Shown: positions 1-64,000 of the stretch, piece after piece
Position numbering within the stretch: the first letter of the stretch is position 1
Layout of the letters: each line of letters starts with the position of its first letter
NCBI GenBank assembly: GCA_028277605.1
Contig: JANQFZ010000026.1
Span: 1 to 64,000 of the forward strand
Reading direction: 5' to 3'
DNA from: Vallitaleaceae bacterium
Lineage (GTDB): Bacteria > Bacillota > Clostridia > Lachnospirales > Vallitaleaceae
Length of the DNA: 64,000 bases
Program-made: the position numbers and the translations under genes
The notes under the pieces: model-generated
What the model saw: only the letters and a program-made list of their open reading frames with translations
Told to the model about the DNA's origin: nothing
Database searches by the model: none

Positions 1-58
1 CATTCTCACTTAATACTAACACCATTAGAATAATTATTATTCCCTTAATTTTTTTCAT
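1..58 (-). CDS. 5' end of a second SLH-type exported protein (partial)
   Basis: Only the first 19 codons are inside the window. They encode a signal peptide beginning MKKIKGIIIILMVLVLSEN. This differs at only a few positions from the signal peptide of the SLH-domain gene that starts at 1811, and the two DNA stretches are nearly identical. The start is supported by AAAGGAG upstream of the ATG. By homology it should be a paralogous exported S-layer homology protein, but its domains lie off the window. The likely explanation is tandem duplication of an SLH gene. Confidence 0.6.
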   Translation of the reverse strand, partial: MKKIKGIIIILMVLVLSEN

Positions 59-180
59 TTGTAGCACTCTCCTTTACTTTTTAGCACTTATAAGATATTG
101 GAGTTGTCTATGTACTTGCTGAAATCTTTTCTTTAATTACTTTATAGGACAAACTATTAACTTTTTTACTAAACGTCATT

Positions 181-502
181 TTAATTCGTGCATATATACC
201 CTAGATACTCAATTTTTCCTGTTTCCTCTGCAAATTTAGTATCGTTTCCAGCAATAAGCTTCTCATAACCGTATACTATTTCGTTGTATTCACGGTATAT
301 ATCATAATTAGCTATCAATTTTTTGTTTTTCCCAGTATGAGCATTATATACTGGTATTAGTTTCTGTTTTTATATTTTTAGATTTTAAGTATTCAAAAAA
401 TGTATCTTGGTCTGTTGCTGTTACTGTAGCATTCACTTTTAGACTATTTATAGGCATTAAACATATAATCAATAGTAATGCCATTACTCTATTTTTCATC
501 AT
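181..502 (-). pseudogene. Small exported protein, frameshifted
   Basis: Starts at ATGATG (502) after GAGGTGACGA, directly downstream of the SLH gene. The first frame encodes a signal peptide (MMKNRVMALLLIICLMPINS, then LKVNA) and about 25 further residues ending KNIKTETNTSI at a stop near 348. The +1 frame continues without a break as PVYNAHTGKNKKLIANY and ends GYICTN at 181. The two frames join smoothly if one base is restored near 350-360, giving a secreted protein of about 106 residues. No family is recognised. It is either a recent pseudogene or a sequencing error. The order SLH gene then small exported gene may be a repeated unit, because another SLH paralog begins at 58. Confidence 0.55.
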
Positions 503-510
503 TCGTCACC

Positions 511-1811
511 TCACTTATTGAAGTAAAATTCTGTACCGTATGCTGATGTCCACGTACGGTCAATTCTGTAACCTAAGCAATTATCCGTTTTACTTGTAAA
601 GTCATTTTCACCAAAGTAATCTATTTCGTCGTAATCAAAATATCTATCTAGCGTGTAGTCAAACATTGTATTAGCATTATCCTTAAATAACACACTTAAA
701 AATGTCTTATAAGCCTTTACATATCGGCTATCTACATAACCTTCATATTCCTTGCCGTTAATTACAATTATGGTGTTATATCTATACTCTTCTGGAATAT
801 CATTATATTTTAAAGAACTTAAAGTCAATATAAATTCTGGATTAGTCCCTATGGTTTCTATTGGATGTTTCCAACTTGGATTTACTATAAAGTCTAGTGC
901 AAAGTGTATAGAAAAAGATGAACGTCTTAACTCAACCTTTACAGCTTTATAATTTCCTCCTAAGTCAACATATCTAACTGCAATTTTTTCACCTTCAGGT
1001 AATATTGGTGTTGCTTTCTCAATAATACCCTTAATAATAGCTGTCTGCCCTTTGGTCATTGTATGGCTGCCATCACCACTAGAAACCGTTACCGTTCCAT
1101 TCTCATGGAAATCTAACTTATCAAAATTAACCCTCTTACTAAGTTCAGGGTCATCTTAATATCTTCAATGGACAGCTCTTGCGGTTCCTCTGGCTCTTGC
1201 GTAGGTTCTTCATCAATATCATTAAGCTTATTGTCAAGCCTAATAATAACCGTTGTAGCTTCTGCCCTGGTTAAAATTCCATTAGGTAAAAAACGTCCGT
1301 CTGGATAGCCTGTAATTATTCCTTCCTGATAGGTTATAAAAACATTCTTAGCATAATCACTATTAATGTCTTTTACATCCTTAACCTCCTCAAAGAAGGC
1401 TTTAAGCTTTGAGTTATCAACTTCTATATCATTATTAAGCTTTAAGGCTTTGGCTATAATATTCGCCATATGCTCCCTTGTAATATAAGACCCTTTTTTG
1501 ATTTCTCCATCCTCGATAATACCGATTTCAATAGCTTTATTTATGTAATTCTTAGCCCAATGTTCAGGATGGTTGTCCAGCTGATAACCTAGTGTAGTCA
1601 TAAGCAGCTTAATAAATGCATCCTGTTCTATTTTGTTTTCAGGTTTAAATGTACGATCGGTATAACCGTTAATAATACCCTTACTAACGAGCTTTTCAAT
1701 GTTATCTTTCGCCCAGTGGCTACTAATATCGGTTAAACTTATACCTGCGTATACATTCTCGCTTAGTATTAACACCATTAGCATAATTATTATTCCCTTA
1801 ATTTTTTTCAT
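511..1811 (-). pseudogene. S-layer homology (SLH) domain protein, frameshifted
   Basis: The first reading frame (1811 to 1113) has a signal peptide (residues 1-22, ending VYA) and three SLH domains at about 24-65, 75-125 and 140-190 (motifs HWAKDNIEKLVSKGIINGY and GYPDGRFLPNGILTRAEA), followed by an acidic Pro/Glu linker. SLH domains anchor exported proteins to the pyruvylated cell-wall polymer. After SIEDIK the frame runs into 15 odd residues and stops. The other frame reads DDPELSKRVNFDKLDFHENG and continues into a 182-residue domain ending at 511. Restoring one A in the AA at about 1157-1159 rejoins them (IEDIK-DDPELSK) into a protein of about 435 residues. The C-terminal domain is not recognised. 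The ribosome site before 1811 is weak. Confidence 0.75.
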
Positions 1812-2132
1812 TTGTTAAATACTCTTTTACTATATGTATAGAATTATTATATGCACTGCCTTAGCTTGTCTTTAAGATATACTCGACAAAATATCAATAA
1901 AAGCTGACCATATCTTGCCAGCATCCATCCTTGATAATTGTTTTTGATGTATTAACACTACTGTGCTCCATTGCCAAAACTAAGCCTAAATCCTAAACCA
2001 TGTATAAAGCTATTATTAAAATAAAAATGATTGTAGAATAATTTTTTAATTAGATGTTTCTATATTTTCTTGTGTAGAGAATCTTTGAGTCTACATATAA
2101 TTTAAAGCTTCTACCTAGAAATGCGAGAGTAT
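1812..2132. other. Intergenic, nothing recognised
   Basis: This is 321 bases of AT-rich sequence between the relaxation-type protein gene and the SLH gene. No convincing open frame, terminator or repeat was seen. It probably carries the promoter of the SLH gene on the minus strand, but no clear -35/-10 pair stands out. Confidence 0.4.
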
Positions 2133-3143
2133 CTAATAAAATTGGCACATTAATTCAGAACTAATATTACCACTTGTATCAATAACATTGATTAAAGAAT
2201 TATGGATACCATTATTGTTATACACTACAGAATCGGTGGTTAAATATATTCTATTCAAATAATTAGGTAACTGTTTTATAGCAAACTTAATTACTTTGAT
2301 AATTCCCTCTTTGTTTTCACAAACAAAAAGTATAATTGGCATTCCTTTAGTTGTCCTGTTAGAAAAATAAGATTTTACCATACGGATCCTATGTTCAATT
2401 TCTTTTTCAACTTCACTTTGAGATATTCTTTTATCATTGTATCTAAAATATATTGGCTCAATTAGTACATAGTACCAGTTATTATCAACTTTTGTCTTTA
2501 TTTCACAATTTAACTTGTTTAGTCCTAAGCTCTTTTGATAAAAATTAATATTTGTATCATAATCAACAAAAGAATGCAACTTAGTAAAATAAAGCATAAT
2601 ATTCATGGCAGCTAATTTTTTTACTATATTATCAACTGGTGTAACTGAAGCTAAACTATCATATGTTTTTGAAAAGCCACAAATACGTTTTATAAAATTA
2701 TACCCTATTGCTGTTAAAGTATAAAAAGCAACTATTTTTTTGTTAGGTGTCTGGTATTGAAATCTTCTAACAATACTAGATTGTGTTAAAACAGATAATC
2801 TACCTTTTAAACTTTCATAATCCGTGGGTATTATCTTATCTTTATATTTAGTAGAATGATATATTAGAACTCTATGTATCATATCTCTAGTACCATATTC
2901 TACATCTGCTATGGCATTTGCAATAAATAAGTCAGAAAGCGTAAAATAATTAGTTAAATATTTGACCATAACTTCATCCATTGTAAGATTTTTATTTTCT
3001 TTAGTTAATGTTAACTCTATATCTTGATGAAACAAAAAAGGCGTTTGTTTATCATTTATTAGTTTAATAATCTGCTCTAATTTATTAGAAGTACTTTGAG
3101 GTTTAGCTTCTCTATAATTATATTCTTCTTTATAATTGTTCAT
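2133..3143 (-). CDS. Replication-relaxation (Replic_Relax-like) protein of a conjugative element
   Basis: A 336-residue protein with no signal peptide or membrane segment. The region around residues 75-165 looks like a winged-helix domain (RDMIHRVLIYHS, then SSIVRRFQYQ and FYTLTAIGYNFI). The C-terminal half resembles the nuclease-like part of Replic_Relax proteins (INCEIK-type beta strands followed by a long basic helix and IILFVCENKEG). Such proteins sit beside coupling ATPases in Gram-positive conjugative elements and are thought to help process transfer DNA. The start has a strong GGGGGAG site. It is last in a same-strand run from the VirD4-like gene, 19 bases after the S1-like gene. The family call is from overall pattern only and no catalytic residues are assigned. 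Confidence 0.5.
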   Translation of the reverse strand: MNNYKEEYNYREAKPQSTSNKLEQIIKLINDKQTPFLFHQDIELTLTKENKNLTMDEVMVKYLTNYFTLSDLFIANAIADVEYGTRDMIHRVLIYHSTKYKDKIIPTDYESLKGRLSVLTQSSIVRRFQYQTPNKKIVAFYTLTAIGYNFIKRICGFSKTYDSLASVTPVDNIVKKLAAMNIMLYFTKLHSFVDYDTNINFYQKSLGLNKLNCEIKTKVDNNWYYVLIEPIYFRYNDKRISQSEVEKEIEHRIRMVKSYFSNRTTKGMPIILFVCENKEGIIKVIKFAIKQLPNYLNRIYLTTDSVVYNNNGIHNSLINVIDTSGNISSELMCQFY

Positions 3144-3162
3144 TGAATATTCTCCCCCTTCC

Positions 3163-4107
3163 TTACTCTACTTGTTCAGGTAACATTTTAAAAACTCTAG
3201 CCTTAAAAATCTTTTTCTCTTCGTTGACATTATAAATATATCCTTGATATTTCATTCCTTCTAGAATCGGAATATTTCTTTCTTTATTAGGATACTCTAC
3301 ATACAGGTCTATATCATCTAATCCATCTATTCTTGCAAAGAACTTATAATCTAACTTGTTAATACACGTAAAGGTTACAACAGTTTCTCTAGGAAATTTC
3401 TTTTCTATACCTTCCCAAGGGTCAGGCATTAAATTCTTTCTAGAACAAATAAAGTGTTCATTCTTTACATAAATATTTGATGAAGATCTATTCTTACGTG
3501 GCATGTGTTTAATTATATCTATGTCAACGACTCTATTTCGAACAGCTACTTTTTCTAAGTAATATTCGTAGCCCTGTTTCCAATGCTCAATTGGGATAAC
3601 GCCCATTATACCAATGTTTCCAATATCTATGATTACCCTTTTTTTCCCTGAATCAATAAACTTAATAATAGCTTTTTCAATAATTGGACTTTCCTTATTT
3701 TCTAGCCGTTTAATAATGTCTAACCTCTTTTCACTCTGTGCTTTATCTTTAGCTCGCTTTCTACTTACATATACCCGCTTATTTTTTATATCGATATCAT
3801 AAATTAATACTGGAATCTCTTTATTCAAGTGTCTATGTTTAGTTTTAGGAGGATATACTTTCCCAAATAACTCCTCATTAGGCATGTAAAAAATATACCC
3901 ATAATAGAGTTGAGCTGTTAAATTGCCTTCAACATCAGCTGCACTGAAAATTTTGCTAAAAATTCTTTTAGTAGATAATAACTTATTAAATTTCTTTATC
4001 AAATCTTCTTCAGATTCTATCTCACTAAGTTCCTTATATTTGCTTATAAATAAATCTGTAATATTATTTTCTAAAACTTCACTTTCCTGATTTTGAACCG
4101 TATCCAT
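3163..4107 (-). CDS. S1/OB-fold-like protein of the conjugation module
   Basis: A 314-residue soluble protein. The start is taken at ATG 4107, preceded by GGAGG nine bases away, rather than the upstream TTG at 4122. Residues about 65-120 (AQLYYGYIFYM, then IPVLIYDIDIKNKRVYVSRK) and about 140-190 (GKKRVIIDIGNIGIMGVIP) have the beta-strand and glycine pattern of S1-type OB folds, which bind single-stranded nucleic acid. A third OB-like stretch ends the protein (YQGYIYNVNEEKKIFKARV). Seven-base-range spacing to neighbouring genes suggests co-transcription with the lipoprotein and Replic_Relax genes. Proteins with S1-like domains occur in clostridial conjugative elements, but their role is not established. 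Binding of transferred DNA or RNA is an inference. Confidence 0.5.
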   Translation of the reverse strand: MDTVQNQESEVLENNITDLFISKYKELSEIESEEDLIKKFNKLLSTKRIFSKIFSAADVEGNLTAQLYYGYIFYMPNEELFGKVYPPKTKHRHLNKEIPVLIYDIDIKNKRVYVSRKRAKDKAQSEKRLDIIKRLENKESPIIEKAIIKFIDSGKKRVIIDIGNIGIMGVIPIEHWKQGYEYYLEKVAVRNRVVDIDIIKHMPRKNRSSSNIYVKNEHFICSRKNLMPDPWEGIEKKFPRETVVTFTCINKLDYKFFARIDGLDDIDLYVEYPNKERNIPILEGMKYQGYIYNVNEEKKIFKARVFKMLPEQVE

Positions 4108-4129
4108 TGATTCTACCTCCAATAAAATT

Positions 4130-4576
4130 TTAACTTACTAATCCTTCTATCATAGGTTTTGCATATATTACTATAATAAATAATATTGGAAAACCTAGCC
4201 CAATCCACAGCCCCCATTTTTGCAATTTTTTATTCTTATACTTAAAAAGAATGTAAATACTTGCTCCAATAAAAAAGAAAATTAAACTAATGTATCCAAT
4301 ATACTTTGCAAGTGCATTATAGCAACCTTCAAAAATAAAAATGCCTTGCTTGGTTAAGTAATCCATATAGTTACCTTCTATATTGCCTTTTTTATGTTCT
4401 TTCTCTAAAAAATCACTAAACTCAGTATTATTATTTTTAACAAAATTATTGTAAACCTCATTTGATGTTAATACACGCTTCCCCTCATTTTTTTCAACAT
4501 TTACTATATAATCTACACTAACACATCCAGAAGTAAATACTGTAAAAAACAATACTATAAGGAGCATTTTATTCAT
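4130..4576 (-). CDS. Small lipoprotein with two C-terminal membrane segments
   Basis: A 148-residue protein. The N-terminus MNKMLLIVLFFTVFTSGC is a lipoprotein signal with lipobox TSGC (Cys18 lipidated). A charged, Asn-rich outer segment (about 25-80) is followed by two hydrophobic helices at about 92-112 and 121-141, separated by a lysine-rich turn (KYKNKKLQK). AGGAGGTGA precedes the start. The position between the coupling ATPase and the S1-like protein suggests an envelope part of the conjugation machine, by analogy with small lipoproteins or pilin-like proteins of type IV secretion systems. No family is recognised. Confidence 0.6.
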   Translation of the reverse strand: MNKMLLIVLFFTVFTSGCVSVDYIVNVEKNEGKRVLTSNEVYNNFVKNNNTEFSDFLEKEHKKGNIEGNYMDYLTKQGIFIFEGCYNALAKYIGYISLIFFFIGASIYILFKYKNKKLQKWGLWIGLGFPILFIIVIYAKPMIEGLVS

Positions 4577-4762
4577 ATCATTTCACCTCCTAAATAAATG
4601 AAATCTGCTGCTATCTTACTTATTATTTCAAACCTGAACCAGTAAAGTCAACAAAAAAGTAATAAAAAACATAAAAGCAGTTAAAATACTACCTTTATGT
4701 GAATCATACTAATATCAGGTTTCACATTTATAGTTATACAGTTAATTATATAACTATAAAAT

Positions 4763-7249
4763 TTATATGTCATCAATATTTACTATTTCACTATTCTTAT
4801 TCATATTTTCGTCAAAATTTTTTATTGCTTTTTTATAACTCTGTATAGAATCATTTTGATTTATTGGTGTGTTATTAACATCTGACTCTATATTATTGGC
4901 CAATCTAATAGTCTCATAATTAACAGATTGATTAGTTTCTGATTTATCTGATGATTCTGTATCCTCATCCTTATAATGTTGTTCCCACATATATTCAAGT
5001 TTTCGCTTCAAGCTATATGCACGCTTAGATAGAAAAAAAACTCTCCCATGTATGGGTTTTAGTAATCTTCCTTCACGAGTTGTTATAAAAGTAACTTCTT
5101 GAAAATCTCTTTTATTTCTAATACTATTAGGTTCAATTATATTCTCTAATGTAGGTGTTGTTCTTTCACTGAAAGAGATTATAGGATTATCATCAGATAA
5201 GTGAGTTTCAGATATACCCGTTTGAACCACATGTTTGATGTCTTTCCCCGCTAACTCACTGTATTCTTTCATTTCTGTAGAATTCGCTCTCCCAAACACA
5301 ATATGATGACCGCAACTATTCATTAAAACTCCTTTAAGATGCTTTGTAAAAGGACTTTTATTAAGCTGATCAAGCGTTTGCAATGCGACATTCATAGAAA
5401 CTCTAAATTTTCTAAATAAACTGAAACAACTTTCAAATGCAGGAGACACAATTACAGGAAATTCATCAATATAACAAAAATGAGGCAATCGAGTCCATTC
5501 ATTACCAGGTCGTCTTAATACTGCATTTATAAACGAAACTGAGTAAAACAACCCAAAAGCAGGAGAATCACTAGGACCTAGTTCGCCAAGTTCAATATTG
5601 CATACCGTTATCTCTCCATTTGCAAGTGCTTTATCTATGTCTACAGAATTCTGTGTACACAGAACATTTTTAATTAAAGGATTAGTTAAAAAGTTATTCA
5701 ACTGTACACGCAACCCTCGACTATGTTGAGAAAAAGTATCTCTACCGACTCCTAAAAAATCTCGTTGTAAAACATCTTTTATTGTCTGAAATTGATTATT
5801 GATATTAATTTTATCTAATTCATCTAAATACGGAATGATTCTATCAAAATCATTCAATAAAAATAGTACATCGTTGGGAGTTGGGTGTATTCCTTGGTGT
5901 ATTCTTGGATAAGTTAGCATTAATAGCATTGATATAGTAGTAGTAGCAATACGATTAATACTGGAAAAATAGGGGTCTGATTTAGTACCTGATAGTTCAT
6001 TTAAAACCTGCATAACATCTGCAAATAAAGTAGCTCTTTTTACCATTTCCTGTGTACGTGCCCAATCAGGTATAGTAGGAGAAATAAAAAGTGGATTAAA
6101 GCCAATAAATTCCTCCTTTAACTTCCCTTCGGGTGTTAACTTAGGGTCAATTCGATTGCATTTAAAGTTAAATGATTTTGTTAATTCATAAACTTTATCT
6201 GTGATAGAATCATCTGGTGCTATGACCGTAATTCCAGCCATCTTAAACTTTTTTATTAATTGATTGTAGTTTTTCATATTACCCTTTTTAGAGCGTACAT
6301 AATTTATAGAAAAATCGCTATCTTTAATTTTCTTTGTTAAGTAAAATTTATCTTTTTTTATGTATTTCATACATATTTTTTTAAGTTTAGCCATATTTCT
6401 ATACCTAACTCTTAAGTCATGATAAATAGCAGGTAATAAGCAAGAAGAGGTCTTCGCTGTGCCAGTAGCTCCAACGATTATGCTGTGAAGCCATCTATCA
6501 TGTTCAGATATAGTGCTCTTAACACCATTTTTCATATTTGTTACAATAGACATAGTATAGGAATAAAAAGTACTTTTAGGCAAATGAATATAGTGAGTTA
6601 TTTTAAAATTTTTAATATCATTTTTTAACTCTGCATCCTTCATTATTTGTAAATATATATTTAAAATTATAATAAAACTTATTAGTGTTGGTATAGCTAG
6701 AACAATATAACCTAGCCCCAATACTTTATTGACTGTCATTGTTGGGGTTAATTTACATTTAGATATAAATGGTATGAACAACTTATAACTTATTATATAA
6801 AAAAAGGTTGCAAACCTAAAAGATAATACAATAATGATAAAAACTAATGTCCCTAATTTTCTAGTATGATAATTCCAAAAGACAGTACTTGTTGACGATA
6901 GCCATATTATAATAGGACTTACAAGCCAAAATAGTAAAACATATTGATTTTGGGGAAATATAGTTAGATCTAATGTAATAAAACTATCATGAAACTGAAC
7001 ACCATAAGCTATAGATTCTACTAAGAATACAACATAATAAATAAGAATAACTGCTTCCTTAAGATGACTCATTAAAAAGGTTTTAGTTTCTTTAAGAGTT
7101 TGTAAAGTAGTAGAATCCTTGCTATTCTTTAATACATATTCATTAACCATAATTGTTTTTGAGTTTGTATTATAGTTTAGCCCTGTTGTTTCATGAACAA
7201 AATTTATTATTTTACTACACTTGTTTTTATAAATATCCATTTCTGACAT
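4763..7249 (-). CDS. Type IV coupling protein, VirD4/TraG family ATPase
   Basis: An 828-residue membrane ATPase that delivers relaxosome DNA to a conjugative type IV secretion channel. Hydrophobic segments lie at about 65-85, 100-120, 125-155 and 180-205. The Walker A motif GATGTAKT is at about 260-267, and Walker B (CYIDEFPVI) at about 590-598. The TraG/TraD C-terminal recognition region follows (LNKSPFTKHLKGVLMNSCGH, then FGRANSTEMKEYSELAG). The tail of about 80 residues is charged and Asn/Ser-rich. AGGAGGAACGATATT precedes the ATG. The coding frame is intact. It lacks VirB4 and a recognisable relaxase nearby, so either the element continues left of the window or it is incomplete. Confidence 0.85.
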   Translation of the reverse strand: MSEMDIYKNKCSKIINFVHETTGLNYNTNSKTIMVNEYVLKNSKDSTTLQTLKETKTFLMSHLKEAVILIYYVVFLVESIAYGVQFHDSFITLDLTIFPQNQYVLLFWLVSPIIIWLSSTSTVFWNYHTRKLGTLVFIIIVLSFRFATFFYIISYKLFIPFISKCKLTPTMTVNKVLGLGYIVLAIPTLISFIIILNIYLQIMKDAELKNDIKNFKITHYIHLPKSTFYSYTMSIVTNMKNGVKSTISEHDRWLHSIIVGATGTAKTSSCLLPAIYHDLRVRYRNMAKLKKICMKYIKKDKFYLTKKIKDSDFSINYVRSKKGNMKNYNQLIKKFKMAGITVIAPDDSITDKVYELTKSFNFKCNRIDPKLTPEGKLKEEFIGFNPLFISPTIPDWARTQEMVKRATLFADVMQVLNELSGTKSDPYFSSINRIATTTISMLLMLTYPRIHQGIHPTPNDVLFLLNDFDRIIPYLDELDKININNQFQTIKDVLQRDFLGVGRDTFSQHSRGLRVQLNNFLTNPLIKNVLCTQNSVDIDKALANGEITVCNIELGELGPSDSPAFGLFYSVSFINAVLRRPGNEWTRLPHFCYIDEFPVIVSPAFESCFSLFRKFRVSMNVALQTLDQLNKSPFTKHLKGVLMNSCGHHIVFGRANSTEMKEYSELAGKDIKHVVQTGISETHLSDDNPIISFSERTTPTLENIIEPNSIRNKRDFQEVTFITTREGRLLKPIHGRVFFLSKRAYSLKRKLEYMWEQHYKDEDTESSDKSETNQSVNYETIRLANNIESDVNNTPINQNDSIQSYKKAIKNFDENMNKNSEIVNIDDI

Positions 7250-7471
7250 AATATCGTTCCTCCTATATAATTAACTTTAACAAGTCACAATAAAAAAAGT
7301 CAAGCAAATTATATAAAATTCATTTGAAACAAAACTATTATAGCATTTAATTTGGTTAGTAGTACACTTGATTTATAGTATCTTCCATCCTATCAGACAT
7401 ACTATAAGGTCTTAAAATTAGTATCAATATTTAGTTATAGCAGCTATTTATTAACTTTACTTTTAGATATA

Positions 7472-7512
7472 AAAATACCCTTAAGCCTTTTGATAGTTGG
7501 ATTAAGGGTTAT
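7472..7512 (-). terminator. Hairpin with T-run in the 7250-7712 gap
   Basis: On the minus strand AACCCTTAATCC pairs with GGCTTAAGGGT across an 11-base loop, one mismatch, followed by ATTTTTAT. It is placed to end transcription of the 7713-8222 gene before the coupling-protein gene. The rest of the 463-base gap shows nothing else recognisable. Confidence 0.6.
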
Positions 7513-7712
7513 ATTTAAAATGTTTTGTTTTGTGCTAAGTACTCTTTTCTTAATAATGAGTTTAATTCCATAATTATTATTTAATATAATAAGAAGCTTT
7601 GGTTCATGGCATTTCATTTTGACAGTCTTTTTGTTACAACTGCTTTTACGCTTTTGGCGACTAATTGAAGGCGTTTAGGATTTAAAGCAATATTTACTAT
7701 AACAATTAATAA

Positions 7713-8222
7713 TTACTTCTTAAAGCAGATGGGTAAATTGAAATCCCTTGAGAACTCTTGATATGTCCTTAACCATTCTGTAAATTCTTTAATAATTTCA
7801 TCAGCATCACCATAAATGTCTGTTGTTGCTAAGAAATATCCGTCAGAGAGATAATGAATTTTTCTTTCCATTTCATCATCAATATTGAAAATTGGGTTGT
7901 CTATTAATAATTTATATATAATTGATAGCGCTTCATCATTTTCTAACTGATCATGCTCTAGCTGTTTGTAAATAACCCCTAGAACTATTTTTATATCCAT
8001 TATCTCTATATTCCATTTGCAACATTCTAATAAGATCGTTCTTATTTGAAGCGTCTTATTTCCTTTAACAAAAGGAATATCATATAGGTCATCTGGTATT
8101 ACCCTATCATTTTCTAGGCATATATCTAACCACTCTAGTATATCTTGGTAGATAAACAGCCCACTATCTAACCCTAGTAATAAAACTTTTATTTCTTCAT
8201 CCACTTTCAATTGTTCCCGCAA
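7713..8222 (-). CDS. Hypothetical acidic protein, possibly immunity-like; 5' end may be frameshifted
   Basis: A 169-residue, helix-rich, acidic soluble protein with no recognised family. Its general character (small, acidic, many Asp/Glu and Leu) and its position after a fragment that could be the tail of a toxin make an immunity protein a possibility, but this is a guess. The open frame begins at a TTG with no good ribosome site. Upstream, ATGATG at 8253-8256 follows AAGGTGG and opens a frame reading MSKIIINQSIIAG that is one base out of phase with this one. A single-base lesion near 8215-8225 would join them. The native start may therefore be at 8253. Confidence 0.5.
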   Translation of the reverse strand: MREQLKVDEEIKVLLLGLDSGLFIYQDILEWLDICLENDRVIPDDLYDIPFVKGNKTLQIRTILLECCKWNIEIMDIKIVLGVIYKQLEHDQLENDEALSIIYKLLIDNPIFNIDDEMERKIHYLSDGYFLATTDIYGDADEIIKEFTEWLRTYQEFSRDFNLPICFKK

Positions 8223-8281
8223 TAATAGATTGATTTATTATGATTTTACTCATCATTAGCCACCTTGTCAAATTTGAGAAC

Positions 8282-8381
8282 CTACAACTTCCTAGCCTTA
8301 ATGGCAAAAGCTTTCATGAACTTCACCCACATTCATATCTATGTCAGCTACCTTACCTAAAACTTCACCTCCACCATAGAA
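8282..8381 (-). pseudogene. Short coding remnant upstream of the 7713 gene
   Basis: The minus strand reads YGGGEVLGKVADIDMNVGEV in one frame. After a one-base shift it reads MKAFAIKARKL followed by a stop at 8282. The mixture of codon use and composition looks like the 3' end of a real gene, truncated upstream by a stop at 8382-8384. No family is recognised. It lies between the tRNA-Ser terminator and the hypothetical gene. Confidence 0.25.
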
Positions 8382-8473
8382 TTATATATGAATCATTACA
8401 GGAAGCATAAATCTAAATATACTTGATGTATAAAATTATTGCTAAAACCTTCTCCTCTCTCCCCCCACAGAAA

Positions 8474-8524
8474 CACAAAAAACGTCCTACACCCCCTACA
8501 AATAAGGGGTTCAGCTAGGACGTT
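8474..8524 (-). terminator. Terminator downstream of tRNA-Ser
   Basis: On the minus strand AACGTCCTA pairs with TAGGACGTT, with an inner CCCCTTATTTGTAGGGG hairpin, followed by a run of T. It lies 13 bases past the 3' end of the tRNA-Ser gene. Confidence 0.8.
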
Positions 8525-8537
8525 CTTGATATAAAAC

Positions 8538-8624
8538 GGAGAGAGAGGGATTTGAACCCTCGGTGCGCTTGTAACGCACAGCGGTTTTCGAGACCGCCAC
8601 CTTAAGCCACTCGGACATCTCTCC
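8538..8624 (-). tRNA. tRNA-Ser (anticodon CGA)
   Basis: An 87-base class II tRNA. The acceptor stem GGAGAGA pairs with TCTCTCC, the anticodon stem GCGGT/ACCGC encloses loop CTCGAAA, and there is a long variable arm and a GGTTCAAATCC T-arm. The anticodon CGA reads UCG. CCA is not encoded. Conjugation and pseudogene-rich DNA begins just beyond its 3' end, so it is a plausible integration site for the island at 1-8.4 kb. The matching copy of the tRNA end is not in the window. Confidence 0.95.
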
Positions 8625-8812
8625 AAATACATAGGTCATTATACTACAATTCCACCAAAAATAAAACATCTATTTTTAGATAACTTAATTATTATGGCTA
8701 TTACGTAATTAGAACTTCATTATCTGCTATAAAACTAGTCTAATGAAGTTCCATATTGTTTCTTGTTCTAATATATTTAATTAATATTTATTACATTCTA
8801 TAACAAACTAAG

Positions 8813-10924
8813 CTATTTCTTTAACAACACCGCTGAGTACTTCGGCATTGTTATACTGATCTTACCTTTTCTAGCATGGTATGGTACCTCTTCTTGAGTA
8901 AATCCTTCTTCAGTTGTCATGATCATCTGCTGCATGATTTCATTATTATTGATACCTATTTCCCATACAGGAATTTCTAAATCTTTACTTTCATAGTGAT
9001 TATTGATAACAATAATAAATTTATCATTTTCATCCCAGCGTCCATAGCTGATGACTTGATATTCACCATACAGAAATTTAATTGAACCTGTTTTAAGTGC
9101 ATTATAGCTCTTATGAATAGCTATCAACACCTTATGTAGGTCAATTAACGCTGTATCTTCTTCACCCCATGGATAGCTTCTTCTATTATCTGGATCTGTC
9201 CATCCACACAGTCCTGCCTCGTCACCATAATAGATGGTTGGAGCACCTGGCCATGTCATCTGAATCATAACTGCCTCTCTCATAATACCTTTATTGATGC
9301 CCTGATTGGCTGACTCAGAGCCTAGTGTGTTAAGTCTTCCAACTCTATGATTGGTTCTTGTTAGGAATCTTGAATGATCATGATTGGATAATTCGTTCAT
9401 CGCAACCTGTAGGGATTGTATATGAAATCTGGACATATTATGAGTCATAGCATCAAAGAAGGATTTGCTATTTCCTAGTAAATCTCTTCTGAATTCATCG
9501 CTGTGCTTTTCCATACCTGTTAAAAACCAAGACACAGGCTCCATAAAAGCGTCGTAATTCATAACGGTATCCCATTGATCTCCTTCAATCCAATCACTTG
9601 GATCGCCATAGTGTTCTGCTAACACTATAGCTTCTGGGTTAACAGATTTAACAGCGTCTCTAAAATCCCTCCAGAAAACATGGTTAAATTCTTTGGTATA
9701 TCCTAAATCAGCAGCAACATCTAACCGCCAGCCATCTATACAATAGGGTGGTAGCAGCCACTTTTTAGCTACCCCTAATATATAATTATACAGTTTTTCT
9801 GAACCTTCGTAATTAAGCTTGGGTAAGGTTTCATGTCCCCACCACCCATCATAATATGGGTTATTTGGCCAAGCATCTTGGTTATAAAAATGAAAAAACG
9901 AATGATAAGGACTGTCCTTAGAACTAAAGGCTCCCATTTCATAACCACTTTTCTCATAAAACTTTTCTCTATCCAGCCATTTATTAAATGAGCCACAATG
10001 ATTAAAAACACCATCTAAAATCACTTTAATACCTAATTGATGGGCATGTTCTACTAACTTAGCAAGAAAAGCATTACTGGCTTCTAAATTATCCTTATCA
10101 GCAATACGTTTCATGTACTTGGTTGCATAGCTGTTATCCATAGCGCCTTCATGTAGAACCTCTCCACCATCATCTACAATGACACCAAAGTGCGGATCCA
10201 CATAGTCATAATCCTGTGTGTCATATTTATGATTAGAAGGTGCAACAAAAATCGGATTAAGATAGATGACTTCTATTCCTAAATCAGCTAAATAAGTTAA
10301 TTTATCTATAACTCCTTGCAAATCACCACCATAGAATTCTCTCACATCCATGGCATCAGGCATTTTCTTCCAATCCTTATTTTGCTTTACAGGCTCTCCA
10401 ATATATATATATTCGTTGTCTAACACATCATTTGACGTATCTCCGTTATAAAACCGATCAACATAGATTTGATAAAAAACTGCTCCCTTAGCCCAATCGG
10501 GAGTTTTAAATCCTCTTACAATTTTAAAATTATAAAAAGAATCTGGTTCTCGAATAACACCCTTCTTATTATAATAGCATTTTAGATTTCCAACGTTGAG
10601 CTCAAAATAATATTCAACCGTTTCGCTATGTGGAGGTATATTGCCATAATAATAATCAAATAAATCATCGGAATATTCCTTTTCTAATGGAATCTTATTG
10701 TCTTCAAAACAAAGAAAAGCTTCATCAATATTGTCTTTAGCTGTTCTAATTCTAACCTTAACGTTTTCACCTTTCATAGGTTCCATAGGAATTCTATAGC
10801 CTTGAGTAGCATCACTAAATATAGCTCTTGCGTTAAGTATAGGCTGTCTGTTTAATATATAGGACATAAACTTTTCTAATTTTGAAAAATGTTCAAATGA
10901 TAGTTGCATCGCTATTATTATCAT
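8813..10924 (-). CDS. GH13 alpha-glucan hydrolase (neopullulanase/cyclomaltodextrinase type)
   Basis: An approximately 700-residue enzyme without a signal peptide, so probably cytoplasmic, hydrolysing alpha-1,4 (and perhaps alpha-1,6) bonds in maltodextrins, cyclodextrins or pullulan. An N-terminal CBM34-like beta domain (about 20-130) precedes the (beta/alpha)8 barrel (YQIYVDRFYNGD at about 150). The conserved GH13 regions are all present: DGVFNHCG, DGWRLDVAAD (nucleophile Asp about 400), VLAEHYG (acid Glu about 436) and LSNHDHSRF (Asp about 514). A C-terminal beta domain follows. The CBM34 plus barrel layout is typical of GH13_20. The start could be ATG 10924 or ATG 10909. Both are unusually far from the GGAGGG site, with a hairpin between. 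It is a single gene flanked by tRNA-Ser and a small unknown gene. Confidence 0.85.
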   Translation of the reverse strand: MIIIAMQLSFEHFSKLEKFMSYILNRQPILNARAIFSDATQGYRIPMEPMKGENVKVRIRTAKDNIDEAFLCFEDNKIPLEKEYSDDLFDYYYGNIPPHSETVEYYFELNVGNLKCYYNKKGVIREPDSFYNFKIVRGFKTPDWAKGAVFYQIYVDRFYNGDTSNDVLDNEYIYIGEPVKQNKDWKKMPDAMDVREFYGGDLQGVIDKLTYLADLGIEVIYLNPIFVAPSNHKYDTQDYDYVDPHFGVIVDDGGEVLHEGAMDNSYATKYMKRIADKDNLEASNAFLAKLVEHAHQLGIKVILDGVFNHCGSFNKWLDREKFYEKSGYEMGAFSSKDSPYHSFFHFYNQDAWPNNPYYDGWWGHETLPKLNYEGSEKLYNYILGVAKKWLLPPYCIDGWRLDVAADLGYTKEFNHVFWRDFRDAVKSVNPEAIVLAEHYGDPSDWIEGDQWDTVMNYDAFMEPVSWFLTGMEKHSDEFRRDLLGNSKSFFDAMTHNMSRFHIQSLQVAMNELSNHDHSRFLTRTNHRVGRLNTLGSESANQGINKGIMREAVMIQMTWPGAPTIYYGDEAGLCGWTDPDNRRSYPWGEEDTALIDLHKVLIAIHKSYNALKTGSIKFLYGEYQVISYGRWDENDKFIIVINNHYESKDLEIPVWEIGINNNEIMQQMIMTTEEGFTQEEVPYHARKGKISITMPKYSAVLLKK

Positions 10925-10954
10925 TGATTAAATCATTTAATCAATGAACCCTCC
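10922..10954 (-). promoter_or_regulatory. Hairpin between ribosome site and start codon of the GH13 gene
   Basis: GGAGGG (10949-10954) is separated from ATG 10924 by a perfect 11-bp inverted repeat, CATTGATTAAA and TTTAATCAATG, with a 3-base loop. The 3' arm ends in the start codon itself. An in-frame ATG-ATT-TAA mini reading frame lies inside it (10936-10928). The structure could mask or bridge the start. Confidence 0.55.
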
Positions 10955-11041
10955 TTCTATAAAATCTACGTACACTCTATTTTATAATAGATTCCTACAA
11001 ATTACAACTTATCTCTTTTTAAATCATACTTTTTTGCACTT

Positions 11042-11248
11042 TTACTGGTATCCCCAGTCATAGAGATAGTTCAATCGTGTTAAATACGTATTGAAGCATT
11101 TGCCTTTTGTTTCGTAGTAAGAACAGCTTACTTGTTTAGAGATACTGTTATCTATGGTATATTTAATTTCTATTAAGGTATGATTATGGGTATTCATAAT
11201 CAGCTCAATACAGCTGCTTCTTTTTTTAAGCTCTCTTTTTGTTATCAT
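11042..11248 (-). CDS. Small hypothetical protein
   Basis: A 68-residue protein starting MITKRELKKRSSCIELIMNT at ATG 11248, with GGGGTG about 10 bases upstream. It is predicted soluble, with a beta-rich middle (TLIEIKYTIDNSISKQV) and three cysteines. It has no recognised family. It is followed by the GH13 gene on the same strand, about 118 bases away. Its short length and lack of a known domain make it a moderate-confidence gene. Confidence 0.45.
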   Translation of the reverse strand: MITKRELKKRSSCIELIMNTHNHTLIEIKYTIDNSISKQVSCSYYETKGKCFNTYLTRLNYLYDWGYQ

Positions 11249-11362
11249 TCCAATAAGACACCCCTTTAAACACAAAAAAGAGTATTGAATACTTATCTAT
11301 ATTAAAATAGTATACAATTCTCTTTTATTTCATACCCTTATTTGCAATTATTCCATAAAAGT

Positions 11363-11396
11363 CAAAAGGACAGTCTACCGATCGACTGTCCTTTCG
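11363..11396. terminator. Strong bidirectional hairpin after asparaginase gene
   Basis: AAAGGACAGTC and GACTGTCCTTT form an 11-bp perfect stem with an 8-base loop. On the minus strand it is followed by TTGACTTTT. It probably ends the helicase-asparaginase transcript. The remainder of the 11276-11628 gap (353 bases) shows no other supported feature. Confidence 0.7.
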
Positions 11397-11628
11397 TTTA
11401 AGGAGAAGGTATTTGTTCTTATGGGGTGTAGCAAAAACTTTTATATATATTGTATTGGGGGGTTTTACAAGATTAATTATAGCACCGTATCAAGCAAAAG
11501 TGTGCATAAACTTTGATTTTTTTAAGAATGATTCTTGTGTAGTTTTACAATGCCTATTTATACATAAAAGAACAGAGATTAAATGTTCCACAAAAGCTTT
11601 CACCTGTTGAAGCCCTTTTTTGAATCGG

Positions 11629-12621
11629 CTACTTTTTGGTGTATAAATCATGCTCAAACACTTGCTGAACACGCTCTATTTCTTGTGTCATTCCTAATAC
11701 CAGCATTAGCTTAATTCTCGCTTTTTGCCCCGACAAATTATCTCCAAGTATAATACCCATTTCTCTCAGACCTCTTCCACCACCCTCATAACCATAAGTA
11801 TCCAGCACCCTGCCTTTTGGACACCTAGACACCAACACTACGGGTATACCGCTCTTTATAGCCCTTTCAATGCCTTCTACCATAGCTGGTGGTACATTGC
11901 CTCTCCCCATAGCTTCAATAACTATTCCTTTATAGCCTCTATCGAGGACATAATCCATATAATCCGAATCCATACCAACCGCTGTTTTAATTAAAGCTAT
12001 CTTAGGTTCTATTTCACTCACTGGAATAATGGTTCTTGACTTCCTATCTCGATAATAAATAACCTTGTCTTGGTCTACAATACCCAAAGGTCCAAAATCC
12101 ATACTTTGAAAGGTATCTAAACTTAGGGTATGGGTTTTGGTTACTTCATCTGCAGCATTGACCTGATTATTCATAACCACTAAAACACCTTTACCTTTCG
12201 ACTCTTCAGAACAGATAGTACAAATAGAAGCTGACAAGTTGGCAGGACCATCATAGCCCAGCTCTGAGGAGTTCCTCATTGAACCAGTCAGTACAATCGG
12301 CTTATCTGTTTTGATACTAAGATCAAGAAAATAAGCCGTTTCTTCTAAGCAGTCTGTCCCATGTGTAATAACGACACCCTCTATGTCTTCTCGGCTGATA
12401 ATATTCTGCACAAGCTTTGATAGCTTAACCATTAATGAAGGTGTCATATGAGGTCCTGGATAGGCTCCAAAATGGAAGAGTTTGATTTCTGCCATCTTTT
12501 CTATACCTGTAACAGTTGCTACTATTTCTTCATCCTCTAAAGCTGGTATAGCTGCTTTTAATCTTTCATCTACCTTCATTGATATGGTACCGCCTGTAAA
12601 TACGATTGCAACCTTTTTCAC
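11629..12621 (-). CDS. ansA: L-asparaginase, type I
   Basis: A 330-residue cytoplasmic enzyme hydrolysing L-asparagine to aspartate and ammonia. The first catalytic Thr lies in the N-terminal motif FTGGTISM and the second in VITHGTDCLEETAYF. TGSMRNSSELGYDGPAN is the usual substrate-binding loop. There is no signal peptide. The start is taken at GTG 12621, because GGAGG lies eight bases upstream and overlaps the end of the helicase gene, whose TAG stop ends two bases before this GTG. That spacing implies translational coupling with the helicase. Length and motifs fit the short cytoplasmic class. Confidence 0.9.
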   Translation of the reverse strand: MKKVAIVFTGGTISMKVDERLKAAIPALEDEEIVATVTGIEKMAEIKLFHFGAYPGPHMTPSLMVKLSKLVQNIISREDIEGVVITHGTDCLEETAYFLDLSIKTDKPIVLTGSMRNSSELGYDGPANLSASICTICSEESKGKGVLVVMNNQVNAADEVTKTHTLSLDTFQSMDFGPLGIVDQDKVIYYRDRKSRTIIPVSEIEPKIALIKTAVGMDSDYMDYVLDRGYKGIVIEAMGRGNVPPAMVEGIERAIKSGIPVVLVSRCPKGRVLDTYGYEGGGRGLREMGIILGDNLSGQKARIKLMLVLGMTQEIERVQQVFEHDLYTKK

Positions 12622-12623
12622 AT

Positions 12624-14969
12624 CTAATCCCTCCAAAACGCTTGAATGATTTTATCTAATTGTTTTTCATGTACATATTGCATATGCTTCCACTCTTTAG
12701 GAAATATGGATTGATAGCTTTTATAGCCATATCTTTCATCAATAAGTACAACCACACCTTTATCTTTTTCGGTTCTAATGACACGCCCAGCCGCCTGCAT
12801 AACCTTATTAAAACCAGGGTAAAGATAAGCGTAAGAATAGCCTGAGTGATTGTTATCATTAAAGTAATCTTTTATTAGATTTCTTTCAAAACAAATCATT
12901 GGCAGTCCTACCCCTACTATAATAGCACCACTCAATTTCTCTCCTACTAAATCAATACCTTCACCAAAATTGCCACCTAAAACAGCAAAAGCAATTAGGG
13001 TATTATCTCTATCTTTATCAAACTCGGTTAAGAATAATTCTTTACCCTGTTCAGATAGGTTTCTATCCTGCACAATAGTTTCTAGCTGTGACTCTTCATA
13101 CTGCTCCATAAACCGTTGATGTACTTGATGCATATAATCATAGGATGGAAAAAACACCAAATAGTTTCCTTTTTTTGATTGCGCTGTAGAATAGATGGAT
13201 ACGCACACTCTATGATACGTACTGGCTCTATTTCTGTATTTGGTTGAAACTGTATGATTGGATATAAGGCATAGGTTCTTTTGTTCAAAAGGAGATTCTA
13301 AAACTAGACCATAGCTCTTCTTATTATAAAGCAGCTTTACAAAATAATTCATTGGTATTAAAGTAGCAGAGAAGAAGATCAAAGCTTTTACCTTTTCCAT
13401 ACAATTGGATAGATTTTCAGATGGATCAATACAAAACATTTTTACCTTAATATTGCTTTTAACCTTCTCATAATAGGTTCTGTACTTATCATTGTATAGC
13501 TCACTTTTCTTGATAAAGTCGTAACTTAGAAAATAAAAATCTAGCAGACTGTCAATATGGTCCCAGTCCTTTAAACCTGAAAATAATTTTTCTATTCTAA
13601 AAACAATGCCTCTTAGAATATCGACTAAAGATTCAGGCATTTCATTCTCAACCATATATTCCGTTTCTTTTAACACATGCTGGTGCCTTATTTCAATTAA
13701 TGCTTGATTTAATTGATTAAAATACTTATACAGGGTTTTGTCCTTTTCTTTAATAAGCTTCTTTAGCGCAAGGATGGTTGTCTTTTCTATGACCGATGAA
13801 TACATATCTCTTGCCCTGTTGACAAGATTATGAGCTTCGTCTATAAGAATAATGTAGTCTTCTTTAACCTCTTCAAAAAATCTTCTCAACCTAGCAGTTA
13901 AATCAAACATATAATTATAATCGCAAATAATACAATCACAATAAAGCGCTAAATCTAATGAAAGCTCGTATGGGCATAGCTGATATTGTCTGGCATATTT
14001 GACTATGGTTTCTCTATTGTAATTATTAACCGATTCTAACATTTCATTTAACGGTTCTCGAAGCCTATCATAATGACCTTTAGCATAAGGACAATAGTTA
14101 GGATCACACTTTTTAATACCATTTAAGCAAATTTTATCCTTTGCCGTTATGACGATCCTCTTTATTTGTAGCCCTTGTTTTTCAAGTATATCTAATGCTT
14201 TTGATGCTGCTTCTTTGCCAATGGTTTTGGCAGTTAAGTAGAATATCTTATCGCCATAACCTTGCTGTAAAGCTTTAATAGCTGGATAAAGTGTGCCTAT
14301 TGTTTTTCCTGTACCTGTTGGCGCTCTTACAAAAAGACGCTCACCTGTAGTTATCGTCTTATATACGCTTCCCATTAGTTTTTTTTGCCCTTCTCTTAAA
14401 TGCCTAAAGGGAAATTCTAATACTTCAATGCTTTTATTTCTTGTCCTTTTCCACTCTTGACATTGTTTCAGCCATGCAATATACCTACCAGTTATTTCAT
14501 CATAAAATTGCTTTAATGTATCAATGGTATAATGGTTTTTAAATTTCTTTTGACGTTTTTTGCCTAGCTCATAATAGGTTAACTGAAGATAAATACCGCT
14601 TAATTGATTTTTCTTACAATACATATACCCATAGATTTTTACCTGGGCCCAATATTTAGGGTTATCATCCTCTTTAATTTCTTCAACCGGTCGATGGGTT
14701 GATTTGATTTCATCTAGTATGATACAATCGTCATCAATCACTCCATCAATTCTACCTGTTACTTTTAGCTCAATATCTTCATGAATAATCTCATCCTCTA
14801 TAGAAACTTCTTTTTCATAATTATCACCTGCATGATTTTGAACAGCCTGATGCGCCTTGATACCATCTACCGCTCTAGACGAACTTAGAAAAAAAGTATG
14901 TATGTCTCCTGCCTGCATCGTATTGCTTATCATTTCTCTAACAGATACTGAAAATTGCTGCTGCTCCAT
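12624..14969 (-). CDS. XPD/DinG-like DNA helicase with N-terminal nuclease-like domain
   Basis: A 781-residue protein. Residues about 35-170 look like a PD-(D/E)XK nuclease (DGVIDDDCIILDEIKST, then WAQVKIYGYMYC), as in Cas4/RecB relatives. The helicase core follows, with Walker A RAPTGTGKT at about 215-223, an iron-sulphur cysteine cluster region (CLNGIKKCDPNYCPYAKGHY at about 280-300), the DEAH box LIDEAHNLV at about 375 and motif VI QAAGRVIRTEKD near the C-terminus. The four cysteines and DEAH box place it in the XPD/DinG (DEAD_2, COG1199) superfamily 2, which unwinds DNA 5' to 3'. The nuclease-helicase fusion is common in Firmicutes. It is the first gene of a two-gene unit with ansA. Confidence 0.85.
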   Translation of the reverse strand: MEQQQFSVSVREMISNTMQAGDIHTFFLSSSRAVDGIKAHQAVQNHAGDNYEKEVSIEDEIIHEDIELKVTGRIDGVIDDDCIILDEIKSTHRPVEEIKEDDNPKYWAQVKIYGYMYCKKNQLSGIYLQLTYYELGKKRQKKFKNHYTIDTLKQFYDEITGRYIAWLKQCQEWKRTRNKSIEVLEFPFRHLREGQKKLMGSVYKTITTGERLFVRAPTGTGKTIGTLYPAIKALQQGYGDKIFYLTAKTIGKEAASKALDILEKQGLQIKRIVITAKDKICLNGIKKCDPNYCPYAKGHYDRLREPLNEMLESVNNYNRETIVKYARQYQLCPYELSLDLALYCDCIICDYNYMFDLTARLRRFFEEVKEDYIILIDEAHNLVNRARDMYSSVIEKTTILALKKLIKEKDKTLYKYFNQLNQALIEIRHQHVLKETEYMVENEMPESLVDILRGIVFRIEKLFSGLKDWDHIDSLLDFYFLSYDFIKKSELYNDKYRTYYEKVKSNIKVKMFCIDPSENLSNCMEKVKALIFFSATLIPMNYFVKLLYNKKSYGLVLESPFEQKNLCLISNHTVSTKYRNRASTYHRVCVSIYSTAQSKKGNYLVFFPSYDYMHQVHQRFMEQYEESQLETIVQDRNLSEQGKELFLTEFDKDRDNTLIAFAVLGGNFGEGIDLVGEKLSGAIIVGVGLPMICFERNLIKDYFNDNNHSGYSYAYLYPGFNKVMQAAGRVIRTEKDKGVVVLIDERYGYKSYQSIFPKEWKHMQYVHEKQLDKIIQAFWRD

Positions 14970-15027
14970 CTTTTACTTTTTCCTTTCGCTATAAGAGACT
15001 TAGAGTGCCGCCCAGTGTAGAATATAT

Positions 15028-15052
15028 CAAAAGCCTGACTTTTGTCAGACTT
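15028..15052 (-). terminator. Terminator after ftsH
   Basis: On the minus strand GTCTGAC pairs with GTCAGGC across AAAA, followed by TTTTG. It lies about 90 bases after the ftsH stop. Confidence 0.65.
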
Positions 15053-15137
15053 TTGTTTTGTATTATTCTATTGTTATTCTATATCCATAAAAATATTAAA
15101 CAATTGATTATTATATTAGAGCTATTTATTATAGTGT

Positions 15138-16961
15138 TTAAGCGAATAGGGCATCAAACTCTTCGCCAGTTACTTTTTCTTTTTCCAGTAGTAACTTAGC
15201 TGTTTTGTCAAGAACATCCATATTTTCATCTAGTATTCTCTTTGCTTCGCTAAAAGCTGTATCCAATAGCCGCTTAACTTCACTATCAATAAGCCCCGCA
15301 ATGTTTTCTCCATAGTTTCTTGTATGTCCCCAGTCTCGTCCTATAAATACTTCATCATTATCACTACCAAACTGGACAGGACCAATGACATCACTCATAC
15401 CGTATTTTACTACCATATTTCTAGCTATTGCGGTTGCTCTTTCAATATCATTAGAAGCCCCCGTTGTTATATTATCATCTAAAATAATATGCTCAGCAGC
15501 CCTACCACCAAGTAGGCATATAATCTCCTGCTCCATCTTCCTCTTAGTTAAGTACATAGTATCTTTTTGAGGCAGAGGCATGGTATACCCACCTGCAAAA
15601 CCTGTAGGAATAATTGAGATGCTATGGACAGGATCCAGTTCCTCAAGCTCGTGAAACAAGATAGCATGACCTGCTTCATGATAAGCAGTAATTTTCTTTT
15701 CTTTATCTGTAATAACCCTGCTTTTCTTTTCGGTTCCAACACCAACCTTTACAAAAGCTGTTTGCAGGTCTTCCTGCTCAATAAATCTCTTATTTTCTTT
15801 AGCTGCATAGATAGCCGCTTCATTCAATAAGTTTTCTAAATCAGCTCCAGTAAACCCTGCTGTTGTTTTGGCAACAACCTCCATATCCACATTATCAGAT
15901 AGGGGCTTATCCTTGGAATGAACCTTTAATATTTCTTGACGCCCTTTAACATCTGGTAGTCCAACAGATACTTTTCTATCGAATCGTCCAGGTCTTAACA
16001 AGGCAGGATCTAAAATATCAGCTCTATTGGTTGCAGCAACGACTATAACGCCTTCATTAACACCAAAGCCATCCATTTCAACAAGCAATTGGTTTAATGT
16101 CTGCTCACGTTCATCGTGTCCACCACCAAGACCTGCACCTCTTCTTCGCCCTACTGCATCAATCTCATCTATGAATACAATACACGGTGCATTTTTCTTA
16201 GCTTGATCGAATAGATCCCTAACTCTTGATGCTCCTACACCTACAAACATTTCAACAAAATCTGAACCCGATATACTAAAAAAGGGCACACCTGCTTCAC
16301 CAGCTACAGCTTTAGCAAGGAGTGTCTTACCTGTTCCTGGAGGTCCAACTAGAATCACGCCTTTAGGAATTCTTGCACCAAGCTCAACAAATTTTCTTGG
16401 GCTTTTTAAGAACTCTACAACTTCTTCTAGTTCTTCTTTTTCTTCCTCTAGACCGGCTACATTCTTAAACGTCACTTTTTTCTTATCATCAACCACCATC
16501 TTGGCTTTGCTTTTTCCAAAAGACATAACTTTACTGCCACCGCCGCCGCCTTGTGCTTGGTTCATGATAAAAATAAGTAAAAATACCACAGCAACTAGTA
16601 CAATGATAGATGGCAATATCTGAATAAACCAGCTTGGTCTTTCAACATCATTGGTATAGACAGGAATGTCGTATTTTGGGGCATCCGTATAGATAATATG
16701 ATTAACATCCGATACAAAGAACTCTTTGGTCATTATACCTGTATTGGACAAAGAATGAACCATAATTTTACCTGTTGGTATTTCACCATTTTGCTTGACA
16801 TCTATCCTTTCAATAACTCCACTTTTAGCCTCTTGTAAAAATTCTGTGTACCCATAATTGCCTTTTGGTACTTGCCACGAACTCGTGGTATACAACACAG
16901 CAAAAAGTAACACTAATAATAATAACGCATAAAATCCAATTCCTTTTAACTTCTTATTCAA
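15138..16961 (-). CDS. ftsH: ATP-dependent zinc metalloprotease FtsH
   Basis: A 607-residue membrane-anchored AAA+ protease that degrades damaged membrane proteins and some regulators. Membrane segments lie at about 9-26 and 112-133, enclosing an outer domain. Walker A GPPGTGKT is at about 206-213, Walker [13 protein letters not shown] and the [23 protein letters not shown] follow, and the zinc site HEAGH is at about 425-429. A poly-glycine stretch (GGGGGS) follows the second membrane helix. The start is TTG 16961 after AAGGAGGA. It is the last gene of tilS-hpt-ftsH, the same order as in Bacillus. Confidence 0.97.
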
Positions 16962-16996
16962 GAGATGATTCCTCCTTCCTTATCAAGCAACGCTGT

Positions 16997-17527
16997 TTAC
17001 TCTCTTGTTTCTTCCATTACTGCAATATAGGGTAGATTACGATATTTTTGAGCATAATCCAAACCATACCCTAAAACAAATTTATCTGGAATAGCAAAGC
17101 CTACATAATCAACATCTACCTCAACAAGTCTCCGCTCGGGCTTATCCAAAAGTGTACAAATCTTAATACTTTCTGGTTTTCTCTCTTTTAAAATTTGGAC
17201 TAAATAACTTAGAGTTCTACCTGAGTCAATAATATCCTCTACAATCAATACATGCTTACCCTCAATGGACTCATCCAAATCCTTGACAATTTTTACTATT
17301 CCACTGCTACTTAATGCATTACCGTAACTGGAAACAGCTAGAAAATCAATAGTAACCATCAAGTCAATTTCCTTAGCTAAATCCACCATAAACATAACGC
17401 CGCCCTTTAACACACAAATAAGGTGAATCTCTTTTCCCTTATAATCATCCGATATTTGCTTTCCCAATTGAACGATTCTCTCTTTTAGAGCTTTGGCACT
17501 TATTAATGTGCTTAATACTTCCTTCAT
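16997..17527 (-). CDS. hpt: Hypoxanthine phosphoribosyltransferase
   Basis: A 176-residue purine-salvage enzyme transferring phosphoribose from PRPP to hypoxanthine or guanine. The PRPP-binding motif VLIVEDIIDSGRTLSYL is at about 100-116, and the flexible loop includes SSYGNALSSSG. The C-terminal VDYVGFAIPDKFVLGYGLDY is the purine-binding segment. The start is ATG 17527, eight bases after AGGAGG. It lies ten bases after the tilS stop and 35 bases before ftsH. TilS and Hpt are partners in Bacillus and Listeria (activation of ftsH transcription), so the close linkage may be functional as well as positional. Confidence 0.95.
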   Translation of the reverse strand: MKEVLSTLISAKALKERIVQLGKQISDDYKGKEIHLICVLKGGVMFMVDLAKEIDLMVTIDFLAVSSYGNALSSSGIVKIVKDLDESIEGKHVLIVEDIIDSGRTLSYLVQILKERKPESIKICTLLDKPERRLVEVDVDYVGFAIPDKFVLGYGLDYAQKYRNLPYIAVMEETRE

Positions 17528-17537
17528 CAAAAACCTC

Positions 17538-18914
17538 CTAGCAAAAACATACTTCTAGTATTTTGTAAGTAGATTTACTTATTTTATAATACTCATTCAT
17601 TCTGTATCCCACAATCCAAATCACATTACTTCCATCTGTTAATAGTGGGATTGCCCCCCTTATGTCTCTAGGAATCTTGGCATCAATAAAATAATCTTTT
17701 AGTTTTTTCTTACCAGTATCCTTTAAATAAATGAAATCACCTGCCATCCTAGTCCTTACTTCCAAATTATTTTCTATTTTATCATAATCAAACCATTTCG
17801 TATACATTTTTTTGGGAAATGCATCACTTTTTTTGTCCATCAATTTAAATGAAATGGTTTCATTTAATTCTTTTAAATATAGGTTAGAGGGTATATCTAC
17901 CGTGTATTTAAAACTGGTAAGTGAAGAAACACGATCCCGTTTAGGCATTATGATAATATGCGTATAGTCTCTTTTGGCTGACATACCTTTTGGTAGATGA
18001 ATCAGCTTGGATACTTTTTTTTCTTCTAGCTTAATAATACTCTCAATATGCTTATGTTCAAAATCTTTTAAACCAACCTCCATATCAACCAATACTTTTC
18101 TAATAATTCTTTTTTTTATAACGCTATCAAGGGGTCTAAATTTATCCAAATCAATCAGATAGTCATTCATATCGTTAACACTTACACACTGATTTTTATA
18201 GGTGTTTGCTATGGATCCTAAATACTCGTCTTCATCTCTAATAATTCTAGCTGTTTGAGAAATGGTTGAAATCCAATTAGCATTAAAGTTCTCTTCAATA
18301 TAAGGAATAAGATGGTTTCTAATCTTATTTCTTGAATAAATATTAACTGTATTAGTATAGTCTTCTCTATATGGAATTTTTTTATTACAACAGTAACTTT
18401 CAATTTCTTTACGTGAGCATTCTATCAAAGGACGGACAACATTTCCTCTCACTGCCCTTATTCCAGACATACCTTTTAAGCCTGTACCTCGCATAAGATT
18501 GAATAGAATAGTTTCAGCAACATCGTTCTCATGGTGAGCTACTGCAATCTTTGGACGAAGGTACTGCTGACTTACCTTATCAAACATTTTATACCTTATA
18601 TTCCTACCCATTTCTTCTTCGCTAACTTTATGAACTGCTGCTTCCTCCTTGACATTAAAATAAAAAATATCACAAGGAATATGTAGCCGCTTGCAGAACT
18701 TAGAAACAAACCTAGCATCTTCATCCGCATCTTTTCCACGAATGCCATGATGGATATGAACGGCATGCATTCTAATGACGTACCAGCTTTTTAATTGATA
18801 AAGTACGTTCAACAAACACATAGAATCCATGCCACCAGATACACCAATAATTACAGTTTCTTTATCATTGATCATATGATAATTGTCGATGGTTTTAATT
18901 ACTTTGTTTAACAT
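17538..18914 (-). CDS. tilS: tRNA(Ile)-lysidine synthase
   Basis: A 458-residue enzyme that converts C34 of the CAU-anticodon tRNA-Ile to lysidine, so that it reads AUA. The PP-loop VSGGMDSM is at about 25-32, and the N-terminal catalytic domain continues with HIHHGIRGKDADEDARFV and AVAHHENDVAETILFNLMRG (both typical of TilS). A C-terminal TilS substrate-binding domain includes RVRTRMAGDFIYL-like sequence (here EVRTRMAGDF) and KKKLKDYFIDAKIP. The start is ATG 18914 after AAGGA. It is the first gene of tilS-hpt-ftsH, 118 bases after spoIIE. Confidence 0.95.
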   Translation of the reverse strand: MLNKVIKTIDNYHMINDKETVIIGVSGGMDSMCLLNVLYQLKSWYVIRMHAVHIHHGIRGKDADEDARFVSKFCKRLHIPCDIFYFNVKEEAAVHKVSEEEMGRNIRYKMFDKVSQQYLRPKIAVAHHENDVAETILFNLMRGTGLKGMSGIRAVRGNVVRPLIECSRKEIESYCCNKKIPYREDYTNTVNIYSRNKIRNHLIPYIEENFNANWISTISQTARIIRDEDEYLGSIANTYKNQCVSVNDMNDYLIDLDKFRPLDSVIKKRIIRKVLVDMEVGLKDFEHKHIESIIKLEEKKVSKLIHLPKGMSAKRDYTHIIIMPKRDRVSSLTSFKYTVDIPSNLYLKELNETISFKLMDKKSDAFPKKMYTKWFDYDKIENNLEVRTRMAGDFIYLKDTGKKKLKDYFIDAKIPRDIRGAIPLLTDGSNVIWIVGYRMNEYYKISKSTYKILEVCFC

Positions 18915-19038
18915 AAGCATCCTTATTTCGTATTTTCATTGTTGGAAGCACTTAGCAAGATTTCTCATACATAAAATATACTAGACTTATCCTTATAAAT
19001 CAACCAAAGATTTATCTTTATATCAAATTAGGTATGTA

Positions 19039-21399
19039 TCAGGCAATCTTCTCCCATAAGCGAAGAACAAGCACCGTCATATCATCTCCCTCACTACCCT
19101 CTGATTTTTGCTTTGCTTTTTCTAGGAGGTAATCTGCAATATCCTGCGGATTTCTACTATCTATATTTCTTAAGGCTTTCTCTACCCATTTCTCCTTTTC
19201 CATTTCTTTTTTCTCTGAGTCAACAATACCATCGGTTACCATAATGACCATATCTCCATCCTTTAGTTTTTTATCTGATTCTTCATATTCTACTTTGTTA
19301 AACATGCCCATAGGTAAAGAAGTGGATTTTATTATTTCAACCTTATCATTTCGCTTGATAAAAGAAGATGCCGCACCAATTTTAATAAACTCACATAAAC
19401 CAGTATATCGATCGATAACACTCATATCTAAAGTAGAATAGGTTTGCTCACTAGATTTTAATACTAAGATTGAATTAATCATTTTAAGAGCTGTATCCCC
19501 ATCAAAACCCGCCTCGAGCAATTGCTCCAACAACTCAATAGCAGCACTACTTTCTAAAAATGCTTTTTTACCTGTACCCATACCGTCAGATAAAGCAATG
19601 ATATCTTGTCCATTTGGCAAAGTTATAAATGTATAGTTATCACCCGACAAAGCCTGTTTATTTTTAGAAAGTCTTGCTACTCCTTTAGCAATTCTAAAAA
19701 CTTCATTTTCAATAAACTTAACCTCACAATACTGATGCCCAGAAACAAACTTACACCCCTCTTCCATTCTCAACTTGCGACCCGTTAGTTTATTTAGAAC
19801 AGGAATCATATCTCTCATATATTTACTTTTATCGCTTGATGATTTAACCTTTAGATTAATCCTCATTCTCCCATCTGGCATTTTATATACAATCACGTCT
19901 GATACAGCTATTCTATATTTTTTAAAGGCTTTAGAAATAATCTCCTCTAATTGAGTATCAAACTGAATATCCTTATAGATTTGATTGGAAAAAGCCTTTA
20001 TAATTTTAGAAATACTATAAAACTGCTGAGCTATAAGCTCTCTACTCTCAACTATCCTATTTTCCCAATTTAGATTCATTTTATAGATTTCAAACAGCCG
20101 ATTGGTTGTAGCAATAAACTCATCAGGCTTGATACATTTCTTATAAAATACCTCTGGCACATCAGATTGCTGTATCTCATTTTTATTTTCTACAGCAGAT
20201 ATTATCCCAAATACCGCTCTATATGTATCGTAAAACTCTCTTTTCCAACAGATATTACGCATAGGACAGTTACCACATACCTTTTCAGCAATATCATCTA
20301 AAAGATGGTTTATTTCATCCTGAGATAATGAAGTCTTTTTCTGAGAAATTTGATTAAAAGTACTTCCTAGTTTTTCAAAGGACTGTGAAAACTTTGTTAG
20401 TCTTTCCCTTAATAGCTGCTGAATACTTTCTTGATGAGGATCTTGAATGGTATCAAAAGCTTTTTGTATAGACCGCTCCTTATTGTTCGGCAATAAAAGA
20501 AAAATACCAATACTTATAACAAGGGATTGAATCATTTCGTACTGAAGACCTAATGGTTCATAATAATACCATAAACCGACTCCCCCCAGAAGACATCCTA
20601 TCATACATCCTAGTTTTCCCACCTCTCTAAATAGCCCTGATAGTATACCAGTAATACCTAATATACCAATAATATCAGACGTATATCCGCCTAGTACCGT
20701 AATGATAACACCTGAAACCAATCCCACAACAGCACCTGTGCCTATACCAAATCTATATCCTAGATACAAAATGGTTGTGAAAAGCCATATCTGAACCAAA
20801 TCAAAACCAAGTATCCGAATACCTGCTATACCAGCTACAGCTGTACTTAATAGTATGGCTAAGCTAATGACAGCCTCATGGGACACCTGCTGTTTTTTTT
20901 GAAACATTTTTAAACCTCTACCATAGACAAGTACCAAAGAAAATATTGAAAAGCTTTCTAATAAAGCATAATAGACATTTTGAATATTATTGGGCTGCAT
21001 AATGGTAGTCACTAGAGCAATTAACAAACCACTACTACCTGCTACAACGGCTTGCTGAAATAGATTCGTTTGTTTGCCTTTAGTATCAATATATGCATTG
21101 AAACTCATAATTAAAAACATCATCAATAAATATTTGGAAACATCTAAAATGGTAAGAGAAGTTGCCAGCCCAAAAAGGACTGAGATAAATATCCATACTC
21201 TATTCTTTTTATCCATATAGACCGCTGAAAAATAGCCTATTGCTATTGGTGTCATCGTACTAAAAACAATTGCCCTTCCCATTAGAATGCCCAGTAGTAT
21301 GATAAAAACCCTTCTTATTATTTCTGGACCTATAGCCCTAAACAACCTCTTATCTGAAAGAGGAAGATTTTGGCTCAAGGTTAAATTTACTTTTTCCAT
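19039..21399 (-). CDS. spoIIE: Stage II sporulation protein E (PP2C phosphatase)
   Basis: A 786-residue polytopic membrane phosphatase that dephosphorylates SpoIIAA to release sigma-F in the forespore and associates with the septal FtsZ ring. The N-terminal third (about 25-310) has roughly ten hydrophobic helices, followed by a soluble linker and a C-terminal PP2C domain (from about 570). Its metal-site motifs are ALSDGMGTGKKA and VTDGIVDSEKKE, with GDDMTVLVLRL at the end. A cysteine group CGNCPMRNICWKREF at about 380 is usual for clostridial SpoIIE. The start is ATG 21399, preceded by AAGGAGAAG, not the upstream ATG at 21420. It is upstream of tilS as in Bacillus. Confidence 0.97.
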   Translation of the reverse strand: MEKVNLTLSQNLPLSDKRLFRAIGPEIIRRVFIILLGILMGRAIVFSTMTPIAIGYFSAVYMDKKNRVWIFISVLFGLATSLTILDVSKYLLMMFLIMSFNAYIDTKGKQTNLFQQAVVAGSSGLLIALVTTIMQPNNIQNVYYALLESFSIFSLVLVYGRGLKMFQKKQQVSHEAVISLAILLSTAVAGIAGIRILGFDLVQIWLFTTILYLGYRFGIGTGAVVGLVSGVIITVLGGYTSDIIGILGITGILSGLFREVGKLGCMIGCLLGGVGLWYYYEPLGLQYEMIQSLVISIGIFLLLPNNKERSIQKAFDTIQDPHQESIQQLLRERLTKFSQSFEKLGSTFNQISQKKTSLSQDEINHLLDDIAEKVCGNCPMRNICWKREFYDTYRAVFGIISAVENKNEIQQSDVPEVFYKKCIKPDEFIATTNRLFEIYKMNLNWENRIVESRELIAQQFYSISKIIKAFSNQIYKDIQFDTQLEEIISKAFKKYRIAVSDVIVYKMPDGRMRINLKVKSSSDKSKYMRDMIPVLNKLTGRKLRMEEGCKFVSGHQYCEVKFIENEVFRIAKGVARLSKNKQALSGDNYTFITLPNGQDIIALSDGMGTGKKAFLESSAAIELLEQLLEAGFDGDTALKMINSILVLKSSEQTYSTLDMSVIDRYTGLCEFIKIGAASSFIKRNDKVEIIKSTSLPMGMFNKVEYEESDKKLKDGDMVIMVTDGIVDSEKKEMEKEKWVEKALRNIDSRNPQDIADYLLEKAKQKSEGSEGDDMTVLVLRLWEKIA

Positions 21400-21469
21400 A
21401 TACTCTTCTCCTTTTTTCATTTTTAGCTTAAGTGCTAATAAAAAAATGGTTTACAATAATGCAGACCTA

Positions 21470-21537
21470 ATTATAAAACATCAAATTTAAATTGTTTGTC
21501 ACTTTCTAGACTTGTCAACTAAAAACTTTTAGACAAA
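21470..21537 (-). promoter_or_regulatory. spoIIE promoter with 21-bp spacing and Spo0A-like sites
   Basis: On the minus strand GTGACA (21502-21497) and TATAAT (21475-21470) are 21 bases apart. The region around the -35 has three TGTC-containing near matches to the Spo0A box TGTCGAA: TGTCTAA near 21535, and on the opposite strand TGTCAAC at 21513 and TGTCACT at 21497. The Bacillus spoIIE promoter is known to be Spo0A-activated, sigma-A-dependent and to have an extended spacer. Confidence 0.5.
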
Positions 21538-21798
21538 AATTATCATGAGAACATTGATATTTTTAGTAACCACAAGATATGGGCTAGAAAAAATAATGCA
21601 TATAATATATGGTATATTTTAAATCTTGCCTTTTTAAAATTCAAAGCAGAAAATTTTTTTATCATGAAGGTTACCTGAACTATATTTTAACCGATTAACT
21701 TATTACTTAAATCTAATCTAGATTTAATAACACAACATCATGTGTTTGTCTATTAACACATACTATATATGGTAGTTCGTACTCGGTAAGATAATATG

Positions 21799-21866
21799 AC
21801 ACAATATGTTTTCTTCATCTTAGTTATTATAAGAAAAAGTTTTAGTGATGCCACAACATATTGTGT
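21799..21866. repeat. 12-bp perfect inverted repeat
   Basis: ACACAATATGTT (21799-21810) and AACATATTGTGT (21855-21866) are exact reverse complements, 44 bases apart. A small inner TCTTA/TAAGA hairpin sits in the loop. No gene covers it. It lies in the long gap between tRNA-Met and spoIIE (21400-22073), which otherwise holds the spoIIE promoter and the tRNA terminator. Confidence 0.6.
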
Positions 21867-22035
21867 AAAGCAATTGATTATATACCAAATGTAGCGATTC
21901 TGTTTTGGTTTTACTTTTAATAAGGATATTTTATTTAGAAGTATTGTAGAATATGACGAATTATCAAAATATGAAATCTTAGATTATTCAATGATTAGCT
22001 TGAATTTAATGTTGACATTTAAGGTTTTAAGAAAC

Positions 22036-22068
22036 AAAAAAACTCTCATTGCACTAAGTGCAATGAGA
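22036..22068 (-). terminator. Terminator after tRNA-Met
   Basis: TCTCATTGCAC and GTGCAATGAGA form a perfect 11-bp stem with a 3-base loop. On the minus strand it is followed by GTTTTTTTG. It lies six bases past the 3' end of the tRNA. Confidence 0.85.
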
Positions 22069-22073
22069 ATCAG

Positions 22074-22147
22074 TAGCGGAGAACGGAATCGAACCGCCGA
22101 CACTACGGGTATGAACCGTATGCTCTAGCCATCTGAGCTACTCCGCC
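22074..22147 (-). tRNA. tRNA with CAU anticodon (elongator Met likely)
   Basis: A 74-base cloverleaf. The acceptor GGCGGAG pairs with CTCCGCT (one G-U pair), the D arm is AGCTCAGATGGCTAGAGCA, the anticodon stem TACGG/CCGTA surrounds loop TTCATAC, and the T arm is CGGCGGTTCGATTCCG. The paired first base excludes the usual initiator signature, which has an unpaired 1-72. A CAU anticodon could also belong to the lysidine-modified tRNA-Ile, so Met is the likely but not the only reading. Confidence 0.9.
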
Positions 22148-22233
22148 ATAGGTGTCACGAGTAAATATTATACATGGGACTACCTTCCTTGTCAACATTT
22201 TTCTTATATTATTTATTATGCTTAATCTTTCAG

Positions 22234-22524
22234 TTACTCCTCTTCCGGTATATAGATAATCTCATTAGGCTTAACTAGTCCAAATTTCTCTCTTGCAAGT
22301 TTTTCTATATAAGCATTGGATTGACTATATTCTCTATCTTTAAGTAGTTGAATATATCTTTCTTTTTCATCTTCAATGTCTTGTCTTATAGTTTCTAATT
22401 CAGCCTCTAAAACCTGCTGTTCTACTGATAGTTTAGATATTCGAAATCCAATAACCCCTGCCAATACAATTAAAACAAAGGTTATAAATAATAAGGGCTT
22501 GACACTGCTTGTCCTTTTTTTCAT
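22234..22524 (-). CDS. divIC: Septum formation initiator DivIC
   Basis: A 96-residue bitopic membrane protein of the divisome. It has a short basic cytoplasmic tail (MKKRTSSVK), one membrane helix (about 9-26), an external coiled coil (about 30-75, LSVEQQVLEAELETIRQDIE) and the conserved DivIC/FtsL end IEKLAREKFGLVKPNEIIYI. AGGGTGATCTT precedes the ATG. It follows yabQ by 15 bases, matching the yabP-yabQ-divIC order of Bacillus. In Bacillus it acts with FtsL and DivIB to activate septal cell-wall synthesis. Confidence 0.92.
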   Translation of the reverse strand: MKKRTSSVKPLLFITFVLIVLAGVIGFRISKLSVEQQVLEAELETIRQDIEDEKERYIQLLKDREYSQSNAYIEKLAREKFGLVKPNEIIYIPEEE

Positions 22525-22539
22525 AAGATCACCCTATCT

Positions 22540-23028
22540 TTATATTTTTTTAATCATAAACTTGATTTCTTTTAATATCCTCTTGACTCTAATTATTAAC
22601 CATTTGAATATTTTTTTCAAGAAATAATTTGCTTTTTTTAGAAGAAAAACAATTGGTTTTAAAATTATATTAAAAGGAATTACTATAATTCTAAATAACT
22701 TGTACAGGATATTTTTAACAACCTCATATATTTTAAGCACATATTCTATGATAAAGGAGCTTAAGGTTAAATAATATAGCAGTAATCCTATGACAACACC
22801 TGCATATAAAAAACCTCTTATTATACCGTGGTTATTGTTATAAATATCAATAAATATAATGACACTGCCTACTGCCCAGAAGCAAAAATCCTCTATACTT
22901 ATTACCCATGGTGCATGCTTAATGATTCTCCTAAATAATCTTATACCGTCATAAAGAACACCAAGAAAAGCACCATTGAGTACTGCTAATATGAAATTGA
23001 TTCCTTGATCGCTAATTAATTGATTCAT
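22540..23028 (-). CDS. yabQ: Spore cortex biosynthesis protein YabQ
   Basis: A 162-residue membrane protein. Hydrophobic helices lie at about 12-28, 45-62 and 68-92. The YabQ core motif region reads GAFLGVLYDGIRLFRRI, and a very basic C-terminal tail follows (KKIFKWLIIRVKRILKEI). In Bacillus YabQ is made in the mother cell under sigma-E and is required for cortex formation. AAGGTGAG precedes the start, eight bases after the yabP stop, so the two are co-transcribed. Confidence 0.9.
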   Translation of the reverse strand: MNQLISDQGINFILAVLNGAFLGVLYDGIRLFRRIIKHAPWVISIEDFCFWAVGSVIIFIDIYNNNHGIIRGFLYAGVVIGLLLYYLTLSSFIIEYVLKIYEVVKNILYKLFRIIVIPFNIILKPIVFLLKKANYFLKKIFKWLIIRVKRILKEIKFMIKKI

Positions 23029-23036
23029 AACTCACC

Positions 23037-23321
23037 TTAACCAAATAATTTTGATATTAGGGATCCTCCTGATTTACCAAAATGATTACCCTCACTATAC
23101 TCTACACTATGAACTTCACCATCTAAATCTAGTTCTTCCTTTTCAAGATTTAATCGATTGACATGTAGATCAACACCTTTTATGGTTAACATACCCATGT
23201 CTGTTTCCACCAATACTGCATCTGTGTCAAAAGATATAACATCAATAACTCCAGTTAATAAGGCTGTTTCTCTATTGTTAATAATAACACGATGATTTAA
23301 AGTTTTGTTTTTCTCATCCAT
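23037..23321 (-). CDS. yabP: Sporulation protein YabP
   Basis: A 94-residue soluble beta-rich protein of the YabP family (MDEKNKTLNHRVIINNRETA, then LTGVIDVISFDTDAVLVETD and LTIKGVDLHVNRLNLEKEEL). The YabP/YqfC family is sporulation-specific, expressed in the mother cell and linked to cortex assembly with YabQ. The start is ATG 23321, six bases after GGAGGG, not the upstream ATG at 23345. It begins the yabP-yabQ-divIC unit. Confidence 0.92.
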   Translation of the reverse strand: MDEKNKTLNHRVIINNRETALLTGVIDVISFDTDAVLVETDMGMLTIKGVDLHVNRLNLEKEELDLDGEVHSVEYSEGNHFGKSGGSLISKLFG

Positions 23322-23410
23322 ACAATCCCTCCTATAACTGCTCATCTTATATCATTATATTAAAGTATTCTTATTTTTATTACCTCTAGTCCATGAGAGA
23401 TTAACAAGAA

Positions 23411-23437
23411 AAAAAGCCCCTGCTTTGAACAGGAACT
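23411..23437 (-). terminator. Terminator after rqcP
   Basis: On the minus strand GTTCCTG pairs with CAGGGGC (two G-U pairs), followed by seven T. It lies between rqcP and yabP. Confidence 0.7.
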
Positions 23438-23456
23438 CTCATTATATACTTCTTAT

Positions 23457-23699
23457 TTAACTTAAGTGTTGATACATATCTTTAGCTTGCTCTTTTCGTA
23501 TAGTTTCTTTAACAGTAATGACTTCAACTTTAACCGACTTATCTCCAAAGGCTATTTCTATAATATCTCCTTCTTTAACCTTAGTTCCAGCTTTAGCGGC
23601 TTTCCCATTAACAGAAACTCTTCCTGAATCACAGGCTTCATTGGCTATGGTTCTTCTTTTTATCAGCCTTGAAACCTTTAAATACTTATCTAATCTCAT
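23457..23699 (-). CDS. rqcP: S4-domain RNA-binding protein RqcP (YabO)
   Basis: An 80-residue protein made almost entirely of an S4 RNA-binding domain (MRLDKYLKVSRLIKRRTIAN, then DSGRVSVNGKAAKAGTKVKEGD). In Bacillus the YabO/RqcP protein binds stalled 50S subunits with RqcH and supports alanine tailing in ribosome quality control. The start is ATG 23699, five bases after GTGGGTG. It sits between HU and yabP, matching the yabN-yabO-yabP order in Bacillus apart from the HU insertion. Confidence 0.88.
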   Translation of the reverse strand: MRLDKYLKVSRLIKRRTIANEACDSGRVSVNGKAAKAGTKVKEGDIIEIAFGDKSVKVEVITVKETIRKEQAKDMYQHLS

Positions 23700-23752
23700 A
23701 ATTGCACCCACTCGTATCATTGGTATCTGTTTAAAGATTAATCAATAGCAAA

Positions 23753-23778
23753 AAATCTACACCGTCTAGTGTAGATTC
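23753..23778 (-). terminator. Terminator after hup
   Basis: ATCTACAC (23755-23762) and GTGTAGAT (23769-23776) form an 8-bp stem with a 6-base loop. On the minus strand it is followed by TTTTTTGC. Confidence 0.8.
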
Positions 23779-23795
23779 CTTGAATTATATCATAC

Positions 23796-24074
23796 TTAAC
23801 GTCCGTTAACAGCATCTTTTAAAGCTTTACCAGCTCTAAATCTTGGTGCCTTAGATGCAGGAATTTGCATAGGTTGTCCTGTTTGAGGATTTCTACCCTC
23901 TCTTGCTGATCTTTCAGTTACATCGAAAGTACCGAATCCAACCAATTGGATTTTTCCCCCGTTTGTTAATTCTTCAGAAACAGCATCAATAAATGCTTTT
24001 AATGTCTTTTCAACATCTTTCTTGCTTAACTCAGTTTTTTCTGCCATAGCTGTAACTAATTCAGCTTTGTTCAT
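23796..24074 (-). CDS. hup: HU family DNA-binding protein
   Basis: A 92-residue nucleoid protein that bends and packages DNA. It starts MNKAELVTAMAEKTELSKKD and contains the HU signature GFGTFDVTERSAREGRNPQT with the DNA-clamping beta arm, ending in RFRAGKALKDAVNGR. The start is ATG 24074 after GAGGAGGAG, not the upstream candidate at 24134. A gene of this type between mazG and rqcP is common in Clostridia. Its own terminator follows, so it is probably transcribed strongly on its own. Confidence 0.96.
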   Translation of the reverse strand: MNKAELVTAMAEKTELSKKDVEKTLKAFIDAVSEELTNGGKIQLVGFGTFDVTERSAREGRNPQTGQPMQIPASKAPRFRAGKALKDAVNGR

Positions 24075-24147
24075 AAATAACTCCTCCTCTGCTATATTTT
24101 TGTATTTAGAACAAAGTGGCATATAATAATCCATTCATTGATTATTA

Positions 24148-24942
24148 TTAAATTTTTACCTCATCCCATAACAAGTTTAATTCTTTAAGCGTCATTGATT
24201 CAAGCTTAAAACCTCTTTGATTGGCAATCTTTTCGATACCCTCAAATCTATTTATAAACTTTTCTAAAGCATTTGTCAAGGAAATTTCAGGATTTATTTT
24301 TAAAAACCTTGAAATATTAACGATTGAGAACAGTACATCTCCATATTCTTCCATTATATCATCAGAGTCACCGTTCTTTCGAGCTATTTCAAGTTCTTTA
24401 AGCTCTTCTTGTACTTTTCTTAGCGCATCCTCTACTGTATGAAAATCCAGTCCAACTTCTGCAGCTTTTTTTTGGATTTTAGCTGCTCTAATTAAAGCTG
24501 GCATAGCATTGGGTATACTTTTCATAAGTTCTGTTTGTGTGATTGCTTTTTTTTCTTTTTTCTTGATAGCATTCCACCTTTGATTAACCTGTTCACTAGT
24601 TATAGTTTCTTGTTCTAAAAAAACATGAGGATGACGTCTAATTAATTTCTTTGCTAATTCTGATATGACATTTTCAACTGTAAATGTCCCTAAATCCTCA
24701 GCAATCTGAGCATGAAAAATAACATGCAGCAGCATATCACCTAGTTCTTCCTTGAGATTGTTATGGTCTTTTTTATTAATAGCATCAATCACTTCATATA
24801 CTTCTTCAAGTGTTGATGGTTTTAAACTTTCATGAGTCTGTTCTCTATCCCACGGACATCCATTCTCACCTCTTAGAATTTTCATAATGGCTAGAACATC
24901 CTGAAAAGTATAGCTTTCCTTTTCTAAATTAAGGTGTTTCAT
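24148..24942 (-). CDS. mazG: Nucleoside triphosphate pyrophosphohydrolase MazG
   Basis: A 264-residue enzyme hydrolysing NTPs or dNTPs to monophosphate and pyrophosphate. There are two MazG repeats. The first has ENGCPWDREQTHESL, then EEVYEVIDAINKKD and LKEELGDMLLHVIFHAQIAE (metal-binding Glu/Asp). The second has VQEELKELEIA and EEYGDVLFSIVNISRF. Lengths fit the E. coli-type single protein, unlike Bacillus YabN, which carries an extra N-terminal methylase domain. GGAGCAAAACG precedes the ATG. It stands at the yabN position in the conserved cluster. Confidence 0.93.
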   Translation of the reverse strand: MKHLNLEKESYTFQDVLAIMKILRGENGCPWDREQTHESLKPSTLEEVYEVIDAINKKDHNNLKEELGDMLLHVIFHAQIAEDLGTFTVENVISELAKKLIRRHPHVFLEQETITSEQVNQRWNAIKKKEKKAITQTELMKSIPNAMPALIRAAKIQKKAAEVGLDFHTVEDALRKVQEELKELEIARKNGDSDDIMEEYGDVLFSIVNISRFLKINPEISLTNALEKFINRFEGIEKIANQRGFKLESMTLKELNLLWDEVKI

Positions 24943-25413
24943 CGTTTTGCTCCATTCTGAATTTTACAAAACTATTTATTTCTTATTGACCTATGCATTT
25001 CAAATAAGAACAGACATTGTCCTTTACTTTTATAATAATAAGCTCTTAGGTCATGTTGTTTTCCATATTATAACACAATTTTTCGAGAGCGTGTATCTTA
25101 ACACATAGATTAGTACTATATTATTATACGTTTTAACTCATGTGTCCTAATACTTATAGACACCATATATCCTATTATGTGCTTCATATATATAGGCTAT
25201 ATTAAAATAATTTAGCTACAAAAATTTGAGCTTTTCCAATTTTCATAGTATTAAACGGTTAATTTGACGAAAAATGTAAATATTTTACTATAAGTATTAT
25301 ACGGCATTTACTAATTCTATAATACGTATTAGAAAAACCTAGATTATTTTAATAATTTTTATTATAATTAATAGAAAGCCTTATAGTTAAAAATAGGATG
25401 AAAGGAGATAAGT
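24943..25413. other. Intergenic between divergent mazG and DUF2807 genes
   Basis: This 471-base AT-rich region must hold promoters for mazG (minus) and the lipoprotein gene (plus). No convincing -35/-10 pair, riboswitch or repeat was identified. AGGATGAAAGGAGATAAGT precedes the plus-strand start. Confidence 0.4.
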
Positions 25414-26133
25414 ATGAAATTAATAGTATCATTGTTTCTTATGATTGTTTTGGTCACTGGTTGTCAGTCTTTTGGAGAGTCAATCAAAGGAGCCGATGAT
25501 CTATCCACAAACGGATATGATATCATAGACTTTGATAAAGTTAAAATTCACTCAGCATTTGATGCGAAAATTACGCATAGTGATGATTATGGAGTTGCAA
25601 CAACCGTTAATGAAAATTTGGTAGAGTATTTAATTGTAGAAAAGAATAATGACACGCTTACAATTGGATTAAAACCTACTTTTAGTTTCACCAATCAGCA
25701 CTTAGAATGTGTAATTGCTATGCCTAATCTAAAGAAAATTGATGTGAGTGGAGCTAGTACAGTAGAATGTCTTGGTTTCGAATCTATAGAAGAAGATACA
25801 CTTGAAGTAAAACTTTCTGGAGCAAGCAAACTAACTGGTACATTTAAATCGGATACCATGACCATCAAATCATCTGGAGCTAGTAAAACTACACTATCAG
25901 GTCAAGCAGATACGATAAAGGTTAAAGCTTCTGGTGCTAGTACTGTTAATGTATTGGAACTAGAAGCACAAAAAGCAGATATAGATATCTCTGGTGCTAG
26001 TCATGTTAACACATACACAACTGAGCAATTAATTATAGATGCTAGTGGAGCATCAAAAGTATCATATAAAGGGACACCTGCCATACAGCAGGATACCTCT
26101 GGTGCTTCCAGTGTTAAGAATATAAATGAATAA
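25414..26133 (+). CDS. GIN/DUF2807-domain lipoprotein (auto-adhesin-like beta helix)
   Basis: A 239-residue lipoprotein with signal MKLIVSLFLMIVLVTGC (lipobox VTGC, Cys17). The mature part begins with a head-GIN type domain (ISAFDAKITHS-like, here VKIHSAFDAKI). It continues as regular repeats containing SGAS every 20 residues or so (VSGAST, LSGASK, SSGASK, ASGAST, ISGASH, ASGASK, TSGASS), as expected for a right-handed beta helix. Proteins of this family are exported. Their role is unknown, though adhesion and stress functions have been suggested. It is the only plus-strand gene in the 15-39 kb block, placed between mazG and spoVT, so it is probably an insertion into the conserved cluster. 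Confidence 0.85.
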   Translation: MKLIVSLFLMIVLVTGCQSFGESIKGADDLSTNGYDIIDFDKVKIHSAFDAKITHSDDYGVATTVNENLVEYLIVEKNNDTLTIGLKPTFSFTNQHLECVIAMPNLKKIDVSGASTVECLGFESIEEDTLEVKLSGASKLTGTFKSDTMTIKSSGASKTTLSGQADTIKVKASGASTVNVLELEAQKADIDISGASHVNTYTTEQLIIDASGASKVSYKGTPAIQQDTSGASSVKNINE

Positions 26134-26157
26134 TAAGCGGTCACATTAACCATACAA

Positions 26158-26199
26158 ATCCCTCCATTTCAACTATTGGAAATGGAGGGCCCTTTTATT
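26158..26199 (+). terminator. Terminator between convergent DUF2807 and spoVT genes
   Basis: CCCTCCATTTC (26160-26170) and GAAATGGAGGG (26179-26189) form a perfect 11-bp stem with an 8-base loop, followed on the plus strand by CCCTTTTATT. It can serve both convergent genes but has a T-run only on the plus side. Confidence 0.75.
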
Positions 26200-26746
26200 G
26201 TTCCATCTGTTTACCTAAAAACCCCGCTGCTGAATGTGCTAACTTCGTTTCTACTTCACCCATCTTAGCTTTTAAATCTTTACTCAGAAAAATGACGGCA
26301 CCAATTGCATCACCTTCTGATATAATGGGTGTTATAACTTCTGATAGATATTCATCATTTCCATTGTCATGGAGAATATCAATAAACTTTTTATCCTCTT
26401 TATTGGCAATTATTGTTTCTCTTTCATTAATTGCGTTTTCAAGTTCTTTGCTTATCTGCTTCTCTAAGAACTCACGTTTAGACCCACCCGAAACTGCAAT
26501 GACCTGATCCTTATCAGATATACAAATTGTGTGTCCTGTTGTTTGTGCAAGTGCTTCAGCATACTGTTTTGCAAACGTACCTAATTCTCCAATTGGTGAG
26601 TACTTTTTAAGTATGATTTCTCCATCCTTATCAGTAAATATTTCTAGTGGATCGCCTTCTCTAATTCTAAGTGTTCTCCTTATTTCTTTAGGTATAACAA
26701 CTCTACCTAAATCATCTATTCTTCTTACAATACCAGTTGCTTTCAA
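26195..26746 (-). CDS. spoVT: Stage V sporulation regulator SpoVT
   Basis: A 183-residue regulator. The N-terminal AbrB/SpoVT swapped-hairpin DNA-binding domain reads KATGIVRRIDDLGRVVIPKE and RRTLRIREGDPLEIF (about 1-50), and the C-terminal GAF-like domain (about 60-183) carries TGHTICISDKDQVIAVSGG. SpoVT controls sigma-G-dependent forespore genes. The start is TTG 26746, eight bases after GGAGG, which agrees with the family's usual MKATGIVRRIDDLG beginning better than the ATG at 26773. It lies between the PrsA/SurA-like gene and the conserved yabN group, as in Bacillus. Confidence 0.95.
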   Translation of the reverse strand: MKATGIVRRIDDLGRVVIPKEIRRTLRIREGDPLEIFTDKDGEIILKKYSPIGELGTFAKQYAEALAQTTGHTICISDKDQVIAVSGGSKREFLEKQISKELENAINERETIIANKEDKKFIDILHDNGNDEYLSEVITPIISEGDAIGAVIFLSKDLKAKMGEVETKLAHSAAGFLGKQMEQ

Positions 26747-26976
26747 GTTAATTTCCTCCTTATAGATGGTCATCTCAAAGCTGTCATTAATAGTATGTTA
26801 CAATATTGTTATATTATTCATCTTTTGACATTGTTCAACCTTCAATAATTTCCAATAGTATTAAGCAACTAGTACCTCTTTAATCTCTCTATAATAAATT
26901 TGAACACCATAATAATCAGTCTAATATTATAAAAAAGCTTGTCTTATTATGGAAGTCGAAAGGCGATTTTTATCTA

Positions 26977-28056
26977 TTATTGGATGATACCATGAATGCT
27001 AGTTTCATCCCACATAGCTTCATTAATTATAATTGTTTTTGTATTTTTCCATTCGCTATAGATTTCGTTGAAAGCTTGAAGTTTTAAACCCTCTTTGATC
27101 TCTTTAATTTTATTATCCTCCCATTTTTTATACTGCTCCTGATAATTGATGAGCTGCTCTTTAGTTGGTTCCAATAATGATTCCAACCAAAATATATAAT
27201 AACCGTTAGATAGTTTTATTACCGTGCTAGACTCTCCAGATTGTAACATTAGTATTTCTTCTCTGTTTTCCTCAGGAATTTGATATAATGTGAGAGTGGT
27301 ATTTAGATTGCTACCTACTCTATCATCCTCTTTATAACGTTCTATAACAGCTTGGAATGTATCCGATTGAGTTAAGCTATAGATTTCATCAGCGAGTTGC
27401 TTTAGTTCCTGCTGATTTTCTTCATCGAATTCAACAGACACAAGCTTAACATGAATTTGAGTTAAAACGTCATATGGATTCTTATCCACAAGTGTAATAT
27501 AATCTACATCCTGTTCTAACATTTCATTAATTTTAGCTTCTTCTGGTTCAAATGTTTTTGTAACTTCTTCAACCACTTTAGAACGTATTAAAGCTTCCCT
27601 AAAAACTTTATACACTGTATCCATAGAAATTGTATAAGGTTCAATCAAAGTATCATCCAACTGATTATAGTAATCAGCAGACCTTTGTTTCACATCTTCT
27701 TCCTCTTGTGAAGATAGCGTAATTCCAATTTCCTCTGCTTTAGCCATAACAATCTTTGTCTTAATAATATTCTCAATAGCACCATTTTTAGCAACTTCCT
27801 CAGCGTTTTTCCCGCTGCTGAAGCCATCACTTTCCCAAATATCTTCTCCACCTATTTGTTCAAACTCAAGCCTTGCTTCTAATAGATATAACATAATTTC
27901 ACTAGTATCAATAACCTTGTCATCAATAGTTAATAAGTCATTTTTTTGATTTGAATTAGATAAACGATTAGGATGTCTACCGCAGGCTATAACTAGGAAA
28001 CAAATACTAATGAAAAGCAAAATCATACCTATCAGATTTGTTATAATGCTTTTCAA
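26977..28056 (-). CDS. PrsA/SurA-type lipoprotein foldase
   Basis: A protein of about 360 residues with an N-terminal hydrophobic signal (LIGMILLFISICFLVIACG) and lipobox VIAC, anchoring it outside the membrane. A SurA-N-like helical domain (about 45-170, EIMLYLLEARLEFEQIGGED) is followed by a parvulin-like region (HVKLVSVEFDEENQQELKQL, then GYYIFWLESLLEPT). The function would be folding of exported proteins. The start may be TTG 28056 (eight bases after GGGG) or GTG 28092, and the first gives a more usual signal length. The gene sits 57 bases after mfd. The parvulin core is diverged, so isomerase activity is uncertain. Confidence 0.7.
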   Translation of the reverse strand: MKSIITNLIGMILLFISICFLVIACGRHPNRLSNSNQKNDLLTIDDKVIDTSEIMLYLLEARLEFEQIGGEDIWESDGFSSGKNAEEVAKNGAIENIIKTKIVMAKAEEIGITLSSQEEEDVKQRSADYYNQLDDTLIEPYTISMDTVYKVFREALIRSKVVEEVTKTFEPEEAKINEMLEQDVDYITLVDKNPYDVLTQIHVKLVSVEFDEENQQELKQLADEIYSLTQSDTFQAVIERYKEDDRVGSNLNTTLTLYQIPEENREEILMLQSGESSTVIKLSNGYYIFWLESLLEPTKEQLINYQEQYKKWEDNKIKEIKEGLKLQAFNEIYSEWKNTKTIIINEAMWDETSIHGIIQ

Positions 28057-28113
28057 CTTAATCGCCCCTTGCTGCAACTTACCAATTAACACTTATATTA
28101 TAAGTTAAACCTA

Positions 28114-31100
28114 TCATTCCTTCAAACGATTTATATCATGTAATACATTCTTAATTTGTCTGAATAGTTGTTTCCGATGGGTTTTACCAAGTTTATACGT
28201 GAAATAAGGCAGTTTATCAAGTGAAAAATACAGTTGGTTTTTATGTAAACCAAGTAGCTCTGGTATTTTATCTGGGTTTAATGAAGCATCACTTTTTATT
28301 GTAAACTTTATATTTTCTCCTTTTTGTTCTACGGTTACTATTTCTAGCTTGTTAGCCATCGACTTTATTAATGCAATCTCTAGAAGATTCATAACAGAAT
28401 GAGGTAAATCTCCATATCTGTCTTCTAATTCTTCCCCAATTTCGTAATAGTCTTTTTCATTTTGAATACTTGCAATTTTCTTATAAGCCTCTAATTTTCT
28501 TATTTCATCTTTAATATATCGGGTTGGTATGAAAGCATCTATGGATAATTCTACTGTAGTCTCAAATGGTATATCTATTACATTGTCATTTAGTTCATGA
28601 ACCGCCTGTTCAAGAAGTTTACAATATAAATCATAACCGACCGCTTCCATATGTCCATGCTGTCTAGAGCCTATGATATTCCCTGCCCCTCGTATTTCGA
28701 GATCTCTCATGGCTATTTTAAATCCTGAACCAAATTCTGTAAATTGCTTAATGGCTTGCAATCTTTTCTCTGCTGTTTCTTGCAAAATCTTATCCTTTTT
28801 ATAGAGAAGATAGGCGTAAGCCACACGATTGGATCTTCCCACTCTTCCTCTTAACTGGTACAATTGAGAAAGTCCCATTCTGTCTGCATCCTCAACAATT
28901 AAAGTATTGACATTTGAGATATCTAGCCCAGTCTCTATAATAGTAGTAGATACAAGAATATCAATATCCCCATTAATAAAATCGAACATAATGTTTTCTA
29001 GTTCTCTTTCATTCATTTGTCCATGTGCATAAGCTACACTTGCTTCTGGTATCAACATACTAATTCTATCAGCCACTTCATCAATTTTCTTTACTCGATT
29101 ATAAACATAATAAACCTGTCCATCTCTAGCTATTTCTCTATAGATAGCATCTCTTATCAGTTCCTGATTATACTCTAACACATAGGTTTGAATAGGATGT
29201 CTCTCTAGAGGAGGCTCTTCTAATACACTCATGTCTCTGATTCCAATCAGGCTCATATGGAGGGTTCTAGGAATTGGAGTTGCAGTTAATGTTAAGACAT
29301 CAACATTCTCTTTTAACTGCTTTATTTTCTCTTTATGGACAACGCCAAACCTCTGTTCCTCATCAATAATCAATAATCCTAAATCTTTGAAAACAACATC
29401 CTTAGAAATAATTCTATGGGTACCTATGAGAATATCCACTAAACCTTTTTGATTATCTTCAATGATTTTTTTCTGTTCTTTTCTGCTTTTAAATCTAGAA
29501 AGCATTTCTACTCTAACTGGAAAATCCTTCATCCTCTGAACAAAATTGTTATAATGCTGTTGTGCAAGTATGGTGGTAGGCACTAAATAGGCTACCTGCT
29601 TATTATCCTGTACACTTTTGAAAGCAGCACGTATAGCTACTTCTGTTTTTCCATAACCTACATCTCCACAAATTAAACGATCCATAATTCTTTCGCTCTG
29701 CATATCTCTTTTGGTATCTTCTATTGCGGTCAGTTGATCATCGGTTTCCTCATAGGGGAACATTTCTTCAAATTCTTTCTGCCATATTGAATCTTCATCA
29801 AAACTAAAGCCTTTTTTTGCTTGACGTTTTGCATAAAGCTTAACCAGATCTTCAGCTAAGTCCTTAACAGCTCCCTTAACCCGTGATTTGGTTTTATTCC
29901 ATTCATTGGTTCCTAGCTTATTAAGCTTTGGACTCCTATCTTCCCCACCAATATATTTCTGAAGGATATTTAATTGGCTTGTAGAAATATATAAATTACC
30001 CCCATCTCTGTACGATATCTTAATATAATCCTTACTTACACCATCTACTTCAATTTTTTCTGTACCTCTAAAGACACCTACCCCATAATTTTCATGAACA
30101 ACGTAATCCCCTACTTTAAGCTCAGAAAATGTTTCTATTCGACTACCTTTATATTTTGATCTTTTTACTCTCTTTTTTTTCTTTTTCTGTTTACCAATAA
30201 TGTTGGATTCTGTAATAATCACAAATTTGATTAAGGGGTACTCAAATCCTTTGTTGAGACTTCCATAACTAACAACAATATCTCCACTCTTTATCGGTTG
30301 ATCCAATACAGATAAATAGTAGCATCGAACCTTCCTCTCCATTAATTCTTGAACCAATCGAAGTGCTCGTGTTTTAGTTCCTGCTAATAAAATAATTTTA
30401 TAATGACTATCCGACCAATATTTTAGATCCTTTACTAATAGTTCTAAGCTAGAATGGTATGGATTAACGGACTTAACTGTAATATCTATTGTATAGTTAT
30501 GCTCAAGTAACGATTGCCTTTGAAGTAAAGTACTTATAAGCAAACATCTATAATCATCTATTTTATTTTTTATGACAGACAAATCGGTTAATAATTCAGT
30601 TTGCCCCTTTAATAAATACCCTTTTTCATAACGGTTGATAACACTCTCTCTAAACTCTTTAACAATGGTTTCACTACGTTCTTGAATTCTTGATGGTTCA
30701 TCAAAAAAAAGAAGAGTTTCTAATTCTAAATAATCCAACAGAGACTCTGTTTGACTATAGAAATAGTTAATCCAGCCTTCAATGCCGCTAAAAGTTTTTT
30801 CATTGGTCATTTTCTCTAAAATAGTTGAAGCCGCATTAATAATACGCTCTTCCTCTTGAAATTTCTCATTTTTATTAAAATAATCTGCTAAAGTATCTCT
30901 ATCTTTTTTTATTTTTTCTTTTGCCTGATTAATGTTTAAATCATTAAGAACCACTTCTTTAGCTGGATAGATGGATATTTGGTCTATCTTTTCTACAGAA
31001 CGCTGGCTATCCACATTGAGTGTTCTTATTGAATCAATTTCATTATCCCATAACTCTATTCTAATCCCCCACTCGTCGGTTAGAGTAAATAGATCTAAAA

Positions 31101-31629
31101 TACCACCTCGAATAGCAAATTGTCCCCTGCTTTCAACCTGCCCCACTCTTTCATAACCCATAAAGACCAGTTGTTTTGACATGGATTCCAAGTCCAGCTG
31201 TTCTCCCACTTGAAGAGATAGAACATACTGTTTGAAAACCATTTTTGGTGTCAGTTTTTCCATCAATGCCTCAATTGTTACGATGACTGTGCAGTCTTCC
31301 TGCTCAATTATTTTTTTAATAATTTTTATTCTTTCTTGTATAATATCATTGCTATGAACATCTGCGCTATAAAAGATAATATCTTTACTCGGATAGATGA
31401 ATACATGATCATGACCAAAAAATTTCATGTCATTATAAAGCTCTCTTGCACGAATCTCATTGTATGTAATAATTAATTTTGATTGGTTCGGTTTAATAGC
31501 ATAGATTAAATGACATTTTTCTGAATCTGTAGCACCCGTAATATAGATTGGAGAAACTCTTTCTTCTATTTTCCTTATGATATCGTTAAACGCTTCTAAT
31601 TCCTTTAAAGGTTCTATGAATGTATTCAT
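28114..31629 (-). CDS. mfd: Transcription-repair coupling factor Mfd
   Basis: A 1171-residue ATPase that removes stalled RNA polymerase from DNA lesions and recruits UvrA. The UvrB-like N-terminal module (about 1-400) is followed by a basic linker (KKKKKRVKRSKYKG), the RNA polymerase-interacting domain (GDYVVHENYGVGVFRGTEKI at about 505-525), the RecG-like translocase with Walker A GDVGYGKTEVA (about 655-665) and DEEQ box LLIIDEEQRFG (about 755), and the C-terminal TRCF domain. Length equals the family norm. The order pth-mfd-spoVT is as in Bacillus. Confidence 0.97.
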   Translation of the reverse strand: MNTFIEPLKELEAFNDIIRKIEERVSPIYITGATDSEKCHLIYAIKPNQSKLIITYNEIRARELYNDMKFFGHDHVFIYPSKDIIFYSADVHSNDIIQERIKIIKKIIEQEDCTVIVTIEALMEKLTPKMVFKQYVLSLQVGEQLDLESMSKQLVFMGYERVGQVESRGQFAIRGGILDLFTLTDEWGIRIELWDNEIDSIRTLNVDSQRSVEKIDQISIYPAKEVVLNDLNINQAKEKIKKDRDTLADYFNKNEKFQEEERIINAASTILEKMTNEKTFSGIEGWINYFYSQTESLLDYLELETLLFFDEPSRIQERSETIVKEFRESVINRYEKGYLLKGQTELLTDLSVIKNKIDDYRCLLISTLLQRQSLLEHNYTIDITVKSVNPYHSSLELLVKDLKYWSDSHYKIILLAGTKTRALRLVQELMERKVRCYYLSVLDQPIKSGDIVVSYGSLNKGFEYPLIKFVIITESNIIGKQKKKKKRVKRSKYKGSRIETFSELKVGDYVVHENYGVGVFRGTEKIEVDGVSKDYIKISYRDGGNLYISTSQLNILQKYIGGEDRSPKLNKLGTNEWNKTKSRVKGAVKDLAEDLVKLYAKRQAKKGFSFDEDSIWQKEFEEMFPYEETDDQLTAIEDTKRDMQSERIMDRLICGDVGYGKTEVAIRAAFKSVQDNKQVAYLVPTTILAQQHYNNFVQRMKDFPVRVEMLSRFKSRKEQKKIIEDNQKGLVDILIGTHRIISKDVVFKDLGLLIIDEEQRFGVVHKEKIKQLKENVDVLTLTATPIPRTLHMSLIGIRDMSVLEEPPLERHPIQTYVLEYNQELIRDAIYREIARDGQVYYVYNRVKKIDEVADRISMLIPEASVAYAHGQMNERELENIMFDFINGDIDILVSTTIIETGLDISNVNTLIVEDADRMGLSQLYQLRGRVGRSNRVAYAYLLYKKDKILQETAEKRLQAIKQFTEFGSGFKIAMRDLEIRGAGNIIGSRQHGHMEAVGYDLYCKLLEQAVHELNDNVIDIPFETTVELSIDAFIPTRYIKDEIRKLEAYKKIASIQNEKDYYEIGEELEDRYGDLPHSVMNLLEIALIKSMANKLEIVTVEQKGENIKFTIKSDASLNPDKIPELLGLHKNQLYFSLDKLPYFTYKLGKTHRKQLFRQIKNVLHDINRLKE

Positions 31630-31802
31630 GCTAATCCCATCCCAATCGTTCTATTCTTAAAATTATATTCTCTCAAACGCAAACTTTATTATAGTATATA
31701 CGAATGAACAATATTATATCTGTTTGATTTAAGTTTTCTAGTCTCTAACTGTATACCTAATTCACCTTATTAAATATTAACTTATCATGCTGAACATAGA
31801 AA

Positions 31803-31827
31803 TAAAACAGTTAGCTCTCTAACTGCC
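31803..31827 (-). terminator. Terminator after pth
   Basis: CAGTTAG (31808-31814) and CTAACTG (31819-31825) form a 7-bp stem. On the minus strand it is followed by TTTTATT. It lies just after the pth stop. Confidence 0.65.
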
Positions 31828-31831
31828 TCTC

Positions 31832-32404
31832 TTATTCCATATTCCTAGTATTATATAGATTCATGGCTTTATCCATATCTTGTTGAACGATAATCTCAAT
31901 AGCATCACAGGCCGTCTTCACTGCTTGAATTATTGCGGGCATTTCTTGCTCTTGAAATCTTGATAAAACATAGTCTTTTATATCCCACCCAGGCGGCTTA
32001 TGTCCAATGCCCACTTTAAGCCTTGGAAATTCTTGAGTACCAAGATGTGCAATTATATTTTTTATACCGTTATGCCCTCCTGCACTACCCTTTTTTCTAA
32101 TTCTGAGCCTACCTAAATCTAAACTAGCATCATCATAAATAACTATCAACCGCTCTGTCTCAAGCTTATAAAAATCAATCATTTGTCTAATACTTTCTCC
32201 ACTTAAATTCATATAGGTTTGAGGCTGTGCTAGTAATACTTTGTGCTGACCAATGCTGCCCTGACCGACCAATGCTTTGTGTTTCTTTTGGCTTAATTTT
32301 ATATGATGTTCATATGCCAATCGTTCTATCACTTCAAAGCCGATATTATGTCTTGTTGTACTATACATCAGGCCAGGATTTCCAAGCCCAACAACCATAT
32401 ACAT
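31832..32404 (-). CDS. pth: Peptidyl-tRNA hydrolase
   Basis: A 190-residue enzyme that cleaves peptidyl-tRNA released from stalled ribosomes (spoVC in Bacillus). It has the start MYMVVGLGNPGLMYS, TRHNIGFEVIERLA with catalytic His, the TYMNLSGESI segment, and YDDASLDLGRLRIRKKGSAGGHNGI. GAGGTG precedes the ATG by six bases. Prs and pth follow one another, 150 bases apart, as in Bacillus apart from the missing ctc gene. Confidence 0.97.
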   Translation of the reverse strand: MYMVVGLGNPGLMYSTTRHNIGFEVIERLAYEHHIKLSQKKHKALVGQGSIGQHKVLLAQPQTYMNLSGESIRQMIDFYKLETERLIVIYDDASLDLGRLRIRKKGSAGGHNGIKNIIAHLGTQEFPRLKVGIGHKPPGWDIKDYVLSRFQEQEMPAIIQAVKTACDAIEIIVQQDMDKAMNLYNTRNME

Positions 32405-32428
32405 TTTTTCACCTCATTATATATGCTT

Positions 32429-32458
32429 TAAAGAGGCTGTCCTAAGAGACAGCCTTTT
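32429..32458. terminator. Hairpin between prs and pth
   Basis: AGGCTGTC (32434-32441) and GACAGCCT (32448-32455) form a perfect 8-bp stem with a 6-base loop. The T-run is better on the plus strand (TTTTAT) than on the minus strand, where the flanking genes lie, so it may only attenuate. Confidence 0.5.
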
Positions 32459-32553
32459 ATATAGCATGAATATTCATGTTTATCTTGTAGCAAATCGTGC
32501 TAAACTATTTTTTGTAGAATTACCTGAATACTTGATGCTTTTGGCTCTCCAGT

Positions 32554-33525
32554 TTAATTAAAGAGAATAGATACAGATTCATTATAGTGAATATTATAGA
32601 TAGCAGAAGCAAGTATCTTTGCAACTGATAACTGTTTGATTTTATCAATACTTTTTTCTTCTGGAAGTGATATGGTATCTAATACAACCAATTCTATAAT
32701 TTCTGATTTTTGAATTCTTTCTATTGCTGGTCCAGATAAAACCGGATGTGTACAACAGGCGTAGACTTCATTAGCTCCCTTTTCTTTCAAAGCATTAGCA
32801 GCATTGCAAATGGTTCCAGCAGTATCTATCATATCATCTACTAGAATAACAGTCTTCCCTTTGATGTCACCTATAATATGCATAACCTCTGAAACATTAT
32901 CCTCTGGTCTTCGTTTATCAATAACAGCCATAGGAACATCTAATTTTCCTGCAAATGTCCTTGTTCTCTTAACACTACCAATATCTGGAGATACAATAAC
33001 AATGTCTTTTAAACTATCCTTAAATTTTTCTCTATAATATTTCACCAACAAAGGACTACCGAGCATATGGTCCACTGGCATGGTAAAAAATCCTTGTATC
33101 TGAGAACAATGCAGATCCATAGTTAAAACTCTGTCTGCTCCTGCTGCTTGAATCAAATCAGCAACCAGCCGAGCACTAATAGGATCTCTAGCACGGGTTT
33201 TTCTATCTTGTCTAGCATAACCATAATAAGGTATTACAGCAGTAATTCTTCCTGCTGAAGCTCTTCTCAAAGCATCTATGGTAATAAGTAGTTCCATTAG
33301 ATTATCATTAACTGGATATGGTGTTGGTTGAATAATAAAACAGTCAATACCACGGACAATTTCTTGTATTTTAACATAGGTTTCACCATCACTAAATTGT
33401 CCCACATCTGATGCTGCAAGAGATAATCCTAATTCTTTAGCTATAGATTTAGCTAATTCAGAATTAGCATTACAGGTAAATATTTTAATCTCATTATGAG
33501 TAACGTTACTCAATGTGCTTGTCAT
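32554..33525 (-). CDS. prs: Ribose-phosphate pyrophosphokinase
   Basis: A 323-residue enzyme making PRPP from ribose 5-phosphate and ATP, the precursor of nucleotides, His and Trp. It has the conserved FSDGETYVKIQEIVRG segment, the ATP-binding YYGYARQDRK, metal-binding DLHCSQIQGFF, VIDKRRPEDN, and the PRPP loop VILVDDMIDTAGT at about 222-234. AGGAGGATTTT precedes the ATG. It supplies the ligand sensed by PurR and the substrate of Hpt, both in this window. GlmU is upstream, as in Bacillus. Confidence 0.97.
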   Translation of the reverse strand: MTSTLSNVTHNEIKIFTCNANSELAKSIAKELGLSLAASDVGQFSDGETYVKIQEIVRGIDCFIIQPTPYPVNDNLMELLITIDALRRASAGRITAVIPYYGYARQDRKTRARDPISARLVADLIQAAGADRVLTMDLHCSQIQGFFTMPVDHMLGSPLLVKYYREKFKDSLKDIVIVSPDIGSVKRTRTFAGKLDVPMAVIDKRRPEDNVSEVMHIIGDIKGKTVILVDDMIDTAGTICNAANALKEKGANEVYACCTHPVLSGPAIERIQKSEIIELVVLDTISLPEEKSIDKIKQLSVAKILASAIYNIHYNESVSILFN

Positions 33526-33668
33526 AAAATCCTCCTAGTATATCATTCTCTTATATAGTGACCGTTGTAAGACATGATTAATCATAAACCGTATACGTTG
33601 ATTTTGTTCTATATATTTTATATGCCTTGATGCCTATAATTAAACCTTGCAGATAACTACAATCCAAG

Positions 33669-35036
33669 TTACTTATTGCTTTTATTTACCCAGTTTAATT
33701 TATTAATCTGACGTGCTCTAGCTATACCTAGAGCATCTTGAGGAAGATCCTTTGTTATAGTCGAACCAGCTGCTGTATAAGCATTCTCACCTATATAAAC
33801 AGGAGAAACCAAATTGGTATTACATCCCAAGAAAGCATCATCTTCAACAACTGTTCGATGCTTATTATTACCATCATAATTAACTACAACTGTACCACAG
33901 CCAAAGTTAACCCGCTTACCAATATCTGCATCACCGATATATGTTAAATGAGAGACTTTGGTTTCATCGCCAATAGTAGAATTTTTAACTTCTACAAAAT
34001 CTCCTATTTTAATACGTGATCCAATATGAGAGTTTGGGCGTATGTAGGCATATGGACCAATCGTTGTCTCACATTCTACAGTACTTTGCAACAGGGTTGA
34101 CTGCTCGATGCAAACCTTATCTGATATTTGACAACTGACTATTTTTGTATTTGCTCCAATGGTACAGGCTTCTCCAATACTCGTCCTACCATTAATAAAT
34201 GAATTGGGATAAATGATAGTGTCTTTACCTATCGTTACATGCTTCCCTATGTACGTATGTTCTGGATTGATAATCGTTACTCCGTTAGCCATATGGTACT
34301 GGTTTAGTCGGTTTTTCATAATGGAACTTGCTAGATAGAGTTGATTTCTATCATTAACACCTAGGATTTCATCACTATACGGTGTAATCATTGCATCTAC
34401 TTTTAATCCCTTTGCAAGGATAAACTGTAGCGTATCTGGTAAATAATATTCTCCCTGTGTATTATTGTTAGTTAATGCTTTTAAGGCTTCTTTTAATGCA
34501 GCACCCTCAAAACAGTACATCCCTGAATTAATTTCTTTAACGGCTCTTTCTTCTTGGGTTGCATCTTTATGTTCAACACTCTTTATTAGCTTCCCATCCT
34601 CATTTCTAATAATTCGACCATAACCAGATGGGTCTTTTACTATAGTGGATAGGACAGTGACCGCATTCTGATGCTCAATATGCTGAGTTATCATTTTTTC
34701 TAATGTTTTGCCAGTAATTAAGGGTGTATCACCAAATAATATAAGAATAACAGCATCATCTTCAATAAAATCCTGTGCCTGCATAACTGCGTGTCCAGTA
34801 CCTAACTGATGTTTTTGATAGGCATAAGTGACATCATAAGAAATATTTTGTTTCACCACCTCATATTGGTGACCTATCACTACACATAGTTCCTTAGAAC
34901 CTGCTTCATTTGAAGCTTCTATAACATATTCCAGCAAAGGTTTTTCTAATAGTTTGTGTATGACTTTTGGTGTATTAGACTTCATCCTTGTCCCACCACC
35001 AGCAGCCAAAATAATGGTTTTAATGTTTTTCATCAT
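33669..35036 (-). CDS. glmU: Bifunctional N-acetylglucosamine-1-phosphate uridyltransferase GlmU
   Basis: A 455-residue enzyme producing UDP-GlcNAc for peptidoglycan. The N-terminal pyrophosphorylase domain has LAAGGGTRMKS and the UTP-binding region HQLGTGHAVMQA, LFGDTPL. The C-terminal left-handed beta helix (about 250-455) has hexapeptide repeats and RPNSHIGSRIKIGDFVEVKN, LTYIGDADIGKRVNFGCGT (acetyl-CoA site). The start is ATG 35036 after GGGAGGG, rather than the more distant TTG at 35069. Neighbours spoVG upstream and prs downstream match Bacillus order. Confidence 0.97.
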   Translation of the reverse strand: MMKNIKTIILAAGGGTRMKSNTPKVIHKLLEKPLLEYVIEASNEAGSKELCVVIGHQYEVVKQNISYDVTYAYQKHQLGTGHAVMQAQDFIEDDAVILILFGDTPLITGKTLEKMITQHIEHQNAVTVLSTIVKDPSGYGRIIRNEDGKLIKSVEHKDATQEERAVKEINSGMYCFEGAALKEALKALTNNNTQGEYYLPDTLQFILAKGLKVDAMITPYSDEILGVNDRNQLYLASSIMKNRLNQYHMANGVTIINPEHTYIGKHVTIGKDTIIYPNSFINGRTSIGEACTIGANTKIVSCQISDKVCIEQSTLLQSTVECETTIGPYAYIRPNSHIGSRIKIGDFVEVKNSTIGDETKVSHLTYIGDADIGKRVNFGCGTVVVNYDGNNKHRTVVEDDAFLGCNTNLVSPVYIGENAYTAAGSTITKDLPQDALGIARARQINKLNWVNKSNK

Positions 35037-35209
35037 ATTATGAGCCCTCCCCTTACTTAAGGCAAACAATCTTACACTCTACTTTGAAATAAGGTATTTC
35101 TATACTTTAAATCAATAAACTCTTCATGTATAATGTATACCACCCTATAGTTTATCACTCTCTAGCATTTATGTCTAGATTATATTTTAATAGAACAGGT
35201 ATAAAATTT

Positions 35210-35243
35210 CATAAAAAAAGCACTTCAAATGAAGTGCTTTTTT
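35210..35243 (-). terminator. Terminator after spoVG
   Basis: AAAAAGCACTTC and GAAGTGCTTTTT form a perfect stem with a 4-base loop. On the minus strand it is followed by TTTTATG. It starts directly after the spoVG stop. Confidence 0.85.
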
Positions 35244-35245
35244 TA

Positions 35246-35551
35246 CTATTCTTCTATCACCGTTATGGCAATTTCTTCTTCGATATGAGCATCTGTTAAA
35301 AGAATAGTTTCGTATTTTTCTAATACGCTTTTTTGAATCCTTTCCCTAGTCTCTGAATTAATCGGATGTGCTATATCCCTAAATTCACCATCTAGTGCCT
35401 TTCGACTAGGCATTGCAATAAACAATCCCTTTTCACCTTCAATAACTTTGATATCATGTACAACAAACTCATTATCAAATGTTACTGATACAACGGCTTT
35501 CATCTTACCATCTTTTGCTACCTTTCTAATCCTTACATCTGTAATTTCCAT
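35246..35551 (-). CDS. spoVG: Septation/sporulation regulator SpoVG
   Basis: A 101-residue protein of the SpoVG family, a small nucleic-acid-binding regulator affecting sporulation, septation and virulence genes. It starts [20 protein letters not shown] and contains [20 protein letters not shown] and the conserved [21 protein letters not shown] precedes the ATG. It lies between glgD and glmU. In Bacillus spoVG is also just upstream of glmU. A short GGGG/CCCC hairpin sits in the leader (about 35583-35598). Confidence 0.96.
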
Positions 35552-35634
35552 AAAGTAACCCCTTTCTGTAACTTGAAGATTTAAGGGGATAGACCCCTCA
35601 TTCCTTTACATAGATATTTTTATTTACAAAAATT

Positions 35635-35663
35635 ATTATAGTACACATATTTAAAAAATTCAA
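35635..35663 (-). promoter_or_regulatory. spoVG promoter
   Basis: On the minus strand TTGAAT (35663-35658) and TATAAT (35640-35635) are 17 bases apart, a good sigma-A match. Bacillus spoVG is transcribed by sigma-H. A clear sigma-H site was not seen here. Confidence 0.65.
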
Positions 35664-35699
35664 TAATTTTCTCTAAAATATTTTTCATTATTTATAAAT

Positions 35700-36815
35700 T
35701 TATAGATATAGTGGTGTTTTATTGATAACTATCCTAGGCTCAGCCTTCTCTCCCTTGTATATACTACCATCTGGTAAATTGCTTTTACTATCTACGATAC
35801 AGTTTTCAATATAACAGTTTTTACCGATAAAAGCATTATCTAAGATTAAGGAGTTTCTAACGACGGAGTGCTCTCCAACGAATACTTTCCTGAAAGTCAC
35901 TGAGTTCTCAACTCGTCCATTGATAATACTACCACTTCCAACTAAACTGTTATTAACCACTGCACCAAAATTGAACTTAGCGGGTGGTTCATCGGCTACC
36001 TTAGACGCAATATACGGATAAGTTCTAAAAAAGTAATCTCTATTTTCTTTCTTCAGAAAATCCATATTAGCATTATAATAACCTTTTAATCTAGCAATAC
36101 ATTTCCAGTATCCTTGATGTACATAGGCAAAAATTTTCTTTTTCTTACGATATCGTATAATTATATCATTGACAATATCAAATCTACCTTCTTTAGAGAT
36201 TTCTTCAAGAAGTTCAATTAATAGCCTTCTTCTTATGATATAAACCCCTGTAGAAGCTAACCTGCTTTGAGGTTCTAAAGGTTTTTCTTCAAAATTGATA
36301 ATTCTATTTTGATCATCCATTTCTATGACACCGTAGTTCTTAGCCTCTTCCATATCCATTTCTGTGCAAACAATCGTCATATCTGCCCTTTTGCTTACGT
36401 GGTATTCTAATACCTCGTTATAATTCATTCTATAGATGCCATCACCAGATGTTATGATAGCGTATGGTTCATGGCTGTTCTTTAAGAAGGAAATATTTTG
36501 ATAAATTGCATCTGCTGTTCCTCTATACCACAAGCTGTTTTCACTTGTAATATGAGGACTAAGTACAAATAACCCCCCTTGTTTTCTACCAAAATCCCAC
36601 CATTTAGACGAACTTAAATGTTCTATTAAGGACTGTGAATTGTATTGTGTAATAACGGCAACTTTTTTGATTCCTGAGTTACTCATATTACTTAAAGGAA
36701 AGTCAATAGCTCTGTAACAGCCTGCAATTGGCATAGCTGCTACAGCTCTATAATGGGTTAAATCCAGTAATCGTTCATTGTTTCCCCCAGCTAATATAAT
36801 ACCTAATGCTCTCAT
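35700..36815 (-). CDS. glgD: GlgD subunit of ADP-glucose pyrophosphorylase
   Basis: A 371-residue NDP-sugar nucleotidyltransferase-fold protein with a C-terminal left-handed beta helix. The N-terminus keeps [20 protein letters not shown] in place of the standard GGxGxRL catalytic loop, typical of the non-catalytic GlgD partner of Firmicutes. [22 protein letters not shown] follows the usual pattern. In Firmicutes GlgD raises the activity of GlgC for ADP-glucose made from glucose-1-phosphate. Its ATG overlaps the glgC stop by four bases (ATGA), so translation is coupled. glgA and glgB are not in the window. Confidence 0.93.
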
Positions 36816-38089
36816 AATTCTACCTCCTCTTCTATGAGTGAATCACCGCTTAGTAACTCTCCCTCATCAAAGTATTCAGGTAAAAGTGTTCCATACAAAG
36901 CACAGTTTTTTCCAATGGTTATATTATCAGGAATGGTTGCTTTTTCTCCAATAACGGTTATACCTGTGTTATACAAATTCGGATAGTCCTTGCTAATGAT
37001 ATTATCCCCTATTCCCATCTTTACACCATTACCAATATGAGATTCTTCTGAGATAATACACTTATTAATTTCACAGCCATCACAAATCGTTGCATCACTC
37101 ATAATAATAGAATCTCTAATAACTGTATTCTCGCCTATGCAAACATTAGATCCTATGACAGAATTATATACTTGTCCGTATATTTCTGTTCCCTCACCAA
37201 TGATACACCGTTCTATATAGGCGTTGGGTGACGTATAGCCAGGTGGCTGCATTTCATTTTTGGTATAGATTTTCCAAAAAGCTTCATAGAGATTAAACTC
37301 TGGAACTAAGTCAATTAATTCCATATTAGCTTCCCAATAAGCTTGTAATGTACCAACATCTTTCCAAAAGCCTTTAAACTTGTAAGCATAAATATCTTTT
37401 TCGTTTTCCAGCATATAAGGAATCACATGCTTGCCAAAATCCAACTTCTGCTGAACACCATTGACTTTGAGAAGCGCTTCTTTTAGCGACTTCCAATTAA
37501 AGATATAGATACCCATAGAGGCTAAATTGCTTTTTGGTTTTTCTGGCTTTTCTTCAAACTCAATAATTCTATCCTCTTCATTTGTATTCATGATGCCAAA
37601 CCGATGGGCTTCATCATAAGGAACCTCTAACACAGCAATACTTACATCTGCATTTTTGTTCTTATGAGCACTTAGCATCATTTCGTAATCCATTTTGTAG
37701 ATATGGTCCCCAGATAAAATAAGAACATATTCTGGTGAATAATAATCAATAAAACCTATATTTTGGTAGACAGCATTTGCAGTTCCTGAATACCATTCGC
37801 CCGTCTTGCTTGTAAGGTATGGTGGCAAAATTGTAACACCACCAAAGGTTTTATCAAGATCCCATGGAATACCAATACCTATATGGCTGTTTAAACGAAG
37901 TGGCTGATACTGAGTTAAAACTCCTACCGTATCAATACCAGAATTAATACAGTTACTTAAGGGAAAGTCGATTATTTTGTACTTGCCTCCAAAAGCTATA
38001 GCAGGTTTTGCAAGGTGCTTGGTTAAAATCCCTAACCGACTACCCTGACCACCTGCAAGTAGCATTGCAATAATTTCTTTTTTTCTCAT
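36812..38089 (-). CDS. glgC: Glucose-1-phosphate adenylyltransferase GlgC
   Basis: A 425-residue enzyme, the committed step to bacterial glycogen, making ADP-glucose from glucose-1-phosphate and ATP. The N-terminus [20 protein letters not shown] contains the nucleotide loop. [19 protein letters not shown], the [15 protein letters not shown] metal site and [20 protein letters not shown] follow, then a beta-helix end. The start is ATG 38089, preceded by AAGGGGG, not the upstream ATG at 38122. The pair with glgD is the heteromeric form typical of Firmicutes. Confidence 0.95.
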
Positions 38090-38861
38090 AATATTCCCCC
38101 TTTCAAATTTGGATTGTACCAATGCTTTATTTGTTATGTCATATTTATTATGATGTACAATTTAGCATTACACTTTTGCCTCTAATAAAAATGATACAAA
38201 GCTGACAATTAAAGCATCATACAATTGCGTTAATAAGTTAATGCGTGCGTTTTAGTAAAATAACAAGTTTGTATACTTATATTGTAAAAAAATATGGCAC
38301 TTTTTTCAACTGTTTTAGTAAAAATAAATTTTTATTTAGATCTTATAAATATTATTCATGTCTTTTTTTCGTGACTTTTGTTAATTTTAAACGATTAACC
38401 TCTGTTTTTATCCCATAAACAGCCCAAAATTTATTCTATGCCAATATAAGTTTATTCCACAAAAAGCATGAATGATTAATTTTCTATTAAGTATATAGTC
38501 ATTCGACATGTACAATATATTGTATTAAAAAAAGTCACACTCAACTATTTATGGCTTAACCCAATATAACCATATGTAAAACAGATGGGTTTTATTCACA
38601 AAAAATGTTTGGATTATACAACAACTCATCATGCCATCACAAGTCATTGTTAAAACCATTATAATAACACTACTAAAACAAAATATATTGCAGACATCAA
38701 CATAAATCCAGTAGAACACGAATAGAGCGAGATAAAATTCTCTTATAAGAAAAAAGCTGAGAGGGTTTTTGCCTCACAGCTTTTATATAAATTTTAGATA
38801 TTCTATCTTTTTTTGTAGATATTACTCTGCTTTTCATCTGCTTCTACTCATCCATCTATTA
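38090..38861. other. Long gap between purR and glgC
   Basis: This AT-rich gap of about 770 bases must hold the glgC promoter. A purR terminator lies at 38749-38784 (AAGCTGAGAGG with CCTCACAGCTT, one mismatch, then TTTTTTC on the minus strand). No riboswitch fold or open frame was recognised. A purR-like operator was not seen. Confidence 0.45.
38749..38784 (-). terminator. Terminator after purR
   Basis: On the minus strand AAGCTGTGAGG pairs with CCTCTCAGCTT (one mismatch) across a 7-base loop, followed by TTTTTCTT. It lies about 80 bases after the purR stop. Confidence 0.7.
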
Positions 38862-39683
38862 TTATACGCCATTCATTCGCGGATAAATGGAAATACGCCT
38901 TTGTTCTTCGTCCACTTCATCTAGCTCTAATAATGCATAATAATTATTTATAAGCTTTTTATTTGGATCCTTGGTTACCATAACAACTCCTATCCCGACT
39001 ACTTCAGCTTCAAATTCTTTCATCAAGTCCATAACCCCTTTAGCTGTACCACCAGCTTTCATAAAATCATCAATAAACAATACTTTAGATCTCTTAGGAA
39101 TAGAACGTTTTGGTAAAGCCATTTTATTAATCCTTCTTGATGAACCTGTTAAATAATTCATCATAATAGTTGTACCTTCTGTAAGTCTAGCTGATTTTCT
39201 TACAACAACCATAGGTTTATTAATCATGTTGGCAACCACAACAGCTAGAGGTATGCCCTTTGTTTCTATAGTTACAACATAATCTATTTCATTATCTAAG
39301 AAAGGATAAACGAGGGCTTTTCCAATTTCTCTTAATAAGCTAGGTGTATAGAATATATCATTCATATACACATAGCCTCCCGGAATTATTCTGTCTTCCT
39401 TGTTGATTTTTTCACACAGTGTATGGCATATCTCTTTAATCTGATCAAGAGTTATTTTTGGGCTATAGTATACACCACCAGCAGCACCGGCTATAGATCC
39501 TACTTCTCCTAGGTTTAGTTGACTTAATACTTTTTCAATTACATCTATATCTTCACTTAATGTTGATTTAGCACACTGCAAAAGCTCACTAAATTGATTG
39601 AGGGTTATAACCTGATTAGGATTTTCTGTTAATATTTTGGTTATTGCTGCTATCCTTTCACCTTTGCTTACTCTTTTGTCCAT
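38862..39683 (-). CDS. purR: Purine operon repressor PurR
   Basis: A 273-residue repressor of purine genes. The N-terminal winged helix (about 1-75, with ERIAAITKILTENPNQVITL and AKSTLSEDIDVIEKVL) precedes a phosphoribosyltransferase-fold effector domain whose PRPP motif is VLFIDDFMKAGGTA at about 205-218. PRPP binding releases the Gram-positive PurR from DNA. AAGGAGATG precedes the ATG. It is the left-facing arm of a divergent pair with murC. It starts the conserved cluster that runs purR-spoVG-glmU-prs, here with glgC/glgD inserted. Confidence 0.95.
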   Translation of the reverse strand: MDKRVSKGERIAAITKILTENPNQVITLNQFSELLQCAKSTLSEDIDVIEKVLSQLNLGEVGSIAGAAGGVYYSPKITLDQIKEICHTLCEKINKEDRIIPGGYVYMNDIFYTPSLLREIGKALVYPFLDNEIDYVVTIETKGIPLAVVVANMINKPMVVVRKSARLTEGTTIMMNYLTGSSRRINKMALPKRSIPKRSKVLFIDDFMKAGGTAKGVMDLMKEFEAEVVGIGVVMVTKDPNKKLINNYYALLELDEVDEEQRRISIYPRMNGV

Positions 39684-39846
39684 AAGCCCATCTCCTTAAT
39701 TCTTATGCTTATTATTATACATGAACCCCCCCTATAAGTAAAACTTGCAACAGCTTAAACTTAAAATTTGTTTCACTTTAAAACAAACACTTTTATGGGT
39801 ATAATATATAATATTATAGATACTATTTTAAGGAGTGTGCCTACCT

Positions 39847-41229
39847 ATGTATAACATAAATTTTGACTTGCCTATAAGTATTCATTTTATTGGTATTGGT
39901 GGTATTAGTATGAGTGGATTAGCAGAGTTGTTACATGATAAGGGATTTAGAATTACTGGTTCAGATATGAAGACCTCTTTAATTATAGAACGATTACAAA
40001 AAACTGGTATAGAAATTAACATTGGTCATAGAAGCTCCAACATTTCAGATAATATAGATTTAGTTGTTTACACAGCCGCTATTCAACCATCCAATATTGA
40101 GTACCAAACCGTTCTTAAAAAACAAATACCAATAATCGATCGAGCTGAGCTTTTAGGGCAGCTGATGAAAAACTATAAGTATCCAATAGCTGTAGCTGGA
40201 ACCCATGGGAAAACAACCACAACCTCTATGCTTTCCCACATACTATTAGAAGCCAAAACCGACCCCACATTATCTATCGGTGGTATATTGGATAAGATTA
40301 ACGGTAGTATTAAAGTGGGTAATTCTGAGTTTTTTCTTACAGAGGCTTGTGAATACTGTGATAGTTTTTTAAAATTTTACCCATATATTGGTATTATATT
40401 GAATATTGAAGAAGACCATCTCGATTATTTTAAAGATATCGCTCACATACAATCTTCATTTATTAACTTTGCCAAAAAAATACCTAAAAATGGATATCTA
40501 GTCATTAATACAGACATCCATGATTACAAAAGAATACTTGAAGAAGTACCTTGTCAAACTATTACCTTTGGCTCAGACCAAAGCAAAGCCCAGTTCTCTT
40601 ATGGAAATCTTAAATACGATCAAAAAGGCAACCCATCCTTTGACCTATTTTATCAAGGGAATCCAATTAAATCAATTCAATTAAGTGTCAATGGCACACA
40701 TAATGTTTTAAATGCTTTAGCTTCTATTGCAGCTGCTACTGCATTAAATATAAAATGGGATGCCATTATCAAAGGACTTGAAAGCTTTATTGGTACTAAA
40801 AGAAGATTTGAATATAAGGGCAATCTTAAGGGAATACATATTGTGGATGATTATGCTCATCACCCTACCGAGATTATAGCAACACTTCAAGCGGCAAAAA
40901 ATTATCCACATAACCATCTCTGGGTAGTCTTTCAACCTCACACTTATACAAGAACAAAAGCTTTTTTAAAAGACTTTGCAAATGCTCTAACTTTGGCAGA
41001 TAACATTATTCTAACCGACATTTATGCTGCTAGAGAAAAAAATACAGGAGATATCCATACTAAAGATTTAGTCAAGGAATTAAAAAAAATGAAAAAAGAG
41101 GTTTATTATTTTCCGTCTTTTGATGAAATTGAGATTTTCTTGCTTCAAAAGTGTTATCCAAATGATTTGTTGATAACTATGGGTGCTGGAGACGTTAAAA
41201 TCATTGGAGAAGAATTACTTAATGGCTAA
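39847..41229 (+). CDS. murC: UDP-N-acetylmuramate--L-alanine ligase
   Basis: A 460-residue cytoplasmic ligase adding L-Ala to UDP-MurNAc, the first peptide step of peptidoglycan synthesis. It starts MYNINFDLPISIHFIGIGGI with the Rossmann glycine loop, has ATP-binding AVAGTHGKTTTTSML, the central-domain metal segment NIEEDHLDYFKD, and HVVDDYAHHPTEI-type sequence (here IHIVDDYAHHPTEI). The start is ATG 39847 after AAGGAG. A TATAAT lies at 39800-39805, with no clear -35. It is divergent from purR. Confidence 0.97.
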   Translation: MYNINFDLPISIHFIGIGGISMSGLAELLHDKGFRITGSDMKTSLIIERLQKTGIEINIGHRSSNISDNIDLVVYTAAIQPSNIEYQTVLKKQIPIIDRAELLGQLMKNYKYPIAVAGTHGKTTTTSMLSHILLEAKTDPTLSIGGILDKINGSIKVGNSEFFLTEACEYCDSFLKFYPYIGIILNIEEDHLDYFKDIAHIQSSFINFAKKIPKNGYLVINTDIHDYKRILEEVPCQTITFGSDQSKAQFSYGNLKYDQKGNPSFDLFYQGNPIKSIQLSVNGTHNVLNALASIAAATALNIKWDAIIKGLESFIGTKRRFEYKGNLKGIHIVDDYAHHPTEIIATLQAAKNYPHNHLWVVFQPHTYTRTKAFLKDFANALTLADNIILTDIYAAREKNTGDIHTKDLVKELKKMKKEVYYFPSFDEIEIFLLQKCYPNDLLITMGAGDVKIIGEELLNG

Positions 41230-41259
41230 TTATCCACATTATCCACAACTTTGTCAACA
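41230..41259 (+). promoter_or_regulatory. DnaA-box array, copy 1
   Basis: Two abutting perfect DnaA boxes TTATCCACA (41230-41238, 41239-41247), then three bases later TTGTCAACA (41251-41259), all in the same direction. The array overlaps the murC stop. The consensus box is TTATNCACA. The same geometry recurs 165 bases away. Confidence 0.8.
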
Positions 41260-41394
41260 GGTAAGTTATTCTCTATATGTGAATATTTAAGTTAACATAA
41301 TTCACACTGTTTAAAAATTTTTTATAGATTGATGGCACGTATTTTCTTAGTATGATGCGTGTCCATATTTTTGGTTGACACATTATGTAAAACT

Positions 41395-41424
41395 TTATCC
41401 ACATTGTCCACAACTTTATGCACA
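41395..41424 (+). promoter_or_regulatory. DnaA-box array, copy 2
   Basis: TTATCCACA (41395-41403), TTGTCCACA (41404-41412) and, after three bases, TTATGCACA (41416-41424). Order, orientation and spacing equal copy 1. Between and after the copies the DNA is AT-rich (TTTAAAAATTTTTTATAG at about 41310). The rest of the murC-dnaD gap (41230-41673) has no other supported feature. Confidence 0.8.
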
Positions 41425-41673
41425 ATTTAGTATTAACATCAAACTCTAAAATATGATTTTACTTTTTATAATAGACATCAATTAGACATATTAGTCCGCC
41501 TTTTATGTCAGAATATAGATTATTTGATGTCATACAATATTCTCATCACAAACGTAGAAATATATGTTATAATAAAAACTACTTTTTACCGTTAAACGTT
41601 TTTATGATAGCTTTAGTATTTGATGCTATCTTTATTAGTTTACATAAATCAACTTGATAGAAGGATGTTACAT

Positions 41674-42729
41674 ATGGGAACCTTAAAAATTTATCCACTG
41701 GATAACATAACCTATACATTAATCCCCAATGATTTTATTGATCATCATTTAATTCATGCCAATGGTGATTTTGTTAAGATATATCTTTTGATACTCCGTA
41801 TGATCGGTCAGGATTCTTATGATTTATCTACCGAATATTTAGCAGATTTGCTTCAACTAACTGAAGCGGATATACTTAGAGCGCTTAAATATTGGGAATC
41901 CAAAAAAGTCCTTAGTATAGCCTACAAAGGAAAAAAACCATGTGCTATTCATATGTGTTCATTAAATGTTTCTCCTAACAGCGATGAACCGAATACATCT
42001 GAGAATCAAGAATCTATTCATAGTACTATTTTAGCCAAACCACACTATTCAATTGATGAAATACAGGGATTTATACAACAGGCAGATTATAAGCAGCTCA
42101 TCTATGTTACACAAAAATATCTAGGTAAAATGCTAACAGAGCAGGATATTAATGTATTGATTAGCTTTCATGACTGGCTTGGACTCCCTTTTGAAGTGAT
42201 TGAACTCCTTATTGAATATTGCGTTTCCAACAATCATAGAAATATGAAGTATATTGAAAAAGTTGCATTAGATTGGACAGAAAATAATATTAAGAGCATT
42301 GAAAAAGCAGAGTATAGGATTGAAACTTTTAATAAAAAATACTTTGCTGTTATGAAAGCTTTTGGTATTGGCGACCGAAATCCTTCTATTAAACAGATAT
42401 CTTACATAAAGAAATGGACAACAACCTACAATTTATCTATGGAACTTATTATTGAAGCATGCAACCGTACGATTGATAAAATTAATCAACCACAATTTAG
42501 TTATGCCGATGCCATTCTTTCTTTTTGGCATAAAAATAATGTAAAAACTTTTGATGATGTTAAAAAGCTGGATGAAATCCATCAAACAAACAAAAAAACA
42601 AAAAATAAAGCGAATAAAAATTCTAAGAATAAGGTTGCCAATTACAATCAACGGCAATACGACTATGATCAACTGGGTAAAAAAGCTATGGAAATGCTTT
42701 TTAAAGAAACAAATGAAGGTGGGTACTAA
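41674..42729 (+). CDS. DnaD-domain primosomal protein
   Basis: A 351-residue DnaD/DnaB-type helicase-loading protein. It has an N-terminal winged-helix-like region (LLILRMIGQDSYDLSTEYLA at about 45-65) and two DnaD-type helical domains. The first has ITVTQKYLGKMLTEQDINVL-type sequence (here YVTQKYLGKMLTEQDIN), then LGLPFEVIELLIEYC. The second has KAFGIGDRNPSIKQISYIKK. The lysine-rich C-terminus (KTKNKANKNSKNK) should bind DNA. The start is ATG 41674, after AAGGATG. It forms a tight unit with the DnaI/DnaC-like gene four bases downstream, and follows the DnaA-box arrays. Confidence 0.8.
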   Translation: MGTLKIYPLDNITYTLIPNDFIDHHLIHANGDFVKIYLLILRMIGQDSYDLSTEYLADLLQLTEADILRALKYWESKKVLSIAYKGKKPCAIHMCSLNVSPNSDEPNTSENQESIHSTILAKPHYSIDEIQGFIQQADYKQLIYVTQKYLGKMLTEQDINVLISFHDWLGLPFEVIELLIEYCVSNNHRNMKYIEKVALDWTENNIKSIEKAEYRIETFNKKYFAVMKAFGIGDRNPSIKQISYIKKWTTTYNLSMELIIEACNRTIDKINQPQFSYADAILSFWHKNNVKTFDDVKKLDEIHQTNKKTKNKANKNSKNKVANYNQRQYDYDQLGKKAMEMLFKETNEGGY

Positions 42730-42732
42730 TTC

Positions 42733-43725
42733 ATGAAAATTAAACATTCTGAGTTTAAACGTATTTTAAGGCAGTATGAAGAAAAGCAATTAGCTCACAA
42801 ACATCTGCTTAAACTGAGAAAAAAAGAAATCTATCGTACCCTGCCAGAAATCGAAAGAATTGATGCTATGATTGCATCCAATAGTATCAAAACCTCATTG
42901 CTCATGATTGAAGAGCCTTTAAAGGCTCAATCCTATATGGAAAAATTAGAGGGCGAGAATCTTAAACTAAGTCTTAAGAAGCTCAAGTTACTTAGTGAGT
43001 ACGGTTATCCTAAGGATTATCTTGAACCAAAATACGACTGCCCCCTATGTCAAGATACAGGCTATATAGGTCATGAGAAGTGTAATTGTCTTAAGCAAGC
43101 CTTGATTGATGTTGCTTACGAGCAATCCAATATAAAAAACATATTAACCAAAGAAAATTTTGATACCTTTTCATTTGATTTTTATTCAAATGAAGTTGAT
43201 CCTAAGTACAGTATATCGCCATTAGATAATATTAGATTGATCCATGGTAAATGTCGCTCTTTTGTTGAAAATTTTGACTCCGCCTATACGAATCTTATTC
43301 TATATGGACGTTCTGGTCTTGGCAAAACCTTTTTATGCAATTGTATTGCTAAAGCACTTTTAGATGGTGGCTATACCGTTATCTACTTAACAGCTTTTGG
43401 TTTATTCAAGCTTTTTGAGGATTATAAATTCAATAGATCCTATGAGGATATCAGCGAAGAGAAAATAGAATCTATTTTTAGCTGCGATCTATTAATTATA
43501 GATGATTTAGGTACTGAATTAAATAATACCTTTACAAGTGGAGAGCTGTTTAATTGCTTGAATACAAGATTATTGAACACAAAGTCTACATTGATTTCAA
43601 CCAATCTTATGCCAAACCATTGGTCCGATAATTATTCTGACCGTATTGGTTCAAGGATTTTTGGTAACTATCAAACATTACTTTTCTTTGGAGAGGATAT
43701 ACGGTTAAAAAAGAAATTTAAATAG
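42733..43725 (+). CDS. DnaI/DnaC-type helicase-loader ATPase
   Basis: A 330-residue AAA+ protein. A basic coiled N-terminal part is followed by a zinc-binding group CPLCQDTGYIGHEKCNC (about 103-119), Walker A LYGRSGLGKTFLC (about 195-207) and Walker B LLIIDDLGTEL (about 254-264), with the sensor/arginine region ISTNLMPNHW. The family loads the replicative helicase DnaC/DnaB at origins. The zinc motif and length are as in Bacillus DnaI and related clostridial proteins. It starts four bases after the dnaD-like stop, so the two are co-translated. Confidence 0.85.
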   Translation: MKIKHSEFKRILRQYEEKQLAHKHLLKLRKKEIYRTLPEIERIDAMIASNSIKTSLLMIEEPLKAQSYMEKLEGENLKLSLKKLKLLSEYGYPKDYLEPKYDCPLCQDTGYIGHEKCNCLKQALIDVAYEQSNIKNILTKENFDTFSFDFYSNEVDPKYSISPLDNIRLIHGKCRSFVENFDSAYTNLILYGRSGLGKTFLCNCIAKALLDGGYTVIYLTAFGLFKLFEDYKFNRSYEDISEEKIESIFSCDLLIIDDLGTELNNTFTSGELFNCLNTRLLNTKSTLISTNLMPNHWSDNYSDRIGSRIFGNYQTLLFFGEDIRLKKKFK

Positions 43726-43728
43726 GTG

Positions 43729-43756
43729 TTGACACATTTTTAATAAGTGCTATAAT
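43729..43756 (+). promoter_or_regulatory. Promoter of tRNA-Arg
   Basis: Perfect TTGACA (43729-43734) and TATAAT (43751-43756), 16 bases apart, end 17 bases before the tRNA. Confidence 0.85.
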
Positions 43757-43773
43757 ACTACTTGTCGCTATAT

Positions 43774-43847
43774 GCACGTATAGCTCAATTGGATAGAGCA
43801 TTCGGCTTCGGACCGAAGGGTTGTGGGTTCGAGTCCTACTACGTGCG
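43774..43847 (+). tRNA. tRNA-Arg (anticodon TCG)
   Basis: A 74-base cloverleaf. The acceptor GCACGTA pairs with TACGTGC, the anticodon stem TTCGG/CCGAA encloses CTTCGGA, and the T arm is TGTGGGTTCGAGTCCTACT. The anticodon TCG reads CGA. CCA is not encoded. Its 3' end from 43820 is repeated at 45008, indicating use as an integration target. Confidence 0.95.
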
Positions 43848-43848
43848 T
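43820..43848 (+). repeat. Attachment-like direct repeat, copy within tRNA-Arg
   Basis: A 29-base perfect direct repeat with 45008-45036, starting GTTGTGGGTTCGAG. It includes the 3' part of the tRNA. Confidence 0.8.
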
Positions 43849-43851
43849 GTG

Positions 43852-43900
43852 AAAAAGGATAACGATTTTATGGGCTTTCCCAGTATCGTTATCCTTTTTA
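43852..43900 (+). terminator. Terminator after tRNA-Arg
   Basis: AAAAAGGATAACGAT and ATCGTTATCCTTTTT form a perfect 15-bp stem with an inner TGGG/CCCA hairpin. The T-run is contained in the 3' arm. Confidence 0.85.
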
Positions 43901-44055
43901 GTTTTGCTTTTTTAGGTGTTTTTTCGGTGTTTAAAGGTTCATAAATCTTTTGAAATATTTTAAAATATTTTATCTAATATATAAATACTTCCTTTTGTAC
44001 TCATTACTTCTATCCGTATAAAAACTACTGATTGATCTTAAATCCATTCTTTTAA

Positions 44056-44229
44056 GGTCTTGTCTATTTCAATAATTCAATTAATTATGTTAACACTATA
44101 CTTAATAACGCAGGATACAAAGTCATGAGAATCAAAGCTCAATATACTACTAATGCATTAAGAACAGAAATTACTAATTATTTAAACATCAACAAATCTA
44201 ATGAGACTAAAGAGATAAAGGCAAATTAG
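44056..44229 (+). pseudogene. C-terminal gene fragment in the tRNA-Arg remnant
   Basis: A frame opened only by an upstream stop encodes GLVYFNNSINYVNTILNNAG, then YKVMRIKAQYTTNALRTEI and ends KSNETKEIKAN at a TAG (44227). It has no proper start, and codon use is gene-like. An AAGGC/GCCTT hairpin with T-run at 44218-44242 overlaps its stop, as at the end of a real gene. The family is not recognised. A truncated gene of the integrated element is the likely explanation. Confidence 0.45.
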
Positions 44230-44410
44230 CCTTTATTTTTTAATTTAATTACACTGAGGTTAAGCATTAAATGTATTATGATTAGATTCCTTAGCCCAAG
44301 ATATGATTTCTCATTATACAGACTATCAAGTTGATTAATTTCATCCTTAAAAAGTGGAATTAATATCTTTTTATCCTTGCCGACTGTCACGATTGTGCTT
44401 AGATTGAGGA

Positions 44411-44470
44411 ATGTGTGAGGGCAACGCCTAAGAGGCTTTTTGCCCCCCAGCCCGAACCTAGCGCTAACGT
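44411..44470. other. GC-rich hairpin patch in the remnant
   Basis: A GC-rich stretch in AT-rich surroundings. GGGCAA (44419-44424) pairs with TTGCCC (44440-44445), enclosing an inner GCCT-AAG-AGGC hairpin (44426-44436). CAGCCCGAACCTAGCGCTAACG follows in parts. It could be a transfer origin, a replication origin or a small structured RNA of the lost element. The inner stem followed by TTTTT could also be a weak terminator. Confidence 0.4.
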
Positions 44471-44509
44471 ATTATTATGTGTAGTCTTCACTTCAGGAAT
44501 TATATCATT

Positions 44510-44691
44510 CTATAATGTTTCTTTTGGTACAGGTAGCAACCCATCATTTAATTTAATCAAATCATTTAATTCATTATAGTTTTTATCTATATCAGTCATT
44601 AACTTTGCTACTTTATTTATCAGCTCTTTTTCATCCTTTGTAAAGTTAATTACTGCACGATTTTTTTAAATCTTTGTGCATGATTTTCCAT
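44510..44691 (-). pseudogene. Small gene with A-run frameshift in the tRNA-Arg remnant
   Basis: It starts at ATG 44691, ten-base range after GGAGGAG, and reads MENHAQRFKKIVQ to a stop. The next frame continues RAVINFTKDEKELINKVAKL, then MTDIDKNYNELNDLIKLND and ends VPKETL at 44510. Adding one A to the seven-A run at about 44661-44669 restores a 60-residue helical protein (RFKKNRAVINF). The function is unknown. Small proteins of this type are frequent beside mobilization genes, but no family is recognised. Confidence 0.55.
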
Positions 44692-45007
44692 TAACTTCTC
44701 CTCCAAACATTTTTTATGACCCCAAAGGTAATCCCTGAAATGGAGATTGCAGATAACTAATAATATCAGATAATTTATTTTAGGGCAATGAAATAGAACC
44801 TACCTTCAATTATGAAAGTAACCTACTTGACAATTTATACATTACTTATATATGACGTATGAGCTAAGTTGACATTTAGCATTTAACTGAAATCAATATA
44901 ACAGTAGTGAAATGTATTGGAACGTTTGTTCTGGCGCTAATAGGTCATATCATAAAAAGAGGTATGTAAATGCCATTTTCCATATATATCTAACTTACGA
45001 CCGGAAT

Positions 45008-45036
45008 GTTGTGGGTTCGAGTCCTACTACGTGCGT
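45008..45036 (+). repeat. Attachment-like direct repeat, distal copy
   Basis: Exact copy of 43820-43848, preceded by GACCGGAAT, which resembles but does not match the anticodon-stem sequence GACCGAAGG. It is not part of an intact tRNA. Confidence 0.8.
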
Positions 45037-45242
45037 ATGAAAAAGAAAAGACAAAATATTATCTCTTACCATTAACTTATGTGTTTGTTTTATTTTGAAT
45101 AATTTGAGTTTAAAGTATCAGCTTTTAATCCTATTTCTATGCCTAAAAAAACGCCAATAATACCTTCACAAAATCGGTCAGTAACACTAAAATATTAACT
45201 ATAGCAATGAACTAGTTGTTTTTTGTTAAAGGAGTGATGGTT

Positions 45243-45854
45243 TTGAGAGAAAGTTTTTTAGAGCTACCTTACAATAACAGGGTAACTATTTTTAATGCTG
45301 GGTGTAAAGTTTTTGCCAATTATTCATATAAAAAGGCTTCAATGTCAAAAGCGGCAGTAGAAGCTGGAATTTCAAAGTCATTATTATTTTATTACTTTAA
45401 AAATAAAAAGGAATACTATTTATTTATTGTTAATCAAGTGCTTAACCAACAACACAAATTTATAACTGATACTATCATTAATCAAAAACCATATGATTTA
45501 TTCAGCATAATTATAGATATTACCAAAGTTAAACGAGTGTTTTATGATAAGTTTAACGTTTATTATAAATTACTTAAAAGAATGTTTTTTGAAAGCGAAG
45601 CAGAACTTCAAGATGATTTGAAACTTATTAAGAAAAAACAAACGTTACTTTATAACGAATTACTAAATTCAATCGATGTTCATAAATTTAAAAATAAGAA
45701 GGAAGTCTCCAATTGCTTCAAAACTCTATTGTATTGTGGTGAAGGCGTATTGGCAAATCATCCCATTGAGACTGATACAGATATAAATGCCGTCATAGAT
45801 GAATATACAAATATTATTTATTCACTAAAACTGCATTATTATTGTGAGGAGTGA
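45243..45854 (+). CDS. TetR/AcrR family regulator
   Basis: A regulator of about 203 residues. The N-terminal TetR helix-turn-helix (about 10-55) reads RVTIFNAGCKVFANYSYKKA, MSKAAVEAGISKSLLFYYFK and NKKEYYLFIV. The variable ligand domain is all-helical and Lys-rich. The start is probably TTG 45243, because GGAG lies eight bases upstream. The ATG at 45237 is only two bases from that site. It is followed five bases later by an alpha/beta hydrolase gene, so they form an operon. Its target and ligand are unknown. The pair begins 207 bases after the distal att-like repeat. Confidence 0.85.
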   Translation: MRESFLELPYNNRVTIFNAGCKVFANYSYKKASMSKAAVEAGISKSLLFYYFKNKKEYYLFIVNQVLNQQHKFITDTIINQKPYDLFSIIIDITKVKRVFYDKFNVYYKLLKRMFFESEAELQDDLKLIKKKQTLLYNELLNSIDVHKFKNKKEVSNCFKTLLYCGEGVLANHPIETDTDINAVIDEYTNIIYSLKLHYYCEE

Positions 45855-45859
45855 AATAA

Positions 45860-46675
45860 ATGGAATTTAAAGAATTTGGTAAACAGAATCAAAAAAAAGC
45901 ACTTCTAATTCATGGTGGTTATACATCATGGAGAAGTTTACGAGTACAGATTCAAGAGTTAGAAGCTGATTACCATGTATTTGTTCCATTATTAAATGGT
46001 CATAATATTAATGATAACTCTGAACTGGAGTCCATCGAGTTAGAAGCATCACAAATACTTGAGTACTTTATGGATAGAAGTATTGCTATGGTTGATATTA
46101 TCTATGGCGCTTCGCTTGGCGCTGATGTCAGCCTAGAAATATTATGTCAAGCAAATGATTTTGCAAAGTATGCGTTTATTGAGTCTGGCTCACTTGGACT
46201 TAACAAGTTAGCAGGATGGATTTTGATAAATATATCAAAATTTATTATATACAATGGCTGTAGAGGGAATAAAGTGTGTGAAAGAGTTTTAGATAGTTTT
46301 TTATCCAATATGAAAATGCCTAAAGATCTTTGTCTTGAAACGAAAAATTTATTACAGCATATGTCAAAACGGACAACTAAGAATGTACAAAAACTTGTCT
46401 GTAACTATTCCTTAAAAGAATCCATACGCAACATCAAAACTAAATGCCTTATCGTATACTCTTCAAAAGAGTTGATGTACATGAAAAAACCCTATAATAA
46501 AATGAAAAAAATGGTTGATGATATGCAAATTATATGTATTAATGATTTTTATCATGGCGAATTATGCATCGGTGAACCTAAAAAGCAGGTTAGTATGCTA
46601 AAAAATTTTATACTATCAAGTCAAAATAAGCCAAATGAGTCATGTGATTCTGTTGTAAAACAGAAAATAATTTGA
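45860..46675 (+). CDS. Alpha/beta hydrolase
   Basis: A 271-residue protein of the alpha/beta-hydrolase fold. It has the oxyanion segment LLIHGGYTSWRSLR (about 15-28), the nucleophile elbow YGASLGAD (Ser about 86), an IKTKCLIVYSSKEL strand and a C-terminal histidine in INDFYHGELC (about 235). The substrate is not predictable. The C-terminal 25 residues are polar and extra. GAGGAGTG precedes the ATG, and it is co-transcribed with the TetR gene. The regulator-hydrolase pair suggests control by a small lipophilic compound. Confidence 0.8.
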   Translation: MEFKEFGKQNQKKALLIHGGYTSWRSLRVQIQELEADYHVFVPLLNGHNINDNSELESIELEASQILEYFMDRSIAMVDIIYGASLGADVSLEILCQANDFAKYAFIESGSLGLNKLAGWILINISKFIIYNGCRGNKVCERVLDSFLSNMKMPKDLCLETKNLLQHMSKRTTKNVQKLVCNYSLKESIRNIKTKCLIVYSSKELMYMKKPYNKMKKMVDDMQIICINDFYHGELCIGEPKKQVSMLKNFILSSQNKPNESCDSVVKQKII

Positions 46676-46800
46676 ATCTATAAGAATGATTAGTTTGACA
46701 TAATAGTATTAGCTACACATTAGAGCATGCTCCCTACTCAACACTGACGTTTAAGTAGAAGTTGTGTAGCTAACGCTATTCACCCTTGGTCGTTTACTAA

Positions 46801-49563
46801 TTAGTTTATTTTTGACCTTACACTTTTATCTAGTTTTATACTGTTGAAAGTTATACCAAGCTCACGCATAACCTGTTCTTCTCTCGTATGACAGGTAAAT
46901 AATAGAATCTGACGGTTAAGCTTGCTAAGTAGTTTCAGCATATTCTTTAGCCTTTGAGTGTCATATTGAACAAAGCAGTCATCTAATAAAAAGGGCAGAT
47001 GATTCTCTTTATAAATAACATCTATAAGCCCCAGTCTTAAGCCAAAACACATCTGATCAATAGTTCCTGAACTTAGTTTACTTGCACAGACTAATTCATG
47101 ATTGATAGGGGATTGTACAAGAATATTCATATCTGGGGTTATCTTTACATTTGCATATTTTTCACTCGTAACGCTACTCATCATTTGTGAAACTTGTTTA
47201 TTTAACTCTGGTGCAAAATTATTCTGAATGTCTTTGGATATAGATTCTAGTGCTTCTGTAGCAAGTGATAGAGAAGCCATTTTATCATCCAAAGCTTTCC
47301 TTTCTTTTTGTGTTATTAGTAAATCTTGATCGATATCCACTAGGGTGCGTATTGCCTTTTCTTGAAGATGTATCTTTTCCTGTACACCACTCATATGATG
47401 ATGGATATCTATGATTTGATTATTGACACCTTCTAGAGCATCCTTAATTTCATCATAAGTTAAGTAAGTAGGAGTTTCTTGTTTGTTTTTATACGCTTTT
47501 AATTTATTTTCTAATTCTTCAAGTGTATCTTCACCTAATAAATTCTCTTTAACGTATTGTTTATTTTTATGTTCTACTTTCAAGGCTTCCAGTTCATTCT
47601 TTTTCTGCTTAACTTCTTCAATTTTTATAGTTACAGGAACATCAATAACTTCATAAAAAGCAGCAATTGACTCTTCTAGCTCTTGATAGTGTTGTGTACT
47701 CTTATTTATATTGTCTTCTGATATAGCGCATCTTTTTTTAGTCTCCATGAGTTCTTTTTGAACTTGTTTGTATATATCATATGCTTCTTTGACAGCTTCA
47801 ATATTTTTCTTTGATATATGCGTGGTATGCATAACTCTATCCAGCCAGAACTTAAAATAGGTTGCTTTTTCATTTAACGATTGTTGCTTATCTTTTCTTT
47901 TATCACATAATAATTGATAATGCTTTTTAGTGTCTTCTAGTAAAATCTGATGACTAGCATGTTTATCATTTAACGCCTTTAACGCCTCTTTAGATTGACA
48001 TTGATAGTGCGCTAATAGCTCTTTTTGCTTGTTTTCTATTAAGCTGTAGGTATCGTTCCTCTCAGCTTGCACTAGCTTTATTCGCTCTATTGTTTCTTCA
48101 TAATTACGAACATTTTTAACTGCCTTTTGACGTTGAATACCACTTAAAACACCTAAGGCAAGCATCCCAACAGCTATTGCTGTAAAACTACTATTCGTTA
48201 GTAGAATACTTGCAACCACAGAACCTATAAACAAACTTATTAAAATGATTAAGGCGATCGTATAGCGCTTCATGATATTTCTTAGAATATGAATCTGTGG
48301 TAAAAGCTCTTGCATTTCATTTTCTTTATTTTCAATAGACATTTCATTTTTTTCTTTTTCTAGCTTTTCATAGTCCGTTAAAGCTTGTCCTATATTCTTA
48401 TTGCAATGCTTACGATAAAATTCCATTCGTGATTCTAACTCTTGAATTTCTTTTTCTAACACACTAGCATCCTCTGATAATTGTTCATAAATAGAATAAA
48501 CGCCCAATATGGTTTCGATAGACCTTGCTTCAGGCTCAGCAAAATAGGGTTGTAAATCCAATTGCTTATACTGTTCTTCATATTCTAGTTTAAATTTTTG
48601 AAGCTGAAGCTTTTTTTCCTCTAGCGTTTCTTTAAGTAAAGAATGATAGGTTATGGTCTCTAGAATCGTATCAACTTCTTCTTGAACAATTCTATCTAAT
48701 GATTTAAGCTCCATCATTCTATCCTCAATAGTTACGAGAGTCTTGTTCAGATCTACTATTTTCTTGTATGTTTTTTCATATTCCGTATGTTTGACCAGTT
48801 CTAATTGTTCTGTATAATCGTTTTTATTCTGATTAAGACTTATTAACTCTTTATTGTACCTATTTAACTGCTCTTGTAAATCATAAATATTCTGCCATGC
48901 CACTTGGGATTTTTCTTTTTCCTTTTTTAAATGATTGATTTTCACAACGAGCATACCATAAGTTGATTTCTTTTTTCTGATACTGCCAATAGCTTCTTTT
49001 TTTTCATTGAGTTGTTCTAACACTTTTTTTATAGATATCTGTTCATCTTTACTTCTACTAAAATTAATCAGTCGGTCTTTAACCTCTTTGATTAAAGCGT
49101 CATTAGTTTTACTTCCAAGCTGCTTGATACTAATGGTATTCGTAAAAGAAGTTTGATTTAACTTAAAATGCTTGGTATGTGGTTGATGCAGTTTTATAAC
49201 TGGATCATAGTCAAAAAGATGGGTAATTTTCTCACCTGTTACATTATCATAGATCTCTACACTTTCATTTCTTTTGAGAAAATTTCTCTCAATTCTATAC
49301 TCATCATTTTCATGCTCATAAATTAGAATTCCTTGAAACTGACTTTTATTGTACCATGGCAAATAGCTCTCATAGTCTTCTGTAGTTCTTCTAGACTTTG
49401 CATAGGGTTTATAAAAACCATAGAACATCCCCTCAATAAACTTATGTAAAGTAGACTTTCCCGCTTCATTATCACCATAGATTATATTGAGTCCTTGGGT
49501 TAGATTTAACTCCTTGTTCTGAAATTTACCAAAACTACTTAACATCAACTGTTTAATATACAC
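46801..49563 (-). CDS. YhaN-like Rad50/SbcC-type ATPase
   Basis: A 920-residue AAA ATPase with split nucleotide site: Walker A IYGDNEAGKSTLHKF at about 29-43 and the C-terminal signature KLSSGTIDQMCFGLRLGL followed by Walker B LPFLLDDCFVQYD. Long coiled coils (about 180-430 and 500-750) flank a central hydrophobic pair (LIILISLFIGSVVASILL, then AIAVGMLALGVLSGI), as in Bacillus YhaN. The start is GTG 49563, directly after the stop of the partner nuclease gene. With that partner it should form a Mre11-Rad50-like complex acting on DNA ends, possibly at the membrane. The substrate is unknown. Confidence 0.85.
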   Translation of the reverse strand: MYIKQLMLSSFGKFQNKELNLTQGLNIIYGDNEAGKSTLHKFIEGMFYGFYKPYAKSRRTTEDYESYLPWYNKSQFQGILIYEHENDEYRIERNFLKRNESVEIYDNVTGEKITHLFDYDPVIKLHQPHTKHFKLNQTSFTNTISIKQLGSKTNDALIKEVKDRLINFSRSKDEQISIKKVLEQLNEKKEAIGSIRKKKSTYGMLVVKINHLKKEKEKSQVAWQNIYDLQEQLNRYNKELISLNQNKNDYTEQLELVKHTEYEKTYKKIVDLNKTLVTIEDRMMELKSLDRIVQEEVDTILETITYHSLLKETLEEKKLQLQKFKLEYEEQYKQLDLQPYFAEPEARSIETILGVYSIYEQLSEDASVLEKEIQELESRMEFYRKHCNKNIGQALTDYEKLEKEKNEMSIENKENEMQELLPQIHILRNIMKRYTIALIILISLFIGSVVASILLTNSSFTAIAVGMLALGVLSGIQRQKAVKNVRNYEETIERIKLVQAERNDTYSLIENKQKELLAHYQCQSKEALKALNDKHASHQILLEDTKKHYQLLCDKRKDKQQSLNEKATYFKFWLDRVMHTTHISKKNIEAVKEAYDIYKQVQKELMETKKRCAISEDNINKSTQHYQELEESIAAFYEVIDVPVTIKIEEVKQKKNELEALKVEHKNKQYVKENLLGEDTLEELENKLKAYKNKQETPTYLTYDEIKDALEGVNNQIIDIHHHMSGVQEKIHLQEKAIRTLVDIDQDLLITQKERKALDDKMASLSLATEALESISKDIQNNFAPELNKQVSQMMSSVTSEKYANVKITPDMNILVQSPINHELVCASKLSSGTIDQMCFGLRLGLIDVIYKENHLPFLLDDCFVQYDTQRLKNMLKLLSKLNRQILLFTCHTREEQVMRELGITFNSIKLDKSVRSKIN

Positions 49564-50658
49564 TTATTTCACCTTCTCGCTGAGTAAAATCCTAAGACCT
49601 TCATTTAAAGCATCATGAACAACAGGATTACTAAGGTCTTCTTTTTCCATATATTCTATGTACTTCCCAATGATTGAATCCTGATGATCCTTTTTTAGTG
49701 CTTCTAAATGATAATTAGTGGTTGTATGATCTTTTAATTCTATATAGGCTATGTCATTTAATGTATGTTTAAGATAATCATAATCTATAACCATATCTCT
49801 ATCATGCATACCCTCAAGAGTAATTCTATACATATCTTGATTGGTTCCAATAGATAAAATGGTGGTCTTGATGGTCTCTATCAGTTCTTCCATCATCATA
49901 CTTTCATTCATTGTTACTTTCAGTTGAAAAAACTGTCTTTGTGCTATTGGTACAAAGCTTAGATTAAGGGCATCTTTTGATAGGGTGCCTTCGATAATAC
50001 CATGCTCCCCCAGCTCTCCAAAATCAAGAGGTTCTGGACTACCACAATAAGCAATATTGGGTGTAACAAAATCATGTTTATGGATATGACCTAATGCTAC
50101 ATAATCAAATCCCTTAGATAGCAGATTATCTTTATCAATTGGTAGGTAATCACATTTTTGATAAATATCTCCATGTGCCATTAGAATATTGATTTTGTCT
50201 TTGTCCTCAACCACAACATCATACAGTAACTGCTCTTTTATTTTCTTCTTATCCCAACTTATTCCATAGATTACTGTATTTAGATCTTTAAATTCCACTT
50301 TATCAATGGTCGAACCTAGAATCTTAACATTATCCGCCCAATCTATAGCATAATACAAAGATGTCTTAAGTAAAGGATCATGATTACCTGCAATTATAAT
50401 AATATTTGTATTCTCTGCCTGCTTAAATTTATGGTTAAGGGCTTTTAACTCACCTATAGTTGTATACTCATCTTCAAACATATCTCCACTAATCAGTAAA
50501 ATATCTGCTTTTGAAGAAATTGCTCTGTCTATAATAGACATAAAAGTAGTCTTAATCTCATATCTTCTTTTCTTTGAGAATTCTCCTGAGAAACTCGCAT
50601 TTTTAAAGGTCATACCTAAATGGATATCCGCTGTATGTATAATTTTGATACTTGACAT
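49564..50658 (-). CDS. YhaO-like metallophosphoesterase (Mre11/SbcD-type)
   Basis: A 364-residue nuclease partner of the downstream ATPase. The calcineurin-like phosphoesterase metal motifs are in order: HTADIHLGMTF (about 7-17), LISGDMFEDE, IIAGNHDPLL, ILMAHGDIYQ and VALGHIHKHD. The C-terminal 150 residues form the Mre11-like cap. The gene is followed without a gap by the YhaN-like ATPase gene, so translation is coupled. AGGAGGTGAG precedes the ATG. The role is processing of DNA ends or hairpins, inferred from family. Confidence 0.88.
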   Translation of the reverse strand: MSSIKIIHTADIHLGMTFKNASFSGEFSKKRRYEIKTTFMSIIDRAISSKADILLISGDMFEDEYTTIGELKALNHKFKQAENTNIIIIAGNHDPLLKTSLYYAIDWADNVKILGSTIDKVEFKDLNTVIYGISWDKKKIKEQLLYDVVVEDKDKINILMAHGDIYQKCDYLPIDKDNLLSKGFDYVALGHIHKHDFVTPNIAYCGSPEPLDFGELGEHGIIEGTLSKDALNLSFVPIAQRQFFQLKVTMNESMMMEELIETIKTTILSIGTNQDMYRITLEGMHDRDMVIDYDYLKHTLNDIAYIELKDHTTTNYHLEALKKDHQDSIIGKYIEYMEKEDLSNPVVHDALNEGLRILLSEKVK

Positions 50659-50820
50659 ACGCTCACCTCCTCGAACATATATTCTATTTTATCAGATAGG
50701 TAATGATAATAAAAGAACTATACATAAAAATGTATAGGCTTTTAGAAAACTTCTTTATATCTTTTATAAGACACAATCTTCATTCATTGCTTTTCTTTTA
50801 TACTAATATATAGCTTTCAA

Positions 50821-50943
50821 TTATTTACCTCTATCGGAACAATCTTTGTCCAGCTTAGTCTTTTCCCATACTTCTCTTCTACATAAACACATACTAGTCA
50901 TTACTACTGCTATCATTATGATATACTTCAACTTGCCTCTCAT
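50821..50943 (-). CDS. Small membrane/exported peptide of 40 residues
   Basis: ATG 50943 follows TAGGAGAAATAGATT, a good ribosome site. The product starts MRGKLKYIIMIAVVMTSMCL, then CRREVWEKTKLDKDCSDRGK. It has a basic start, a hydrophobic stretch with Cys at about 19-21 (possible lipidation or membrane anchoring) and a charged tail. No family is recognised. It is the only plausible gene in the 50659-51081 gap. Confidence 0.5.
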   Translation of the reverse strand: MRGKLKYIIMIAVVMTSMCLCRREVWEKTKLDKDCSDRGK

Positions 50944-51043
50944 AATCTATTTCTCCTACTTACATCGGCAATCTTTTATAGTGTTCATATATAAGTATAG
51001 CCTTAGTTAGCTATTTTAACAAGCTACACCTTATGTGCACCTA

Positions 51044-51074
51044 TTTAAAAGCCACCTTTTCAGGTGGCTTTATT
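51044..51074 (-). terminator. Terminator after GH32 gene
   Basis: AAAGCCACCT (51048-51057) and AGGTGGCTTT (51062-51071) form a 10-bp stem with a 4-base loop. On the minus strand it is followed by TTAAATAG. It ends the sugar operon. Confidence 0.8.
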
Positions 51075-51081
51075 TTATAGA

Positions 51082-52536
51082 TTACTCAGTTATAATTGTC
51101 CAATGATTCAGTTCAACTAATTGAATACCATCATCTGAAAAAAATTCAATACTAGAAGCATCTTCTAATGGAAAAACCGTTGATGATAGAACATATTCTC
51201 CATCATTGACAAATATTTCTACAGAAATACGATCGATGAAAACTCTTAGTTTTAGCTGATTTTGTATTAAATCTACATCTATCTTCTTGATATGTTCTCT
51301 ATCTTTGCTGACAATACCACTATTCGTACGATCAAAGATAAGCTGTCCCTGTTCTTTATCATAGTATATCAATGTTTCACAATCATCATTCTTCAAGATA
51401 CTTAAACCGAATTTTGTTGCATTCAATGCATCCATATGTATTTCACATTCTATACAATTACCATGGACACCTTCAAATATCCTAGTTCCACTGATTTTTT
51501 CGTCTGAGTAGTTGACCCTATTGCGTCTATATTTTTTTAACTCATCAATAGGTCTCTGATAGAGCTTACCTTCTCTTATATATAACTCTCTAGGAAGGCT
51601 CATCATGCCTGCCCAGCCATGCTTAGGCAATAAAGTAGTATCCGACATTTGAAGCCATCCGACTAGCAATCGTCTTCCTTTATCATCTAGCATACTCTGA
51701 GGCGCATAGAAATCAAAGCCCATATCCAGTGATGCTACATATTGCTCATTAAACACATACTTATCATCTATTTTGCCTATTCTGTACGCACATCTATATG
51801 TATCTTGTTGCTTCCCTAGAGCTATCGCAGATACAATAAGCACATCCTGTCCATCTAATTCAAAGCAATCTGGGCACTCCCACATCTCCTCAGCTTCAGG
51901 ATCGCATTTTGCGAGAACAGATACAAAGGTCCATTCCAACATATCTTCAGATTCATAAAGTAAAATCTGACCAGTTGTATCCATATGCTTGGAAGCAATG
52001 ACAGCATAATATTTATCCTCTTTTTTGAAAATCTTAGGATCTCTAAAATCCTGCACCTGAGCATTGGATGGAAGACTTTTTTCATCTAACACTGGATTGT
52101 GTCTATACTTTTTTAAGCTAAGACCATCTTCACTGATAGCTATATTCTGATTCTGTCTCACTTGATCAAGGTCTAAATCAAGTCCTAAATTTGGATCTAA
52201 ATGCCCCGTATACATCACATATAACTTGCCATCTTTTTCTATAGCACTTCCTGAAAAACAGCCGCCAAAATCATACAGACAATCAGGAGCTAAAGCCACA
52301 GGCAAATGCTGCCATTGAATTAAATCCTTAGATTTGGCATGTCCCCAATGCATGAAGTTCCATTGTGTATCATATGGATAATGCTGATAAAATAAGTGGT
52401 ACTCTCCTTGAAACATAGAAAATCCATTAGGATCATTCATCCAGCCTATTGGGGGGATTAGGTGAAAAGCTGGTTGATTGGAGATCTTATGACTATTATT
52501 TTTAATATACTCATCTGCTTTTGTTTTTTTATCCAT
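51082..52536 (-). CDS. GH32 beta-fructosidase (sucrose/sucrose-6-phosphate hydrolase)
   Basis: A 484-residue cytoplasmic enzyme splitting the beta-fructosyl bond of sucrose or related fructans. The five-bladed propeller has nucleophile Asp35 in GWMNDPNGF, the stabilising Asp166 in FRDPKIF and acid Glu220 in MWECPDCF. A C-terminal beta-sandwich includes LRVFIDRISVEIFVNDGE, which is characteristic. There is no signal peptide. It is the last gene of the binding protein-permease-permease-GH32 run, 22 bases after the second permease. Because uptake is by ABC transport, the substrate is more probably free sucrose or a short fructan than a phosphorylated sugar. Confidence 0.92.
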   Translation of the reverse strand: MDKKTKADEYIKNNSHKISNQPAFHLIPPIGWMNDPNGFSMFQGEYHLFYQHYPYDTQWNFMHWGHAKSKDLIQWQHLPVALAPDCLYDFGGCFSGSAIEKDGKLYVMYTGHLDPNLGLDLDLDQVRQNQNIAISEDGLSLKKYRHNPVLDEKSLPSNAQVQDFRDPKIFKKEDKYYAVIASKHMDTTGQILLYESEDMLEWTFVSVLAKCDPEAEEMWECPDCFELDGQDVLIVSAIALGKQQDTYRCAYRIGKIDDKYVFNEQYVASLDMGFDFYAPQSMLDDKGRRLLVGWLQMSDTTLLPKHGWAGMMSLPRELYIREGKLYQRPIDELKKYRRNRVNYSDEKISGTRIFEGVHGNCIECEIHMDALNATKFGLSILKNDDCETLIYYDKEQGQLIFDRTNSGIVSKDREHIKKIDVDLIQNQLKLRVFIDRISVEIFVNDGEYVLSSTVFPLEDASSIEFFSDDGIQLVELNHWTIITE

Positions 52537-52558
52537 TCTACTTAAGTCCTTTCTTTAA

Positions 52559-53395
52559 CTATTTAATACCACTTCTAGCAGCGCCCTCTATAATATGTTT
52601 TTGAAATAATATATAAATAATAATGATTGGTATGGTTACGAGCGTTAATGCAGCCATAATGTGACTGGTAAAAATATTGTATCTATCACTAAAGATGGCG
52701 TTGAGAGCAACCTGTATCGGCATTAGATCTGAATTAGATAACGCCATCACAGGCCATAAAAAGTCATTCCATGAAGCTAAGAATGTAATAATACCAATTG
52801 TAACATAGATAGGACGACTGACTGGAAATACAATTTTAAAAAACAATCCGAAGTGTCCTAGTCCATCAATTTTAGCAGCTTCTGCAAGCTCATTTGGAAA
52901 AGCTAAGAAATACTGTCTAAATAAAAAGATATTCATTACATTGGTTAAAAAAGGTAATAGCAAACCATAAATGGTATTAATAAGTTTTAGTTGATTTACA
53001 ACCAGATACAATGGTAGTATCGTAGCTTCTATAGGCACAATCATTAAGGCAATAATGAAAATTAAGATTAAATTCTTAAAAGGAAACTTAAATTTTGCTA
53101 AGGCATAACCGGCAAGGGAGTTAATGATTAAGCCAATAACCACTGTAATAGAGGCATAGATAAGACTATTAAACATATTTTTAAAAATATGATACAAGTT
53201 CAATAATTCTTGATATGATCTTATAGTCAAATCTTTAAATCTAGGTATAAAAGCATAAACCGTTCCCAAATCTTTATAAATGGTTTCATCGATTTTAAAA
53301 GAGGATAAAATCATCCAGCATAATGGCAGTATAAATAATAATGAAAGCAAGGTAATCAACAGATAAAAAAGCAATCTTTTAAGTTTGGTATTCAT
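52559..53395 (-). CDS. Sugar ABC transporter permease (MalG type)
   Basis: A 278-residue inner-membrane permease with six hydrophobic segments, the first at about 8-30. The EAA loop contacting the ATPase reads ELAEAAKIDGLGHFGLFFKI (about 185-205). The end IIEGAARSGIK is typical of MalG-type subunits. It pairs with the MalF-type permease two bases upstream. No ATPase gene is in the operon, so a shared MsmK-type ATPase elsewhere is expected. Confidence 0.9.
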   Translation of the reverse strand: MNTKLKRLLFYLLITLLSLLFILPLCWMILSSFKIDETIYKDLGTVYAFIPRFKDLTIRSYQELLNLYHIFKNMFNSLIYASITVVIGLIINSLAGYALAKFKFPFKNLILIFIIALMIVPIEATILPLYLVVNQLKLINTIYGLLLPFLTNVMNIFLFRQYFLAFPNELAEAAKIDGLGHFGLFFKIVFPVSRPIYVTIGIITFLASWNDFLWPVMALSNSDLMPIQVALNAIFSDRYNIFTSHIMAALTLVTIPIIIIYILFQKHIIEGAARSGIK

Positions 53396-53397
53396 GC

Positions 53398-54285
53398 CTA
53401 TTCCTCCTTTAAAACCTTTTTAAATACAATTGAAACAACCACAAGAAAAATAGTAAAGACTAGGGTTATAGCGCTGACATAACCTGTATTTCTATGCCTA
53501 AATCCATACTCATAAATATATTGTAAAAGGGTCATAGTCTTGTAATCTGGTCCACCACCCGTCATGACCATAGGTTGAACAATAAGCTTAAAGGCTTGGA
53601 TAGTGGTTGTGATGATTAAGAACATAGATACAGCTCTTAACCCAGGTATTGTAATATGTTTAAACTTCTGCCACGTATTAGCCCCGTCTATTTCAGCTGC
53701 TTCATATAAGTTAGGCTGAATATTCTTTAAACCAGCTAAAAAAATGAGCATTTGATAGCCACAACCTGACCATGCAGATATTAAGACAAGGGTTGGCATC
53801 GCTTGACTTGTACTTGTTAAGAATGGTTGTTTTGGCAATCCCAAGCTGCTTAATAACTGATTAATCAATCCTGAGGAAGGATTTAATAAAACAGACCATA
53901 AAATAGATATAACGACCAAAGATAATACCGCAGGTGCGAAATAGGCTACTCTATAGTAGGTATTCCCTCTAAATTTTTTGTTAATAATCAAGGCTAATCC
54001 AAGAGCCATCCCCAACTGTATTGGGACGACCAAAACAACAAAATATACCGTATTCTTAAAGGTCTGAATAAGCAAATCATCACTCAGCATTCTAATAAAA
54101 TTATCTAAGCCTATAAAAGTTCTTTCATCTGGCTTTAATAAATAATAGTCTGTAAAGCCATAAATAAAAGCTAAAATAATGGGTACCACAATGAATATAA
54201 GTGCTAACAATAATGCAGGCAATAAGAATAGATAGGCTGTCATAACCTCATCCGTACGGTATTTAACTTTAGATGTTTTTTTCAC
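53398..54285 (-). CDS. Sugar ABC transporter permease (MalF type)
   Basis: A 295-residue permease with six membrane helices, the first at about 17-40 (AYLFLLPALLLALIFIVVPI). The EAA loop reads NLYEAAEIDGANTWQKFKHI at about 195-215. It works with the MalG-type subunit downstream and the lipoprotein upstream. It begins 50 bases after the binding-protein gene and ends two bases before the second permease, so the genes form one operon. Confidence 0.9.
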   Translation of the reverse strand: MKKTSKVKYRTDEVMTAYLFLLPALLLALIFIVVPIILAFIYGFTDYYLLKPDERTFIGLDNFIRMLSDDLLIQTFKNTVYFVVLVVPIQLGMALGLALIINKKFRGNTYYRVAYFAPAVLSLVVISILWSVLLNPSSGLINQLLSSLGLPKQPFLTSTSQAMPTLVLISAWSGCGYQMLIFLAGLKNIQPNLYEAAEIDGANTWQKFKHITIPGLRAVSMFLIITTTIQAFKLIVQPMVMTGGGPDYKTMTLLQYIYEYGFRHRNTGYVSAITLVFTIFLVVVSIVFKKVLKEE

Positions 54286-54335
54286 GTTATCACATCCTTT
54301 AAGTAAAAAATGGATATTCAGGTTTTGTACTATAC

Positions 54336-55721
54336 TTACTTCTTATATTTTTTGAACTCAAGGTTTAATTTATCAATCGTATCTTTAACATACTGCTTAA
54401 TTGTTTCTTCATCTTCTACTTTATTCTGAGCTATCTTAAGGATGATATCACGCGCAAATGTTTCTGATAAATACGGGTAGCCAACAGAAACAGGACGTGC
54501 TTTATTGGTATTCTCCACTTGATATTTTAAGACTGACCATGCTTCATTATGGTAGTCATTATCTGTATTAGTATCAATAACAGATATAGACTGCTTGCGT
54601 CCTGGGATGGCTCCATTAGCATGATAGTACTCTGCTGAAGCTTCATCATTGGTCATCCACTCCATAACATCGACAACCTCTTTCGTTTTAGGATTATCCA
54701 TAGCTAAACGATTAGACCGCACAAATGCCCAACTCCCTGATGGCGTAAAGTTACCTGTATAAGATGCATCCATTTTTGGGTATCTAACGGTTCTAAATTT
54801 CAAACTGGGGTAATTCTTTTCCAAATCAGAAATATACCAAAAACCTGCTACAGCCATAGCTGCTTTACCTGTATGAAACGCTTTCTCTGGTTCTATGGCT
54901 TGAGCATAATCATTGGCAAAGAATTTTCCAAATTGCACTAAGGCTTCAATATTCTGAGGGCTGTTGAGTACCTCATCGAGCGTCAAGCCATCATCTGCAA
55001 CGACTTGACCTCCATTGGACCAAAAGAGCGGCGTTAAATAATACATAGCTATTTCATAAGCTCCTTTAGGAATATCACTGGTGAGAAAGTCTACAATAAG
55101 CTCAAGATTCTTTATCGATGCTTTATCCTTTGTTTCTGGATTCGTTCGAAGCTGTTGAATCGCCTCTGTAACTTTATAAAAATCTTCCCAAGTCCAATCT
55201 TCATCCATTGAAGGAATCAATAATTTAACCTCTTGTGGCAGTTCTTGAATAACATCTTCATTATACATAATTGCCACACCAGAATCTTGGTAACCCAAAG
55301 CATAGAGCTTTCCATCCACAGTACCTTGCTCTATCATAGCATCGGTAAAGCCATTGACAAAATTAGAATCTATAATGCCATCTAATGTACCTATAACTCC
55401 AGAATCAGCATAAGATGCAACATCAGGACCATCTAATGTGAAAATATCAGGTACTTCATTGGACGTTATAGCAGCATTCAGCTTGTCAATATATCCCGAC
55501 CCCGCTCCAGCTCTAGTAAAATTCTGTATTTCAACTTGACGTTTATCAGGATGAGCAGCATTATAAGCATCTACACGATCTGCAAACATCCTTCCCTCTG
55601 GGTGATCAGGCGAAGCTTGTGTCCAAATAATGATTTTATCGTCTGCATTCGTTTTCTTTGTACATCCTGCAATAGAAACAACCATAACAACCGCCAAAAA
55701 CATGATCACTAATTTTTTCAT
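54336..55721 (-). CDS. Sugar-binding lipoprotein of an ABC transporter
   Basis: A 461-residue extracellular solute-binding protein (family 1). It has lipoprotein signal MKKLVIMFLAVVMVVSIAGC, lipobox IAGC (Cys20 lipidated), and SBP_bac_1 pattern (IIIWTQASPDHPEGRMFADR, DIFTLDGPDVASYADSG, FHTGKAAMAVAGFWYISDLE). It captures the sugar and passes it to the two permeases. It is first in the operon, downstream of a strong promoter and a palindromic operator. AAGGAGTGG precedes the ATG. Confidence 0.92.
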   Translation of the reverse strand: MKKLVIMFLAVVMVVSIAGCTKKTNADDKIIIWTQASPDHPEGRMFADRVDAYNAAHPDKRQVEIQNFTRAGAGSGYIDKLNAAITSNEVPDIFTLDGPDVASYADSGVIGTLDGIIDSNFVNGFTDAMIEQGTVDGKLYALGYQDSGVAIMYNEDVIQELPQEVKLLIPSMDEDWTWEDFYKVTEAIQQLRTNPETKDKASIKNLELIVDFLTSDIPKGAYEIAMYYLTPLFWSNGGQVVADDGLTLDEVLNSPQNIEALVQFGKFFANDYAQAIEPEKAFHTGKAAMAVAGFWYISDLEKNYPSLKFRTVRYPKMDASYTGNFTPSGSWAFVRSNRLAMDNPKTKEVVDVMEWMTNDEASAEYYHANGAIPGRKQSISVIDTNTDNDYHNEAWSVLKYQVENTNKARPVSVGYPYLSETFARDIILKIAQNKVEDEETIKQYVKDTIDKLNLEFKKYKK

Positions 55722-55754
55722 TGTTCCACTCCTTAGTTTTTAATATTGTGTTGT

Positions 55755-55805
55755 GAATACGTATTCTTATAATCATATTATATAGCCCACTTTTTCTTTT
55801 GTCAA
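55755..55805 (-). promoter_or_regulatory. Sugar-operon promoter with palindromic operator
   Basis: On the minus strand TTGACA (55805-55800) and TATAAT (55782-55777) are exactly 17 bases apart. The perfect palindrome GAATACGTATTC (55755-55766) starts ten bases past the -10, around the expected start of transcription. This is a classic repressor position for a LacI-family protein. Confidence 0.8.
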
Positions 55806-56061
55806 TGATTTTTAATTTTACTTTCATAAACCCTATTTTTTTAGATCATTTGTATAATAAGTCATTTATGACTATAAGAATATCTACTAAATAATATTCC
55901 CTTTTTGCCAGCTAAATAAGCAATATAATGCCATTGATAGTTTATCCTATGAAACGATCATGCATCTAGCACTAAAATTCAATAGTATTAGTTTTGAAGC
56001 CGAACAATTCCGTATTTATTTTTTCTTAGAAATGGTGTATAGTATTCTTATATGAAACTAA

Positions 56062-56073
56062 GAATAGGTATTC
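56062..56073 (+). promoter_or_regulatory. Second operator, before lacI-type gene
   Basis: GAATAGGTATTC matches the operator at 55755 with one base different (GAATACGTATTC). It lies ten bases upstream of the regulator's ATG (56084), suggesting autoregulation. The remaining 55722-56083 gap shows only AT-rich DNA. Confidence 0.7.
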
Positions 56074-56083
56074 AGGTGATAGA

Positions 56084-57076
56084 ATGAGAATTACTATGAA
56101 ACAGATTGCAGAAATGGCTCATGTTTCCCAGCCTACTGTATCAAGAGTTATCAATGGGAATAAAAATGTCAATAAAGAGGTTGCGAAAAGAGTCTTAAAA
56201 GTCATTGATGAGGTGGGCTATCAACCTAACAAAGCAGCTCAGACCTTAAAAAGAAACAGCTCTTTTTTAACAGGAGTTAGTGTTATTAACATAACCAACC
56301 CTTATTTCATGGAACTTGTAGAAGCTTTAGAGCTAGAGGCTAGACAAAACGGTTACAATATTATCCTACATAATTGTAATCATAATCCCGTAACAGAGTG
56401 GGAAAATATACAAAATTTTATAGCTAGACAAGTGGATGCATTTATTATCGTTCCAATCTCAGATAATAACTTAAACAAAATTAAGCAACTAAAAATTCCA
56501 ACTGTGGTAATTACTTTGATAAAGGACTCTTTTGATAGCGTCGCAATATCCCATCGCCGAGGTGGACAATTAGCAGCAGAGCATTTTATAAAAAATGGAC
56601 ATACACGTTTTGGATATATTGGGTTAAAGGATGATAATAAATTTGAAGGATTTAAAGGAGCATTATATGACAATGGAATTACCTTTAATATGGATAATTT
56701 TATTAGCCTAGACAGTTCTCCAAATAATAATTATTTGATACACAAAGATATTCATAAGTATCTAGATAAGCACAAAGATATTAGTTTTACAGCAGTTTTC
56801 ACAATAAATGATATCGCTGCATTAGAATTTATTAAAGTGATGAATACTATAGAAAAAAAGGTTCCAGAGGACATTGCTGTGGTTGGATTTGATGACACCA
56901 TATTGGCTAAATCATTTAGCATATCAAGTATCCGTCAGCCAATAAAAGAAATGGCTAAATGCGCTTTTAAGATACTCCTTGATAGAATTAGAAATAATAC
57001 TATAGATGAAGCTGTTAAAATTGAGCTAGAACCCGATTTAATTATTCGCAACAGTTCTAATCTTTTACGTGAATAA
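56084..57076 (+). CDS. LacI-family transcriptional regulator
   Basis: A 330-residue repressor. The N-terminal LacI HTH is MKQIAEMAHVSQPTVSRVIN (about 5-24), with hinge helix PNKAAQTLKRNS. The periplasmic-binding-like domain reads TGVSVINITNPYFMELVEAL, DAFIIVPISDNN and VVGFDDTILAKSF. It is divergent from the sugar transporter operon, so it very probably represses that operon until the sugar (or its phosphorylated form) binds. The two near-identical palindromes flank the divergent region. The start is at ATG 56084, preceded by AGGTGAT. Confidence 0.93.
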   Translation: MRITMKQIAEMAHVSQPTVSRVINGNKNVNKEVAKRVLKVIDEVGYQPNKAAQTLKRNSSFLTGVSVINITNPYFMELVEALELEARQNGYNIILHNCNHNPVTEWENIQNFIARQVDAFIIVPISDNNLNKIKQLKIPTVVITLIKDSFDSVAISHRRGGQLAAEHFIKNGHTRFGYIGLKDDNKFEGFKGALYDNGITFNMDNFISLDSSPNNNYLIHKDIHKYLDKHKDISFTAVFTINDIAALEFIKVMNTIEKKVPEDIAVVGFDDTILAKSFSISSIRQPIKEMAKCAFKILLDRIRNNTIDEAVKIELEPDLIIRNSSNLLRE

Positions 57077-57107
57077 GGGAAAGCACTTAATAATTTAATG
57101 TTTTCCC
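57077..57107. terminator. Hairpin between convergent lacI and pfkA genes
   Basis: GGGAAAGCA (57077-57085) and TGTTTTCCC (57099-57107) form a 9-bp stem with one G-U pair. The T-run is poor, so a factor-independent role is uncertain. Confidence 0.45.
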
Positions 57108-57115
57108 GTAACACT

Positions 57116-58183
57116 TTAATCTCCAAAACTAATACCAATACTTCTACCGGATTGGATGATTGAATTATTTTGATGAACAAGCTTCAGCTTTCCAGCAATT
57201 TCTTCCAACGGCGTAGCTACAATTTTATTATCAATTAATGAGACGGTTTTACCATAATCATCTTCACAAATTAATGAAGCAGCATAAGTTCCAAACCGAG
57301 TAGCTAATACCCTATCATAAGGGGATGGTGAACCACCTCTTTGCTGATGCCCTGGTATGGTCACTCTAGTCTCTATACCTAGTTCATTTTCTATTTTTTT
57401 TGAAAGTAGATATGAAACCGAAAGTGAACCAAGCTTCTTTCTTTGTTTCTTGTATTCTTTCTTAGGCAGAATAGATTCTTCTATCGTAAGTGCTCCCTCA
57501 GCTACTGCAAGAATAGAGAAATTCTTTGTTTCATGGCGTTTCTTTAAAGCTGTAATAACTTGATTAGAATCAAAAGGAATTTCAGGGATTAAAATAACAT
57601 CAGCCCCACCAGCCATGCCTGCATACAACGTCAACCAACCTGCTTTGTGTCCCATAAGCTCTACCAACATGATTCTATCATGCGAATCTGCTGTTGTATG
57701 TATTCTATCTATAACCTCTGTAGCAATATCAACAGCACTATGGAAACCAAAAGTTACATCTGTTCCACAAATATCATTATCTATGGTTTTTGGTAGTGCA
57801 ACTATATTTAATCCATTTTCCCTCAATAAGTTCGCATTCTTATGTGTCCCATTTCCGCCAAGTGTTACTAAACAATCAAGCCTCAATGACTCATAGGTAT
57901 TAATCATACATTTAATTTTATCTATATTATCTTCTCCAATAATCCTCATTTTTTTAAAAGGAGTTCTAGCAGTTCCAAGAATTGTACCCCCTCTTGTTAA
58001 AATACCAGAAAAATCTTGAGGAGACATTTCAATTGTATTGTTATAGATTAATCCTTTAAAACCATCCTTAATACCAACTATTTGACAATCAAACATTTCA
58101 TACGCCGCTTTTGCCACACCTCTTAATGCTGCATTTAATCCTGGACAATCTCCACCACTAGTTAATATTCCGATACGCTTCAT
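57116..58183 (-). CDS. pfkA: 6-phosphofructokinase
   Basis: A 355-residue glycolytic kinase making fructose-1,6-bisphosphate. It has N-terminal MKRIGILTSGGDCPGLNAAL, TRGGTILGTAR, the nucleotide-site motif LGGNGTHKNA, catalytic PKTIDNDICGTDVTFGF with the base Asp, MGHKAGWLTLYAG, and IPGHQQRGGSPSPYDRVLAT. The usual GGDGS is GGNGT here, while the following Gly is of ATP type and PKTIDND is of the type shared with PPi-linked and long-clade enzymes. This combination is seen in clostridial group-III-like PFKs. The phosphoryl donor needs assay. The start ATG 58183 is ten bases past AAGGAG. Confidence 0.88.
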   Translation of the reverse strand: MKRIGILTSGGDCPGLNAALRGVAKAAYEMFDCQIVGIKDGFKGLIYNNTIEMSPQDFSGILTRGGTILGTARTPFKKMRIIGEDNIDKIKCMINTYESLRLDCLVTLGGNGTHKNANLLRENGLNIVALPKTIDNDICGTDVTFGFHSAVDIATEVIDRIHTTADSHDRIMLVELMGHKAGWLTLYAGMAGGADVILIPEIPFDSNQVITALKKRHETKNFSILAVAEGALTIEESILPKKEYKKQRKKLGSLSVSYLLSKKIENELGIETRVTIPGHQQRGGSPSPYDRVLATRFGTYAASLICEDDYGKTVSLIDNKIVATPLEEIAGKLKLVHQNNSIIQSGRSIGISFGD

Positions 58184-58367
58184 CACCATTACTCTCCTTA
58201 TCAAAGTTAAGTTCAAATCTACTAGGATTATTTTACTATAAAATTAGTGTATGGTAAAATAATTAAAAATATTAAATAGAAATAAGACACTTATTGTCAA
58301 AACATGTATTGACTTACATTAAATAATTAGATATCTTTATAACAACACCATTTTAAGGATTGGTAAA

Positions 58368-61121
58368 ATGAAATTAAAACATAAAGTAGGATTATTTGTC
58401 ATTTTAATCCTTGCAGCCTTAGTATTACACCTGACTTCACAAAGTCAATTATTAAAAAATGAAAAAGACAACATATCAAATTATCCTGTCATATATACTA
58501 AGGAGGGTGATGTTCTTTATAATGTCATGTATCCTTATTTAAATGCCATGGTAGAGTATACTCTCAATGACTCCTATACTCTTATCTCACCTGAACAACC
58601 GTTAACCTTTTATATTCCTGAGCCTATAATTAATGGCTCCTTAACCTATGACCTTGTGGATACCACAACAGGTAAAAGTCTATACTCCAGTACCATAAAA
58701 AATAATGTCATAGAACACAATAAGGAAGGCTCTATTTTTACACTTACACTTCCTAAACTAACTATAGGTTTAGAAAAATATGTATTAAAGTTAACCTATA
58801 ACAAGGATAATACTGACGTTTTTTACTATCAACCCTTTTACTATCACTCCGAACCTCAATTGGTTGAAAATGCTCTAAATAAAGTAAGCAGCTTCTATCA
58901 TTCTACATTTAATAAAGATAAAAAAAGCCTTAAGCCTCATTTAATGGAACATGAAACCGCACCGTTGCATCATTTAGCTTATGCTAATTTAAGCTCTGAT
59001 ATTGAAACCCTGATATGGAATTTTAAGGGTGATATGATAAAGATGAATGAACCTATCCCTAGAATTACTTCCATTGATCCTCATACATTTGGTATGGAAA
59101 TTGAATTAACCTATACACAAGCTGTAAGAAACCAGAGCACCTTTGAGTACTGGGATTTCAAAGAAGTATATACGATTGATCCAGCGGAAGGAAACTATGT
59201 CATTTCCAACTATGAAAGATATGGAAATACCAATGATTCTCCCCATATCGATAAATATAGTATCTATATGGGTACTGGTTATGAGAATCAGATAACCCAT
59301 ATAACAGCTTCAGATAATAACCAATATACTGCCTTTATAAAGAATTTAGACCTTTGGCTATATAATCATACGACACATACTTTAACGAAAATATTTAGCT
59401 TTGATCAATTAAATAGTGATTACATCGTTGACAATTACAGGAGGCATGGGTTACGTATTCTTACTGTTACTGACGATGGAAAGGTTGTATATGGCATCTA
59501 TGGCTACATGAATCATGGTGTTTTTAGTGCTTACAACGGCTTATGGGTTCGCTCCTATTATACCGCTACACAATCTTGTGATAACATAGTATTTATTCCT
59601 ATTAACTATGATTTAACAACGTTAGAATTCTATATGAACGGTTTATGCATACAAAACCATTTTTTATATATGTCCATAAATGATGTACTCTATACCATTG
59701 ACTTAGATACATATAGTTATACACAGTCAGCACAACGACTACCAATGAATCAAGATTTAATTAAGAAAAATGAGAATAATGTTTTAAGAGCTTGGCAGGA
59801 GAGTCAGAGCAAACATAATCACAACATCCACAGCCTAAATTTAGAGCATAATCTGAGCAAAACCTTATCCACAGCCGATCCATCAGAAGGTATGCATCTA
59901 ATTGATGTCTTAGATGATACAATTATCATAGCAGAATACGAGATAAAAAAGTCATTTGAACGTTTAGACGGCACCGTTATTTATCCCTATAAAGCCGTGC
60001 ATCTATATAATGAAATAGGAGAACTAAAACAAACACTGTACCCATCCGATAATACTTTTTACAAAAGCATACAGATATCTGAAGATTATCAGCTTAAGGT
60101 GATACCATGCCAATACCATGAAAAGGTACAGAACAATGCTATTTATTCTAAAGTAATCTTTACAGAAATGGAGTCAGTAACTCTTGTAGAAGATATTAGA
60201 AATAATCCTAAGCATGAACCTTTAATTCATGTAACAACTAATGGTTATGATACGATTATCAAAACAGATGCTTTAATTGAATCCATTAATGAAAGAATCT
60301 TAACAGAACAGCAAAAGAATAACCAAGCTTGGGTAATACCCATTTCCTTTAGCAAAGAGCAAACCTATTACACCCTATATTCCAATCAACAATTAGTAGG
60401 AACCTATAAAAATGTAGTTGATGCATTTAACGCCAGCGAGCAATATCCTTTATCAATGGTTTATCAAACAAAGGGTTTAACACGTAAAAGATTTGGACTG
60501 ACTTCAGAACAGCCACGTTCCACTCTAATTAATGAGGTTCCTATTATAGCACAAAAACCCGATCTGCCCCGTGGGTGTGAAGTTACCAGCTTAAGTATGC
60601 TATTAACCTATCATATGGGAGTGTCTATCGATAAACTTTCACTTGCAGATGAAATTGAAAAAGACGAAACAATCTATAGTATAGAAGATGGATTTATACA
60701 TTTTGGGGATATGCATACTGGGTTTGTCGGAGATATGAGAAACATAGAAAATAAGGGGATTGGTGTTTATTGTCAACCTCTTATTAATTTAGCAGAAAAC
60801 TATGTTGCCAATCAGGTTCTAAATCTTACTGGGAGTCGATTTGAAGATATCTTATCCTTTGTAAGCGAAGGATACCCAGTCTTGGTCATTACCCCAAACA
60901 TCTATAATGATGTTAGTGATAAAACCACACAGCATTGGAAAACCCCTAATGGCATCATGGAAATCTCCTATTATGAACACTGTGTCGTCATAGTCGGTTA
61001 TGATGAGCACATGATTTACTATAATGATCCTTCAAAAAACAAAAGAGATCACAGACCCATTCATAGTTTCAAAGCGGGCTGGAATGCTCAAGGTAGACAA
61101 GCATTAGTAATTTATGATTAA
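58368..61121 (+). CDS. Large exported protein with C39-like cysteine peptidase domain
   Basis: A 917-residue protein with an N-terminal membrane helix (VGLFVILILAALVLHL, about 7-24), probably exported and anchored. A very long middle (about 60-700) is rich in beta strands, aromatic residues and Asn/Tyr and matches no family I can name. Residues about 720-917 form a peptidase C39-like domain (PF13529 type): catalytic Cys737 in RGCEVTSLSMLLTY, His871 in YYEHCVVIVGYD and Asn/Asp886-887 in YYNDPSKNK. Similar domains cleave peptides or cell-wall links. No partner bacteriocin gene is nearby. The start is ATG 58368, with AAGGATTGGTAAA before it. Confidence 0.75.
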   Translation: MKLKHKVGLFVILILAALVLHLTSQSQLLKNEKDNISNYPVIYTKEGDVLYNVMYPYLNAMVEYTLNDSYTLISPEQPLTFYIPEPIINGSLTYDLVDTTTGKSLYSSTIKNNVIEHNKEGSIFTLTLPKLTIGLEKYVLKLTYNKDNTDVFYYQPFYYHSEPQLVENALNKVSSFYHSTFNKDKKSLKPHLMEHETAPLHHLAYANLSSDIETLIWNFKGDMIKMNEPIPRITSIDPHTFGMEIELTYTQAVRNQSTFEYWDFKEVYTIDPAEGNYVISNYERYGNTNDSPHIDKYSIYMGTGYENQITHITASDNNQYTAFIKNLDLWLYNHTTHTLTKIFSFDQLNSDYIVDNYRRHGLRILTVTDDGKVVYGIYGYMNHGVFSAYNGLWVRSYYTATQSCDNIVFIPINYDLTTLEFYMNGLCIQNHFLYMSINDVLYTIDLDTYSYTQSAQRLPMNQDLIKKNENNVLRAWQESQSKHNHNIHSLNLEHNLSKTLSTADPSEGMHLIDVLDDTIIIAEYEIKKSFERLDGTVIYPYKAVHLYNEIGELKQTLYPSDNTFYKSIQISEDYQLKVIPCQYHEKVQNNAIYSKVIFTEMESVTLVEDIRNNPKHEPLIHVTTNGYDTIIKTDALIESINERILTEQQKNNQAWVIPISFSKEQTYYTLYSNQQLVGTYKNVVDAFNASEQYPLSMVYQTKGLTRKRFGLTSEQPRSTLINEVPIIAQKPDLPRGCEVTSLSMLLTYHMGVSIDKLSLADEIEKDETIYSIEDGFIHFGDMHTGFVGDMRNIENKGIGVYCQPLINLAENYVANQVLNLTGSRFEDILSFVSEGYPVLVITPNIYNDVSDKTTQHWKTPNGIMEISYYEHCVVIVGYDEHMIYYNDPSKNKRDHRPIHSFKAGWNAQGRQALVIYD

Positions 61122-61168
61122 AGGCTATCACTAACGGTATTGCGTATTATCAAGTGACAGCCTTATAT
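61119..61168. terminator. Hairpin between convergent C39-like and aminopeptidase genes
   Basis: AAGGCTATCACT (61121-61132) and AGTGACAGCCTT (61153-61164) form a 12-bp stem with one mismatch. Confidence 0.55.
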
Positions 61169-61171
61169 GAC

Positions 61172-62287
61172 TTACTTAAGATTTTCTGGATTAAGCGGTT
61201 TTAATTCATCAATAACAAATATGCCATCTTTTCTAATCAGTACGTCATCAAAATAAATCTCTCCTCCTCCGTACTCAGTAGCTTGAATTAAAACAATATC
61301 CCAGTGAATAGAGGAACGATTGCCATTAAACGCGTTGTCGTAGCTATTACCAGGTGTGAAGTGAATACTACGCTGTATCTTTTCATCAAATAAAGTCTCT
61401 TTCATGGGGGTTGTTATATATGGGTTAACACCAATTGCAAATTCACCAATATACCTCGCACCTTCATCTGTATCTAGTATTTTATTGAGTTTTTCTGTAT
61501 TAGTGGATGTTGCTTTTATAATTTTGCCATTTTCAAATTCAAAGCAAATGTTCTCATATAAAGAACCCAGATAAACGGATGGTGTGTTATAAGTAATCTT
61601 TCCATTAACAGAATCTCTAACTGGTGCTGTATACACTTCTCCATCTGGAATGTTACACTCACCAGCACATTTGATAACTGGAATACCTTTAATTGAGAAG
61701 GTTAAATCTGTATCAGGACTAACAATTCTTACCTTGTCTGTTTTTTCCATTATTTCTACTAATGGATCCATAGCTTTAGACATCTTATTGTAATCAACAT
61801 TACATACATCAAAATAAAAATCTTCAAACCCTTCTAAGCTGGTGTTAGATAACTGTGCCATCGAATCATTAGGATATCTTAAGACCACCCATTTTGTATT
61901 AGGTACTCTGATTTGGTGATGGACAGTCTGCATATAGTATCTTTCATATAGTTCTATCTTTTCTGATGGTACGTCTGCTAACTCTGTGACATTATCTCCA
62001 GCTGTAACACCGATATAGCAATCCATATCTTTCATTCTCTGTGCATCCCATTTTGCCCATAACTTAATTTGCTCTTCTGTACAATTTAACAGCATCTCTC
62101 TAAGCACACGCTGGTTAATAAAACTTTCAAATGGTATTCCGCCTGCTTCGTATATTTTTTTGATTAATGCTTTTACTAAAGGCTCTGTTGAAATACCTCT
62201 GTAAGTAATTAGTACTTTTTCTCCTTTTTGAACTTGGCATGAGTAATTCACCAAATTATCAGCGAGCTTTATGATTCTTGAATCCAT
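61172..62287 (-). CDS. M29-family aminopeptidase
   Basis: A 371-residue metalloaminopeptidase (AmpS/PepS/aminopeptidase T family) removing N-terminal residues from peptides in the cytoplasm. The dimetal-site segments are CAGECNIPDGEVYTAP, ARYIGEFAIGVNP and QRSIHFTPGNSYDNAFNGNR followed by SSIHWDIV. The first 40 residues, LADNLVNYSCQVQKGEKVLI, are typical. AAGGAAAATAAACT precedes the ATG. It is convergent with the C39-like gene and is followed, on the other strand, by pepT. Confidence 0.9.
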   Translation of the reverse strand: MDSRIIKLADNLVNYSCQVQKGEKVLITYRGISTEPLVKALIKKIYEAGGIPFESFINQRVLREMLLNCTEEQIKLWAKWDAQRMKDMDCYIGVTAGDNVTELADVPSEKIELYERYYMQTVHHQIRVPNTKWVVLRYPNDSMAQLSNTSLEGFEDFYFDVCNVDYNKMSKAMDPLVEIMEKTDKVRIVSPDTDLTFSIKGIPVIKCAGECNIPDGEVYTAPVRDSVNGKITYNTPSVYLGSLYENICFEFENGKIIKATSTNTEKLNKILDTDEGARYIGEFAIGVNPYITTPMKETLFDEKIQRSIHFTPGNSYDNAFNGNRSSIHWDIVLIQATEYGGGEIYFDDVLIRKDGIFVIDELKPLNPENLK

Positions 62288-62969
62288 AGTTTATTTTCCT
62301 TTCTATGTGTCATTTTCATATTTAACTCCATTTAATCATCTATTTTTTAAATAAATTTCATTCTCAATAATTGACTCTTAAGTATGTAGATCTAGTACGG
62401 ATAATTTCTAATTAAATGATTATTGCAATCCAAGCCAATCATTAGAATGTACCTATGAGAAAGACATCATATAAATAATAACGTAATTTCATAGATAAAA
62501 CAAGAATATATCTTTTTATAATTTTTATAAATCTACATATCTCTATTTAAATAGTCATTTTCTTTTAAGATGAGTTATTTATTGCTATTGCAGATAACTT
62601 TTAACAGGATACTTGCTATGTGTTTAATCCCCTTAGGAAGATGGAAATGTAATAGGAAATGTAAAAACTTAGAACCTCACTGGTAGGAAAAACCGAAAAA
62701 TGATTCGCATATTGTAGGAATACTTTAAAAGGTATATAATAGAAATGTATGTATACTTATGGTAATGATGAGTAAATACCTTTCAACTTCACTTATTATA
62801 AAAACAAGAAACGAGCAGAAGATTAATTTAATTATTTTAGGCAATATTAAACAGTGGACAAGTCAATGGAATACAAATATATAAATTCAACGTAATAATA
62901 TCTATTGTAGATCTAGAACTTAACAAAGGTCTTAGAAACTTTGTTTAATAATAAAGGAGATGAATACTA
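62288..62969. other. Intergenic with pepT promoter and leader hairpin
   Basis: This 682-base gap between divergent peptidase genes holds a plus-strand promoter, TTGTAG (62712-62717) and TATAAT (62735-62740) with a 17-base spacer, giving a leader of about 220 bases. A hairpin TTAACAAAG/CTTTGTTTAA (62920-62948) sits immediately before the AAAGGAG ribosome site of pepT. No known riboswitch was recognised. AATGATT/AATCATT form a further short repeat near 62420-62445. Confidence 0.55.
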
Positions 62970-64000
62970 TGGAAAAACTAGTAGAAAGATTTTTAAACTA
63001 TGTAAAAATCGATACAGAATCTGACCCCAATTCAGATACCTGTCCAAGTACTAAAAAGCAGTTTAATCTTGCTAAGGTGCTTGTAGATGAACTCACGGAA
63101 ATGGGATTGAAGGATGTGAGCTTAGATGACAATGGTTATATAATGGCTGTATTACCATCCAACATCGAAAAAAAAGCACCTGTTATTGGATTTATAGCTC
63201 ACATGGATACAAGCCCTGATACAACAGGAAAAAATGTTAATCCTCAAATAGTGAAAAATTATGATGGTGGAGATATTGTTCTAAATAAGAATAAAAATAT
63301 CGTCTTATCTCCTAAGGACTTTCCAGAGTTAGAAATTTATGAGGGAGAAGATATCATTACTACAGATGGTACTACTCTTTTGGGTGCTGATGATAAAGCA
63401 GGTGTAGCGGAAATTATGACTGCTATGGAATATCTCACAAGTAATCCCGATATCAAACACGGAACTATTAAGGTTGGCTTTACTCCAGACGAGGAAATAG
63501 GCAGAGGAGCTGATGAATTTGATGTAGAAAAATTTGATGCTGATTTTGCCTATACTATAGATGGTGGTCAAGTTGGAGAGATAGAATATGAAAACTTTAA
63601 TGCCGCCTTAGCTAAGGTAACAATAAATGGAAGAAATGTACATCCAGGTACAGCTAAAAACAAAATGGTTAATTCCATAACCATCGCAATGCAATTAAAT
63701 TCAATGCTGCCTAAAAACGAAGTTCCTGAATATACAGAAGGATATGAGGGTTTCTTCCATTTGAATAAAATTAAAGGAAATGTAAACCAGACTAATTTAG
63801 AGTATATCATTCGAGATCACGATAAAGACAAATTTGAAGATAAGAAAAAAACCATGGAAAGAATAGCTAAGTTTATTAATGACAGTATTGAAGGTTGTAT
63901 TATAGAGCTAGATATAAAGGATCAATACTATAACATGACTGAAAAGATCGAGCCTGTTATGCATATAGTGGAAACTGCTCAAAAGGCTATCAAAGAGATA
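62970..64000 (+). CDS. pepT: Peptidase T (3' end outside the window)
   Basis: A tripeptide aminopeptidase of the M20 family, cut by the window edge after about 343 residues (the family is about 410). It starts MEKLVERFLNYVKIDTESDP at ATG 62970 after AAAGGAG. The dizinc motifs are present: VIGFIAHMDTSPDTTG (metal His and Asp), TTDGTTLLGADDKAGVAEIM and FTPDEEIGRGADEFDV (catalytic Glu-Glu). The dimerisation insert follows. It cleaves N-terminal residues of tripeptides and ends peptide breakdown begun by enzymes such as the M29 aminopeptidase next door. Confidence 0.92.

Follow-up and report, generated by a model that had tools for sequence, protein, structure and literature searches.

The analysed stretch of DNA (hereafter the window, 64,000 nucleotides of contig JANQFZ010000026.1 from a Vallitaleaceae bacterium) carries, between murC and the operon of a dnaD-like primosomal gene and a dnaI-like helicase-loader gene, two short arrays of 9-mers resembling the binding boxes of DnaA, the initiator protein of chromosome replication (Table 1). 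In both arrays the boxes follow one another in the same direction as box-box-N3-box, with ACT as the N3 both times, and the start-to-start spacing of the two arrays is 165 bp. Several 9-mers fitting TTATNCACA stand in an organised spacing beyond chance, as in a DnaA-box array; the earlier note, made from the sequence alone, had described this geometry, and its claim proved correct and, moreover, understated. The murC stop codon TAA occupies positions 41227-41229, and array 1 opens on the very next base. The gene calls for murC and the DnaD/DnaI-like pair on either side were confirmed by NCBIfam, and the divergence of transcription near 39.7 kb, between purR and murC, was found as described, as was the absence of dnaA from the window, this gene being located on another contig.

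Table 1. Features of the murC-dnaD-dnaI region (positions in the window)
Feature	Position	Strand	Remarks
purR	38862-39683	-	NCBIfam-confirmed
murC	39835-41229	+	gene 5' of the arrays; NCBIfam
Array 1	41230-41259	+	box1 TTATCCACA 41230-41238, box2 TTATCCACA 41239-41247, ACT, box3 TTGTCAACA 41251-41259
Inverted box-like 9-mer ATATTCACA	41278-41286	-	exactly +48 from box1 of array 1
GTTAACATAA motif	41291-41300	+	kept in the window's family, mean identity 0.80
TATGTAAAAC, inverted GTTTTACATA	41384-41393	-	immediately 5' of array 2
Array 2	41395-41424	+	TTATCCACA 41395-41403, TTGTCCACA 41404-41412, ACT, TTATGCACA 41416-41424
Predicted dnaD-operon promoter TGTTATAAT, extended -10 type	41565-41573	+	family mean identity 0.86
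GTTTACATAA motif	41638-41647	+	in the dnaD 5' leader
dnaD-like primosomal gene	41674-42729	+	TIGR01446 DnaD domain
dnaI/dnaC-type helicase-loader ATPase gene	42733-43725	+	PRK06835

With one mismatch allowed, single boxes are no more frequent in the window than expected (108 against 109) and, therefore, the signal lies in the arrangement of the boxes. The tandem TTRTCCACATTRTCCACA occurs in two copies in the 3.34 Mb genome, both at these arrays, the reversed control giving 0 matches; TTRTCCACA-TTRTCCACA tandems are likewise confined to the two arrays, and a three-box search of the whole genome returned array 2 as the sole match. The surroundings of the arrays also have counterparts elsewhere, with the full TTATTCACA at exactly +48 from box1 in several other families, and ATTATGTNNAC variants or ATTATGT-like sequences ahead of array 2 in other lineages. 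The GTTTACATAA-like motif is present in the window's family in three conserved copies, the first following array 1, the second in reverse orientation ahead of array 2, and the third within the dnaD leader; it was rejected as an oriC motif, since no exact copy was found in the 18 kb surrounding this genome's dnaA. A known structured RNA at the arrays was rejected as well, because Rfam gave no match there, its sole match being a distant glmS riboswitch at another of the collected loci.

The twin-array element is conserved across the taxonomic order of the window, which we infer to be Lachnospirales, partly from the prevalence of Lachnospiraceae among the named twin-array loci. The scan of 84,980 species genomes with the twin-array pattern returned at least 120 matches, 80 of them listed, and among the matches listed 69 of 80 are the murC-dnaD locus, mostly of Lachnospiraceae, such as Blautia, Anaerobutyricum, Lachnospira, Lacrimispora, Lachnotalea and Anaerostipes; the count includes one locus (L190) where the sequence ends just past the array, with murC upstream, and another (L186) where the upstream gene is not murC. 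Three of the matches listed, all from Exiguobacterium (L219, L221, L226), are placed upstream of dnaA. Because these loci were picked by the pattern, independent evidence comes only from the features outside it, namely box3 of array 1 (at +21), the stop codon just before the array, and a hairpin.

Conservation was also assessed in relatives, 58 of 59 of which possess a DnaD-like protein, at the loci with murC directly upstream of dnaD and a gap of at least 100 bp (n = 44, the window included); two of these loci (G067 and G095) joined the set after matching the tandem pattern, and the others were chosen regardless of it. The abutting same-strand pair of boxes was found at 39 of the 44 loci, against 0.01 expected from dinucleotide shuffles, and the same-strand boxes amounted to 211 against 25.9 expected in the same way. 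Twin abutting pairs were present in six families (f1, f6, f8, f15, f22 and f24). In the window's own family, the twins in their strict definition were found in 11 of 22 genomes and at least one pair in all 22. The mean pairwise identity in the family alignment is 0.90 for the tandem boxes of both arrays versus 0.38 over the remainder of the gap, and the 18-mers of the two arrays rank highest in conservation within the gap. The phases of the boxes are fixed, and array 2 in Lachnospiraceae expands to 2-4 abutting TTATCCACA-like units. The loss of the arrays in close relatives had been named in the earlier note as grounds for refutation, and the arrays survived this comparison.

As for the gene to which the element belongs, on balance it probably goes with dnaD. 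At the locus L186 the arrays are located upstream of dnaD, with an ATPase gene, not murC, on their 5' side. Against the regulation of dnaD, however, stand one family (f12) where dnaD is apart from murC, with scattered boxes behind murC and none upstream of dnaD, as well as several lineages in which murC and dnaD are separated and neither has the array. In seven relatives of one or two contigs, dnaA and the dnaD locus are approximately 45, 180, 250, 270, 346, 844 and 1259 kb apart (from dnaA to the arrays, ~270 kb in G013 and ~844 kb in G014), and such variation, from 45 kb to 1.26 Mb, indicates that the element follows a gene boundary rather than a map position.

Both arrays precede the predicted dnaD promoter, which is of the extended -10 type (TGNTATAAT), is located between array 2 and dnaD and is kept in many genomes and families, so that the boxes are found in the control region of a conserved, predicted promoter, as at DnaA-regulated promoters. 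In about a dozen genomes worked out, the array ends ~34-120 bp upstream of the -35 element and does not overlap the core promoter. The DnaA of this genome carries the box-recognition region, DHTTIIHGYEKI.

As judged from sequence, the two arrays probably act together as a single conserved element through which DnaA would control the dnaD-dnaI operon. DnaA would bind each array cooperatively, with box2-N3-box3 in the spacing of the 'double DnaA box' of E. coli and box1 as its extension, and the DnaA complexes at arrays 1 and 2 would set the output of the extended -10 promoter driving dnaD and dnaI, whereby the supply of the helicase-loading proteins would track the level or the nucleotide state of DnaA. 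An additional role of array 1, situated at the murC stop, may be to shield dnaD from murC read-through. As to the sign of regulation, there is a slight lean to activation, because the arrays are upstream of -35 with no core promoter overlap where checked. It is consistent with this scheme that E. coli DnaA prefers box pairs 2-3 bp apart (PMC11317965), and that DnaA is described in the review PMC8203912 as an activator or a repressor at other promoters. However, the varying distance of array 2 to the promoter among families (~34-120 bp from -35) implies no fixed geometry of contact with RNA polymerase, and the occurrence of abutting pairs also near other genes, e.g., hpf, likewise counts against it. 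Among the readings suggested in the earlier note, the evidence now best supports control of the primosome genes by DnaA; titration is less likely, and the origin element is unsupported.

The main rival explanation, titration, which can coexist with regulation, supposes that the arrays chiefly take up free DnaA and thereby hold back initiation, in the manner of the DnaA-box clusters outside oriC in B. subtilis, their association with dnaD being incidental. At least five strong boxes in a genome without a comparable tandem cluster elsewhere would suit such a reservoir, for which the early initiation after deletion of six clusters in B. subtilis is a precedent (PMC5295017; PMC13220808). It is, nevertheless, rather unlikely as the principal role, given that the distance to dnaA is as variable as shown above, that the arrays keep to a particular gene boundary instead of a map position, remaining beside dnaD in L186, and that a reservoir requires neither twin arrays nor an adjacent promoter.

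A site of the datA or DARS type, at which the tandem-plus-inverted geometry would hold a particular oligomer and thereby alter the nucleotide state of DnaA, is improbable. The exact +48 position of the inverted box in several families, together with the fixed box phases, points in this direction, and the conserved GTTTACATAA motifs round the arrays could bind a helper protein; this reading leaves, however, the link to dnaD unexplained, and E. coli helpers such as IHF are absent in B. subtilis along with datA, DARS1 and DARS2 (PMC13220808).

Slightly less probable still is that the arrays are not DnaA sites at all, array 1 being the intrinsic terminator of murC or an antisense promoter and its likeness to boxes a by-product. 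The hairpin in question, found at 50 of 70 murC-dnaD loci, has box2 of array 1 as the 5' arm and TGTGG as the 3' arm, followed by a T-rich tail, its inner stem occurring in more than 20 different, mutually paired sequences, and in many Lachnospiraceae it is, by its sequence features, a predicted intrinsic terminator of murC with the DnaA box as a fixed arm. Nevertheless, the window's own family keeps the boxes without the terminator hairpin and, therefore, the boxes are not explained by termination, which was rejected as the whole story together with the antisense promoter; a fixed arm, moreover, does not require the box sequence, and array 2 is generally without a terminator and expands, in Lachnospiraceae, into the abutting units mentioned above. 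The reverse strand of array 1 (41257-41229, -) reads as a sigma-70-like promoter TTGACA-17-GATAAT (11/12), which would run antisense into murC, but such a promoter would not keep CCACA in every box.

The least probable reading, that the arrays are a replication origin or part of oriC, draws on the dense DnaA boxes within AT-rich DNA and on the similar pattern upstream of dnaA in Exiguobacterium, but was rejected because a box-rich rpmH-dnaA region exists elsewhere, the sign of the skew is the same on both sides of the arrays, and the locus may lie as far as 1.26 Mb from dnaA. The canonical oriC is found in the rpmH-dnaA gap on another contig, with five perfect TTATCCACA boxes in both orientations besides several weaker ones, TTATCCACA being thus the box also of this genome's oriC. 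The GC-skew check proposed for placing oriC located the sign change at rpmH-dnaA and none at the arrays, where neither a switch in strand composition nor adjacency to dnaA/rpmH was found; in the single-contig relatives G013 and G014, the sampled skew and coding strand likewise flip at dnaA and keep a constant sign on either side of the arrays.

The proposed DnaA-binding control element of dnaD-dnaI falls among kinds of sites already known, both non-oriC DnaA boxes and transcriptional regulation by DnaA being established. The E. coli double DnaA box pairs two boxes of the same direction at a distance of 3 bp and is used at DnaA-bound regions other than oriC (Stringer et al. 2024, PMC11317965), whereas in the window the pair is joined at 0 bp by a third box, the unit is doubled ~165 bp apart, and the proposed target is dnaD-dnaI. 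The clusters of DnaA boxes in B. subtilis (Okumura et al. 2012, cited in PMC13220808) are similarly non-oriC clusters of Firmicutes and a possible DnaA reservoir; in contrast, one locus tied to the dnaD operon is found here order-wide, at a variable distance to oriC and with a rigid repeated geometry. Boxes upstream of replication-machinery genes are also represented by DnaA-regulated dnaA-dnaN and, in Caulobacter, dnaB and dnaQ, according to the review PMC8203912, in which a term search found no mention of dnaD or dnaI; the proposed target here is, in distinction, the helicase-loading pair. With datA and DARS of E. coli the arrays share the multi-box organisation outside oriC, but they are gene-linked rather than position-linked, and an activity on the nucleotide state would be a conjecture here. 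No report on DnaA boxes at dnaD or on replication control in Lachnospiraceae was found in the literature searched, which was mainly freely accessible, so that this absence is no proof.

More tentatively, and with a chance somewhat short of even, the element may constitute an order-wide circuit, in which DnaA would directly control the helicase-loader operon via a fixed twin-array complex, the initiator setting the supply of its own downstream partners, and in which, in many Lachnospiraceae, one DnaA box would be built into the terminator arm, with binding and termination sharing the same bases. How the amounts of helicase-loading proteins are matched to initiation in Firmicutes is poorly known, and a conserved DnaA element at dnaD-dnaI of Lachnospiraceae and related families would tie the initiator to the primosome in a direct and testable way. 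The hosts are common gut bacteria, where replication control has hardly been studied, and the arrays supply strong candidate sites at which DnaA could be sought by ChIP or footprinting in these species.

Box arrays were also observed beside other genes. Thus, abutting TTATCCACA pairs occur at five loci (L044, L046, L056, L355, L357), in several families of the order, upstream of an apparent gene of the ribosome hibernation factor HPF, assigned by eye, which is a second candidate target of DnaA. A near-identical twin array TTATCCACATTATCCACAGAGATATGCACATATGTTCG is shared by eight records (L166, L215, L223, L348-L352) of a clostridial family (f45), by the replicative helicase gene where the genes were read; in L166, L215 and L223 the array is flanked on its opposite side by a gene for an FAD-dependent dehydrogenase. 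The label Calditrichales of L166 probably reflects a mislabelled or contaminated record. In two genomes of one family (L359, L360), box-box-N3-box arrays are flanked by a metallophosphoesterase-like gene on one side and a small open reading frame on the other. Within the window, a perfect sigma-70-like promoter TTGACA-16-TATAAT (12/12) was noticed in the segment 43729-43848, directly 5' of tRNA-Arg (43773-43848). The genes murC-dnaD-dnaI (39835-43725 in the window; loci L327-L346 in relatives) are oriented head-on to replication, and thus lie on the lagging strand, in 19 of the 20 relatives judged from the skew of the upstream DNA, which is not independent evidence, since most of the 20 genomes share the upstream purR-glgC-pth-mfd block; the head-on orientation was also found by position and strand in the seven complete or near-complete genomes checked.

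Follow-up and report, generated by a model that had tools for sequence, protein, structure and literature searches.

Organization of the locus

The sequence analyzed here, hereafter the window, comprises positions 1 to 64,000 of contig JANQFZ010000026.1 of an anaerobic Vallitaleaceae bacterium (assembly GCA_028277605.1), whose genome consists of 86 contigs. A dnaC-like gene (42733-43725) is followed by tRNA-Arg with anticodon TCG, an interval of about 1.2 kb, a TetR regulator gene, a hydrolase-like gene, and then sbcC and sbcD on the opposite strand. The names dnaC, sbcC, sbcD and "hydrolase-like" were assigned by reading the sequences. The tRNA gene, which is the integration target discussed below, is intact (43773-43848, forward strand; ARAGORN, Rfam 67.7 bits). 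A promoter of the form TTGACA-16-TATAAT lies ahead of it (43729-43756, forward strand), matching 12 of 12 consensus letters as a consensus match only; apart from this perfect match, the promoter scan stayed at chance level. The tRNA itself was the only RNA feature above threshold when the interval was scanned with Rfam.

The repeat and the displaced tRNA copy

The last 29 nt of the tRNA gene (43820-43848) recur without mismatch at 45008-45036, downstream and in the same orientation, 1,188 bp away start to start. An earlier note on this DNA had reported this repeat, and sequence comparison bore it out. The note had also likened the flank of the distal copy to a changed anticodon stem, and the similarity proved even longer, extending over 52 nt at 88% (43806-43857 versus 44994-45045) and starting sharply at the first base of the anticodon loop. 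When the window was shuffled 100 times with dinucleotide composition kept, no shuffle contained two matches at three mismatches or fewer. The genome-wide search suggested in the note returned only the two known copies and no third (86 contigs, 28-nt pattern, up to three mismatches).

The tRNA-side block is attL-like and runs from the anticodon loop to the 3' end (43806-43848, forward strand), its start being taken from a 47-nt exact repeat in relative G010. The displaced 3' fragment is attR-like (44994-45036, forward strand) and overlaps an element-side CTAACTT that begins at 44990. ARAGORN reported no tRNA gene at the distal copy, which scored 16.5 bits with the Rfam tRNA model against a gathering score of 29, and its fold was no better than that of shuffles (z -0.18). 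Conservation between the copies is uneven. All 29 nt of the repeat are kept, but 5 of the preceding 14 differ; of the six mismatches between the two tRNA copies, five fall in 43809-43819 (distal 44997-45007). The probability that all five differences would sit in the anticodon part is about 0.002-0.003, calculated by hand.

Integrase remains within the interval

The interval had been described as holding no integrase and only broken genes. The latter was right, as only pseudogene pieces were seen. The former holds for an intact gene, but pieces of a tyrosine-integrase pseudogene are present at 44384-44250 and beside the tRNA. Directly after the tRNA lies an element arm (43849-43930, forward strand; blastn) that is common to relatives G017, G020 and G004. 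It carries the inverted repeat GGATAACGAT...ATCGTTATCC and a T run, which look terminator-like by eye and were not listed by the terminator scan. The DNA after the tRNA matched that of G017 at 77.8% over 108 nt (E 7.6e-16) and that of G020 at 73.6% over 129 nt (E 2.4e-16) by blastn. Within the G017 match and in the same frame are the last codons and stop of the pseudogene (43931-43957, reverse strand), reading FKRFMNL-stop where G017 reads YFKRMMNL-stop; at the protein level alone the similarity is weak (E 0.11).

The body piece of the pseudogene encodes 45 aa (44250-44384, reverse strand) and corresponds to residues 117-161 of the G017 integrase, with 58% amino acid identity (E 3.9e-11, tblastn against the whole window). 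It matched 17 of 26 subject sequences at E ≤ 0.01, and all 17 were integrase loci. The distance from this piece, which ends at 44250, to the last codon (43934) is about 316 bp in the window against about 470 bp in G017, measured by hand, so part of the gene was deleted; the remainder is unrecognizable. The order and strand of the pieces agree with those in intact elements. A functional tyrosine recombinase has the catalytic residues R, K, H-x-x-R, H/W and Y. No catalytic part was found in the interval: the similarity of the body piece ends before the GLRxxE region, and the HLFRHTFA region was not found. No other element gene was recognizable within the interval, and 44430-44990 gave nothing significant.

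Several further candidates were discarded. The peptide HIPQSKHNRD (44415-44386) resembles an integrase motif expected at a later point in the gene and was rejected, being out of order and not significant (E 0.11-0.14). A weak integrase-like match after the displaced fragment (45093-45055, E 0.82-1.5) was not taken up. Descent from one of the four intact integrases of the same genome was also rejected; only the one on contig C81 is kin (E ≤ 1e-40), and it sits at a different tRNA.

DNA beyond the displaced fragment

The DNA from the displaced fragment to the presumed ancestral end of sbcC (45037-46830, no strand assigned), an end placed by eye from C-termini, holds the TetR regulator gene (45216-45854, forward strand) and the alpha/beta-hydrolase-like gene (45860-46675, forward strand). 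It is probably a separate, second insertion, judging from the absence of both genes from the corresponding interval in relatives. The sbcC reading frame seems to extend about nine codons into this segment. The idea that the two genes form a recurring cassette was not adopted after a search with the hydrolase alone, in which 28 of 295 genomes of the order, the genome itself included, had a match at E ≤ 1e-8, the best other match being 39% identical.

The same locus in relatives

All 59 relatives searched had a match to dnaC, and 29 of these loci were scanned for tRNAs. tRNA-Arg(TCG) stood next to dnaC in 14 of the 29, giving 15 loci with the window. An intact integrase of the window's family lay beside the tRNA in two of the 15 (G017 and G004), directly after it and reading towards it. 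The two integrases are 73% identical, and that of G004 is assigned to Pfam PF00589. Neither locus had a detectable displaced fragment; that of G017 is cut by a contig end. A displaced tRNA fragment above the null was found in three of the 15 loci, namely the window, G010 and G021. The 47-nt repeat of G010 is exact; it starts at the anticodon loop, extends beyond the tRNA and abuts the sbcC stop. In G021, the fragment at the dnaC locus scored 51 against a null maximum of 30.

The interval between the tRNA and sbcC varied from relative to relative. It was 6 bp in G008, which represents an empty site, and 40 bp in G042. In G020 the interval is 156 bp and contains an integrase tail only, recognized by DNA match. 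G013 and G002 had other inserts with no detectable fragment. Five loci (G055, G007, G016, G012 and G001), in which sbcC was out of reach, were left out of the empty and filled calls. The dnaC/tRNA-Arg/sbcC interval is thus a recurrent integration site. The comparison with relatives proposed in the earlier note came out in its favor, with intact integrases in G017 and G004, fragment-bearing or att-flanked intervals in G010 and G021, and the empty site in G008. The opposite pattern, an interval shared by the relatives and free of repeats and elements, did not appear; the intervals differed. Since no same-genus relative appeared in the searches, no fresh empty site was seen for the window's own species.

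Two of these loci were observed further. In G010 (locus L047, 69-1726), about 1.6 kb between the 47-nt repeats holds small repressor-like ORFs without an integrase, and is a candidate mini-element or fresh deletion. In G021 (locus L042, about position 2551), the tRNA-Arg fragment is worn, has the element-side AACT and has lost its acceptor end; it lies inside a 7-kb interval.

Attachment-site sequences

Before the anticodon loop, the window's tRNA and its nearest kin read GG, while the element ends read AA. The element-end sequences are CTAACTTACG in the window, CTAACTTCGG in G010, GTAACTTCGG at the G021 dnaC locus, CTAACTACGG in C81 and contig C13, GAACTACGG in the G021 inovirus and locus L074, and AAACTACGG in locus L073. 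The window and all seven of these related tRNA-Arg sites (G010, G021 dnaC locus, C81, C13, G021 inovirus, L073 and L074) have the element-side AACT before the core, although C81 and C13 hardly count as independent, being near-identical over the core. The second A is not diagnostic everywhere because the tRNAs of some relatives read GACTTCGG.

The 3' anticodon stem of the distal copy, CCGGA, is the one found in the tRNAs of G020, G017, G004 and G010, while the stem of the window's own tRNA is TTCGG/CCGAA. Because the fragment matches the relatives' tRNAs and the living gene differs, the fragment seems to preserve an earlier form of the tRNA, the gene having since changed both sides of one pair.

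The integrase family and filamentous phages

A match to the integrase at E ≤ 1e-40 was found in 8 of 392 genomes of the order, the genome itself included. Twenty-one integrase-bearing loci were examined, 20 of them distinct (L067 and L079 are the same). A Zot-like ATPase lay beside the integrase in 12 of the 20; among the others, several loci are truncated at a contig end. Of the 12 positive loci, five supplied the sequences of the search model and so match it necessarily, and the match in L068 is weak (E 6.7e-10). Pfam PF05707 was called in C81, L066 and L067. Most of the other integrase family members found adjoin genes of filamentous phages (inoviruses) and target tRNA-Arg(ACG) or tRNA-Lys. 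Away from its dnaC locus, G021 has a phage-like gene set with a long coat-like protein, a Zot-like ATPase, a replication-like protein and the integrase, the coat and replication roles being a reading of the sequence.

The contig C81 of the same genome (L055, 7941 bases) encodes a Zot-like ATPase (PF05707, E 1e-14), the only PF05707 hit in that genome, and an integrase 44% identical to that of G017. It contains the 3' half of tRNA-Arg(ACG) flanked on either side by element DNA, an arrangement that a circular form or tandem copies would give. No terminal overlap of the contig was found, so C81 is probably one of these two forms, but incomplete. The copy of the tRNA-Arg(ACG) half on C13 is taken as attR because it has chromosomal DNA on one side, with an MgtE-like gene assigned by reading.

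The tree, built from full-length kin (the piece in the window is not long enough to be placed), put the G004 and G017 integrases of tRNA-Arg(TCG) beside the tRNA-Arg(ACG) phages (support 93/88), with the tRNA-Lys group apart (support 100/99). The integrase of G035, also beside tRNA-Arg(TCG), grouped on a long branch with Dulem virus 51, so the TCG target probably arose more than once. Separately, locus L103 in a Muribaculum metagenome-assembled genome (8536 bases) has an integrase and a Zot-like gene very close to those of Lachnospiraceae in a Bacteroidota bin; this placement is probably a binning error.

The top phage record for the integrase is annotated as Inoviridae. The link to inoviruses rests on the wider integrase family, because no Zot-like gene is present in G004, which is the best complete relative, and the G017 contig breaks off within the element. 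Given that most other family members adjoin inovirus genes, we lean slightly towards the window element having belonged to, or derived from, a filamentous-phage lineage, at a little better than even odds, the window itself keeping only integrase pieces.

Interpretation of the interval

We consider the interval to be the decayed remnant of a small integrative element inserted at tRNA-Arg(TCG), with a probability of about 0.88. The repeat, the order and orientation of the parts, the integrase remnants, and the empty and occupied sites in relatives were all observed directly. The repeat, the remnants and the sites in relatives support what the note had proposed, a remnant of a tRNA-Arg-integrated element. 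The element would have entered the tRNA gene by means of its own tyrosine integrase, with strand exchange in or near the anticodon loop, a position suggested by G010 and other members. It would have carried a copy of the tRNA 3' half, thereby restoring the tRNA gene and displacing the original 3' half to the far end (45008-45036). The element would then have lost most of its DNA, leaving the two attachment sites, the tRNA-side arm with the integrase tail, the integrase body piece and unrecognizable AT-rich DNA.

Simple ageing does not explain a perfect 29 nt beside a badly worn anticodon part and integrase. It may be due to gene conversion between the two copies or to the site having been used again later. 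Another reading takes the att-flanked intervals of the window and G010 (about 1.2 and 1.6 kb) as non-autonomous mini-elements moved in trans by related integrases. In its favor, short, integrase-less, att-flanked intervals do occur at the same tRNA in two genera, the G010 repeats are exact, and C81 carries an intact related integrase. Against it, the integrase debris in the window points to decay, and the two intervals share nothing beyond the att sites at E 0.01. The reading is improbable. Its more specific form, in which both intervals are satellites of clostridial inoviruses mobile in trans and the 29 nt were kept by continued integrase use, is a shade less probable still. A further reading, in which the tRNA-Arg gene was duplicated in tandem and the distal copy decayed without any mobile element, is very improbable. 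The weak covariance alignment does span the whole tRNA length, and where the 5' acceptor strand would be expected there are 7 nt similar to GCACGTA; but the similarity begins sharply at the anticodon loop, the left flank has the element-side motif of related att sites, integrase remnants lie between the copies in the correct order, and G010 shows the same arrangement with an exact repeat.

Within a single bacterial family, one tRNA locus has been used repeatedly, with intact elements, worn remnants and empty sites among its members. The integrase family to which this locus is tied serves filamentous phages, and its target has changed among tRNA-Arg(ACG), tRNA-Arg(TCG) and tRNA-Lys. Apart from that, the remnant is a genomic fossil and its study is ordinary genome archaeology.

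Comparison with known systems

The titles and abstract openings covered by a literature search did not name the window's locus. In tRNA-gene islands, a restored tRNA with a displaced fragment is the hallmark, and anticodon-loop sites form one class (PMC4383910). The window shares with the Islander islands described there the restored tRNA, the displaced 3' fragment and the anticodon-type site, having an intact tRNA with a same-orientation 3' fragment downstream. The Islander method also requires an integrase ORF and at least 2 kb (PMC4383910); the interval has pseudogene pieces only and measures 1,188 bp start to start. An island finder of this kind would filter out remnants of such shortness. 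Inovirus prophages are described with att repeats in tRNA genes (PMC6813254). The 45-aa piece belongs to an inovirus-associated integrase family. Six-frame pieces of the interval gave no match to the Zot (Zot/pI-like ATPase) genes of the searched loci, and no significant match was found to the rolling-circle replication protein of G004 or to loci holding such genes.

Among individual elements, that of G017 (Vallitalea sp. isolate McLGI.32, JAOASG010000020.1) has the same tRNA, the same side, the integrase-tail arm at 77.8% and the integrase body at 58-62% amino acid identity, but its integrase is intact (317 aa) and the element is cut by the contig end. The G004 element likewise has the same tRNA and arm, and its integrase of 322 aa is intact and starts or ends about 64 nt away from that tRNA; it differs in that 8.0 kb, including cargo and a weak Rep_trans-like gene, separate the tRNA from sbcC, and in having no displaced fragment that could be found. 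The C81 element has the same integrase family, adjoins a tRNA-Arg 3' half and shows the element-side AACT, but carries a Zot-like ATPase and other phage-like genes and targets tRNA-Arg(ACG) rather than TCG. Dulem virus 51 (PP511381.1, Inoviridae), whose recombinase is 33% identical to the G017 integrase, encodes ZOT, a replication protein and the recombinase on the same strand, and two hypothetical genes separate ZOT from the replication protein; unlike the window element, it is a complete phage, and it is distant. Both tRNA-gene islands and inovirus prophages with att sites in tRNA genes are already known, as these two reports describe them, and the interval in the window is a degraded element of this already known sort.
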